A DNA stretch of 50,293 nucleotides from Gammaproteobacteria bacterium (lineage in GTDB: Bacteria; Pseudomonadota; Gammaproteobacteria; Eutrophobiales; Eutrophobiaceae), in contig CANKCB010000014.1 in the NCBI GenBank assembly GCA_947480335.1, forward strand, positions 1-50,293. Reading direction: 5' to 3'. The notes under the pieces were generated by a model. The model did no database searches. It saw only the letters and a program-made list of their open reading frames with translations, and had not been told where the DNA came from. Position numbers and translations under genes: made by a program. Numbering within the stretch: the stretch's first letter is position 1; the number at the start of each line of letters is the position of its first letter. Shown here one piece after another: positions 1 through 50,293 of the stretch.

Positions 1-443
<443 letters not shown>

Positions 444-572
444 AGTACTACGCTGCTTAAGGCAGCTAATCTTGGCTCAATGTTCGCATTGACGATTTTC
501 TGTGTTTGCTAGCATCGATTGTTTTTTGGTGAAACAAACTATCGACGTAAGCGCCCACACAATTTTCTTGAT

Positions 573-589
573 CTGATTTTTAAAGAACG
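573..589 (-). promoter_or_regulatory. rRNA leader boxA antitermination element
   Basis: The minus strand reads CGTTCTTTAAAAATCAG, close to the rrn boxA consensus (TGCTCTTTAACAA). It lies between the rrn promoter and the 16S 5' end, where Nus-factor antitermination signals normally sit. The short open frame across this leader is not a gene. Confidence 0.65.
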
Positions 590-621
590 AGTCAGAGGTA
601 CCCCCTGACTGAGAACGCGGA

Positions 622-649
622 ATTATACACGTAGAACAGGGTTGGTCAA
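622..649 (-). promoter_or_regulatory. rrn operon sigma-70 promoter
   Basis: The minus strand has a -35 TTGACC (649-644), a 16-nt spacer and a perfect -10 TATAAT (627-622), followed by a GC-containing discriminator (TCCGCG), as in stringently controlled rRNA promoters. It lies about 180 bp upstream of the 16S 5' end. The AT-rich sequence further upstream could act as an UP element. Confidence 0.8.
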
Positions 650-662
650 CTGTAATAGTCAT

Positions 663-1176
663 TTAATTCTGAAGTTTCTGCATGGTCACCCTGTAAGCCT
701 TATTTTTACTGGTTTTCAGCTTTAAAACAGTGTTTTATATTCAGGTAAATGCTGCATTTTTCTACTGATCAGAGCCTATTTGTCTGTCTGTTTATGTTAA
801 CCCTTGTAATGTTCTGCATCAGACCATTTGGCCAATACTTACCAAACACAACAATAATTAACTAATTCCTGTTAAATAATAGAGTAAACATAATCTTCTT
901 CAGAAAACTAGCAATCACACCAGCAATACTAAGGTTCAATCGCAGCTATCTGGAAGTTAAACAACACCTCCAATTCAACCTACTAACAGGAGAATAAATT
1001 AACACTGAATGAATCAAGTTTTTCTGCATTACAATAATAGTGAATCACATTATTAAACGCATCAGTGATAAAACGTGTTTCTCCGCTGAATTAAGTAACT
1101 ATAACTACTCCGGGACTGAAGAGTGTTGTATTGTTGGATTAATAGTAATGTTACTTATTCATCCTGGGAGGGAAAA
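663..1176. other. Intergenic region without recognised gene
   Basis: This is about 510 bp of AT-rich sequence between the divergent rrn promoter and the acetate permease operon. I see no convincing ORF, tRNA or strong hairpin. It should contain the rightward promoter for the DUF485-actP pair, but I could not pick out a convincing -35/-10 pair. Confidence 0.5.
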
Positions 1177-1527
1177 ATGAGTCGACGTCATTTTGATCAT
1201 ATTCGCAACAACATAAAATTTGATGATCTGGTAAAACAACGTTCCAGATTAAGCTGGACTCTCGCTGCACTCATCTTGCTTGTCTATTACAGTTTTATTC
1301 TCGTTATAGCCTTCGCACCTGGCTTGCTCGGTGTACCCATCAGTGCTACATCAACAGCAACCTGGGGAATAGTGATAGGCCTTGTTATTATTCTCTTCAC
1401 ATTCATCATCACCGGTATTTATGTTTATCGAGCCAACACTATATTTGATCTACTGTTGCGTGATGTAATCAATGCTTCTGAAACGCATGTGAATGATCTT
1501 GATGCCAACGGGAGTAACAAAAAATGA
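1177..1527 (+). CDS. DUF485 family small membrane protein
   Basis: A 116-residue protein with two predicted membrane segments (about residues 27-47 and 62-84) and charged ends. This is the architecture of DUF485 proteins (E. coli YjcH), which are nearly always encoded just before the acetate permease actP. The ATG at 1177 is preferred over the upstream ATG at 1123 because GGGAGG lies a few bases before it and because it begins with the family-like N-terminus MSRRHFDHI. The stop overlaps the actP start (ATGA), which suggests translational coupling. The family's role is unknown; it may be an accessory to the permease. Confidence 0.85.
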
Positions 1528-3101
1528 ATTCTGCATTAAACGTAACTGCGGTATTCATGTTTCTGATTTTTATATCTGCCACCATGGTAATTACTTGGTG
1601 GGCATCACGACGTACCCGTACAGCAAGTGAATATTATGCTGCAGGGAGCGGAATCACCGGCTTCCAGAATGGTCTGGCAATTGCAGGTGATTACATGTCC
1701 GCTGCATCATTTCTGGGAATATCGGCACTGGTCTATTCGTCGGGTTTCGATGGTCTCATTTATTCAATCGGATTTCTGGTTGGTTGGCCGGTTATCCTGT
1801 TCCTTTTGGCCGAACGATTACGCAATCTCGGCAAATATACGTTTGCTGACGTAGTATCTTATCGATTACAGCAGAGACCTATTCGACTGTTATCTGCTTG
1901 CGGTTCCCTTGCAGTAATTTTGTTATACCTGATTGCGCAAATGGTTGGTGCAGGCAAGTTGATACAGGTATTGTTTGGACTACCCTACAGTACAGCTGTC
2001 GTGTTAGTAGGAGTGCTGATGGTGATCTACGTGACGGTCGGCGGTATGCTGGCAACGACTTGGGTACAGATTATCAAGGCCTGTTTGTTACTGTTCGGTG
2101 CCACAATACTTGCGATTCTGGTCATGTCGAAGCTGAATTTCTCACTTGATCACATGTTTAGTGAAGCAGTCAGGGTTCATGCAAAAGGTATCGCCATCAT
2201 GTCACCTGGCACACTGGTGGCTGATCCGGTTTCCGCTATTTCATTAGGATTGGCGCTGATGTTCGGCACCGCCGGACTGCCACACATCCTTATGCGGTTC
2301 TTTACTGTCCCGGATGCCAAGCAGGCCAGACGTTCTGTATTCTATGCAACCGGGTTCATTGGTTACTTTTATATACTCACCTTTGTCATTGGCTTTGGCG
2401 CAATAGTGTTCATCTCCGGAAACCCTGAATTCAAGGATGCCGCCGGGGCGCTCATCGGTGGGAATAATATGGCTGCCATACATCTGGCAAAAGCGCTTGG
2501 TGGCAATCTGCTGCTTGGATTTATTTCTGCAGTCGCATTTGCTACCATCCTTGCTGTCGTCTCGGGACTGACACTCGCTGGCGCAGCTGCCGTATCTCAC
2601 GACTTATATGCACATTGCATAATGAGAGGCATGGCGAGGGAAGAAAATGAAATCAGGGTGTCAAAAATTGCAACGATTGGGCTGGGTATAGCTGCAATTG
2701 CACTTGGCATCCTGTTTGAACGTCAAAACATCGCATTTATGGTTGGTCTTGCATTTTCTATCGCTGCCAGTGCCAATTTCCCGGTACTAATTTTTTCAAT
2801 GTTCTGGGAAAAAACCAGTACCCGTGGAGCCATGGTTGGAGGCTGGATTGGACTTATATCTGCAGTGACCATGGTGATTATTGGACCTATAGTCTGGGTG
2901 GATATATTGGGAAATGCCAAACCCATCTTTCCGTATGAATATCCAGCTGTGTTTTCCATGACAGCGGGCATGATAGGCGTATATGTATTTTCGATGCTGG
3001 ATAATAGTGACAATGCGAAAAAAGAGAGGGAGTCATTCAGTGACCAGTTCATCCGATCGATGACGGGGATTGGCACAGAAATGGTCAAACGTTATAAGTA
3101 A
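1524..3101 (+). CDS. actP: Cation/acetate symporter ActP (SSS family)
   Basis: A 525-residue polytopic protein of the sodium:solute symporter family, predicted to take up acetate or other short monocarboxylates. Visible family features are the N-terminal SEYYAAG stretch, [11 protein letters not shown], a mid-protein [13 protein letters not shown] and a dozen or so hydrophobic helices. Its length is slightly below the usual 550 residues. It follows the DUF485 gene with a 4-nt overlap, the classical yjcH-actP arrangement. No acs gene is adjacent here, so substrate specificity rests on family and context only. Confidence 0.87.
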
Positions 3102-3115
3102 CTCGTAAGTTAATC

Positions 3116-4141
3116 TTAACGTTCCGGAGAGTTGTGGTAATTCGTCAGCACAATCTTGCCATGTTGACTGTAGTTCTCCAGAAGCTTATGTGCAATTACC
3201 GCTTCATCCAGCGGTAATACACGATCAATAACAGGTACTATCCTGTGTTCGGTAACATACGACAACATCGCCTGAAACTCTTCTGGCGATCCCATTGTGG
3301 TGCCTTGCAATCGAATTTGTTTAAAAAATAGTCTGGCCATTTCCAACCCCAACGGCGGATTGCGCAATGTAGCTCCATAAAAAACATAACGCCCTGCCGG
3401 CCTGAGTGATGCCAGTAACTGGTTTAAAGTTTCGCCACCTGCACTGTCTATGATAACATCAAACCCACCAACCTGTTTTGCCAGCTCCTTATAACAGTTT
3501 TGCTGATGGTAATTCACACCAGCGGTCACACCCGCATTAACTGCCTGCGCAATCTTTTGATCATTACCACTACTTATATATACATGCGCTCCACGACCGA
3601 GACACCACTGTATGGCAAACCCTGCTACGCCACCACCTGCACCTGTGATCAACACATGTTGTTCAGGCTTCACCTCTGCCTGGGTAATAACCGCACGCCA
3701 TGAGGTCAATCCGGCAACAGGAATCGCTGCTGCCTGTTGCCAACTCAGATGATCTGGTTTTGGTAGAACACAATCTGACGGGACACAAATAAATTCAGCA
3801 AACGTGCCCTGATCCGGCATGCCCAGAACCCGGAACTCCGGTCCATAAGCCAACTGGCTATTACCCCAGTTTCGGGCTGGATAGATAATAACGGGATTGC
3901 CCACCAGGGATGAATCTACATTTTCACCAGTTGCATCTATAACTCCAGCGCCATCCGAACCAGGTACGCACGGTAGCCGCATATCAGGATACAAGCCCAG
4001 AGTCATCCAGTAATCCCGACGGTTTAGTGCAGAGGCATACAACCTGACGCGCACTTCTCCTGCAGCGGGTTCGGGGTCTGGCACATTTTTAATAACCAGG
4101 CTGCCAGGACCATTGGTTGACTCAAGTACTACCGCTTTCAT
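3116..4141 (-). CDS. Zinc-independent alcohol dehydrogenase-like (quinone oxidoreductase-like) protein
   Basis: A 341-residue medium-chain dehydrogenase/reductase. The GroES-like N-terminal domain is followed by a Rossmann domain with the nucleotide-binding motif ITGAGGGVAGFA near residue 165. The catalytic zinc cysteine of true alcohol dehydrogenases is replaced (ALNRRDYWM), and the structural four-cysteine lobe is missing. This points to the NADPH:quinone oxidoreductase or enoyl-reductase branch. The substrate is unknown. It converges on actP with a gap of only 14 bp, so the two transcripts may overlap. Confidence 0.8.
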   Translation of the reverse strand: MKAVVLESTNGPGSLVIKNVPDPEPAAGEVRVRLYASALNRRDYWMTLGLYPDMRLPCVPGSDGAGVIDATGENVDSSLVGNPVIIYPARNWGNSQLAYGPEFRVLGMPDQGTFAEFICVPSDCVLPKPDHLSWQQAAAIPVAGLTSWRAVITQAEVKPEQHVLITGAGGGVAGFAIQWCLGRGAHVYISSGNDQKIAQAVNAGVTAGVNYHQQNCYKELAKQVGGFDVIIDSAGGETLNQLLASLRPAGRYVFYGATLRNPPLGLEMARLFFKQIRLQGTTMGSPEEFQAMLSYVTEHRIVPVIDRVLPLDEAVIAHKLLENYSQHGKIVLTNYHNSPER

Positions 4142-4216
4142 CTATTGATACACCGACATTGTGTTATTGCCAAAACTCGTAGAGTGAAATATTTCAAATA
4201 AACTCCAACTATTAAT

Positions 4217-4765
4217 TTATTTTTTTAATTTGCTGATTTTTGATCCTTCCAGCGTCAGGTTATACATCAGGCCTTTATTGCTGATAACAAAACCCACGAC
4301 AGGATCATTTATATTGACTGAATTAATGTCCTTGCCAGAACCAAACTCTACCAGTGCCACAGACCCGTCAACCCCCACTTCCCAACCATCACTTTTACGG
4401 AATTTTTCCAGCGCTTCTGCGTCCAGAAAAACCATTATCACCGTTTTCATCTGAGCGCCCAGTTGAAAGCCTATGGATGCAGAGGCTGTACTGTAATAGT
4501 CAACGGTACTGCCGTTTATCGTGAGCGAACCTTCACCATATTCACCACCAATTCCGATCCCAGCCTTGATCACTTCCGGAAAGATCAACACACCTTTGGC
4601 CTTTTTCAAAAACTGTTCTGCCCCGGTTACTTCCTTGTTAAATGTTTGCAATGCGGCATCTACCTTGATATCAATTTCCTGCTTCGATGCAGCCTGAGCC
4701 ACCTGCAGATCAAGTAGTAATACGATACTCAAGATTATAAAATACAGATTGAATCTGGTTTTCAT
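4217..4765 (-). CDS. Secreted SYLF/Ysc84-domain protein
   Basis: A 182-residue protein starting at MKTRFNLYF. It has a signal peptide ending near VAQAA and then a SYLF (Ysc84 actin-binding) domain, recognisable from AKGVLIFPEVIKAGIGIGG and the SASIGFQLG stretch. In bacteria this family is annotated as lipid-binding and is presumed periplasmic or outer-membrane associated. Its physiological role is unclear. I chose the internal ATG at 4765 because the upstream extension would put 13 polar residues ahead of the signal peptide. Confidence 0.82.
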   Translation of the reverse strand: MKTRFNLYFIILSIVLLLDLQVAQAASKQEIDIKVDAALQTFNKEVTGAEQFLKKAKGVLIFPEVIKAGIGIGGEYGEGSLTINGSTVDYYSTASASIGFQLGAQMKTVIMVFLDAEALEKFRKSDGWEVGVDGSVALVEFGSGKDINSVNINDPVVGFVISNKGLMYNLTLEGSKISKLKK

Positions 4766-4843
4766 ATATTTCGCCTCGCTGAATGAATGTGTAACTGCTT
4801 GCATTGTATATCCACACTAACCATCTATGTCTGCAATATTATG

Positions 4844-5572
4844 CTAACCAAACCGCTTATTCAGCACTTGGCGTGCCTGATTGGCTTTTGCAGCAAAATA
4901 TTCGTTGCCTCCACGGTCAGGGTGAAGCTGTTGTATGATTTTTCGATATGCCAAGGTAATTTCTTCTTTTGAAGGTTCAGCTTTTAGCCCTAGTACTTGC
5001 AGGGCCTCCTCAACGGTCATGTCGCCCGCTGATACTCCTGTTGAATTATTATGTGTCGAGGAGCCGGAATTTGCACCAAATCTGGCAGAAATATAGCTTT
5101 CTAGCAGTCTGGCTGAGTCGGTATCATTTTTTCCGCACCAGTCCTGCAAGCGATCCAACTCTGATTTATTCATTGAATCGAGAGCCCTCCCCTGGAACTC
5201 ACCCGCCAACACATTACCGGAGAGTTTCCCTGTGGCATGATCCAGATTCATCCGGATGAACCTGGTCGAGACTGTAGCAGTACCAGAAGGTTGTGATGCA
5301 GAAGCATGTGCCCGGTAAAACTGGGTTATGACTGGCGCATAACGGGCGACTAATCCGATATTCTGTCGGACAAATGCCAGCACTCCTGCCAAAACGGCTC
5401 CCATCCAGTTCATATGGCCGGTAACGACCATCATCAAGAGAAATATAATTAGTGCACCTATGACGGAACGCTGTAACAGGCGTTTGCGCAACTTTGCTTC
5501 CGTTGTGTTTTTCCAATGCCACCAGAACACAATCCCTGCGAGCATGATTACGAAGAAGATTATGCGAGACAT
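4844..5572 (-). CDS. Membrane-anchored J-domain protein
   Basis: A 242-residue protein with two hydrophobic segments near the N-terminus (about residues 2-18 and 35-70), a middle region, and a J domain in the last 60 residues that contains the HPD tripeptide (QQLHPDRGG). The C-terminal J domain behind a membrane anchor resembles bacterial Pam18/Tim14-like proteins rather than DnaJ itself: there are no Gly/Phe or zinc-finger regions. It probably recruits DnaK to the membrane. It is tandem with the SYLF gene, but the client is unknown. Confidence 0.8.
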   Translation of the reverse strand: MSRIIFFVIMLAGIVFWWHWKNTTEAKLRKRLLQRSVIGALIIFLLMMVVTGHMNWMGAVLAGVLAFVRQNIGLVARYAPVITQFYRAHASASQPSGTATVSTRFIRMNLDHATGKLSGNVLAGEFQGRALDSMNKSELDRLQDWCGKNDTDSARLLESYISARFGANSGSSTHNNSTGVSAGDMTVEEALQVLGLKAEPSKEEITLAYRKIIQQLHPDRGGNEYFAAKANQARQVLNKRFG

Positions 5573-5612
5573 CAGCTAATTATTAGTCGGTTCAGATTGT
5601 GTAAATGTGTTC

Positions 5613-5626
5613 TGCCGCTAGCGGCA
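5613..5626. repeat. Perfect 14-bp palindrome
   Basis: TGCCGCTAGCGGCA is a perfect palindrome with no loop, in the gap between the J-protein gene and glmU. With no loop it looks more like a protein-binding site than a transcriptional hairpin. About 35 bp further on is a second inverted repeat, TCTGATA-GA-TATCAGA (5662-5677). No function can be assigned. Confidence 0.4.
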
Positions 5627-5832
5627 AATACAAAAAGCGCCAAAAGACCAGCAGTTTTATCTCTGATAGATATCAGACGGGATGGCAGAAATATAATTGG
5701 TCCGGCCTGATGAATTCGTAATATTATTTTCATATTCCTGACCGTATGGACGGATCCGGTAACACACTGATCAATCCTGGTTTAATCAATACAGCCAGCT
5801 TATCAGTATCAACTTGCTGGAATATTTGGTAA

Positions 5833-7200
5833 TTATGATTTCTTTTTTCCAGGCCGCTTCCAGTTCTTGATAGTTTTATGCTCAAGCTTGTTAATAGTTA
5901 ACGAGTCAGCAAGCACATCCTTTGTCACGGTTGTACCGGCACCGATAGTCGCGCCATTCCCGATTGAAACAGGTGCAATTAGTTGGGTGTCTGAACCGAT
6001 AAATACATTGTCTCCTACAACTGTTTTGTGCTTGTTCTCACCGTCATAATTACAGGTGATAGTTCCGGCACCAACATTCACGTTTTTTCCTATTTCACTA
6101 TCGCCGATATAACTAAGATGGTTTACTTTTGAACCCGATCCAATCTCGGACTTCTTGATCTCAACAAAATTGCCAATATGTACATTGTCTGCAAGACGGG
6201 TGTCCGGGCGTATTCGTGCAAATGGTCCAATTTTGCAGCCGGCACCTATTACGGCATTTTCGATAATACAATTAGGCAAGATCACCGCACCATCACCAAT
6301 GTCAGCATTATTAATATAACAATTCTGGCCAATCATCACATTATTTCCAATGCTGACACTGCCTTCTATTACAACATTGATATCAATGCGTACATCCCGG
6401 CCAGCTTCAAGATCACCACGCAAATCAAATCGCGAGGGATCCATCAACGTCACACCATGTCGCATTAAATGTTGCGCCTGTATCAGTTGATAGTACCGCT
6501 CAATCTCTGCCAATTGTGCACGATTGTTAATACCATGTATTTCAGTAATTGACTCGGGCAAGATAGTGTTTACACGGATATTATCTGCGACAGCCATTTC
6601 CACAATATCTGTCAGATAGTATTCACTCTGGGCATTACTGTTTTTCAGTTCACTTAACCAACGCTTCAACAATCTCGCCTGCACCACCATCATGCCGGTG
6701 TTGATTTCGTTAATTTCTTTCTGCGCAGGCGTGGCATCCTTTTCCTCGACAATAGCTGTTACATTGCCACTTGGGTCACGGAGTATCCGGCCATAGCCGG
6801 TTGGTTCGTCAAGATAAGCTGTCAACAAACTGAATCCATTCGATCCGGCGGCTTTTACCAACAGGTGTAGTGTCTCAAAGGTTATCAGGGGAATATCACC
6901 GTACAAAACCAGCACATTGTCCACATCCGGTACAGTAGGCATTGTCAACTTAACGGCATGTCCAGTCCCCAGCTGTTGCTTTTGTTCTATCCAGTCAGCC
7001 TGCAGATGGGCAAGTGTCTCTGGCACCATTTTCCCACCATAACCATACACTATCTGAATTTGACGATGATCCAAGCGTGAGGCTGCAACATAAACATGCT
7101 CAAGCAACGTTCGCCCAGCCAACTGATGCAAAACCTTGGGCAAAGCTGAATGCATTCGGGTGCCTTGCCCTGCAGCAAGGATGATAATACTCAGGCTCAT
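5833..7200 (-). CDS. glmU: Bifunctional UDP-GlcNAc pyrophosphorylase / glucosamine-1-phosphate acetyltransferase
   Basis: 455 residues, the normal GlmU length. The N-terminal uridylyltransferase domain begins ILAAGQGTRMHSALPKVLH, the nucleotide-binding signature. The C-terminal half is a left-handed beta helix of hexapeptide repeats, including HIGNFVEIKKSEIGSGSK and the acetyl-CoA-site region NYDGENKHKTVVGD. It makes UDP-GlcNAc for peptidoglycan and LPS in the cytoplasm. It lies downstream of atpC on the same strand, the usual atp-glmU order, with a 132-bp gap. Confidence 0.97.
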   Translation of the reverse strand: MSLSIIILAAGQGTRMHSALPKVLHQLAGRTLLEHVYVAASRLDHRQIQIVYGYGGKMVPETLAHLQADWIEQKQQLGTGHAVKLTMPTVPDVDNVLVLYGDIPLITFETLHLLVKAAGSNGFSLLTAYLDEPTGYGRILRDPSGNVTAIVEEKDATPAQKEINEINTGMMVVQARLLKRWLSELKNSNAQSEYYLTDIVEMAVADNIRVNTILPESITEIHGINNRAQLAEIERYYQLIQAQHLMRHGVTLMDPSRFDLRGDLEAGRDVRIDINVVIEGSVSIGNNVMIGQNCYINNADIGDGAVILPNCIIENAVIGAGCKIGPFARIRPDTRLADNVHIGNFVEIKKSEIGSGSKVNHLSYIGDSEIGKNVNVGAGTITCNYDGENKHKTVVGDNVFIGSDTQLIAPVSIGNGATIGAGTTVTKDVLADSLTINKLEHKTIKNWKRPGKKKS

Positions 7201-7332
7201 AATATAGATTCAGATCCAGGCCAGACCACGTGTCCGTTTATAGACACATAATAGACCGAGTCAGAGTGGGAAGCAAAACCGGCCAACTCTGGCCGGTATT
7301 GATAGATAATATGAATAATTTGGTGGGTTGTA

Positions 7333-7755
7333 TTAACGGCCTGAGCGTTTGCGCAAGCGCTGTATTGCCTGAAGCTGGGCAGCAAATTCTGCCGTTTGTG
7401 CCAGTGCAGTGGCGTAATCAACTTCAGCGCTGCGATCATGCAATTGTCTGTCCGCTTCTTCTTTTGCTTTCATTACAGCGGCTTCATCCAGATCTTCCGC
7501 ACGCACAGCCGTATCAGATAATACCGTTACTAACTTCGGTTGAACTTCCAGCATGCCACCAGATACATAAAAACCCTCTTCCTTACCATCAGCATGCTTT
7601 ACACGCACTTCACCCGGCGTAAGCCTGGTAATTAATGCTGCATGTCCTGGAGCTATTCCCATCTCGCCCATAATGGCCGGAGCAAATACCATCTCGGCAT
7701 CTCCGGAAAAGATTTCGCGCTCGGCACTGACGATATCAATATGTATGGTGGCCAT
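7333..7755 (-). CDS. atpC: ATP synthase F1 epsilon subunit
   Basis: 140 residues. The N-terminal beta-sandwich begins MATIHIDIVSAEREIFSG and contains the typical GHAALITRLTPGEVR. A C-terminal helical hairpin is rich in Ala, Glu and Arg. It is part of the central stalk and an intrinsic inhibitor of F1. It directly follows atpD (9-bp gap) as the last structural gene of the atp operon. Confidence 0.96.
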   Translation of the reverse strand: MATIHIDIVSAEREIFSGDAEMVFAPAIMGEMGIAPGHAALITRLTPGEVRVKHADGKEEGFYVSGGMLEVQPKLVTVLSDTAVRAEDLDEAAVMKAKEEADRQLHDRSAEVDYATALAQTAEFAAQLQAIQRLRKRSGR

Positions 7756-7764
7756 ATGTATTTC

Positions 7765-9234
<1,470 letters not shown>

Positions 9235-10098
9235 CTAGACTGCTGCCGCGCCGCTCACAATTTCAGACAGCTCCTGGGTAATAGCTGCCTGACGGGCCTT
9301 GTTGTAAATCAACTGCAACTCACCAATCAGCTCACCGGCATTGTCTGAGGCACTCTTCATCGCTACCATGCGCGCGGCCTGTTCGCAGGCTATATTTTCA
9401 ATCACATCCTGATATACCAGCGATTCAATATATCGCTTCAGCAACTGATCGATAACTTCCTGCGCTTCCGGCTCATATATGTAGTCCCAATGGTACTTCA
9501 TATCTTCATCAGTGTCCGGTTGCACAGGCACCAACTGTTCGACCTTCGGTGACTGTGTCATCGAGTTTACAAAGTTATTAGATACTATATATACACAATC
9601 AACATCGCCTCTGGTATATGCGTCCAGCATCACCTTGACACTGCCTATCAATACCTCAAGCGAGGGTTCATCACCGATATGGGTCTTCTGCGCAACGATG
9701 TTCGCGCCCAATCGCGAAAAATACCCAACCGCCTTGTTACCGATGATACTCAAATCCATCTCGATCCCCTGCTCCGACCATTTTTTCATCCGACGCAGCA
9801 AATCACGAAACAGGTTTGAATTCAGGCCGCCACAGAGCCCACGATCCGAAGAAACAACAATCAGACCAATCCGTTTTATCTGCTCTCTTGGGAGCAGATA
9901 CGGGTGTTTGTATTCAGAATGGGCGAGACCTAGATGAGCGATTACTTTTCTGATCTTGTTTGCGTATGGACGTGCTGCTTGCATGCGCTCCTGTGCCTTG
10001 CGCATCTTGCTAGCCGCAACCATCTCCATAGCCTTCGTAATCTTCTGGGTGTTCTTGACACTCGCGATTTTTGAACGAATTTCCTTACCGACGGCCAT
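9235..10098 (-). CDS. atpG: ATP synthase F1 gamma subunit
   Basis: 287 residues. The N-terminus ([26 protein letters not shown]) and the C-terminal [20 protein letters not shown]-type helix (here [15 protein letters not shown]) are hallmarks of the rotating central-stalk subunit. It lies between atpA and atpD and has the normal length. Confidence 0.97.
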
Positions 10099-10160
10099 TT
10101 ATGCAGACCTCGGAGCTCGAGAATAGGAAATCGAAAGTTTTAGTGTCACTTTTATCATCC

Positions 10161-11702
10161 TTACCAGGTGTGGTTCTTCTTGAACTCGGCAATACCTGAT
10201 TTCAGGCCAGACTCAATCTCGTCACTGTAGTCGCCAGTCTGGTTGATCCTGGTCATCAGATCTTTCTTGCTGCTGTTCATAAAACTATGCAAGGCGTCTT
10301 CAAATGCACCAATCTTGTCCAATGCTATATCGTCGACAAAGCCTTTATCAACTGCATACAACGTGACTGCTGTTTCCGCCACACTCAATGGAGAATACTG
10401 TTTCTGTTTCATCAACTCCATAACGCGTTGACCACGCTCAAGCTGCTTGCGTGTTGATGCATCCAGATCAGAGGCAAACTGTGAGAAAGCTGCCAGCTCG
10501 CGATATTGGGCCAACGCAAGACGGACACCTCCACCGAGTTTTTTGACGATCTTCGTTTGTGCAGCACCACCGACACGCGACACAGAAAGACCGGCATTGA
10601 TAGCAGGTCTGAAACCGGAGTTGAACAGGTTGGTCTCAAGGTAAATCTGTCCGTCTGTAATCGAAATCACGTTGGTCGGTACGAATGCAGATACGTCACC
10701 GGCCTGGGTTTCGATAATCGGAAGTGCGGTCAATGACCCTGTCTTACCCTTGACCTTGCCACCGGTCATTTTTTCCACATAATCGGCATTTACACGAGCG
10801 GCGCGCTCAAGCAGGCGAGAATGCAGATAGAATACGTCACCTGGATACGCTTCGCGACCGGGAGGACGTTTTAGCAATAATGATATCTGACGATAGGCCC
10901 AGGCCTGCTTGGTCAAATCATCGTAAATAATCAGCGCATCTTCACCACGGTCTCTGAAATATTCGCCCATTGCACAACCAGAATACGGCGCAATGTACTG
11001 CATCGCAGCCGAGTCAGACGCTGTAGCGGCGACAATAATTGTATGCTCCATGGCACCATGCTCTTCCAGCTTGCGGATAACCACATTGATAGAAGAAGCC
11101 TTCTGACCAATAGCCACATAAATACACTTAATTCCGGTACCTTTCTGGTTGATGATCGTATCGATCGCCACCGCTGTCTTACCGGTCTGACGGTCTCCGA
11201 TAATCAACTCGCGCTGACCACGACCAACAGGAACCATCGCATCTATCGATTTGAGTCCGGACTGTACCGGCTGTGATACGGACTGACGCTGGATAACACC
11301 AGGGGCAATCTTTTCAATGGGAGAAGATTCGCTGGTCTTGATTTCGCCCTTGCCATCAATCGGGTTACCCAATGAATCAACTACTCGACCCAGCAGCGCT
11401 TCGCCGACAGGCACTTCAAGAATACGCTTGGTACATTTAACTGTGTCACCTTCTGAAAGGTGCAGATAGCTACCCAGAATAACGGCGCCGACAGAGTCGC
11501 GCTCCAGATTCATGGCCAACCCGTAGGTGTTACCCGGAAACTCCAGCATTTCACCCTGCATTGCATCGCTCAGACCATGTATTCTGGCGATACCATCAGA
11601 CAGACTGACGATGGTTCCCTCGGTCCGTGCCTCGGCATCCAGATTGAAGTCCTTGATTTTCTTTTTTATCAGTTCACTGATTTCTGTTGCGCTGATAGAC
11701 AT
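10161..11702 (-). CDS. atpA: ATP synthase F1 alpha subunit
   Basis: 513 residues, the same as E. coli AtpA. It has the non-catalytic nucleotide-binding P-loop GDRQTGKTA near residue 170, an N-terminal helix typical of alpha ([16 protein letters not shown]), and the family motif [17 protein letters not shown]. It is complete and sits in normal operon order after atpH. Confidence 0.98.
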
Positions 11703-11744
11703 CGCTGTTCCTCTCTTGCGAACACAATTGTTAAATTTCTAAAA

Positions 11745-12281
11745 CTATCCGATTAAATCGTTACGTAATTTTGTCAACCGACCACGAATGGATGCATCAA
11801 TTACAGAGTCACCTGCGCGGATTATCAGTCCCCCAATCAGCGACTTGTCGACTACACTTGAAATATTGATTTTTTTACCCGTGCGCTTGCCCATTACATC
11901 CGCAATACGGCTAGTCTGTTCACTGTCCAGTTCATAGGCACTGACGACATTGATTTCAACGCGTCCTTCTGCCTGCGCCCTTTTTTCCTCAAACAAGGTA
12001 GAGATATGGCTGGCAATTCGCAAACGATTCGCCTTGATTAATACCCTGATAAAATTGGTCGTGGTATCTGAAAGTTTGGCACCGTAAACACTGCTAATCA
12101 GTTCCAGTAACTGTTTATGACTGACCTTGGGACTGTTGACGACATTCCGCATTTGCGGAGCATTGACTATACTTCCCAGCGTTTTCAACAGTGTTGACCA
12201 CTGCTCCATAGCACCTTCCTGCTGAGCCTGCTCAAACGCGGCCTTGGCATAAGGTCTGGCAATGGTTGTATTGGCAAGCAT
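11745..12281 (-). CDS. atpH: ATP synthase delta subunit
   Basis: 178 residues. It starts MLANTTIARPYAKAAFEQA, the conserved N-terminus of the OSCP/delta family, and ends with the family signature DKSLIGGLIIRAGDSVIDASIRGRL. It links F1 to the peripheral b stalk. It lies between atpF and atpA. Confidence 0.96.
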   Translation of the reverse strand: MLANTTIARPYAKAAFEQAQQEGAMEQWSTLLKTLGSIVNAPQMRNVVNSPKVSHKQLLELISSVYGAKLSDTTTNFIRVLIKANRLRIASHISTLFEEKRAQAEGRVEINVVSAYELDSEQTSRIADVMGKRTGKKINISSVVDKSLIGGLIIRAGDSVIDASIRGRLTKLRNDLIG

Positions 12282-12300
12282 CGGCTAGTAGTCCTGAGTA

Positions 12301-12771
12301 TTAAAGTTCTGAACTGACTTTGGCGAGTATGGCGTTATGGGCATTTTTATCCACTTCACGCATCAGGATCTGTTCAGCACCTGCCAGTGCGAGTATAGCT
12401 ACTTCCCGCTTCAGATTTTCCCTGGCCTGACTGCGCTCACGGTCAATTTCGGCCTTGGCGGCATGAATTAATCGGGCCGCCTCTGACTTGGCATTGGATT
12501 TGGATTCCTCCAAGATCTCGTCACCACGCTTCTGTGCCTGGTTGACGATATCGGCGGCATGGTGCTTGCCTTCATCGACCAGTTCAGCACGACGTCGCTC
12601 GGCATCGACCAGCGCCTGCTGGCCCTTGTCAGCTGCAGCCAGGCCGTCCGCAATTTTGGTCTCCCTGTCTTGCATCTGCTTTAACAGCAGCGGCCAGACA
12701 AATTTCATGGTAAACCAGACAAATACTGCGAACGAGATAATCTGCCCAATCAGGGTTGCATTAAAATTCAC
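12301..12771 (-). CDS. atpF: ATP synthase Fo subunit b (GTG start)
   Basis: 156 residues. An N-terminal membrane helix (IGQIISFAVFVWFTMKFVWP) is followed by a long charged coiled coil, as in the dimeric b stalk. The reading starts at GTG (12771), with AGAGGA eight bases upstream supporting this start; the residues MNFNATLIGQ match the family N-terminus. It sits between atpE and atpH. Confidence 0.96.
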   Translation of the reverse strand: MNFNATLIGQIISFAVFVWFTMKFVWPLLLKQMQDRETKIADGLAAADKGQQALVDAERRRAELVDEGKHHAADIVNQAQKRGDEILEESKSNAKSEAARLIHAAKAEIDRERSQARENLKREVAILALAGAEQILMREVDKNAHNAILAKVSSEL

Positions 12772-12822
12772 CTGCTTATTCCTCTTGTTCCGGGATGATA
12801 AATGGCAATTTTATGGTTACGC

Positions 12823-13098
<276 letters not shown>

Positions 13099-13124
13099 TT
13101 AAAGTTTAAATCTTGGTAAAAAAA

Positions 13125-14054
<930 letters not shown>

Positions 14055-14462
14055 TCAGGCTGAGCGACTCATTAATATCGAGTTTCCCCAAAGGTTTAAA
14101 ACCAGCATTACTATATATGTTGCGAACAATGCGGCCACATCCATTTCTTTCGTCCAGAAAAAAGCCATGGCAAATACAAGCACCGTTGCAAAAATCTTTA
14201 CTATTTCCCCAACATAAAACCAGCGTATGGCAAACTCTGCCGATACTGCAGCTGAATATCTGAATACGTATTTCGCAAAATAGGCATTCGGAACGATGTA
14301 GGCCAGTGCGCCGATTGCAACTGATCTGGCTGTTTCAACATCATCAAGCAGATAAATTACAATTACGGCAAGGACTGTAACCAGCGCTTCAATACCCAGC
14401 ATTTTATAGGCGGTGGACCTGTTTTTATCTGTATTGTCCTGCACCATAGCCGCCTGAGACAC
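14055..14462 (-). CDS. atpI: ATP synthase protein I
   Basis: 135 residues with four membrane helices, at the head of the atp operon, as expected for AtpI, an assembly factor for the c ring or an Mg-related accessory. The annotated start is GTG (14462). An ATG at 14447 (MVQDNTDKN), preceded by AGGCGG, is a plausible alternative start. Identification rests on position, size and hydrophobic pattern. Confidence 0.88.
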   Translation of the reverse strand: MSQAAMVQDNTDKNRSTAYKMLGIEALVTVLAVIVIYLLDDVETARSVAIGALAYIVPNAYFAKYVFRYSAAVSAEFAIRWFYVGEIVKIFATVLVFAMAFFWTKEMDVAALFATYIVMLVLNLWGNSILMSRSA

Positions 14463-14517
14463 GTTTTGATAAGCCTGTTTATTTTAATGCAGCGTACCCA
14501 ACCTGATCAGGGCTGCA

Positions 14518-14546
14518 AGTATAAATAGCTATGCCCGTTGAATCAA
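14518..14546 (-). promoter_or_regulatory. atp operon sigma-70 promoter
   Basis: The minus strand has a -35 TTGATT (14546-14541), a 17-nt spacer and a -10 TATACT (14523-14518). It lies about 55 bp upstream of atpI, in the only sizeable gap between parB and the atp genes, and would drive atpIBEFHAGDC. Confidence 0.7.
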
Positions 14547-14598
14547 TCGTTGCGACGCACAAAGTTTAATCATTTTTCAGTGGTGACTGGCATTGAAA

Positions 14599-15459
14599 TT
14601 ATTTGATACGAGACAAGATACCATCTAGCGCATCTACCGAGCTGTACTGGATTTCGAGCACGCCTTTGCCGGACTTATTGTGTTTGATCAGAACCGTCGT
14701 ACCCAAACGACCGGATAATTCATCCTGTAATCCGCGTATATTGGGATCAATTGCTGATTTACCGGCTTTTTTGGAGGTACTGCGGTTTTGTAACTTCCTG
14801 ACCAAGGCTTCAGTTTCCCGCACCGATAGTGCCTTGGCAACCACCTCTCTGGCCGCAACCAGTTGCAGATTATCCGGCAAGGACAACAACGCACGGGCAT
14901 GGCCCATTTCCAGCTTGCCCTCTTCCAGCATCTGTCTGACTGGCGCCGACAACTCCAGCAAACGTAACATATTGCTGATAGTGGAACGCGAACGACCCAC
15001 CGCCTCGGCAATCATGTCATGCGTCATATCAAATTCGTCCAGTAAACGTGACAATCCACGGGCCTCTTCCAGCGGACTTAAATCCTCACGCTGGATGTTT
15101 TCAATCAAGGCCATACTCATGGCCTGTTTGTCATCCAGCTTGCGAATCACCACAGGTACTTCGTGCAGGCCAGCCAACTGTGCTGCTCTCCAGCGCCTTT
15201 CGCCCGCTACAATTTCGTGCTTACCGTTAGATAATGGTCTGACCAGTATCGGCTGAACCACGCCCTGAGCCTTGATTGAGTTTGCTAACTCTTGCAGGGC
15301 ATCTTGATTAAATTCCATTCTGGGTTGATAGACACCACGCTGCAATAGATCTACCGGCAAGCTATGCAGCTCACGGCTCAACTCTTCGACGTTTCCGGCT
15401 GACTGCAATCCGAGCAACGCATCCAGCCCCTTGCCGAGTCCGCGTTTTTTAATAGTCAT
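14599..15459 (-). CDS. parB: Chromosome-partitioning protein ParB
   Basis: 286 residues from the ATG at 15459 (MTIKKRGLGKGLDALL, the standard ParB N-terminus). It contains the CTPase/ParB box (IVAGERRWRAAQLAG; IENIQREDLSPLEEA) and a helix-turn-helix around AEAVGRSRSTISNMLRLL. It binds parS centromere sites and loads SMC. It lies just after parA. I found no perfect parS palindrome (TGTTTCACGTGAAACA) in this window. Confidence 0.95.
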   Translation of the reverse strand: MTIKKRGLGKGLDALLGLQSAGNVEELSRELHSLPVDLLQRGVYQPRMEFNQDALQELANSIKAQGVVQPILVRPLSNGKHEIVAGERRWRAAQLAGLHEVPVVIRKLDDKQAMSMALIENIQREDLSPLEEARGLSRLLDEFDMTHDMIAEAVGRSRSTISNMLRLLELSAPVRQMLEEGKLEMGHARALLSLPDNLQLVAAREVVAKALSVRETEALVRKLQNRSTSKKAGKSAIDPNIRGLQDELSGRLGTTVLIKHNKSGKGVLEIQYSSVDALDGILSRIK

Positions 15460-15495
15460 AGTCAAAAATGATGGATAAGGAGTAAAAATACAAAA

Positions 15496-16269
15496 TCATG
15501 CGGCCTTGCCCTGTCGGTTTAGCATTTCGCCTGCAAGAGCAAGATACGCCAACGCTCCGCGAGAAGCGCGATCATAGGCAATGATGGGTAATCCATGGCT
15601 TGGAGCTTCCGCCAGGCGTACGTTTCTCGGAATGATTGTCCGGTATACCTTGTCACCAAAATGATCCAGTAACTGTGCCGAAACCTGAGTCGCCAGATTG
15701 TTGCGAGGGTCATACATCGTGCGCAACAGCCCTTCTACCTTCAACTCAGGATTCAGGTATTTGCGTATCTTTTCAATCGTGGCCAGCAAGGCGGTCAAGC
15801 CTTCCAAAGCATAGTATTCACACTGCATGGGAATAATCACCGAGGTAGCGGCAACCAGTGCATTCACGGTCAGCATATTCAATGACGGCGGGCAATCAAT
15901 AAACACAAAATCGTAATCAGCATCAACCACTTGCAGAGCCTGTTTCAGGCGCATCTCGCGCGCCAGCTCTTCCATCAAGCCGACCTCGGCACCGGTCAGA
16001 TCTGAATTGGCTGGCAACAGATCATATTTACATTCTTCCGAGTGCACGACAGATTCCCGGATAGTCTTATCGCCCATCAGTACATCATAGCTGCTTGAAC
16101 CCAACGCAGATTTATTAACGCCACTGCCCATGGTGGCATTGCCCTGAGGATCCAGATCCACCAACAGCACACGTCGACGTGTAGCCGCCATCGAAGCGGC
16201 CAAATTGACGCTGGTGGTCGTCTTGCCAACGCCACCTTTCTGGTTGGTAACTGCGATTACTTTTGACAT
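15496..16269 (-). CDS. parA: Chromosome-partitioning ATPase ParA (Soj)
   Basis: 257 residues from the ATG at 16269; a GTG lies one codon earlier. It has a deviant Walker A motif (NQKGGVGKTTTSVNLA) at the N-terminus, the Walker A' (LLVDLDPQGNATMG) and Walker B (FVFIDCPPSLN) regions. It acts with ParB in origin segregation. It lies between rsmG and parB in an apparent mnmG-rsmG-parA-parB operon. Confidence 0.96.
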   Translation of the reverse strand: MSKVIAVTNQKGGVGKTTTSVNLAASMAATRRRVLLVDLDPQGNATMGSGVNKSALGSSSYDVLMGDKTIRESVVHSEECKYDLLPANSDLTGAEVGLMEELAREMRLKQALQVVDADYDFVFIDCPPSLNMLTVNALVAATSVIIPMQCEYYALEGLTALLATIEKIRKYLNPELKVEGLLRTMYDPRNNLATQVSAQLLDHFGDKVYRTIIPRNVRLAEAPSHGLPIIAYDRASRGALAYLALAGEMLNRQGKAA

Positions 16270-16342
16270 CACGGGTTCATCACGTGCAGGTTAGGGGGTT
16301 TATTATGGCATAGATAACTTGCCAGATGTCACTCCCGGGGCA

Positions 16343-16960
16343 TTACTTCATAATAATAAGGTGTCTTTCCGAGTCCATACCGGGCACATCCAACCGGATA
16401 CTGTTTACCTCCACGCCGGTCAATTCTGTAATTTCAACCGCTGGATAGGCGCCTTTCATGGCCAGTAGATGTGCTCCATTTTCCCTTAAATGGGCTGTAA
16501 TACGGTAAAAACTCGAAAGTGTGCCCAAAGCGCGACTGACTACCGTGGAAAATAGCTGTTTTGGCCGGTAATCCTCAACGCGGCCAAGCGCCAGTTCGAT
16601 ATTGGCAGGTTTTAATTCAAGTAGAATATGCTGTAAAAACCGTATTTTCTTTGATTTGCTGTCCAGCAAAACCCAGTGTGTTTGTGGTCTGGCCAGAGCC
16701 AGAATCAAACCTGGCAAACCGGCACCAGTCCCCACATCCAGACAATGATTTCCATGCAAGTACGGCAATATCGACAAACTATCGAGCAAATGGTGAGTGA
16801 GCATCAGGGCTGGATCGGTAATCGCAGTCAGATTGTAAGCCGTATTCCATCGTGCCAGTTCCTGCATATACCATAGATAGGTTTCACACGGATGTGACGC
16901 TGGATCTTCCCCCAGAGCACGAAGACCCTTTACTAACGTGTCAGCGAGTGATTCAGACAA
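16343..16960 (-). CDS. rsmG: 16S rRNA (guanine527-N7)-methyltransferase
   Basis: 205 residues. The SAM-binding motif CLDVGTGAGLPGLILAL and the preceding NLTAITDPALMLTHHLLDSL are diagnostic of RsmG (GidB). It lies 6 bp downstream of mnmG, the conserved gidA-gidB order, so the two are probably cotranscribed. Confidence 0.96.
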   Translation of the reverse strand: MSESLADTLVKGLRALGEDPASHPCETYLWYMQELARWNTAYNLTAITDPALMLTHHLLDSLSILPYLHGNHCLDVGTGAGLPGLILALARPQTHWVLLDSKSKKIRFLQHILLELKPANIELALGRVEDYRPKQLFSTVVSRALGTLSSFYRITAHLRENGAHLLAMKGAYPAVEITELTGVEVNSIRLDVPGMDSERHLIIMK

Positions 16961-16966
16961 AACGGT

Positions 16967-18862
16967 TCAGGCCGTCTGCTGCAGGGCAAACGAACGTTTT
17001 TTCAGGTGTATTCTCAACAGCGAGATTGCCGCCGGGGTCATACCAGGAATTCTGGCTGCATGTCCCAGAGTGTAGGGTCTTTGCGTCATCAATTTCTGGG
17101 TCACTTCGTTGGACAAACCGCGTACCAATTTGTAATCCAGATCATCCGGCAAGCGCGTATCCTCATCACGTAGATTACGGTGAATTTCTTCCTCTTGGCG
17201 CACAATATAGCCGTGATATTTAGCCTGAATTTCGACTTGCTCGGTTACATCTGATGATAAAGCCAGGTCTTCAATACAGGGCAATTCCATCAATTTCTGG
17301 TAACTGATATCCGGTCGCTGCAATAGCTGCAACAAGCTGGCTTCCTTGGTCAAAGGCTGTCCCAGGGTGGCGGTCGCAATCTCATCTGAGAGATTGCCTG
17401 GGCCCAGCCAGATTTTCTCTAGGCGTTGCTGCTCCAGCAAAATCGCCTCCTGTTTGGCAGAAAAAACCTGCCAGCGATGGTCATTCACCAATTCAAGTTC
17501 ACGACCAATTGCCGTCAGTCGTAAATCGGCATTGTCTTCGCGCAATAACAGGCGGTACTCGGCTCGACTGGTAAACATACGATAGGGTTCCGTCGTGCCT
17601 CGTGTAATCAGGTCATCAATCAATACACCGATATAAGCCTGATCCCTTCGTGGACTCCAGGTGTCCAGATCCTTGGCCCTACGCGCGGCATTTAATCCCG
17701 CGATCAAACCTTGTGCCGCCGCTTCTTCATATCCGGTCGTACCGTTGATTTGACCGGCAAAGAACAATCCGGATATAAATTTAGTTTCCAGCCAGGGCAA
17801 TAAATCACGCGGATCAAAATAATCATACTCAATGGCATAACCGGGCCGCGTGATATGTGCATGCTCAAATCCGGGAATGGTTCGTACCAGATCAAACTGG
17901 ATATCAAATGGCAGGCTGGTTGAAATACCATTCGGATAAACTTCACTGGTATTCAAGCCTTCCGGTTCGATAAAGATCTGGTGCGAATCCTTGTCGGAAA
18001 AGCGCACCACCTTGTCCTCGATAGAGGGACAGTAACGCGGGCCAATGCCTTCAATCTGGCCGTTATACATCGGCGATCGGTGCAAGGCACTACGAATAAA
18101 ATCATGGGTACGCTGATTGGTATAGGTGATGTGGCAGCTAATCTGACGCGGATGTTCGTTGGACGAGCCCAGATACGAGAACACCGGTACTGGTACATCA
18201 CCCGGCTGTTCCTGCAACTTCGAATAATCAATAGTATTGCCATCAATTCGGGGAGGCGTACCGGTTTTCAGGCGCCCTACCCTGAATGGCATTTCACGCA
18301 AACGTGCGGCCAGTGCATTCGATGGCGGATCACCAGCGCGACCACCCTGATAGTTCGCATCACCGACATGAATCTTGCCAGCCAGAAATGTTCCGACCGT
18401 GAGCACAACAGTGGGTGCCAGAAAACGCAGACCAATCTGCGTTACCACACCCCGCACCGCGTCGCCTTCGACAATCAGATCATCAACTGCTTGCTGGAAC
18501 AGATGCAGGTTTTCCTGCGCTTCCAGAAAGGGGCGAACCACCGCTTTATATAAGGTACGATCAATCTGCGCACGAGTGGCACGAACGGCAGGCCCTTTAC
18601 GTGAATTCAGAATACGGAACTGGATGCCTGCACAATCCGCTGCGTGACCCATCAAGCCACCGAGCGCATCGATTTCCTTGACCAGATGACCCTTGCCTAT
18701 TCCACCAATTGCCGGGTTACAGGACATCTGTCCCAACGATTCGATACTCTGTGTTAACAGTAAGGTCTTTGCTCCCATACGCGCCGCCGCCAGCGCCGCC
18801 TCGGTACCGGCATGGCCGCCTCCGACGACGATAACATCGTATTGTTCAAGGTAATTGTGCAT
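16967..18862 (-). CDS. mnmG: tRNA uridine-5-carboxymethylaminomethyl synthesis enzyme MnmG (GidA)
   Basis: 631 residues from the ATG at 18862 ([19 protein letters not shown]), a length that matches E. coli MnmG (629). It has the FAD-binding [19 protein letters not shown], the GCNPAIGG-type motif ([20 protein letters not shown]) and a C-terminal helical region. With MnmE it modifies wobble U34 of tRNAs. The longer ORF start at 18901 adds 13 residues that look non-coding. It heads the mnmG-rsmG-parAB run. Confidence 0.96.
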
Positions 18863-19129
18863 AGGGCGGGTATTGTAATCCCAAATTTCCAGCAAGTTCA
18901 CCGTAAAATGCTAAAAAAACGGCTCTTACTCAAAAAAACACAGGCTGTGTACTCAGTTTCACTCCCTTTGCTTATCACTCTAAGCAGCGCACAATATGAG
19001 ATATTATAAAATTCATAAACCTGTTCTAACCGGCGGGCAGAGATGTACAGAGTAAATGACATATCGGGATTGTTAACTGTTTCGTTCATCGCTGGAACCG
19101 GCAATGATTACCATCCAGAAGTGACCTTG

Positions 19130-19260
19130 GTGTCCAGAATAATTTCCATAGCCCTGTCAGTGTTTTTCGTAATCGCTATAGCGATACTTGGTACCACTAC
19201 TACGCAAGCACAAACCACCTGTACCGTCTATTGTCCCGATGGCAGCACGCCTAATGTGTC
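19130..19260 (+). pseudogene. Truncated secreted-protein gene (N-terminus only)
   Basis: On the plus strand a typical signal peptide (hydrophobic run SIALSVFFVIAIAILG, then a cleavage-like TQAQ) is followed by a Cys-containing mature start (TTCTVYCPDGSTPN). The frame then runs straight into the reverse strand of a sulP gene at about 19258. Only the first 40-45 residues remain. The start codon is uncertain: GTG 19130, GTG 19121 or ATG 19043 are in frame, none with a strong ribosome site. I do not recognise the family. Confidence 0.5.
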
Positions 19261-19970
19261 ATGGCAAATACCGGTAAGCCGAGCGGGATTCCTCCGTAGG
19301 CACTTCCGATGGTGACCACGCCATCAAAACGAAATACGACTTGCAGCAAGGTAATCACCAGTAACGCAATCATCGGTCCCGGCACACGATGTAGTCCGGG
19401 AATACGGGGAGAATAAATGACCAACAAAATTGATAACAAGGACAAACAGGTCGTAGTTACATGCAGATCCGGCAGTACCTGCAACAAATGCCAAAGCTTC
19501 TGGTAAAAAAGTTCACCCTGTACAGCGGGCAGACTAAAAAAGTTCTGCCATTGCCCCACCCAGATAATCACACCAATACCGGCGGTAAATCCGACTATGA
19601 CTGGGTCCGGTATATATTTGATAATTGTACCCATACGGGTCAGACCGAGTAATAGCAACATCACGCCGGCCATCATCGTCGCCAGTTGCAAACCGGCCAT
19701 ACCGTATTGTGCTGTGATACCTGACAGAATCACCACGAACGCACCGGTCGGCCCGGCTATCTGCAGGCGACTGCCGCCCAGACAGGTGACTATCAATCCG
19801 GCCACTATGGCAGTGTAGAGACCCTGCTCCGGTTTGGCACCGGAAGCAATTGCAAACGCCATTGCCAAAGGCAGGGCAACAATGCCCACAATCACTCCGG
19901 ATATGATATTCGGCAACCAATGCTTGCATTGAAACAGGCCAGCACGGTGGGCTTCAATCAGTGCGATCAT
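19251..19970 (-). pseudogene. SulP-family anion transporter, N-terminal fragment
   Basis: 239 residues, while SulP proteins usually have 500-600 with a C-terminal STAS domain. The retained part is a convincing N-terminal half: ISGVIVGIVALPLAMAFAIASG, the SulP signature region QIAGPTGAFVVIL, and several membrane helices up to IGSAYGGIPLGLPVFA. Homology ends abruptly at about 19260 and the frame stops three codons later. It is probably non-functional. SulP proteins carry sulfate, bicarbonate or other anions; the substrate here cannot be told. Confidence 0.8.
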
Positions 19971-20093
19971 GTTCTGAACCCTGTTCTATGCTGGATCATG
20001 GGATTTAAACGTCACACCACCCTATCAGGTTAACTCGAGAAAAAAGAAAAACAGCGGTTATTCTAGTCCTATCTAGCAGGCAACAACAGCGGT

Positions 20094-20636
20094 TCAGGAC
20101 TGTTTCAGTGTCTCGATAAAACTGTTCTTGGTTTCGACATAGTGCTTCCAGGAATAGTCTATATAGAACTTTTCTCGATCAGACAATTTACGCAACTGTT
20201 TTACTGGCGACCCCAGATACAGATAACCGCTCTCCAGACGTTTACCCATCGGCACGAGACTGCCCGCACCGACCATCACATGGTCTTCAATTACAGCTCC
20301 GTCCAGGATCGTCGATGACATCCCAATCAGGCACAGATTGCCGATGGTACAGGCATGTAACATTGCCTTGTGCCCCACTGTCACGCCTTCGCCGACGACG
20401 CAGGGCAATCCACCGGGTACATATTCGTTGCTACTGGCAATATGGATCACAGTACCGTCCTGCACATTGGTACCATCACCGATTTTAATCGCCTGATGAT
20501 CGCCGCGTGCCACCACCAGCGGCCATATGGAAACATCCTTGCCCAGTGTCACTTCACCGATGATCACAGCGGATTCATCCACATAGGCACTGTCTGCTAT
20601 AACCGGGGTTTTATCGAGAAATCGTCTGATGGACAT
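20094..20636 (-). CDS. Gamma-class carbonic anhydrase family protein (YrdA-like)
   Basis: 180 residues with a left-handed beta-helix of hexapeptide repeats. Three candidate metal-ligand histidines are present: VIHIAS, and VGHKAMLHACTIG with two. The C-terminal LESGYLYLGSPVKQLRKL is typical of the YrdA/PaaY group. Many members bind zinc or iron, but carbonic anhydrase activity is not proven for most. It stands alone between two decayed genes. Confidence 0.88.
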   Translation of the reverse strand: MSIRRFLDKTPVIADSAYVDESAVIIGEVTLGKDVSIWPLVVARGDHQAIKIGDGTNVQDGTVIHIASSNEYVPGGLPCVVGEGVTVGHKAMLHACTIGNLCLIGMSSTILDGAVIEDHVMVGAGSLVPMGKRLESGYLYLGSPVKQLRKLSDREKFYIDYSWKHYVETKNSFIETLKQS

Positions 20637-20697
20637 GGCTTACCTGCTGCAGAATTTATGTGCAAATATTGTCTGGTAACAGACTATAAAAATCCAG

Positions 20698-21288
20698 TCA
20701 TTTAACACTTCGCAGAGGTTCTGGATTAATCAGTGTCACTGAAGCTGGATACAACACACATAACTGCCGGTACATTTGTCTTCTGCTTTCATCATCCAGC
20801 CCCAACTGTAGATATCTCGGATGTGGAACAACCAGTCCTGCATCCTCTCCCATTGCATTGTGTCCATAACTTGACCAGGGATAATCAGCAGGGTGCTCGT
20901 TCAACCCGGCACGTAAGGGCGCGAGCTCAATATACCGGTAGTAAGTGAGCACATGTCGTTCCGTATCTACCGGCACCATGGAATAATGCAATTCAAGTTT
21001 GCTTTGTAAACGCCTGTAGGTAAAGTTACTGTATTGCTCAAATCCGCGCTCAAATTGTTCAATTGCATGAATGGCCGGAATACCCTGCTCACTACTGGCA
21101 AACAGTAAAATCTGGTTAGGCAATAATGCATACGCATGTAATTGACATCCATACTTGTCGACTGAGGTTTTCAGCTTGTTCAGACAAAAATGATAATCTG
21201 ACATCTCATTGAACAACGAAGTGCGATTATAATTTTTGATGGAGATGAATAGTGATTGTACCGATACAGCAATATCCGTTTGCCACAT
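20698..21288 (-). CDS. RAYT-like (REP-associated tyrosine transposase family) protein, nuclease motif lost
   Basis: 196 residues with the overall layout of the Y1 transposase family found as single chromosomal RAYT genes. Recognisable parts are DYHFCLNKLK, then LHAYALLPNQILLF, a helical middle, and YYRYIELAPLRAGLNEHPADYPWSSYGHNA. Family members have HAYVLMPNHVHLL at the second block, where the HxH pair binds the catalytic metal. Here both histidines are replaced (Gln59, Leu61). The motif around Tyr119 is kept. It is probably not an active nuclease but may still bind hairpin DNA or RNA. No terminal repeats flank the gene. Confidence 0.75.
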   Translation of the reverse strand: MWQTDIAVSVQSLFISIKNYNRTSLFNEMSDYHFCLNKLKTSVDKYGCQLHAYALLPNQILLFASSEQGIPAIHAIEQFERGFEQYSNFTYRRLQSKLELHYSMVPVDTERHVLTYYRYIELAPLRAGLNEHPADYPWSSYGHNAMGEDAGLVVPHPRYLQLGLDDESRRQMYRQLCVLYPASVTLINPEPLRSVK

Positions 21289-21337
21289 TTTTAATCCTCC
21301 CTGTATTGTTTAATATTAGTTCTCCGCTTCCTCACGT

Positions 21338-21968
21338 TTATTCAGGAACAATCACGTTTACCTTTTCACCCAGTATCCAGGGACCTATTACACTATTCAC
21401 ACAGGTAGGATCGCCTACGCCTGGTCGGCGATAAGTAACTACGTATTGATACATACCACCAAGTTCCTCACGTCCATGCGACCACATGGCGGCAGCTTGA
21501 ATAATGTCTGTCCCAGACGGAATATTAGTAAAATCAATCGTGGCGTTTGATTCAGCCCCTTGCAGAATAATCCTGCCTTGATTGGCCGGCTGCTCCCTGA
21601 AATCTATAAAAATCGCATAGACAGCAGTACCACAATCTCCAGCGACGTAGGGAAGGCGACTGACAATTCCCTGTTCGTGATACTTAAAACGCGTGCTGGC
21701 AATACCCCGCTCAACTCCCACCTGACCGTGCAAGGCATTAAACACCAGCGTGTAGGGCAACAGGCATGCGTTTGCAGGAACTGCTGATTGAAAGTCATTT
21801 CAGTGAAAGCGAAGTCCAGAATGTGCTCGAAGGGTTCTGTACGCGGCGGGTGGCCGTAACGGTAATCTCCTCGAGACCCTGGGCAAAACTGGGCGCGACC
21901 GGTAATGCAAACAGCCCGATCAACCCTGCCGAAGCGACGAGTGGGGCCAGTATACGAAAGTTCTTCAT
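21338..21968 (-). pseudogene. Secreted protein with TonB-receptor-like N-terminus, frameshifted
   Basis: The first frame (21968-21795, 57 codons) encodes a signal peptide (MKNFRILAPLVASAGLIGLF, ending PSFAQ) followed by GLEEITVTATRRVQNPSS, which resembles the plug start of TonB-dependent receptors. It stops at TGA. A frame shifted by one base continues for 153 codons from 21799 to 21338 with protein-like sequence (GDCGTAVYAIFIDF; GGMYQYVVTYRRPG). Removing one A from the AAA run at 21800-21798 would join them into about 209 residues. There is no beta-barrel, so this is not a receptor. The change may be a mutation or a sequencing error. The family is not recognised. Confidence 0.6.
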
Positions 21969-22043
21969 GCTTATACCCTCATTTTAAAAGAACCTCCGGT
22001 TGACCGGTCAGCCCATCTGTTTAAATTTATTTTTGGCTTGTAG

Positions 22044-22232
22044 TTATCCCTGACTTTTTTTCTGATCCGGGTTTAACCGTATCTTTTCTTTACGCTCTAT
22101 CTGGACGACCTTGCCGTCCTGGATGATGACCTCGACCGAACCAAACCGTATTGCCAGAATCGCTTTCGATATCTCTGCCAGCGCATCGTGATCGATATTC
22201 TATTGTGGTTCGTTTGTTCTCTGTTGAGTCAT
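22044..22232 (-). pseudogene. DUF2292 (YezD-like) small protein with in-frame amber stop
   Basis: From the ATG at 22232 the frame reads MTQQRTNEPQ, then TAG at 22202-22200, then 51 residues that match the DUF2292 pattern (ISKAILAIRFGSVEVIIQDG, KVVQIERKEKIRL) to a TAA at 22044. No ATG, GTG or TTG follows the amber codon before the conserved part, so the domain cannot easily be made without readthrough. In-frame ATGs also exist upstream (22268-22280). DUF2292 proteins are small, of unknown function, and in some bacteria lie near sulfur-assimilation genes. Confidence 0.65.
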
Positions 22233-22377
22233 GTTGGCTTTTACGTAGTGATAGATGACGGGGTGCATCATAATGACCATCTTAAATAACTAAAAAGAAT
22301 ATTTAATTATTTTAATATATCACTAAAGTATATATGGGGATTGATCGACCATTCAAAGCGGGGTCAATCGCTATCAA

Positions 22378-22398
22378 CCTGAGAATTTAGTCCTCAGG
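22378..22398. repeat. Inverted repeat upstream of the dehydrogenase gene
   Basis: CCTGAG, 9 nt, CTCAGG lies about 60 bp before the start of the downstream plus-strand gene, in an AT-rich region. It could be an operator or a weak hairpin; nothing more can be said. Confidence 0.3.
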
Positions 22399-22455
22399 CT
22401 TGTTGCTATACTGAGCGCCATTCTGCATAGCCACTCAAGATCAGGAGTATGACAA

Positions 22456-23310
22456 ATGAAAACCGGTGTGATCGGACTCGGAGCGATGGGAGCCAATATG
22501 GCATTGAATCTGCACAAGGCGGGTCATTTGCATCGTTTGTGGAACCGTACAAGATTGAAAGCGGATCAGCTGTCCGTCCAAACCAGTATTCCGGTTGCTA
22601 ACTCGATAGAAGAACTCGCTGCAGAATGTGAGCTGGTGCTGGTTTGCGTCTCGCGTGATCAGGACGTGCTGGAGGTGGTTGGCCAGATTGCCAAAGGTAT
22701 TCGTGCCGGTTCAATTGTGATCGATACTTCGACTGTGAGCCGTCAGACGGCAGAACAGGCTGCTGCCATCCTGAGCTATTGTCAGGTTGCGTTTCTGGAT
22801 TGCCCGGTCACAGGGGGTGTCGAAGGCGCAAAAAATGCCACGCTGTCGTTAATGGCAGGAGGTAACAGAGCCATACTGGATCAGGTGCAAAACACTCTGT
22901 CAGCAATAGCACGGCGTATTGTCTACATTGGCCCGACCGGCAGTGGCCAGGCCTGTAAGGCAGTCAACCAGATTATCTGCGCCGGGATTAATCAGGCTGT
23001 AACCGAAGGCCTCGCATTCGGAGAACATATGCAGCTGGACATGAACAGCGTGCTGGAAGCCATCGCTGGCGGCGCCGCGGGAAACTGGTTTATGGACCAT
23101 CGCGGCAAAACCATGCTGGCCGGGACTTTCCCCGCCGGATTCAAGGTAAATCTGCATCATAAGGACCTGCAAATATGTATGGCTATGGCCAGACAAAACG
23201 GTGATACTTCCCTGCCGCTAACGGCCATGACTGCCGCCGATTACGAACGGTTAATGGCAGCCGGTTATGGGGACGAAGACATCTCAGCCCTGTACCGTCT
23301 GAAAAAATAA
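22456..23310 (+). CDS. NAD(P)-dependent beta-hydroxyacid dehydrogenase
   Basis: 284 residues of the 3-hydroxyisobutyrate / tartronate semialdehyde reductase family. It has the dinucleotide-binding GLGAMGANMALNLHKAGH at the N-terminus, the substrate-binding DCPVTGGVEGAKNATLSLMAGG near residue 115, and the catalytic lysine in GSGQACKAVNQII near residue 170. It oxidises or reduces a beta-hydroxy acid; the exact substrate (3-hydroxyisobutyrate, glyoxylate, succinic semialdehyde or other) cannot be read from the sequence. A ribosome site AGGAG precedes the ATG. It appears monocistronic. Confidence 0.88.
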   Translation: MKTGVIGLGAMGANMALNLHKAGHLHRLWNRTRLKADQLSVQTSIPVANSIEELAAECELVLVCVSRDQDVLEVVGQIAKGIRAGSIVIDTSTVSRQTAEQAAAILSYCQVAFLDCPVTGGVEGAKNATLSLMAGGNRAILDQVQNTLSAIARRIVYIGPTGSGQACKAVNQIICAGINQAVTEGLAFGEHMQLDMNSVLEAIAGGAAGNWFMDHRGKTMLAGTFPAGFKVNLHHKDLQICMAMARQNGDTSLPLTAMTAADYERLMAAGYGDEDISALYRLKK

Positions 23311-23342
23311 TCCAGTATTCATAATTTAACGCCCGCGGGAAC

Positions 23343-23363
23343 AGACCGGATAATTTCCGGTCT
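23343..23363. terminator. Hairpin after the dehydrogenase gene
   Basis: AGACCGGA, loop TAATT, TCCGGTCT is a perfect 8-bp stem located 33 bp after the stop codon. It lacks a following T run, so it may stabilise the mRNA 3' end or be a weak terminator. Confidence 0.4.
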
Positions 23364-23456
23364 ATAAAGTGTCTTTGGTGAATTGACGAGGCGATAAAGA
23401 TATGCAAAATATCGCTGCGAATAATGACAGGCTGTTTGCTACACATAATACAAGGA

Positions 23457-24239
23457 ATGAGAAAAACAGTGACTTCAGAAAACACACAAGCTGCAATTGA
23501 AGTAAAAGCGCTGGACAGGTATTTCGGTCCTATCCATGCCGTCCGCAACATCAGTTTTTCTGTCCGTCGGGGCGAGGTACTCGGTTTCCTCGGACCAAAC
23601 GGTGCAGGTAAATCCACCACGATGAAAATGATTACCGGGTTTCTTGAGCCCAGTAATGGCACGGTGCTGGTAAATGGCCGCAATGTGGTTGATGAGCCGA
23701 TACTGGCCAAGTCAGCCATTGGCTACCTGCCTGAAGGTGCGCCGTCCTATGGCGAAATGACTGTTGGTCACTTTCTCGAATTCATAGCTGAAATTCGCGG
23801 TTTTAAAGGCGCGGAAAAACATAAACGCGTGACCAATGCGGTTGAGCAAATCAATCTGGAATCCGTTGTGCATCAGACGATAGATACCCTGTCCAAAGGT
23901 TATCGTCGACGGGTTGGTCTGGCACAGGCGATTTTGCATGATCCGGGCATACTGGTCATGGATGAACCGACTGATGGTCTGGATCCAAACCAGAAACACG
24001 AAGTGAGAAGTCTGATCAAGCGAATGTCAGCCGACAAGGCGATCATTATTTCCACCCATATACTTGAAGAAGTTGATGCCGTGTGTACCCGTGCGATCAT
24101 CATTGCGCATGGACAATTGCTGTTTGATGGTACGCCGGCCGAATTACGTGCTCGCGCTGATGACAATGACATCGAACACGCATTTCGAAACATCACTACC
24201 GGCTCCTCAACCAGCTACCGTGAGACCAGCAAACCATGA
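23457..24239 (+). CDS. ABC transporter ATP-binding protein (GldA-like)
   Basis: About 260 residues. It has Walker A GPNGAGKST, signature LSKGYRRRVGLAQA and Walker B GILVMDEPTDGLDP, then the H-loop STHILEEV. This is the ABC-2 export type. The start is uncertain: ATG 23457 abuts an AAGGA, and GTG 23469 lies 12 bases after it. It overlaps the permease gene by 4 nt (ATGA). With the next three genes it forms the Gld-like set (GldA, GldF, GldG, DUF4340) known from gliding Bacteroidetes but also widespread in non-gliding proteobacteria, where the cargo is unknown. Confidence 0.9.
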   Translation: MRKTVTSENTQAAIEVKALDRYFGPIHAVRNISFSVRRGEVLGFLGPNGAGKSTTMKMITGFLEPSNGTVLVNGRNVVDEPILAKSAIGYLPEGAPSYGEMTVGHFLEFIAEIRGFKGAEKHKRVTNAVEQINLESVVHQTIDTLSKGYRRRVGLAQAILHDPGILVMDEPTDGLDPNQKHEVRSLIKRMSADKAIIISTHILEEVDAVCTRAIIIAHGQLLFDGTPAELRARADDNDIEHAFRNITTGSSTSYRETSKP

Positions 24240-24970
24240 ACAATATTATTGCCATACTCAAACGCGAGCTGTACGGTTACTTTGCCACCCCCGTCGCTTA
24301 CGTCTTTATAGTTATCTTCCTGTTCCTGTCCGGACTGTTCACCTTCTATATGGGTGGATTTTACGAAAGAGATCAGGCAGATCTTTTGGCGTTTTTCAGC
24401 TTTCACCCGATGTTGTATCTGTTCCTGATTCCGGCCATCTCCATGCGTCTGTGGTCGGAGGAACGCAAGAGCGGCAGCATCGAGCTATTAATGACATTGC
24501 CCATCTCTACCAGTGATGCCGTCATCGGCAAGTTTCTGGCCGCCTGGTTCTTTGCCGGTATTGCCTTACTGATGACTTTCCCCATCTGGATTACCGTCAA
24601 TTATCTCGGCGATCCGGACAACACTGTCATCATCGCCAATTATCTGGGCAGCTTTTTGATGGCGGGAGGCTTTCTGGCAATAGGCTCGTGTATTTCCGCT
24701 GTAACCAAAAGCCAGGTGATTGCATTTGTAATCAGCATCGTCATCTGCTTCCTGTTCTATGTAAGCGGCTTTCCGATGGTACTGAATTTCTTTACCGGCT
24801 GGGCACCACAGATGATTATTGATTCTGTCTCTGCCGTCAGCGTACTGACTCATTATGATTCCATTCAGAAAGGTATCATCGACTTCAGGGACATCCTCTA
24901 TTTCGTCGTACTGATTTCATTCTGGCTGTATGCCAATGTTATAACCATCGAATCCAAGAAAGCAGATTGA
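24236..24970 (+). CDS. ABC-2 type permease (GldF-like)
   Basis: 244 residues with six membrane helices. It begins MNNIIAILKRELYGYFATPVAYV and contains SEERKSGSIELLMTLPIS, both typical of GldF-type ABC-2 permeases. The start overlaps the ATPase gene stop, which implies coupled translation. It presumably forms the membrane channel for the ATPase encoded just upstream. Confidence 0.88.
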   Translation: MNNIIAILKRELYGYFATPVAYVFIVIFLFLSGLFTFYMGGFYERDQADLLAFFSFHPMLYLFLIPAISMRLWSEERKSGSIELLMTLPISTSDAVIGKFLAAWFFAGIALLMTFPIWITVNYLGDPDNTVIIANYLGSFLMAGGFLAIGSCISAVTKSQVIAFVISIVICFLFYVSGFPMVLNFFTGWAPQMIIDSVSAVSVLTHYDSIQKGIIDFRDILYFVVLISFWLYANVITIESKKAD

Positions 24971-24971
24971 T

Positions 24972-26855
24972 ATGAACCAGAAAAAACTACTGTCCGGAAC
25001 CGGAATTACAATCGCTGCCATCCTGTCGATTGCAGTCATCATCCTGGCTAACGCCACGCTGACAAGTTGGCGACTGGATTTGACTGAAAGCAAACTGTTT
25101 ACCCTGTCTGAAGGTACGCTGAACATTATTCGTTCACCCGCCGAACCCATCACCCTGGATTATTATGTATCCAAAAAATCGATGGCCGATATACCCCAGC
25201 TGGTTTCGTATGCGAATCGCGTGCACGATTTGCTGGACGAATACGTGGCCGAATCCAATGGCAAACTGCGGCTGAATGTAATTGAACCGGAACCGTTTAC
25301 CGAGGAAGAAGATCGTGCCGTGGCAAATGGTTTGCAGGGCATGCCACTGAATGCAGCTGGTGATATGGGCTATTTCGGTCTGGTCGGCACCAACTCAACC
25401 GATGGCGTACTCACCATTCCCTTCTTCCAGTATGACCGCGAACAGCAGCTGGAATACGATCTGACCAAGCTGGTTTACAATCTGGTTAATCCGAAGAAGC
25501 GGGTAATCGGCGTGCTGACTACCTTGCCGGTATTCACTTCTGCTCCACAAATGCCAGCCTGGACCATCTCTAATCTGATATCCGAATTTTTTGAAGTGCG
25601 CATGCTTGATTCCGCACTGGAAATCAACAAGGACCTGGATTTATTACTGATTATCCATCCGAAATCGATGACGGAACTGACGCGTTTCGCTATAGATCAA
25701 TATCTGCTTGCCGGTGGCAAGGCGATGATCTTTGTGGATCCGTTCTCGGAAGCAGACCATCCACAACCGGATCCTGAAAACCAGTATGACGTGCCGGTAA
25801 CCAGCTCGAATTTTGAAAAATTGTTTGATGCCTGGGGCATTTCAATGTCGAGCACTGAAATTGCTACCGATCTGCCATCAGCGATGCGAGTACAGATCCG
25901 CACTGACCGTGGTGTCGAGGAAACCAATTATCTGCCGTGGATGAAACTGGAAACCGCCAACTTCAATCATGATGACTTTGTCACCAGCCAGCTTAAAATT
26001 GTCTCGTTTGGCTCGGCGGGTATACTCAACAAAAAAGAAGGTGCCACGGTAAACTTCAGCCCGCTGTTTGAAACATCAGCCGAAGCCATGCAGTTACCAG
26101 TTGCGATGCTGCAAATGGATCGGAATCCGGTCGAACTGATGAAAGACTTCAAATCTGAAAACAAGAAATTCACACTAGCGGCTCGTCTCAGCGGCAAGGT
26201 CAAGACAGCCTATCCGGACGGCCAACCCCAGAGCGACATTAATAATCCATTTGATCAGGACTACGTTGCTCCCGGTAAAATCCTGACCGAAGGTGATATC
26301 AACGCGATTGTGGTTGCTGACACCGATATGATGAATGATGAGTTCTGGATTACTATGCAAGACTTCTACGGCGTGCAGGTTCCACAACCAATTGCGGATA
26401 ACGGTAACTTTATTATCAATGCGCTGGAAAATATGTCCGGCAGTTCGGATCTGATCAGTCTGCGTAATCGCGGAGAATATTCCCGTCCGTTCACTGTGGT
26501 CGATGACATCCGCCGCAAGGCCGAAGCACAGTTCCGCGAACAACAACAGATGCTGGAAACCAAGCTGGCTGAAACTGAAAAGAAAATTACCGCCTTGCAA
26601 CAGGAAAAAACCGGATCTGATTTACTCATCAGCGATCAGCAACGTGCGGAAATCGACAAATTCAGGATGGAACAAATCAATACCCGCAAGGAACTGCGGG
26701 CGGTCCAGCATGAGCTGCAAAAGAATATCGAACAGCTGGGTACGGTGCTGAAGTTTATCAATATCGGCCTAACCCCACTGCTGATCGTAATCGTGGCTTT
26801 CACGATTGGCATGATTCGTACCCGACGTAAACCTGCACACAACCTGGCGAAATAA
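24972..26855 (+). CDS. GldG-like ABC transport auxiliary protein
   Basis: 627 residues. A membrane helix near residues 8-30 is followed by a large extracytoplasmic GldG / ABC-type uncharacterised domain (SWRLDLTESKLFTLSEGTLNI; DLLLIIHPKSMTELTRFAIDQYL), a coiled coil near residues 515-590 and a second helix near the C-terminus ending in basic residues. One base separates it from the permease stop. Its role in non-gliding bacteria is unknown; membrane-tethered substrate handling in the envelope is an inference. Confidence 0.85.
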   Translation: MNQKKLLSGTGITIAAILSIAVIILANATLTSWRLDLTESKLFTLSEGTLNIIRSPAEPITLDYYVSKKSMADIPQLVSYANRVHDLLDEYVAESNGKLRLNVIEPEPFTEEEDRAVANGLQGMPLNAAGDMGYFGLVGTNSTDGVLTIPFFQYDREQQLEYDLTKLVYNLVNPKKRVIGVLTTLPVFTSAPQMPAWTISNLISEFFEVRMLDSALEINKDLDLLLIIHPKSMTELTRFAIDQYLLAGGKAMIFVDPFSEADHPQPDPENQYDVPVTSSNFEKLFDAWGISMSSTEIATDLPSAMRVQIRTDRGVEETNYLPWMKLETANFNHDDFVTSQLKIVSFGSAGILNKKEGATVNFSPLFETSAEAMQLPVAMLQMDRNPVELMKDFKSENKKFTLAARLSGKVKTAYPDGQPQSDINNPFDQDYVAPGKILTEGDINAIVVADTDMMNDEFWITMQDFYGVQVPQPIADNGNFIINALENMSGSSDLISLRNRGEYSRPFTVVDDIRRKAEAQFREQQQMLETKLAETEKKITALQQEKTGSDLLISDQQRAEIDKFRMEQINTRKELRAVQHELQKNIEQLGTVLKFINIGLTPLLIVIVAFTIGMIRTRRKPAHNLAK

Positions 26856-26858
26856 ACC

Positions 26859-27995
26859 ATGCGTAATAGAAACTTACTGATACTGGCATTCATCACTGTG
26901 GTGATTCTTGTCGCTGCATCAATCAGTAGCCAGAACCGGGCGCCGCAAACCGTCGTGTCGTTGTCACCACTGTTTCCCGAGCTGAAAAACCAGATCAATT
27001 CAGCGACTCAACTGAGTGTTGAATCCGCCGAAGGGACAATCAACATCAATAAACAGGATGATAAATGGCTGATTACTGAAGCAGGCAATTATCCGGCCCG
27101 TTTTGACAAAATAAAGCAGACTGTACTTGCGCTGGCCGACCTGAAACAGGTATCACAAAAAACCAGCACACCCTCTTTGTTCTCCGAACTGGATGTGGCT
27201 GACATTCATGCCGAAAACTCAAAAGCCAGATTGCTGACACTGAAAGATGCGTCAGGCAATGTGCTGGCCTCCTTGATTGTCGGTCGGGACGCAGGTTCAG
27301 GCGCGTATGTGAGAAAGCCGCAAACGAATGAAACCTGGCTGACCAATGGCAAACTGGATATTTCCAGTGATGTTGTGGCCTGGGTAGAACAAAACCTGCT
27401 CGACATCGCTGATGATCGTATCTTTGATACCCGTCTGGATCATCCCGATGGCAAGGTAGTTAGCATTACCCGCGCCAAAGGTGAGAAAGACTTCACCGTG
27501 CTGGATGTGCCCAAAGACAAACAGACCAAGTCAGGTTATTTCGTTAACCAGATTGGCACCATCTTGTCGAACCTGACCATCGAAAATGTGAAAGCCAGAC
27601 AGGGCTTCACCTTCCCGGATACCGCGATTAAAACCACCATACGCACCTATGGCGGCCTGGTGGCTACTATCGTAACGGCCAATGTAGACGGCGCCAATGT
27701 CATCTCGCTCGATTTCAACGTGGACGAAGCATTGCTTACCGCCGCTGCAGCCGCTCCTGCCACACCGGAACAACCGGCAGCAAAAGAAGCGATAGTGATT
27801 GGCGAGCCGGCAAAAGACGCTGCACCGAAGCCCATAGATGTACGCAAGGAAGTTGCTGATCTGAACAGCCGTGTTGGCAGCTGGGTTTACACCATCACCT
27901 CGGCCAAATACGGCCTGCTGGTAAAAGAACCCATTGATGTCATTCAGGACAAGCCTGTCGAACCCGCCAAGACTAAAGAGAAAAAGCCGGGTTAA
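26859..27995 (+). CDS. DUF4340 domain-containing membrane-anchored protein
   Basis: 378 residues with an N-terminal anchor (NLLILAFITVVILVAASI), a periplasmic DUF4340 region that recalls GDIxKqdDgWvi-type repeats (here INKQDDKWLITEAGNYPA), and an Ala/Pro/Lys-rich tail after residue 285. It follows the GldG-like gene by 3 bp and is the usual fourth member of this operon type. Function unknown. Confidence 0.83.
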   Translation: MRNRNLLILAFITVVILVAASISSQNRAPQTVVSLSPLFPELKNQINSATQLSVESAEGTININKQDDKWLITEAGNYPARFDKIKQTVLALADLKQVSQKTSTPSLFSELDVADIHAENSKARLLTLKDASGNVLASLIVGRDAGSGAYVRKPQTNETWLTNGKLDISSDVVAWVEQNLLDIADDRIFDTRLDHPDGKVVSITRAKGEKDFTVLDVPKDKQTKSGYFVNQIGTILSNLTIENVKARQGFTFPDTAIKTTIRTYGGLVATIVTANVDGANVISLDFNVDEALLTAAAAAPATPEQPAAKEAIVIGEPAKDAAPKPIDVRKEVADLNSRVGSWVYTITSAKYGLLVKEPIDVIQDKPVEPAKTKEKKPG

Positions 27996-28010
27996 TTTAT
28001 CTGCTATAAG

Positions 28011-28029
28011 CGGGGAGCAATACTCCCCG
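28011..28029 (+). terminator. Hairpin at end of ABC operon
   Basis: CGGGGAG, loop CAATA, CTCCCCG lies 16 bp after the DUF4340 stop, and flanking TATAA/TTATA can extend the stem. There is no long T run, so it is a probable but weak intrinsic terminator. Confidence 0.5.
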
Positions 28030-28167
28030 GTTATAAACAAATATCTCCATAAGCCACTCCTGTTATTGCTGGTGTTTCAGTCAGCATTTCTCCGTTATAC
28101 TAACTACTCGTAACTTGATGACTTAACAGGCAGTTTTTCTGCTTTTGGACACAAACTGTACATTACT

Positions 28168-29064
28168 ATGACTTTTCAGGAACTCATCTTCCGTTTGCAA
28201 CAATTCTGGTCGAAGCGCGGCTGTGTGATCCAGCAACCCTACGATATGGAAGTGGGTGCGGGCACTTTTCATCCAGCGACCTTTCTGCGCTCGATTGGCC
28301 CTGAACCCTGGCGAGCAGCCTACGTGCAACCGTCACGACGTCCTACCGATGGTCGCTATGGCGAAAACCCGAATCGGCTCCAGCATTATTACCAGTTCCA
28401 GGTGGCACTGAAACCCTCGCCACTGGATATCCAGAACCTGTATCTGGCCTCTCTGCGTGAACTGGGTATCGACCCTCTCATCCATGACATCCGTTTTGTC
28501 GAGGATAACTGGGAATCCCCGACACTGGGAGCATGGGGACTGGGCTGGGAAGTGTGGCTTAATGGTATGGAGATATCGCAATTTACCTATTTCCAGCAGG
28601 TGGGAGGTCTGGATTGCCGACCAGTCACCGGCGAGTTGACCTATGGACTTGAACGCATTGCCATGTATCTGCAAAACGTCAACAGTGTTTATGATCTGGT
28701 CTGGACAAAATCAGACGCGGGCACGGTGACCTACGGCGATATTTATCACCAGAACGAAGTGGAGATGTCCACGTTCAATTTTGAAAAAGCGGATACGGAA
28801 GTGCTGTTCCGCCATTTTGACGAATACGAAAAACAAAGCCAGGCGCTGATTGCGGACAATTTGCCCCTGCCTGCCTACGAAATGGTACTGAAGGCCTCGC
28901 ATACATTTAATCTGCTGGATGCCAGGCATGCCATCTCGGTAACCGAGAGACAACGTTATATCCTGCGGGTTCGTGGCCTGGCCCGTGCAGTGGCACAGGC
29001 CTATTACACAAAACGGGAAAGCCTCGGGTTTCCGTTATGCAAGTCGGCCACCCGCAAGGATTAG
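28168..29064 (+). CDS. glyQ: Glycine-tRNA ligase alpha subunit
   Basis: 298 residues. [39 protein letters not shown] is the highly conserved start of bacterial GlyQ, and the class II motifs follow ([21 protein letters not shown]). Together with GlyS it forms the alpha2beta2 enzyme that charges glycine. The glyS gene follows after 8 bp. No T-box is visible upstream. Confidence 0.97.
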
Positions 29065-29072
29065 TTACAACT

Positions 29073-31175
29073 ATGCGAACAAAAGATTTATTAATCGAAA
29101 TCGGCACGGAAGAGCTGCCGCCGAAGGCATTGAAACGTCTGGCGGAGGCTTTTGCTGACGGCATTCGTATCGGACTGGAAAATCAGACACTAAAGCACAA
29201 GGCCTGTCAGTGGTATGCCACACCCAGACGGCTGGCAGTGATTGTGAGCAAACTGGTAACCGGGCAAAAAGACCACGAAGTCATTAAACGCGGCCCAGCA
29301 CTGGCGGCGGCGTTTGACTCTGCTGGAAACCCCTCGAAAGCCGCAGAAGGCTTTGCCCGTTCCTGTGGCATTGAAGTCTCTGCGCTGGAGAAACAGGAAA
29401 CTGACAAGGGTTTGTTTCTGATATACCGCTGCATGGAAACCGGCAAGCAGACAACTGATCTACTGACCGAGATTATTAATACAGCACTGAATAAACTGCC
29501 AATACCAAAGCGGATGCGCTGGGCCGATCGGGAAGCTGAGTTCGTACGTCCCGTACACTGGTCCGTGGTGTTATTCGGTAATGATGTCGTTAGCTGCGAC
29601 ATACTTGGCACACGATCGGACAGAATAACCTACGGTCATCGCTTTCATTATCCCAAACCCATTCGGCTATCCTCTCCGAAACAGTACCTGAGCAAGCTGA
29701 AGGACAAGGGCTATGTGATTGCAGACTTTGCCGAACGCAAACAATTGATACTGTCGATTGCCACCGAGGCCGCGCAAGCTTGTGCCGGACGCGCGCTGAT
29801 TGATCCTGATTTACTTGATGAAGTGACATCCCTGGTCGAATGGCCGGTTGCGATTACCGGCAGCTTCGAACAAAAGTTTCTGGAACTGCCTGCCGAGGTA
29901 TTGATTGCAACCATGCAGGAACATCAGAAATATTTCCCGGTAGCTGAAACGGATTCAGACAAGTTGATGAGCCGCTTTATTACCATCGCCAATATCGCCA
30001 GCACACAACCGGAACAAATCACGCTCGGAAATGAACGCGTAATACGCCCCCGGCTGACGGATGCAGCCTTTTTCTGGCGTCGCGACTGCAGCTTGCCATT
30101 TGCCAGCTATGCGGAAAAACTGAAAGACGTGGTCTTTCAGAAACAACTTGGCACGCTGGCCGACAAGACTGAACGGGTTCAGAAGTTGTCGGCATGGATA
30201 GCCAACAAATTAAATCAGGACGCTGCTCTGGCAGAACGTGCGGCAGCTCTGGCCAAATGCGATCTGTTTACCAGCATGGTGGGTGAATTCCCCGAACTGC
30301 AAGGGGTAATGGGTCGTTACTATGCGTTGGTCAGTGGTGAACCTGAGGAAGTAGCGCGCGCGCTGGATGAACAATACATGCCCCGGTTTGCCGGGGACCA
30401 GTTACCTGCCAGTACAACCGGCCGCATCATTGCAATTGCGGACAAGATCGATACGCTGGTTGGCATCTTTGGTATAGGCCAAATCCCGACCGGCGACAAG
30501 GATCCGTTTGCATTGCGCCGCGCGGCCATTGGTATATTGCGTATTTTGTCGGATTTCAGATTACCGCTGGAGCTGGATGAGCTCATCGTAAAATCCAGAC
30601 TTTTTTACACAGCAGGCACGCTCGCGCCATACTCTACCGTAGACATCGAGATTTCTAAAAATCTGGGTGAAGTCCTGCGATTCATCACTGAACGAGCCAG
30701 AAATTATCTAAGAGAACAAGGCTACTCACCGTCTGAAGTCGAGTCAGTCATCGACCTTAATCCAAAGCCCTCTGAATATGTCGACAGACTTGATGCCGTC
30801 CGCAGCTTTCTGCAGCTACCTGAAGCCGCCGGTCTGGCCGAAGCGGATAAACGTATTCGCAATATCATTAGCAAGTCCGGTGTCGATAGCGTTGCCGTCA
30901 AGGCGAATGAGTCACAAATGCAGCAAGACCAGGAAATATCCCTGTTAAGCGCCACTCGCTCAATACATGAGCAGGTAGAGATACTCATGCAAACAAGCAA
31001 GTTCAGGGAGGCATTAATACTAACCGCCCGCTTGCATGGACCGGTTACCGCCTTCTTTGATCATGTCATGGTCAACGCCGAGGACGAGACCTTGCGCCGT
31101 AATCGTTTTGCCCTGTTGCATGAAGTCGCTAACCTGACCAACCGTGTGGCGAATATTTCCAAGCTGGCAAGTTGA
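29073..31175 (+). CDS. glyS: Glycine-tRNA ligase beta subunit
   Basis: 700 residues from the ATG at 29073 (MRTKDLLIEIGTEELPPKAL, the family N-terminus); the upstream in-frame ATG at 29037 would overlap glyQ. It has the conserved MRWADREAEFVRPVHWSVVL and MQEHQKYFPV blocks, an HD-like region (GEFPELQGVMGRYYA) and a C-terminal anticodon-binding domain. It is the partner of GlyQ and has the normal length. Confidence 0.97.
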   Translation: MRTKDLLIEIGTEELPPKALKRLAEAFADGIRIGLENQTLKHKACQWYATPRRLAVIVSKLVTGQKDHEVIKRGPALAAAFDSAGNPSKAAEGFARSCGIEVSALEKQETDKGLFLIYRCMETGKQTTDLLTEIINTALNKLPIPKRMRWADREAEFVRPVHWSVVLFGNDVVSCDILGTRSDRITYGHRFHYPKPIRLSSPKQYLSKLKDKGYVIADFAERKQLILSIATEAAQACAGRALIDPDLLDEVTSLVEWPVAITGSFEQKFLELPAEVLIATMQEHQKYFPVAETDSDKLMSRFITIANIASTQPEQITLGNERVIRPRLTDAAFFWRRDCSLPFASYAEKLKDVVFQKQLGTLADKTERVQKLSAWIANKLNQDAALAERAAALAKCDLFTSMVGEFPELQGVMGRYYALVSGEPEEVARALDEQYMPRFAGDQLPASTTGRIIAIADKIDTLVGIFGIGQIPTGDKDPFALRRAAIGILRILSDFRLPLELDELIVKSRLFYTAGTLAPYSTVDIEISKNLGEVLRFITERARNYLREQGYSPSEVESVIDLNPKPSEYVDRLDAVRSFLQLPEAAGLAEADKRIRNIISKSGVDSVAVKANESQMQQDQEISLLSATRSIHEQVEILMQTSKFREALILTARLHGPVTAFFDHVMVNAEDETLRRNRFALLHEVANLTNRVANISKLAS

Positions 31176-31255
31176 AAAAAAGTTAACACATTTCGATCTA
31201 CTTTATTATTCTATGCTTAGAGTACTATTTTCGAATACGGCGTCCTGCCAACTGG

Positions 31256-31280
31256 ATTCCGGCCAATCCATGGCCGGAAT
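31256..31280. repeat. REP-like palindromic element
   Basis: ATTCCGGCC, 7-nt loop, GGCCGGAAT is a perfect 9-bp stem in the gap between glyS and plsC, within the phrase CTGGATTCCGGCC...GGCCGGAATGACG. The pattern (TGGATTCC.. / ..GGAATGAC) is like the dispersed palindromic units seen in many proteobacterial intergenic regions. Only one copy is visible in this window, so repetitiveness is inferred. Confidence 0.55.
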
Positions 31281-31315
31281 GACGACACTATTAAATTGAA
31301 TATTACCAACTGCAG

Positions 31316-32035
31316 ATGACCCGATTCCGTTCACTGCTGTTTTATTTTCTGCTCGCACTCGCTACTGTAGTATTCCTAATAATCGGCCTTGCCATACTCC
31401 CACTGAATTTTTCGCTGCGATTTTGCATCATGTCCAGATGGGCAGTATTCAATTTCTGGACACTGAGACACATTTGCGGTCTTGACTATAGAATTGAAGG
31501 CCTGGAAAACATTCCTGCAGGCCCGGCAATTATCATGTGCAAACACCAGTCGGCGTGGGAAACACTGGCCTTGCAGATCCACTTCCCGGCCCAGGTCTGG
31601 ATTCTGAAACGCGAATTGTTATGGATACCGATTTATGGTTGGGCGCTGGCGTCGATGCAACCGATAGCGATCAACCGTGCGTCCGGTATGCGTGCGCTGA
31701 AACAGATTGTATCTGACGGCAGAAAAAAGCTGGAAAAGGGCCTCTGGATTGTAATATTTCCGGAAGGAACACGCACGACACCGGGTGAACGACGTAAATA
31801 CCAGGCTGGTGGTGCGCTGCTCGCAGAAAAGACCGGCTATCCCATTGTCCCGGTCGCACATAATGCAGGCAACTTCTGGCCAAAGAACAGTCTGGACAAA
31901 TTTCCGGGCACCATCCGTATGGTCATCGGTCCTGTCATTACGCCTCAGGGTAAAACGGCTACTGAAATCACTCAGGAAGCGGAAGACTGGATAGAATCGA
32001 CAGTGAATCGATTAGGATCGAGGGGTGAGGGGTAA
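31316..32035 (+). CDS. plsC: 1-acyl-sn-glycerol-3-phosphate acyltransferase
   Basis: 239 residues with an N-terminal membrane helix and the acyltransferase motifs: block I KHQSAWET (His with a downstream acidic residue), block III VIFPEGTRT, and block IV YPIVPVAHNAG. It makes phosphatidic acid at the inner membrane. The last codons and the TAA lie within a G-rich repeat (AGGGGTGAGGGGTAAGGGGTG), so the C-terminus may have been shaped by that repeat. In related bacteria gmhB often lies between glyS and plsC; it is absent here. Confidence 0.92.
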   Translation: MTRFRSLLFYFLLALATVVFLIIGLAILPLNFSLRFCIMSRWAVFNFWTLRHICGLDYRIEGLENIPAGPAIIMCKHQSAWETLALQIHFPAQVWILKRELLWIPIYGWALASMQPIAINRASGMRALKQIVSDGRKKLEKGLWIVIFPEGTRTTPGERRKYQAGGALLAEKTGYPIVPVAHNAGNFWPKNSLDKFPGTIRMVIGPVITPQGKTATEITQEAEDWIESTVNRLGSRGEG

Positions 32036-32078
32036 GGGGTGTAAAGCCTTTAAATCCAAACACCTCACGCCTGACACC
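32020..32078. repeat. G-rich short repeat with inverted C-rich arm
   Basis: AGGGGTGAGGGGTAAGGGGTG (about 32021-32041) is a direct repeat of AGGGGT-type units. It is followed 18 bp later by CACCTCACGCCTGACACC (32061-32078), an imperfect inverse. Together they could form a hairpin after plsC. The left arm overlaps the plsC stop codon. Confidence 0.5.
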
Positions 32079-32124
32079 GCTCTGCTCACTGTCTTAACCG
32101 CTCAAATGTGAGAGAATAATATAC

Positions 32125-33183
32125 ATGAGCAAATACTGGAGTGAATTTTTAAACCAACTGTCGCCGTATGTGGCTGGAGAACAGCCGCAGGATCGATCGT
32201 ATGTGAAATTGAATACGAACGAGAGTCCCTACCCCCCTTCCGATGCGGTACTTGATGCGATTCGGGGACGAGTCTCGGACAGACTACGACTTTATCCAGA
32301 CCCGGAAGCCACAACACTCAGACAGGGAATCGCAGATTTTTATGCGCTGAAAACGGAAAATGTGTTTGTAGGAAATGGTTCTGATGAGGTGCTGGGTTTT
32401 GCCTTCCAGGCCTTTTATAAAGACAAGCAGGCGGTTGCATTCCCGGACATCACCTACTCTTTCTATCCGGTGTATTGCCGCTTATTTGATATCGATTTTC
32501 AAACATTTGCGCTGACGGATACATTTGAAATTGATATCAACACGATTCCGGAAAACCCCGGAGGCATCATCATCGCCAATCCTAATGCTCCTACCGGTTG
32601 CTATCTGGACATAAAGCAGATTGAAGCCCTGCTGCAAAAACACAGTAATACAGTCGTGCTGATTGACGAAGCCTATATCGATTTTGGCGGAATCAGCTGT
32701 GTGCCGTTAATCAAGACCTATCCAAACCTGGTCGTGGTTCAAACCCTGTCCAAGTCTCGGTCATTGGCTGGTCTCAGGGTGGGTCTGGCCCTGGGAGACA
32801 AACAATTGATCGACGGTATTTCGCGAGTAAAAAACTCGTTTAATGCGTATCCACTGGATACACTGGCGATTGCCGGCGCCACCGCGTCTTTTCGTGACAA
32901 GGTCAGCTTTGATCGCAATCGCGAACAGATAATTGCCGCACGCGAATGGACCATCAAGACACTGGAGCCGATGGGATTTCACATAGTGCCTTCAAAAGCC
33001 AATTTCATCATGATTCAACACAGGACCAAATTGGCAAAAGCACTCTATCTGGAACTGAAAGAAATGGGCGTGCTGGTTCGTTATTTTGATGCGCCAAGAA
33101 TCGATAATTATCTCAGGGTATCGATAGGCACATTAAGTGAAATGCAAACCCTGATTAAATGCCTGAAGAAAATCCTGGGCTAA
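32125..33183 (+). CDS. hisC: Histidinol-phosphate aminotransferase
   Basis: 352 residues, a fold-type I PLP aminotransferase. Visible are VGNGSDEVLGF (cofactor phosphate side), NPNAPTGCYL, DEAYIDFGG and the PLP-lysine region TLSKSRSLAGLRVGLALG. It converts imidazole acetol phosphate to histidinol phosphate. It is not within a his operon here; the second HisC paralogue common in bacteria cannot be excluded. GAGAGA upstream supports the start. Confidence 0.93.
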   Translation: MSKYWSEFLNQLSPYVAGEQPQDRSYVKLNTNESPYPPSDAVLDAIRGRVSDRLRLYPDPEATTLRQGIADFYALKTENVFVGNGSDEVLGFAFQAFYKDKQAVAFPDITYSFYPVYCRLFDIDFQTFALTDTFEIDINTIPENPGGIIIANPNAPTGCYLDIKQIEALLQKHSNTVVLIDEAYIDFGGISCVPLIKTYPNLVVVQTLSKSRSLAGLRVGLALGDKQLIDGISRVKNSFNAYPLDTLAIAGATASFRDKVSFDRNREQIIAAREWTIKTLEPMGFHIVPSKANFIMIQHRTKLAKALYLELKEMGVLVRYFDAPRIDNYLRVSIGTLSEMQTLIKCLKKILG

Positions 33184-33274
33184 GACATGACTATGTTGAC
33201 TGGCTATGTCAATTTTTGCTTGGTTGCCGGTCGAGTTCATGGGACTATAAATTCCAACCTGTAACTGACAATAA

Positions 33275-34285
<1,011 letters not shown>

Positions 34286-34293
34286 TTGTCTTA

Positions 34294-34309
34294 AATCAGG
34301 GGCCTGATT
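34294..34309. terminator. Possible bidirectional hairpin between hemB and arsC
   Basis: AATCAGG-GG-CCTGATT followed by TATTTAT on the plus strand lies between the convergent hemB and arsC. The arsC stop codon overlaps its end. The stem is short, so confidence is low. Confidence 0.3.
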
Positions 34310-34811
34310 ATTTATCTGTATAATCTGTTGGCAAGGCCTTACCAATATCGTCCAGATGTTTTTGTAGTGATAATTTCTCCAACTTTTCAATTGGCAATGC
34401 TGTAAAAATCCGGATGCGGTGGTCCAGTTCCATATAGGCTTTTTTCATCAATTGACGCTGTTGATCAACAGACAAATCGGGTTGGTCAGGATCATTAATA
34501 CCCCAGTGAGCAGTCATCGGTTGTCCGGGCCAGATCGGACAGACTTCATTCGCGGCACGATCGCACACGGTGAAGACAAAATCGAGCGCGGGGGCCTCTT
34601 TAACTGAAAATTCTTCCCAACTCTTGCTACGGAACAAGCTAGTATCGTAATTATTCCTTTCCAGCAACTCAGCCGCGAGCGGATGCACCCTTCCTTTTGG
34701 CATGCTGCCCGCGGAATAAGCGTTGAACTTACCCAATCCCCAACGTTGCAAAGATGCCTGTGCGAAAATACTGCGGGCAGAATTGCCGGTACAGAGAAAT
34801 AATACATTCAT
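34308..34811 (-). CDS. arsC: Arsenate reductase, thioredoxin-coupled LMW-phosphatase type
   Basis: 167 residues from the ATG at 34811. The N-terminal phosphatase loop is CTGNSARS (CX5R), and the two further redox cysteines appear in VFTVCDRAANEVCPIWPG. It reduces arsenate to arsenite for export by Acr3. It is divergent from arsR-acr3 with the promoter region between them. The ATG at 34823 would add four residues and is less likely. Confidence 0.93.
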   Translation of the reverse strand: MNVLFLCTGNSARSIFAQASLQRWGLGKFNAYSAGSMPKGRVHPLAAELLERNNYDTSLFRSKSWEEFSVKEAPALDFVFTVCDRAANEVCPIWPGQPMTAHWGINDPDQPDLSVDQQRQLMKKAYMELDHRIRIFTALPIEKLEKLSLQKHLDDIGKALPTDYTDK

Positions 34812-34851
34812 AATCCTGAGCATAATCTCGATCGTTCCATTGCATGTTAAA

Positions 34852-34879
34852 TTGACATATCAGGATAATAATATATATT
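34852..34879 (+). promoter_or_regulatory. arsR-acr3 promoter with probable ArsR operator
   Basis: -35 TTGACA (34852-34857), 16-nt spacer and -10 TATATT (34874-34879). The -10 lies inside AT-rich inverted repeats (ATATATAT, 6-nt gap, ATATATAT), a plausible ArsR binding site. The start codon of arsR at 34908 is not preceded by a good Shine-Dalgarno sequence. Confidence 0.6.
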
Positions 34880-34907
34880 TAACCATATATATGTCTACCC
34901 GTATATT

Positions 34908-35267
34908 ATGACAGTTGAGTTAACACCGCAGAAGTTCCTGAAACTACTGTCGGACTCTACCCGACTGCGCTGCCTGATGTTACTACTACAGCAAGATGAA
35001 CTCTGTGTTTGTGAACTAACCTATGCACTCGATACTATCCAACCAAAAATCTCCAGGCATTTTGCTACACTACGACAAAACGGTGTGGTCAGTGATCGCC
35101 GGTCAGGACAATGGATACATTACCGTATCAATCCTGACTTACCGGACTGGTCCAGAGAACTGCTACAGGCAACTCTGAGTGGTATCAAAGACCAGAAGCA
35201 ATTCAAAACTGATCTGAAAAAACTACGTGGTATGTCAGGTCGACCTGATAAACGTGTATGTAACTGA
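34908..35267 (+). CDS. arsR: ArsR-family arsenite-responsive repressor
   Basis: 119 residues, winged helix-turn-helix. The metalloid-sensing motif ELCVCELTYAL in the recognition region (the classical ELCVCDL of As/Sb-sensing ArsR) is intact, followed by IQPKISRHFATLRQNGVV. It should derepress its own operon when arsenite binds. It is immediately followed by acr3 with no gap, so the two are cotranscribed. Confidence 0.94.
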   Translation: MTVELTPQKFLKLLSDSTRLRCLMLLLQQDELCVCELTYALDTIQPKISRHFATLRQNGVVSDRRSGQWIHYRINPDLPDWSRELLQATLSGIKDQKQFKTDLKKLRGMSGRPDKRVCN

Positions 35268-36317
35268 GTGTACACGGTGAGTAATTTCGAAAAATATCTG
35301 AGTATATGGGTCTTGTTGTGCATGCTTGCCGGTACAATATTAGGCTTTCTGGCGCCATCAGTATTTCATATGCTTGGGCAGCTGGAGCTTGCGCACATCA
35401 ATCTACCCACAGCCATACTGGTGTGGATTATGATTACTCCTATGCTGCTCAAGATAGATCTGCATGCCCTGTCCGGGGTGAAACAATATACTCGCGGCAT
35501 CAGTGTAACCCTGTTTGTTAACTGGGTTATCAAACCTTTCTCGATGGCGTTTCTTGGCTGGGTGTTTATCGATCATATGTTCAGACCGTATTTGCCTGAG
35601 GATCAAATAGAGGCCTATATTGCCGGTCTGATTCTATTGGCCGCCGCCCCGTGTACAGCAATGGTTTTTGTCTGGAGCAATCTGACTCAGGGCGAACCCC
35701 ATTTCACCCTGTCCCAGGTTGCATTGAATGATGTGATTATGGTGTTTGCCTTCGCTCCTTTGGTTGGGCTACTGCTGGGAATGTCTTCGATCAGTGTTCC
35801 CTGGGATACCCTGTTTCTATCCGTACTAGTCTATGTAGTACTGCCCCTGATAATTGCCAATTTATTGCGCCGTACAGTACTTGGTAATAAAAATAATCAG
35901 GCCGCCTTAAAATTGCTGATTGTTAAATCAGGTCCGTGGTCACTGTTCGCACTATTACTGACACTGATCCTGTTATTCGGCTTTCAGGGCACGCAGATCA
36001 TAAATAATCCACTGGTCATCGTTTTATTGTCCGTTCCAATCCTGATCCAGGTTATCTTCAACGCGTCTGCTGCCTACCTTCTTAACCGGCTGGTCGGCTC
36101 ACCGCATTGTATTGCAGCACCTTCTGCCTTGATAGGTGCAAGTAATTTTTTTGAACTGGCCGTGGCAACCGCGATCGTGTTATTCGGTTTTGAATCCGGT
36201 GCTACACTGGCCACTGTGGTTGGGGTACTGGTTGAAGTCCCGGTAATGCTGCTGGCAGTCAGTGTAATAAATAAAACCAGATGTTGGTATGAAACTGGAA
36301 TCGCTTCCTTTCACTAA
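35268..36317 (+). CDS. acr3: Acr3-family arsenite efflux permease
   Basis: 349 residues with ten predicted membrane helices. The conserved cysteine region LLAAAPCTAMVFVWSNLTQG and GASNFFELAVATAI are characteristic of Acr3 (ArsB of the BASS superfamily), not of the 12-helix ArsB type. The start is GTG at 35268, abutting the arsR stop; GTG 35277 is also possible. It exports arsenite driven by the proton motive force. Confidence 0.93.
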   Translation: MYTVSNFEKYLSIWVLLCMLAGTILGFLAPSVFHMLGQLELAHINLPTAILVWIMITPMLLKIDLHALSGVKQYTRGISVTLFVNWVIKPFSMAFLGWVFIDHMFRPYLPEDQIEAYIAGLILLAAAPCTAMVFVWSNLTQGEPHFTLSQVALNDVIMVFAFAPLVGLLLGMSSISVPWDTLFLSVLVYVVLPLIIANLLRRTVLGNKNNQAALKLLIVKSGPWSLFALLLTLILLFGFQGTQIINNPLVIVLLSVPILIQVIFNASAAYLLNRLVGSPHCIAAPSALIGASNFFELAVATAIVLFGFESGATLATVVGVLVEVPVMLLAVSVINKTRCWYETGIASFH

Positions 36318-36391
36318 CTGTATTCGTTCACTGTAATAATGACCTGTACACAGACTTGCCAATTTTGGCATGGGCAAGCTGCTCATATAAT

Positions 36392-37120
36392 TTAGTGCTC
36401 AAGAACCTCTTTAAGAAAATTACCAATCGTAATCCATGATCTGGTATCGGCATCCTTATTGTAGACGGTTCCTCTGACTGGATCATTCGCATGTGGGTTG
36501 GTAAATGCATGTTTTGTATTGCCATAGACATGTAATTGCCAGTCTGCACCAGACCGGGTAAGTTCCTGTTCCAGTGCAACAACAGCCTCGACTGGTACCA
36601 TCGGGTCATCATTGCCATGCAGGACCAGCACCCTGGCCTTGATGTGGCTCTCCTTAAGATTATCAGCCGGCTTGAACAGGCCATGCACACTGATTACTCC
36701 ACACAGTTCAGCGCCAGTCCTGGCCAGATCCAGCACACATAAACCACCGAAACAAAAGCCCATTGCAGCAACTCGATCAGGGTCGACTTCCGGCAGTGAT
36801 TTGACAGTATCTAGCGCGGCCTGCATTCTGGACTGAAGCAAGGCGCGGTCTTGCATGAATGGCGCCATCAACTTGTGGTTAGTCTCGGGATTGTTACCAC
36901 GTACATCCTTCCCATACATATCCATCGCAAACGCCGTATAGCCCATTCCAGCGAGCATTCTGGCCTTGTTACAAACAAATTCGTCCCGTCCACCCCAGGC
37001 GTGTGCAATCAAGACAGCCGGTCGTGGTACAGATTGGCTTTCCTCACAGGCCAGAAAGCCTTCCAGCAATGTACCGTTATGAACATATGGAACTAACCTT
37101 TCAATAACCATAGCAATCAT
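36392..37120 (-). CDS. Dienelactone hydrolase family protein
   Basis: 242 residues, alpha/beta hydrolase. The nucleophile elbow is GFCFGG (cysteine nucleophile), the acid is likely in HGNDDPMVPVEA, and the histidine is in GNTKHAFTNP. This Cys-Asp-His triad defines the dienelactone hydrolase family. There are no chlorocatechol genes nearby, so the substrate is unknown. It converges with acr3 across a 74-bp gap. A longer out-of-frame ORF below it is a shadow. Confidence 0.87.
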   Translation of the reverse strand: MIAMVIERLVPYVHNGTLLEGFLACEESQSVPRPAVLIAHAWGGRDEFVCNKARMLAGMGYTAFAMDMYGKDVRGNNPETNHKLMAPFMQDRALLQSRMQAALDTVKSLPEVDPDRVAAMGFCFGGLCVLDLARTGAELCGVISVHGLFKPADNLKESHIKARVLVLHGNDDPMVPVEAVVALEQELTRSGADWQLHVYGNTKHAFTNPHANDPVRGTVYNKDADTRSWITIGNFLKEVLEH

Positions 37121-37237
37121 CTCTCCAAATACTTACGGAATAAACTGGCTATTGTACCGTGCTTGGCAAGTCAGATCAGCCACAAGAAACATGGTTAATT
37201 ATAAGAAGATGACTAATGTTTTTTTGAATTTAAGAAT

Positions 37238-39037
37238 TCACGATTCATCAGTCACAGTGCGACCGCGTCGCCGGGAGAGAAACAGGTTATTTCCTCCGAC
37301 CAGTTTTGCGCTGTGTTTTGCATCTGCGGCGAGAGTGGCAACGTCATGGTGCGAATAGATGCGTTCAAGGTCCGGATTGACAACACCAATTGATAAACTC
37401 AATATTGGATAAAACTGCCTGTCACCACGACGATCCAGATCATAGATACCACCTACGGCCTGATCTTCAGCCGAATAAAATCTGATTGCGGCTTTCTGAT
37501 ATTCTTCCAGTATCCGGTCACAGCGTTCCTTCCAGTCTTGACTGCAAAAGGCAACCACAAAATCATCACCGCCGATATGGCCTACAAAATCAACTTTGGA
37601 ATCGACATTCATCTGCAGAATTTCACTTAATTTAACGATTACTTCATCACCACAGCTGTAACCATATTTGTCATTAAATGGCTTGAAATGATTGATATCA
37701 CAATAGGCCAAATAAAATTCCGTTCCTTTTTTGATTAACCCGTCAATCCATTCATATATAGGTACATTACCAGGTAACAAAGTGAGCGGATTGGCATAAC
37801 GGGCACTACGTATCTGCATCTCTGTGATTCGTTGCAACAAGGTACGGACCTTGCCTGTACCCAGATAACTTCCATTTTGTACTACAATAAAATCCATGCC
37901 GATATCCAGATTGGTATCACCCGTTATTAACCGACTGACATCCTGAATGGACGATCTACTCTCGACAATAATCGGCTTATCCATAAAGGCACTTATCGGT
38001 TTTTTTGCATATAATTCCCTGCCATATCGACCCATAAACAATTCCAGCACCTTGTTTCTGGTCACAATCCCCATGGGAATCCCTTCATCATTGACTATGG
38101 GTAGTGACATTAAATCCGGATTTTTCCTGATAAGCTCTGCTGCATTCTCCAGCGAGATTTCAGGAGTCATGGGAGCCGTCAGTTCGATCATGGTTTCAAC
38201 TGTTTCGGATCGGAAAAACTGATTCGAATAGGTTAGTGACGGTGATTTTTCAAGAAGACAGGTTGGAATCGTCTGGGCAGGTATATTGTTGGGGCGCCCC
38301 AATAAATATCCCTGACCACTGAGTATGCCGATTGATCGTACTGTCTCAAGCTCTGCCAGAGTCTCAATACCCTCAGCGATGACCTTGCATCCGAGGCCGC
38401 GAGAAATATCATGTATCGAACGGACAAACTCACGCTTGATGGAGTTATCATTGATGTTCTCAATGAAGTGATGATCTATTTTTACATAATCCGGACGGAT
38501 CTCAGACCATATCCTCAATCCTGCATATCCTGCTCCCAAATCATCAATTGCAATCTCGAATCCCATTTTCCTGTAATGATTGGTAGCCAGTTTGATTAGC
38601 TTGTAGTCATCCATCGGATACTGCTCAGATAATTCAATCACGATACGATCAGGCGATATCCCGTGCTTCTGGATAATTTGTGAAGTAACACCGTTTTCGT
38701 GATTATTATCGACAAAACTCATCGGGCTGATATTCAGGAACAGTTTTCCGGCCAACTTGATGCGGGAAAACTGTTCACAGGAAATATCACGACAAACATA
38801 TTCAAGCGCAGAGAGCAGATTGAATTTTTTGGCTGCCTCAAACAGCGCGATGGGGCTATGCAGCTCGCTGTCCGCAGGTCCCCGTATCAACGCTTCAAAC
38901 CCGATAATTTCCGGCTTGCTAAAGTCAAACACCGGCTGAAAGACAGGGTACAGGTTTCTTGTGGTGATGATATTTTCGAAAGCCCTGACATTGCCGAAAG
39001 GCATACCGATCACTTCCTTTTTTATTACCCGGGACAT
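37238..39037 (-). CDS. EAL-CBS-GGDEF cyclic-di-GMP signalling protein
   Basis: 599 residues. The N-terminal EAL domain (about 15-255) keeps the catalytic signature: FEALIRG, FLNISP, IELSEQ, AIDDLGAGY, VKIDHHFI, VIAEGIET, GQGYLLGRP. Two CBS repeats follow (about 275-395), then a GGDEF domain with GGDDF in HIGGDDFVVAF. Both enzyme domains look intact, so it could make and hydrolyse c-di-GMP, possibly switched by nucleotide binding to the CBS pair. There are no membrane helices, so it is probably cytosolic. The EAL-first order is uncommon. Confidence 0.92.
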   Translation of the reverse strand: MSRVIKKEVIGMPFGNVRAFENIITTRNLYPVFQPVFDFSKPEIIGFEALIRGPADSELHSPIALFEAAKKFNLLSALEYVCRDISCEQFSRIKLAGKLFLNISPMSFVDNNHENGVTSQIIQKHGISPDRIVIELSEQYPMDDYKLIKLATNHYRKMGFEIAIDDLGAGYAGLRIWSEIRPDYVKIDHHFIENINDNSIKREFVRSIHDISRGLGCKVIAEGIETLAELETVRSIGILSGQGYLLGRPNNIPAQTIPTCLLEKSPSLTYSNQFFRSETVETMIELTAPMTPEISLENAAELIRKNPDLMSLPIVNDEGIPMGIVTRNKVLELFMGRYGRELYAKKPISAFMDKPIIVESRSSIQDVSRLITGDTNLDIGMDFIVVQNGSYLGTGKVRTLLQRITEMQIRSARYANPLTLLPGNVPIYEWIDGLIKKGTEFYLAYCDINHFKPFNDKYGYSCGDEVIVKLSEILQMNVDSKVDFVGHIGGDDFVVAFCSQDWKERCDRILEEYQKAAIRFYSAEDQAVGGIYDLDRRGDRQFYPILSLSIGVVNPDLERIYSHHDVATLAADAKHSAKLVGGNNLFLSRRRGRTVTDES

Positions 39038-39135
39038 TTATGTGATTTCTCTGTCGACAGCTGTGATTACCTGATTACACAGTAATCGGCAAAAGGAAGT
39101 TGAAATGTAGTGCGGTGAAGTTACATTTGAATGAC

Positions 39136-39175
39136 AATCCGGTTACTAATTCACCCCGCAACTAAAAACCGGATT
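39136..39175 (-). terminator. Possible terminator after ntrC
   Basis: AATCCGGTT ... AACCGGATT forms a 9-bp stem with a 22-nt loop just after the ntrC stop, flanked by GACA/TGTC. A long loop and no clear T run make it a weak candidate. Confidence 0.35.
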
Positions 39176-39178
39176 TTG

Positions 39179-40582
39179 TCAGGCATCCAGTCCCAGACTT
39201 TTAATCTTTCGAGTGAGCGTATTCCTGCCCCAACCCAGCAATTTGGCAGCATCCTGACGACGTCCGCCAGACTGTTTCAGCGCTTCCTCAATCATGATCC
39301 GTTCAAATCGCGGAACGGCCTCATTCAGTAACCGGGTTTCGCCCTGCATCAGGTTAGACTCCACCCAACCTCTCAGATTGTCTTCCCAGTTATGATTGTC
39401 GAGACCGGTATTTTCGATATTCTTTAATTCTGGAGGCAAATCTTCGAGATGGATTTCCTTGCTCGATGCCATGACAGTAACCCAGCGACAAAAATTTTCC
39501 AGTTGACGAACATTGCCTGGCCACGGCATTTTATTCAACGCGGACTGGGTTTCCTTCGATACATTCTTGGCATCCACTTTCAACTCAATAGCGGCCTGTT
39601 TTAGAAAATGTTCCATCAGAACTGGAATATCATCACGTCTGTCACGCAATGAAGGCACATGTACGCGTATCACGTTCAGGCGATGAAACAAATCTTCTCT
39701 GAATCCGCCTTCCTTGACTCGTTTCTCAAGATCCTGATGTGTCGCTGCAATAACCCGCACATTCACCTTCACCGGGGTATGTCCACCTACCCTGTAAAAC
39801 TCGCCGTCAGCCAGTACCCTTAACAACCGTGTTTGCAACTCAGATGGCATATCGCCTATTTCATCCAGAAACAAGGTCCCGCCGTCTGCCTGTTCAAATC
39901 GACCGATACGTCGCTCGTTGGCTCCGGTAAAGGAGCCTTTTTCATGTCCGAACAATTCAGATTCCAGCAATTCCTTTGGGATCGCCGCTGTGTTCAACGC
40001 AATAAACGGACCGGCTACCCTCGGACTGTGTTTATGCAGTGCCTTGGCCACCAATTCCTTGCCGGTACCGGATTCTCCCGTGATCAACACCGTCAGATTG
40101 GAACTCGACAGTCTGCCGATGGCTCGAAACACTTCCTGCATGGCCGACGCTGAACCGATTATCTCGGTATTACTGATTCCGGAATCCTGTTTTGGTGTTT
40201 TAGTAGTGGATTGCGATTCCTTGATGGCACGCTTTACCAGATTGACTACTTCATCAACATCGAACGGTTTTGAAAAAAACTCAAATGCCCCGCTCTGGAA
40301 TGCAGACACGGCCCTGTCCAGATCCGAGTAGGCGGTCATGATGATAACTGGCAGGTTAGGAGCAAGCCGTTTAATCTCATTGATTAACGCTATCCCGTCC
40401 ATATTTGGCATACGGATATCAGAGATAATCACATCTGGCAGTTCATGATGGAAACGCTGCAATAATTTCCTGGGATCTTCAAAACTGACCACATCCAGCC
40501 CTTCACGAGTCAATGCTTTTTCAAGCACCCAGCGTATGGATTTATCGTCGTCAACTATCCAAATCTTGTTTTTTTCAGTCAT
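39179..40582 (-). CDS. ntrC: Nitrogen regulator NtrC (sigma-54 activator)
   Basis: 467 residues. It has a receiver domain (phosphorylation site in DVIISDIRMPNMDGI), an AAA+ domain with Walker A GESGTGKEL, Walker B GGTLFLDEIGD and the sigma-54-contact loop GSFTGA (GAFTGA in most NtrC proteins), and a C-terminal Fis-type helix-turn-helix (RRQDAAKLLGWGRNTLTRK). It activates sigma-54 promoters under nitrogen limitation. It overlaps ntrB by 8 bp. Confidence 0.96.
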   Translation of the reverse strand: MTEKNKIWIVDDDKSIRWVLEKALTREGLDVVSFEDPRKLLQRFHHELPDVIISDIRMPNMDGIALINEIKRLAPNLPVIIMTAYSDLDRAVSAFQSGAFEFFSKPFDVDEVVNLVKRAIKESQSTTKTPKQDSGISNTEIIGSASAMQEVFRAIGRLSSSNLTVLITGESGTGKELVAKALHKHSPRVAGPFIALNTAAIPKELLESELFGHEKGSFTGANERRIGRFEQADGGTLFLDEIGDMPSELQTRLLRVLADGEFYRVGGHTPVKVNVRVIAATHQDLEKRVKEGGFREDLFHRLNVIRVHVPSLRDRRDDIPVLMEHFLKQAAIELKVDAKNVSKETQSALNKMPWPGNVRQLENFCRWVTVMASSKEIHLEDLPPELKNIENTGLDNHNWEDNLRGWVESNLMQGETRLLNEAVPRFERIMIEEALKQSGGRRQDAAKLLGWGRNTLTRKIKSLGLDA

Positions 40583-41642
40583 GTTTTTGACTCAGTGGTA
40601 AAAGAATCTTGAAAATAGTTTGCTCGTTTTCCCGACTATAGGAAATTGCGCCTCCGTGTAACTGTAATAACGACTGCGCTATCGATAGCCCCAGACCAGT
40701 CCCTTCCGCGCGTCCGGTAATCAGGGGATAAAACACTTCATGTTCGATGTCGGCCGGGATACCCGGACCATCATCTAAAATGTCAATTTGTGCAACCAGC
40801 TTGTAGTAATGTTGACGGATAGTGCAACGCCGCCTGATACGTGTACGCAGCCAGATGTGCCCGTCACTACCTATCGCCTGCATCGCATTGCGAATGACAT
40901 TAATGAAGACCTGAATCAGCTGCTCCCTGTCTCCCTGTAACAAGGGCAGACTGGGATCATAATCACGTGTGATATTCATTTGTGATTCAACTTCTGCCTG
41001 CACCAGATCACAGACATACTCGAGTAATTCATGCAGATTGACTTCCGTCAGTTGTGGCCTGCTATCGTGGACCAGCATACGATCAACAAGATTACGCAAG
41101 CGATCCGCTTCCTTGATAATGATCTGGGTATATTCCTTCAGTTCCACATCGACCAGTTCACGTTCAAGCAGTTGGGCGGCCCCACGTAAACCACCCAGGG
41201 GGTTCTTGATCTCATGAGCAATACCTTTCAATGATTTTCTGGCTGTATCGTAAACGGCGGTGATTGACTCCTCCCGCATGACCCGGGTAAACGAGGCTGA
41301 ATCAATCAGTTCGGCTATCACCTGCACACACACATCATTTTCCAGTACAGGTGTAATCATGCAACCCACGGTGATCGTCTTGTGGTTTTGCAGATTAATT
41401 TCCACGCCCCAATCGATATACGGGCGTGATTCTTCCTGCGTTCTTTTCAGGTTCGCAAAAAACTGCACTGCACCTGGTAAAAATTCCTGCGGTTGCAACC
41501 CCAACACCTGCTTGCCACTGACAGACAGCAGATTCTCGCCCGCTGCATTGATACTGAGCAATTTCAAGTCATCATCAAATACCAGCACCGCTGTGTTGAT
41601 ATTCTCAAGCAACGTCGCTGGATTTAACTGAGTAGTGCTCAT
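40575..41642 (-). CDS. ntrB: Nitrogen sensor kinase NtrB
   Basis: 355 residues with an N-terminal PAS domain, the H-box AHEIKNPLGGLRGAAQLL with the phosphorylated histidine, an N-box region (VFINVIRNAMQA) and a G-box GLGLSIAQSLLQLHGG. It phosphorylates NtrC, normally controlled by PII. There are no membrane segments, so it is cytosolic. A candidate NtrC site lies 12 bp before its start codon. It shares an 8-bp overlap with ntrC. Confidence 0.95.
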   Translation of the reverse strand: MSTTQLNPATLLENINTAVLVFDDDLKLLSINAAGENLLSVSGKQVLGLQPQEFLPGAVQFFANLKRTQEESRPYIDWGVEINLQNHKTITVGCMITPVLENDVCVQVIAELIDSASFTRVMREESITAVYDTARKSLKGIAHEIKNPLGGLRGAAQLLERELVDVELKEYTQIIIKEADRLRNLVDRMLVHDSRPQLTEVNLHELLEYVCDLVQAEVESQMNITRDYDPSLPLLQGDREQLIQVFINVIRNAMQAIGSDGHIWLRTRIRRRCTIRQHYYKLVAQIDILDDGPGIPADIEHEVFYPLITGRAEGTGLGLSIAQSLLQLHGGAISYSRENEQTIFKILLPLSQKHD

Positions 41643-41654
41643 AACATCTGATTC

Positions 41655-41671
41655 TGCACCTAATTGGTGCG
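41655..41671. promoter_or_regulatory. NtrC-type site upstream of ntrB
   Basis: TGCACCT-AAT-TGGTGCG matches the NtrC consensus TGCACCA-N3-TGGTGCA at 12 of 14 positions. It sits just before ntrB, analogous to the E. coli glnL promoter site where NtrC represses. Binding is inferred from sequence. Confidence 0.65.
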
Positions 41672-41879
41672 CAACAGTAGGTATTTCATATTCACAATAA
41701 ACAGTCTTTTATTTTTTTATATTTAAAAACAAATAGTTAAGTAAATGACACCCTGACAAACGTGTCCTATGCCATTTATAACAGCAAGAAGCAGACCATA
41801 AATACAAAATGGTTAAAATTTAGGTTAAAAATCGGTAATTGGAACAAACCGGGGAGCTGGAATGGTTTTACAACTGTAG

Positions 41880-42407
41880 CTATTTGGCTGGCTTTTTAGC
41901 TGTTTGCGGACTCTGGATTGAGGTCTGACGCATATGAAAAGTAATCGTGCCGGAGCTTTTGACGATTTTATCGGCCGCGTCTTTAATCGCAATTCGTAAC
42001 TGATATGTACCACGATCCAGTTCAGCAACGTTGTATGTTAATGATTTACCGGACAGTAATTCATTGCTGTTCAAATAGACAACTACCCTGTCACCTTCGT
42101 ATAAAGCGGGTTGTGTCTGGACAGAAATGATCAAGTCTCCTTCGCTTCTGAAATAGGTTTCATCATTTTTTGGTGTCAGGATAGTGAGCTCGGTATACCG
42201 CTCCACTGCTTCAGCCTCGGCTGGTTTGGGTGGCTGCGTTTGCAGGGCAGGAATGGTCATTACATCCTGCACTTCAATTTTCTCAGCATTGGCGGAAGGC
42301 TGATCTGAAAAAACCGTATTTCCACGCGTGTCGACAGACTTATAAACTTCAGCCGCATATAAAGGTAATGCGAGCAAAAAAATCAGTAATGTCAGGGATC
42401 GATACAT
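41880..42407 (-). CDS. Secreted DUF4124-domain protein
   Basis: 175 residues from the ATG at 42407. A signal peptide (RSLTLLIFLLALPLYA) is followed by a DUF4124 module (EVYKSVDTRGNTVFSDQP), a linker and a beta-rich C-terminal part. The family is periplasmic and of unknown function. It lies between glnA and ntrB, a position seen in several gammaproteobacteria. The upstream in-frame ATG at 42518 would run through the glnA terminator and is rejected. Confidence 0.85.
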   Translation of the reverse strand: MYRSLTLLIFLLALPLYAAEVYKSVDTRGNTVFSDQPSANAEKIEVQDVMTIPALQTQPPKPAEAEAVERYTELTILTPKNDETYFRSEGDLIISVQTQPALYEGDRVVVYLNSNELLSGKSLTYNVAELDRGTYQLRIAIKDAADKIVKSSGTITFHMRQTSIQSPQTAKKPAK

Positions 42408-42455
42408 ACATTCAGCATAGTCGATTGATAGTAAGGCCACAACCTGCAGACAAAA

Positions 42456-42479
42456 AAAAGCCCCCTTGCGGGGGCTTTT
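42456..42479 (-). terminator. Intrinsic terminator of glnA
   Basis: AAAAGCCCCC, loop GCAA (minus strand), GGGGGCTTTT, then a run of T on the minus strand. It lies 17 bp after the glnA stop, just before the downstream DUF4124 gene. It is a strong stem and should cut off most glnA transcripts. Confidence 0.9.
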
Positions 42480-42495
42480 GTAATTACCGTAAAAA

Positions 42496-43905
42496 TTACT
42501 GACTGTAATACATAGCAAACTCTACAGGATGTGTACTCATTCTGAACCGTGTCACTTCTTCCATCTTCAGTTTAATGTACCCGTCGATAAGGTCATCGGA
42601 GAACACACCACCCGCCTTGAGGAAGTCCCTGTCTGCATCCAGTGCTTCCAGTGCCTGATCCAGTGAGGAACACACCTGTGGAATTTCCTTGGCTTCCTCT
42701 GGCTCCAGATCATAAAGATCCTTGTCCATCGGCGCACCTGGATCAATCTTGTTCTGAATGCCGTCAAGCCCTGCCATCATCATGGCGGCAAAGGCAAAGT
42801 ATGGATTACTGACCGGATCCGGGAACCTGATTTCTATGCGTCTTCCTTTGGGATTGGCAACAAAGGGGATACGACAAGAGGCAGATCGATTTTTAGCAGA
42901 ATATGCCAGCATAACCGGTGCTTCAAATCCAGGAACCAGACGCTTGTAGCTGTTGGTACCAGAGTTGGTGAAAGCATTGATGGCTTTGGCATGCTTGAAG
43001 ATACCACCTATATAGTAGAGAGCAAGCTGGGACAAACCACCGTATTTGTCACCGGTAAACAGGTTCTTGCCATCCTTAGATAGCGACTGATGCACATGCA
43101 TACCACTACCGTTATCACCGACCAATGGCTTGGGCATAAATGTGGCTGTCTTGCCATAACCATGGGCAACATTCTGGACGACATATTTGAGCATTAACAA
43201 TTCGTCGGCCTTTCTCACCAGCGTATTGAAAGCAGCACCAATTTCACACTGTCCAGCTGTCGCAACTTCATGATGATGCACTTCTACTTTGATTCCAATC
43301 TCTTCCAGTACGGTACACATGGCAGCGCGGATATTGTGTAACGCATCGACTGGTGGTACCGGAAAGTAACCTCCCTTGACACCAGGACGATGTCCCATAT
43401 TGCTTTCATCATAAGGCCTGTCACTGTTCCAGGCGCCTTCCTGTGAATCAATTTCGTAGAATGCGCTGTTGATACTCGAACCCCAACGTGCATCATCAAA
43501 TATAAAGAATTCTGGCTCAGGCCCAAAAAATGCCTTGTCTGCAATACCTGTAGACTTGAGATAGGCTTCTGCCCGCTTGCCTAATGAACGCGGGTCACGG
43601 TTGTATCCCTGCATGGTATTCGGTTCAAGTACGTCGCAACGTATGACGACAGTGGTATCATCATAAAATGGATCTATAAACGAAGCATCAGGATCCGGCA
43701 TCAACACCATGTCTGATTCATTGATTCCTTTCCAACCGGCAATTGATGAGCCGTCGAACATCTGGCCTGTTTCAAAAAAACTTTCACCAATCTGTGAAAC
43801 CGGTATGGTCAAATGTTGTTCCTTGCCGCGGGTATCACAAAATCGCAGGTCGGCAAAACGCGCTTCATGCTCATTGATCAGCTCCAGCACCTTGTTATTC
43901 GACAT
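42496..43905 (-). CDS. glnA: Glutamine synthetase type I
   Basis: 469 residues, the GSI length. It has [15 protein letters not shown], the ATP/metal region [26 protein letters not shown] and the adenylylation tyrosine in [13 protein letters not shown] (equivalent to Tyr397). It makes glutamine in the cytoplasm. The conserved tyrosine indicates GlnE control. Transcription control is expected from the sigma-54 promoter and NtrC sites upstream. GAGGAGAGAAG precedes the ATG. Confidence 0.98.
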
Positions 43906-44023
43906 AATCTTCTCTCCTCAGTCTTACTACTGTTTTTTGCATAAGTTTACATTTCACTAAAAAAACGCGTCACACCATCTCTTCCCTTGCAGGACTATAT
44001 GGTGAGTAACCCATAGAGTAAAC

Positions 44024-44039
44024 TGCATGAACTATGCCA
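44024..44039 (-). promoter_or_regulatory. Sigma-54 promoter of glnA
   Basis: The minus strand reads TGGCATAGTTCATGCA, with GG and GC separated by ten bases, matching TGGCAC-N5-TTGCA closely. It lies about 120 bp before the glnA start, downstream of two NtrC-type sites. Confidence 0.75.
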
Positions 44040-44101
44040 GCAGTTTGTCCCGAGTATTCTTAATAAATTCAAATAGTTAAACAAAATTTGGCCTGCATTA
44101 A

Positions 44102-44118
44102 CGCACTTATTTGGTGCA
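44102..44118. promoter_or_regulatory. NtrC-type enhancer site 1 (glnA)
   Basis: CGCACTT-ATT-TGGTGCA matches the NtrC consensus, with one perfect half. It is about 63 bp upstream of the sigma-54 promoter. Its centre is 31 bp, about three helical turns, from the second site. Confidence 0.65.
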
Positions 44119-44132
44119 ATATAGTTTTTGAA

Positions 44133-44149
44133 TGCACCATTCTGGAACA
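44133..44149. promoter_or_regulatory. NtrC-type enhancer site 2 (glnA)
   Basis: TGCACCA-TTC-TGGAACA has one perfect half and a 5/7 second half. It is about 94 bp upstream of the sigma-54 promoter and just downstream of the lysA stop. Confidence 0.6.
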
Positions 44150-44168
44150 GTGAACTTATCCAGTTAAA

Positions 44169-45416
44169 TCAAGGCAATATTTGTTCACCACGATACAATT
44201 CTTCTATGTGCTCACGCTGACGGATCTCATACATCTGATCCTGATCAACTAAAACTTCTGCCGCTCTTGTTCTGGAGTTGTAGTTTGAACTCATGGCAAA
44301 TCCGTATGCGCCGGCACTACAAATAGCCAGCAAGTCACCAGAAGCTATTGTCAACATTCGATCCAACCCAAGAAAGTCACCGGTTTCACAAATGGGGCCT
44401 ACCACATCGTATGCCCTTTTTGGTGACGATATATGTTGCCGAACAGATAATATTTGCTGCCAGGCATCGTACAGGACAGGACGAATTAAATCATTCATCG
44501 CCGCATCCACTATAGCAAAATTTTTATGTCCCGCCTCCTTGACATATAAAACCGTCGTAAGCAGTACACCCGCATTACCGACTATGGAACGGCCCGGCTC
44601 AATTAAAACTTCAATCGAATCATCCGTAATTTCACGGGTGACTTCGTTGATAAAGACTGATGGATCAGGAGGTGTTTCATCCGCATACGTAATACCGAGT
44701 CCACCACCTATATCAATATGTTTCAGGTTAATTCCTGCAGACTTTAGTCTTGCCATCAAACGGATAATTCTTCGGGTGGCATCGATATGCGGGCCGGTAC
44801 TGGTGATTTGAGAGCCGATATGACAATCAATTCCGGTTATCTGTAAATGTTCAAGACCTGCGGCTGTTCGATACACTGTTTCAGCCTCTTCAATCCCGAC
44901 ACCGAACTTGTTTTCCTTCAGGCCGGTTGAGATATAAGGATGAGTATTCGCATCTACATCCGGATTAACCCGGATTGAAACCGGAGCTTTGCAATGCAAC
45001 TGACCGGCCACAGTATTCAGTAAGTGCAGCTCCGGGATCGACTCTACATTAAAGCATTTGATACCGGCTCTGAGTGCCATTTCCATCTCTTGCGCCTGTT
45101 TGCCGACACCGGAAAATACGACCTTGCGGGGATCGCCGCCTGCCTTGATAACCCGTGCGAGTTCGCCGGCAGAAACCACATCAAAGCCAGACCCCAATCT
45201 GGCCAGCAGATTCAGGATAGCAATATTTGAATTGGCCTTGACCGCATAACAAATAAGGTGGGGGCGCGAGGCCAATGCCAGTTCATAACTGCGCCATTGC
45301 TGCTCGATAGCCGATCTGGAATATACATAGCAGGGTGTACCAAATCGTTGCGCAATATCCACAAACGGGATTTTTTCCGCATAGAGCTGATCCTGCTGGT
45401 ACGTAAAATAATTCAT
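44169..45416 (-). CDS. lysA: Diaminopimelate decarboxylase
   Basis: 415 residues, fold-type III PLP enzyme. It has the PLP lysine in ICYAVKANSN, the HIGSQ motif, GGGLGITY and EPGRSIVGNAG, then CETGDFLG near the C-terminus. It makes lysine from meso-diaminopimelate. It overlaps the lptM stop (TAATG), forming an lptM-lysA pair. Confidence 0.96.
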   Translation of the reverse strand: MNYFTYQQDQLYAEKIPFVDIAQRFGTPCYVYSRSAIEQQWRSYELALASRPHLICYAVKANSNIAILNLLARLGSGFDVVSAGELARVIKAGGDPRKVVFSGVGKQAQEMEMALRAGIKCFNVESIPELHLLNTVAGQLHCKAPVSIRVNPDVDANTHPYISTGLKENKFGVGIEEAETVYRTAAGLEHLQITGIDCHIGSQITSTGPHIDATRRIIRLMARLKSAGINLKHIDIGGGLGITYADETPPDPSVFINEVTREITDDSIEVLIEPGRSIVGNAGVLLTTVLYVKEAGHKNFAIVDAAMNDLIRPVLYDAWQQILSVRQHISSPKRAYDVVGPICETGDFLGLDRMLTIASGDLLAICSAGAYGFAMSSNYNSRTRAAEVLVDQDQMYEIRQREHIEELYRGEQILP

Positions 45417-45538
45417 TATCTGGACTGATAGCTACTGTAGGCAGTTGGCTTCTCGGGTAAATATAAATCCCCTTTTTGCCCGCAAGCAGACAAAACCAGT
45501 AACAAGGTAATCACAGTGATTAAGCGCATCGTATACAT
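45416..45538 (-). CDS. lptM: LptM (YifL)-like small lipoprotein
   Basis: A 40-residue ORF (37 residues from the inner ATG at 45529) with a lipoprotein signal peptide and lipobox LSAC, followed by GQKGDLYLPEKP, the hallmark of LptM/YifL. LptM helps assemble the LptD LPS-export pore in E. coli. It sits directly before lysA, the conserved position, with TAA/ATG overlap. It is too short for standard gene-length cut-offs. Confidence 0.85.
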   Translation of the reverse strand: MYTMRLITVITLLLVLSACGQKGDLYLPEKPTAYSSYQSR

Positions 45539-45800
45539 TCAGGTTTCAGGTTGACGAACCGGGTTTACTCAGGACACCGGTAAGAAATGAGAGAATACCA
45601 GATAATACCAGATAGCTTAACGATAAATAAGCCTGTTCAAATCAATTCCGGATAAAATGCACCATAATGTCACCTTGACTGAATTGCATAACAAACCCTG
45701 ATTTTACCTGATAAAAATTCCACGCTTGCAATCGCGTATCATTATCTGTTGAAATGATATCCTCTGGTTCAATTTCCAATTCTGAGGTGAAATAACATAA

Positions 45801-46127
45801 ATGGGTGACGGTATTATTCATGTTTCTGACGCGACGTTTGAAGAGCAGGTTTTGAATTCACAGAATCCGGTTCTGGTGGATTACTGGGCGGCCTGGTGTG
45901 GCCCTTGCAAAATGATTGCGCCAATATTGGATGAGATTGCAGATGAATATGCCGACAAGCTGACCATTGCCAAAATCAATATTGATGACAACCAGCTAAC
46001 GCCGCAGAAGTATGCAGTACGCGGCATACCGACGTTGATGATATTCAAGAATGGTGAAATTGCTGGCTCCAAGGTGGGTGCCATGTCCAAGTCGCAGTTG
46101 TCAGCTTTCATTGATAGTGTCATCTAG
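45801..46127 (+). CDS. trxA: Thioredoxin 1
   Basis: 108 residues. It has the WCGPC active site in [14 protein letters not shown] and the cis-proline loop GIPTLM. It is the general cytosolic disulfide reductant and the likely electron donor to the ArsC of this window. It lies upstream of rho, the usual trxA-rho order. AGGTGA precedes the ATG. Confidence 0.97.
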
Positions 46128-46301
46128 GGGTAAAATTTAGCTGGACGGGGTATAAAGCACGTGCTAAGTTAATAAATAACAATATCAATCTGTCGTAACC
46201 GTTTCCCCCAACAGAAAACAGCAAGGCTCGATTTACATAGGCGCATCTTGCGTTTATAAACCCACAATTTCTTTATACATCTCAATACAGATCCGGAGTC
46301 C

Positions 46302-47561
46302 ATGAATCTTACCGAACTTAAACAACAACCCGCATCAGAACTGATCGCGCTTTCTGAAACGCTCGGCCTTGATGGATTGGCCCGCTCCCGCAAACAGGAT
46401 GTCATTTTTGAAATTCTCAAGGCACACGCCAAAAAAGGTGAGGATATCCATGGTAGTGGCGTGCTCGAGATACTGGCAGATGGTTTCGGATTTCTACGAT
46501 CTGCCGACAGTTCCTATTTGGCCGGACCGGATGATATTTACGTTTCTCCGAGCCAGATTCGACGCTTTAACCTGCGAACTGGCGACAACATAGATGGCAA
46601 GATAAGACCTCCGAAAGACGGTGAACGCTATTTTGCCCTGCTCAAGGTTTCCGAGATCAATTTTGAATCACCGGAGAAGGCTAAAAACAAGATCCTGTTT
46701 GAAAACCTGACGCCACTGTTTGCCAACAAACGACTTAAACTGGAAATCGGCAATGGCAGCACAGAAGATCTTACTCCCAGAATCATTGATCTGGTTGCGC
46801 CGATAGGCAAGGGACAGCGCGGATTAATCGTGTCACCGCCGAAGGCTGGTAAAACCATGATCCTGCAATCTATCGCCCAGTCGATTACGAATAATCACCC
46901 TGATTGTCACCTGATAGTACTGTTGATTGATGAACGTCCAGAGGAAGTAACTGAAATGGCCCGTTCTGTCAGAGGTGAGGTTATTTCCAGCACGTTTGAT
47001 GAACCAGCGAGCCGTCATGTACAGGTTGCTGAAATGGTTATTGCACGTGCAAAACGACTGACCGAACATAAAAAGGACGTGGTTATTTTGCTCGATTCAA
47101 TTACACGTCTCGCACGCGCCTATAACACTGTAGTACCGGCTTCAGGAAAAGTACTGACCGGTGGTGTGGATGCAAATGCATTGCAGAAACCAAAACGCTT
47201 CTTTGGTGCCGCCCGTAATATTGAGGAAGGCGGAAGCCTGACCATACTGGCAACGGCACTGGTGGATACCGGTTCGCGTATGGATGACGTTATCTATGAA
47301 GAATTCAAGGGTACTGGCAATATGGAACTGCACCTTGACCGTGAGATTGCCGAAAAGCGTATTTACCCGGCTATCCATATCAATCGTTCCGGTACGCGCC
47401 GTGAAGAAATGCTGACTACACAGGACGAACTGCAAAAAATGTGGATACTGCGCAAGTTACTGCATCCTATGGAACCGCTTGCGGCGATGGAGTTCCTGCT
47501 GGAAAGGCTGAAGTCCACCAAGAACAATGCGGAGTTTTTCGATGCAATGAAGCGTCAGTAA
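46302..47561 (+). CDS. rho: Transcription termination factor Rho
   Basis: 419 residues, as E. coli Rho. It has an N-terminal SAP-like part, a cold-shock RNA-binding domain ([15 protein letters not shown]), Walker A PPKAGKT, Walker [17 protein letters not shown] and the R-loop region. It is a hexameric RNA-dependent ATPase that ends transcription. It follows trxA by about 170 bp of leader in which I see no gene. Confidence 0.98.
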
Positions 47562-47610
47562 TATGCCAGACGCGAAACCTCGGTAAGCAGTTTAGTCAAA
47601 GCCACAAAAG

Positions 47611-47636
47611 AAAAACCCGCCATCAGGCGGGTTTTT
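47611..47636. terminator. Bidirectional terminator between rho and groL
   Basis: AAAAACCCGCC, loop ATCA, GGCGGGTTTTT is an 11-bp stem with A and T runs on both sides, between the convergent rho and groL genes. It serves both strands. Confidence 0.92.
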
Positions 47637-47659
47637 CGTTACTGCAAGTGAAACTACGG

Positions 47660-49318
<1,659 letters not shown>

Positions 49319-49329
49319 TTACCTCCAGA

Positions 49330-49620
49330 TTATTTTTCAATAACGCCCATGATGTCGTCTTCGCGAAGCACCAGCAGTTCTTCACCGTCAATCTTCACTT
49401 CCGTGCCGGAATACTTGCCAAACAGGATTCTGTCTCCTTTCTTGACATCCAGCTTACGAACTTCACCATTTTCCAGTATCTTGCCATTACCGACCGAGAT
49501 GACTTCTCCCTGTATCGGTTTTTCTGCCGCACTGTCGGGTATAACAATACCGCCGGGAGAGGTCTTACCCTCTTCCACGCGTTTCACGATCACGCGATCA
49601 TGCAAAGGACGAATTTTCAT
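49330..49620 (-). CDS. groS: Co-chaperonin GroES (10 kDa)
   Basis: 96 residues: [21 protein letters not shown], the mobile loop [11 protein letters not shown] and [17 protein letters not shown]. It caps the GroEL cavity. GGAGG precedes the ATG. It heads the groSL operon. Confidence 0.98.
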
Positions 49621-49674
49621 CTTAATTAACCTCCTGATCTACTAACTTATTGATTTATAATGTGCTATTTTGAA

Positions 49675-49701
49675 TTAGCACTCGAGTCTTGCGAGTGCTG
49701 A
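49675..49701 (-). promoter_or_regulatory. CIRCE operator (HrcA binding site)
   Basis: TTAGCACTC, 9 nt, GAGTGCTGA matches the CIRCE consensus (TTAGCACTC-N9-GAGTGCTAA) with one mismatch. It covers the expected transcription start of groSL, so HrcA repression is expected. hrcA is not in this window. Confidence 0.92.
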
Positions 49702-49702
49702 T

Positions 49703-49730
49703 AATATAGACGATATTTTCTGTGAGTCAA
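49703..49730 (-). promoter_or_regulatory. groSL sigma-70-type promoter
   Basis: The minus strand has a -35 TTGACT (49730-49725), 16-nt spacer and -10 TATATT (49708-49703), immediately upstream of CIRCE. I see no clear sigma-32 promoter, so vegetative sigma with HrcA control seems likely. Confidence 0.75.
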
Positions 49731-49739
49731 GCCAGAGAG

Positions 49740-50123
49740 GCAGAACAGTTTTTGATACATTCCGGCAGATTATATCAAAACCTTACCTTGGTTTAAGCTT
49801 AAGGCTATTACGATAATAAAGTTTAATGCGTAGTGACTACCCACATATCACATTAAAATGCCCCGCCTATTACCCAGTATTAACCGTTTGTAGTCTCCAG
49901 TAAGTGCAAGATGATCACAATACTAACTAAATGGGTGGTCAGCTACTTTGTCCGGATATGGCAGATTACAGCACGGTGGAGGTTCAACTCGACAACGACC
50001 AGGCCTGTAAATTTTACGGACGGATAATAATGGGGCCTTGGTTTCACTTGCCGTAAGGTGGCACAAATCATCTGTAACCTTTATTATTCGGTTCAAGGTA
50101 CAAACTATACAGGGAGAAAAAGC
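49740..50123. other. Intergenic region upstream of a plus-strand ORF start
   Basis: About 380 bp. I see no gene, tRNA or strong hairpin. Its right end holds a strong ribosome site (AGGGAG at 50111) before the ATG at 50124. Confidence 0.45.
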
Positions 50124-50150
50124 ATGGCTGGTGCAATAAAGGTAGTATAG
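50124..50150 (+). pseudogene. Gene start cut short at 8 codons, next to a possible IS end
   Basis: A strong Shine-Dalgarno (AGGGAG, 7 nt spacing) precedes ATG, which reads MAGAIKVV and then TAG. The TAG is directly followed by TGGACCCCTCGG..., which looks like an IS terminal repeat. The simplest reading is a normal gene whose body is displaced by an inserted element. A leader peptide is an alternative. Confidence 0.4.
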
Positions 50151-50170
50151 TGGACCCCTCGGTCAAGACA
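50151..50170. mobile_element. Possible IS3-family-like terminal inverted repeat
   Basis: TGGACCCCTCGGTCAAGACA resembles the TGGACCCC...GACA type ends of IS3-group elements. It lies after an abruptly ended ORF start and before an ORF on the minus strand. The other end is outside the window, so the assignment is tentative. Confidence 0.35.
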
Positions 50171-50184
50171 ATAATGCATCGAGT

Positions 50185-50293
50185 TTAAGAGGGTAACCTT
50201 GCTTCATGCAGCGGAACGGCGCTGCCCCGGTTTTCGGTTTCTTTTTTTGTTTCTATTTCTGGGTGAGCTTTTTCTTTCTCACCATATTTGTCC
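50185..50293 (-). CDS. Partial unrecognised ORF at right edge
   Basis: On the minus strand an open frame enters from the right edge and stops at TAA (50187-50185). The last 36 residues are rich in Lys and Glu (KYGEKEKAHPEIETKKETEN) and end LHEARLPS. I do not recognise it. It could be the C-terminus of a transposase inside the suspected element, or a spurious frame. Confidence 0.3.
   Translation of the reverse strand, partial: DKYGEKEKAHPEIETKKETENRGSAVPLHEARLPS

Follow-up and report, generated by a model that had tools for sequence, protein, structure and literature searches.

The window analysed here (50,293 nucleotides of a Gammaproteobacteria contig) encodes on its forward strand an ABC ATPase, an ABC-2 permease, a GldG-like protein and a DUF4340 protein, which we tentatively read as an ATP-driven machine for remodelling or assembly in the periplasm, able to work with the MoxR-Bat system, and not as a dedicated gliding component; we give this reading slightly less than an even chance. 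The operon described in the first-pass annotation was borne out, with all four genes present, tightly spaced and matched by Pfam profiles above their cut-offs. They form one unit, because DUF4340 occurs only in genomes that also carry GldG (102 of 102, among 229 class genomes searched) and a DUF4340-like gene lies directly 3' of GldG in 65 of 74 testable genes. Linkage of Gld cassettes to MoxR-Bat genes, unseen by that annotation, occurs in all four Gld groups, and its repetition suggests a role in envelope protein handling.

Four genes and their products

The GldA-like ATPase occupies positions 23424-24239 in its longest frame. The ATG at 23457, given earlier as its start, is internal to this frame, and the start may be 23424, 23457 or a GTG at 23469; the exact position is left uncertain because an AAGGA lies 12 nt upstream of the latter. 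The protein scores 107.8 bits with ABC_tran, above the Pfam cut-off, and by eye we take its motifs to be Walker A GPNGAGKST, signature LSKGY, Walker B MDEPTDGLD and H-loop STH. An ATGA overlap joins it to the GldF-like permease (24236-24970, 244 aa, multiple predicted transmembrane helices), which scores 45 bits with ABC2_membrane_2, also above cut-off, and whose Pfam matches are confined to the ABC2_membrane and CcmB families; the FtsX/MacB-type (type VII) profile was not matched. The two genes thus provide a complete-motif ATPase and an ABC-2 permease in one operon, that is, a transporter of the ABC-2 type.

The GldG-like protein (24972-26855, 627 aa) begins after a gap of 1 nt. It matches DUF7088 (residues 39-139, positions 25086-25388) with 79.6 bits and ABC_transp_aux (PF09822) with 202.4 bits, both above cut-off, and the stretch between its two transmembrane candidates (residues 12-30 and 592-610) is probably periplasmic. 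Residues 175-497 (25494-26462) model as a GIFT fold, with Z-scores of 19.6 against human OST48 and 18.2 against IFT52, so that profiles and modelled fold both place the protein in the ABC_transp_aux (GIFT) family. Among solved structures, the sequence search returned a single weak match, a V-ATPase stalk subunit (E 0.018). The coiled coil noted previously fits a helical hairpin (residues ~508-590, 26493-26741) in a modest-confidence model, with helices at 508-544 and 555-618 that precede and enter the last transmembrane segment. This hairpin is restricted to the long group of cassettes, as the columns of R572 and R576 are gapped in all 41 fused, medium and short rows.

Across the four groups, D36 and E161 are invariant (68 of 68 rows), and T38 is kept in 65, with S in the remaining 3. 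The DLT segment D36-T38 falls within residues 29-42, where pLDDT is below 50 in the single-chain model, as expected for a partner-binding segment. In the long group, the conserved GIFT residues H229, D256, D450 and D452 have the look of a binding site, a feature more easily explained by a ligand than by a lever alone. D256, D450 and D452 are each kept in 27/27 long and 11/12 short GldG proteins; the fused rows lost D256 and D450 in 24/24 and D452 in 21/24, and the medium rows lost the three in 5, 4 and 4 of 5, respectively. A universal acidic active site was rejected on account of these losses.

After a further 3 nt follows the DUF4340 protein (26859-27995, 378 aa), with 43.9 bits against a cut-off of 25 (PF14238) and a single N-terminal transmembrane candidate (residues 6-24), beyond which the domain is probably periplasmic. 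Its model has a pLDDT of 93. Searches with the whole-protein model returned no convincing solved counterpart of the fold (best Foldseek E 0.018, best VIA Z 4.3), with matches mostly covering residues 180-298, and no solved sequence relatives were found. In Verrucomicrobium spinosum, a DUF4340 protein is listed with an essential domain in a genome-wide analysis of essentiality (PMC12283558), a hint of importance.

Distribution of Gld cassettes and linkage to MoxR-Bat genes

The locus is not a chance arrangement, since GldG recurs in the genus, family and class (24/24 further genomes from its own genus and family; 7/15 more distant class genomes, three of them weakly) and 21 relatives align at 42-79% identity. 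PF09822 is present in 152/229 class and 123/299 phylum genomes, in agreement with the proposed conservation in proteobacteria, and the description of the genome as non-Bacteroidetes is supported by its closest kin among named genomes, mostly MAGs titled Gammaproteobacteria. Four groups of cassettes were distinguished: the long group of the window, a short group beside mutM, a medium group and GldF-GldG fusions, in which permease and GldG are a single long protein (24 tree-set rows, Pfam checked for one). Linkage to mutM holds in 14/14 short cassettes, and the genome studied here itself carries a second, short Gld copy adjoining mutM; adjacency as tight as this need not mean shared function. 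Long and fused types were not found together in any of the 229 class genomes, among the matches listed; mutual exclusion was dropped, as G544 of the phylum sample holds both.

The MoxR-Bat system comprises MoxR, DUF58, DUF4381, BatA, BatB and BatD. Its linkage to Gld cassettes takes several forms. In seven Nitrospirales, Bat genes lie upstream of the cassette on the same strand; in G313, BatD lies 54 bp ahead of the ATPase frame; one lineage has the cassette placed with moxR on one side and DUF58 on the other; in G159, Gld and Bat genes are divergent. Fused cassettes of family f189 have moxR before and/or DUF58-Bat after in 5/6, the sixth being on a 3.2 kb contig. On the tree, Gld-Bat linkage amounts to four changes, one per group, each of them forced by starred branches. 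Of 299 phylum genomes, 72 hold both Gld and BatD (odds ratio 3.4, without phylogenetic correction), next to 51 Gld-only and 52 Bat-only genomes. However, most genomes holding both modules show no linkage, which counts against a partnership: it was seen in 5 of the 72 and in none of the other 67, many of which are fragmented, so that links may be hidden, while several are complete chromosomes with the modules far apart. In the class sample, at least one (G159) of the 76 genomes with both is linked, the two modules are weakly associated (odds ratio 1.85, p 0.036), and no association was found between DUF4340 and BatD (p 0.43), again without phylogenetic correction. The window operon differs from the MoxR-Bat system in that Pfam found no MoxR, DUF58, vWA (BatA/B) or BatD among its four products; the genome has a separate Bat operon on contig C5, and no Gld-Bat linkage was seen in this genome.

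Among other neighbours, an M48 peptidase adjoins 3/15 fused loci; apart from it, nothing but shadow frames recurred next to fused cassettes or the more distant long ones. A phage origin was discarded, with GldG and DUF4340 lacking PHROGs matches, as was a defence origin, with PADLOC matching the ATPase alone, to ATPase models of several systems.

Known systems and alternative explanations

The closest system in gene content is GldA/GldF/GldG of Flavobacterium, which shares the ATPase, ABC-2 permease and GldG and provides the best-matching NCBIfam models, so that a gliding or type IX secretion (T9SS) component has to be considered. The window differs in its DUF4340 partner, the GldG hairpin and its sub-cut-off scores: ATPase, permease and GldG reach 278.5, 178.8 and 98 bits against equivalog cut-offs of 402.6, 288.5 and 389.85 (TIGR03522, TIGR03518 and TIGR03521). 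Judged by these profiles, the proteins are relatives of GldA/F/G and not the Bacteroidetes gliding equivalogs themselves; the set of Gld-type ABC genes with DUF4340 named in the first-pass annotation was therefore confirmed as a set, but not at equivalog level. With PF09822 also in two thirds of the class sample, a Flavobacterium-like gliding or T9SS role is highly improbable. The SprA search gave zero matches in this genome, but also in every other genome, controls included. The gene after gldG in F. psychrophilum is dnaN, and a gldG::Tn insertion in that species perturbs secretion of some T9SS proteins (PMC5682007), which we count in favour of the remodelling reading. An identical four-gene order occurs in Pseudomonas aeruginosa (GldG 34% identical over 91%), where the neighbours are mucE and aqpZ, unlike in the window; a copy of this operon type is also on plasmid CP109682.1. 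Within it, PA4040 is named DUF4340 in PMC8088628, and PA4037 and PA4039 are named in two papers, each of which lists a point mutation.

No tested function of the four-gene set, and no molecular function of GldG relatives, DUF4340 or Bat proteins, was found in the literature searched. The earlier statement that the cargo is unknown presumes an exporter. Such an exporter or flippase of lipid or glycan, in which the ABC-2 core would move the substrate, GIFT bind its sugar and DUF4340 receive it, is possible, if doubtful. ABC-2 permeases commonly export, and the closest solved ATPases are ABCA phospholipid transporters (E 4.6e-64), a kinship uninformative on substrate. Sugar binding has been proposed for GIFT domains (PMC7226087), and the acidic GIFT residues are kept in long and short GldG, yet few of the fused or medium rows retain them. 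Among 81 loci related to that of the window, 26 have an acyltransferase gene and 20 a HAD-phosphatase gene behind glyQS, which by eye we take to be plsC-like and gmhB-like; both, however, follow the synteny around glyQS found in a single group of relatives, and MoxR-Bat alone was seen to recur across the four groups. A remodelling machine is at least as good a fit because of the GIFT scaffold, the obligate DUF4340 and the MoxR-Bat linkage.

The GIFT fold of GldG is shared with OST48/Wbp1 (Z 16.9-19.6) and IFT52 (Z 14.9-18.2), at just 9-14% identity. OST48 and IFT52 are non-catalytic parts of large assemblies, and we know of no ABC transporter partner for OST48/Wbp1 or IFT52. NosDFY performs ABC-driven periplasmic work with a beta-helix partner, NosD; the solved relatives of the ATPase include NosF (E 3.8e-39), and neither GldG nor the DUF4340 protein matched a NosD-type profile with E up to 0.001. 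The same idea of ABC-driven periplasmic work is found in the type VII systems MacB, FtsEX and LolCDE (PMC5985334 and PMC11491553). As to the GIFT proteins, Wbp1 too is described as a non-catalytic part of a large assembly (PMC7226087).

It is unlikely that the Gld-Bat linkage is incidental, the modules having become neighbours by chance, been inherited together and the Gld cassette doing an unrelated job. Linked genomes are few and confined to lineages; G313 alone was seen linked among the 36 f189 genomes with PF09822 but neither fused nor long type; the divergent genes of G159 do not form one transcript; and the mutM case of the short group shows tight synteny with no obvious functional tie. 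On the other side, the tree requires four separate changes, in which Bat genes lie upstream, downstream, around or divergent. Moreover, MoxR-type (COG0714) and vWA genes are reported alongside the archaeal GldG-like family DUF4350/arCOG01314 (PMC5898192), and DUF4350 is matched, barely above cut-off (31.7 vs 30.4), by this genome's short GldG.

A possible envelope machine

In the remodelling machine that we favour, the four products would form one inner-membrane complex, with ATPase and permease as the ATP-driven core and GldG and DUF4340 as periplasmic arms held by two and one transmembrane helices. Driven by ATP, the permease would move and pass this movement to GldG, via its conserved DLT segment close to the membrane, and from there to DUF4340. 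The mechanical work done in this way in the periplasm would remodel or assemble a client in the envelope, which may be a protein complex that is secreted or glycosylated. The topology, the physical complex with DUF4340, the force transmission and a shared client are what we infer from these data. Pairs of MoxR and vWA proteins are established remodelling machines (PMC13036017, PMC9976466), and MoxR-Bat, with its AAA+ ATPase, vWA proteins and BatD, would be a partner on the same client or complex, acting in trans from contig C5 in this genome.

More speculatively, the Gld-type ABC and MoxR-Bat modules might each be one half of a single, general machine of the envelope, with the AAA+ remodeller and the ABC motor sharing a periplasmic client. 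Gliding GldAFG of Bacteroidetes and the archaeal clusters of GldG-like, MoxR and vWA genes would then be specialised forms of this machine, and DUF4340 would be a periplasmic fold dedicated to it and possibly new. Relatives of GldG are widespread, as are DUF4340 and Bat proteins, and the repeated linkage offers a concrete hypothesis, that Gld and Bat share a client or complex. Lineages with both modules in one predicted operon could let several uncharacterised families be assigned a function together.

Operon organization and predicted folds

The Gld-type operon lies on the forward strand at 23424-27995 of contig C14, one of 27 making up a 2.42 Mb genome, and consists of four genes that overlap or lie 1-3 nt apart, encoding an ABC ATPase, an ABC-2 permease, a GldG-like protein (627 residues) and a DUF4340 protein (378 residues). 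All four products exceed the Pfam cut-off, which bears out the tightly packed four-gene set described in the first-pass annotation. The best NCBIfam models were GldA for the ATPase (278.5 bits against a cut-off of 402.6), GldF for the permease (178.8 against 288.5) and GldG for the GldG-like protein (98 against 389.85); since all three fall below the equivalog cut-offs, they are relatives of GldA, GldF and GldG rather than equivalog members. No NCBIfam model matched the DUF4340 protein of the window. Gld-type ABC sets are already known, and the variant found here is DUF4340-bearing and hairpin-bearing, with Bat-linked relatives.

The operon is preceded by a 3-hydroxyisobutyrate-dehydrogenase-like gene and followed by both glycyl-tRNA synthetase genes. 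Among 81 loci (the window and its relatives), glyQ was found near the cassette in 33, glyS in 29, an acyltransferase gene in 26, the dehydrogenase-like gene in 24, a HAD phosphatase in 20 and mnmG in 19, a recurrence read as synteny within one group. Two frames without a Pfam match lie 5' of the operon on the reverse strand (20698-21288 and 21338-21760). Directly 3' of the DUF4340 gene, a perfect inverted repeat (28011-28029; 7-bp arms, 5-nt loop, no T run) was not called by the terminator scan.

The predicted DUF4340 structure (mean pLDDT 93.4, pTM 0.83) matched nothing in the PDB at E ≤0.001 with Foldseek (best E 0.018), and the best Z in the VIA comparison was only 4.3; such an absence of matches is no proof of a new fold. 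In the GldG model (pLDDT 82.5, pTM 0.69), residues 175-497 matched OST48 (8b6l_N; Z 19.6 over 226 residues, rmsd 3.3, Foldseek E 1.2e-6) and IFT52 (5fmr_A; Z 18.2 over 212 residues, rmsd 2.9), with ThuA-like and amidotransferase folds among the lower-scoring matches. This GIFT fold is expected, because the domain takes its name from GldG and IFT52 (PMC7226087, citing Beatson and Ponting 2004).

GldG groups and distribution of the set

A quick tree search on 68 GldG proteins, with SH-aLRT as the sole measure of support, separated four groups: long (27 rows), fused (24) and medium (4), each with a support of 100, and short (12 rows, support 87). The window protein falls inside the long group. 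The short group together with the long-branched L180 had a support of 100, the placement of L180 being unsure, and the joining order of the four groups was weakly supported. A helical hairpin ahead of the last TM is confined to the long group, the columns of R572 and R576 being gapped in 41/41 other rows. Across all four groups, D36 and E161 are conserved in 68/68 rows, whereas T38 is kept in 65 and replaced by S in the other three. D36 and T38 sit just beyond the first TM, in a stretch (29-42) with pLDDT <50 that may bind a partner protein, the permease being the probable one. Many genomes encode the permease and GldG as a single protein of ~950-1030 residues; one such protein carries ABC2_membrane, DUF7088 and ABC_transp_aux, and this fusion is strong evidence that the two touch. 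The long group keeps H229 (25/27), D256, D450 and D452 (27/27 each), and the three acids are kept in 11/12 short rows; they are mostly lost in fused (0, 0 and 3 of 24) and medium rows (0, 1 and 1 of 5), so that a putative binding site at these four residues is not general.

The same genome carries another complete Gld set on contig C1 at ~177.6-181.3 kb (about 177640-181350; fetched loci L002 and L028), ordered ATPase, permease, short GldG (456 aa), DUF4340 protein (278 aa) and mutM. The match of this GldG to DUF4350 was just above the cut-off. All 14 of 14 fetched short-type loci, this one included, have a mutM-like gene close by in the same orientation, a linkage with no evident rationale.

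Within the window's own genus and family, long GldG was matched in 24/24 further genomes; among more distant members of the class it was matched in 7/15, three of the seven weakly. PF09822 was present in 152/229 class and 123/299 phylum genomes. In the named-genome scan, which gave 528 confirmed stretches, the 80 top-ranking ones came chiefly from gammaproteobacterial MAGs, Nitrospirota, Thiotrichaceae and one Mariprofundus; with the window added, GldG and DUF4340 frames lay ≤200 bp apart in 67/81 loci, the other 14 being cut by contig ends or lost to the frame rule. DUF4340, which the whole-genome Pfam search undercounts, was found in 102/229 class genomes, all within the 152 with GldG, as fits a single functional unit. 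With profiles built here, a same-strand DUF4340-like gene followed 65 of 74 GldG genes with >600 bp downstream; these were picked from matches, not at random, and 19 of the counted DUF4340 proteins were also in the profile. The nine outside the 65 were L126, L127, L133, L139, L145, L158, L173, L176 and L180; L133, L139 and L158 do show such a gene, its longest frame having broken the 400-bp rule.

One of 72,556 plasmid records matched long GldG (L161, CP109682.1 57659-75296, P. aeruginosa, 425 kb), its cassette surrounded by seemingly chromosomal housekeeping genes (dxs, aqpZ, ribA). Five MAG loci (L029, L037, L050, L072, L105) encoding relatives of the window's GldG (43-79%) are titled Klebsiella pneumoniae or Asaia bogorensis, titles that look wrong. 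Near 3/15 fused cassettes (e.g., at L123 3839-4741) lies a gene for an M48 peptidase that resembles HtpX on visual inspection.

Linkage to the MoxR-Bat module

The module comprises MoxR (the type of AAA+ ATPase classed as COG0714), DUF58, DUF4381, BatA, BatB and BatD. In seven Nitrospirales loci (L083, L085, L086, L087, L099, L104, L107), BatD precedes the ATPase frame by ~44-394 bp in the same orientation, with BatA and BatB ahead of it in 7/7 and DUF4381 and DUF58 in 6/7. Among 17 genomes of fetched loci searched for BatD (15 Nitrospirota by title), nine had it: these seven, that of L089, whose contig is too short to show linkage, and Mariprofundus, with BatD and Gld on different contigs.

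In family f189, which includes this Mariprofundus genome (G302), PF09822 was present in 43 and BatD in 38 of 74 genomes searched. Six genomes carry the fused type, and in this lineage, G386 aside, the fused cassette sits within the Bat operon. G382 and G442 read, in one direction, moxR, ATPase, GldF-GldG, DUF4340, DUF58, DUF4381, BatA, BatB, BatD; G481 runs from moxR through DUF4340 to the beginning of a DUF58-like frame (23 bits) cut by the contig end; G418 holds moxR, ATPase and GldF-GldG before its contig end; G475 runs from ATPase, at the contig start, through BatB, with BatD on a separate contig; and the 3.2 kb contig of G386 is uninformative for linkage. Pfam confirms MoxR in G442, G382 and the window's own genome. 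G302 has a long-type set without Bat linkage. Among the 36 other f189 genomes with PF09822, linkage was seen in G313 alone, where BatD lies 54 bp 5' of a medium-type set. In G159, Bat genes adjoin a short-type set divergently. In G302, an HD-domain gene (L193 15420-16658, strand -) lies between moxR and DUF58, the slot of its relatives' fused Gld cassette.

On the tree, which holds 4/7 linked Nitrospirales and 4/5 linked fused rows, the linkage label requires four changes, one in each group, all forced by starred branches; none of 500 label shuffles came as low (mean 9.5), and near-copies also cluster labels. Gld and Bat occur together in 72/299 phylum genomes (odds ratio 3.4, p 8e-7) and 76/229 class genomes (odds ratio 1.85, p 0.036), and DUF4340 against BatD gave p 0.43 in the class sample, kinship being ignored throughout. 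The 72 include five linked genomes (G313, G382, G418, G442, G475) and 67 with none seen; contig breaks may mask some of the latter, and complete chromosomes (e.g., G448, G524) place Gld and Bat far apart.

Candidate function

Gliding is an unlikely role for the set. In PMC5682007, secretion of some T9SS proteins is described as disturbed in a GldG mutant of F. psychrophilum, and PMC5898192 reports the archaeal GldG-like family arCOG01314/DUF4350 with a COG0714 AAA+ ATPase and vWA genes, the family being proposed as part of a secretion system. Export of a lipid or glycan is a somewhat doubtful explanation here. Our tentative preference is for an ATP-driven machine for periplasmic remodelling or assembly, in which ATP would drive the set, GldG and DUF4340 would do the periplasmic work, and MoxR-Bat may act as an optional partner.

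It seems improbable that the role is unrelated to Bat and the linkage incidental: the arrangement is repeated in differing orders, so a functional tie is better evidenced than by a single inherited synteny. Linkage is rare and co-occurrence partial, and Gld can therefore exist without Bat. Bat function in Leptospira was termed elusive as of 2012 (PMC3557215), and no paper linking bacterial GldAFG-DUF4340 sets to Bat was found in the mostly open-access literature searched. In the genome studied here, MoxR-DUF58-DUF4381-BatA-BatB-BatD lie on contig C5 at about 89990-96870 (L132 2988-9873), with moxR directly 5' of DUF58, and this operon is linked to neither Gld set. If the preferred remodelling or assembly machine acts jointly with Bat in this organism, it would do so in trans.
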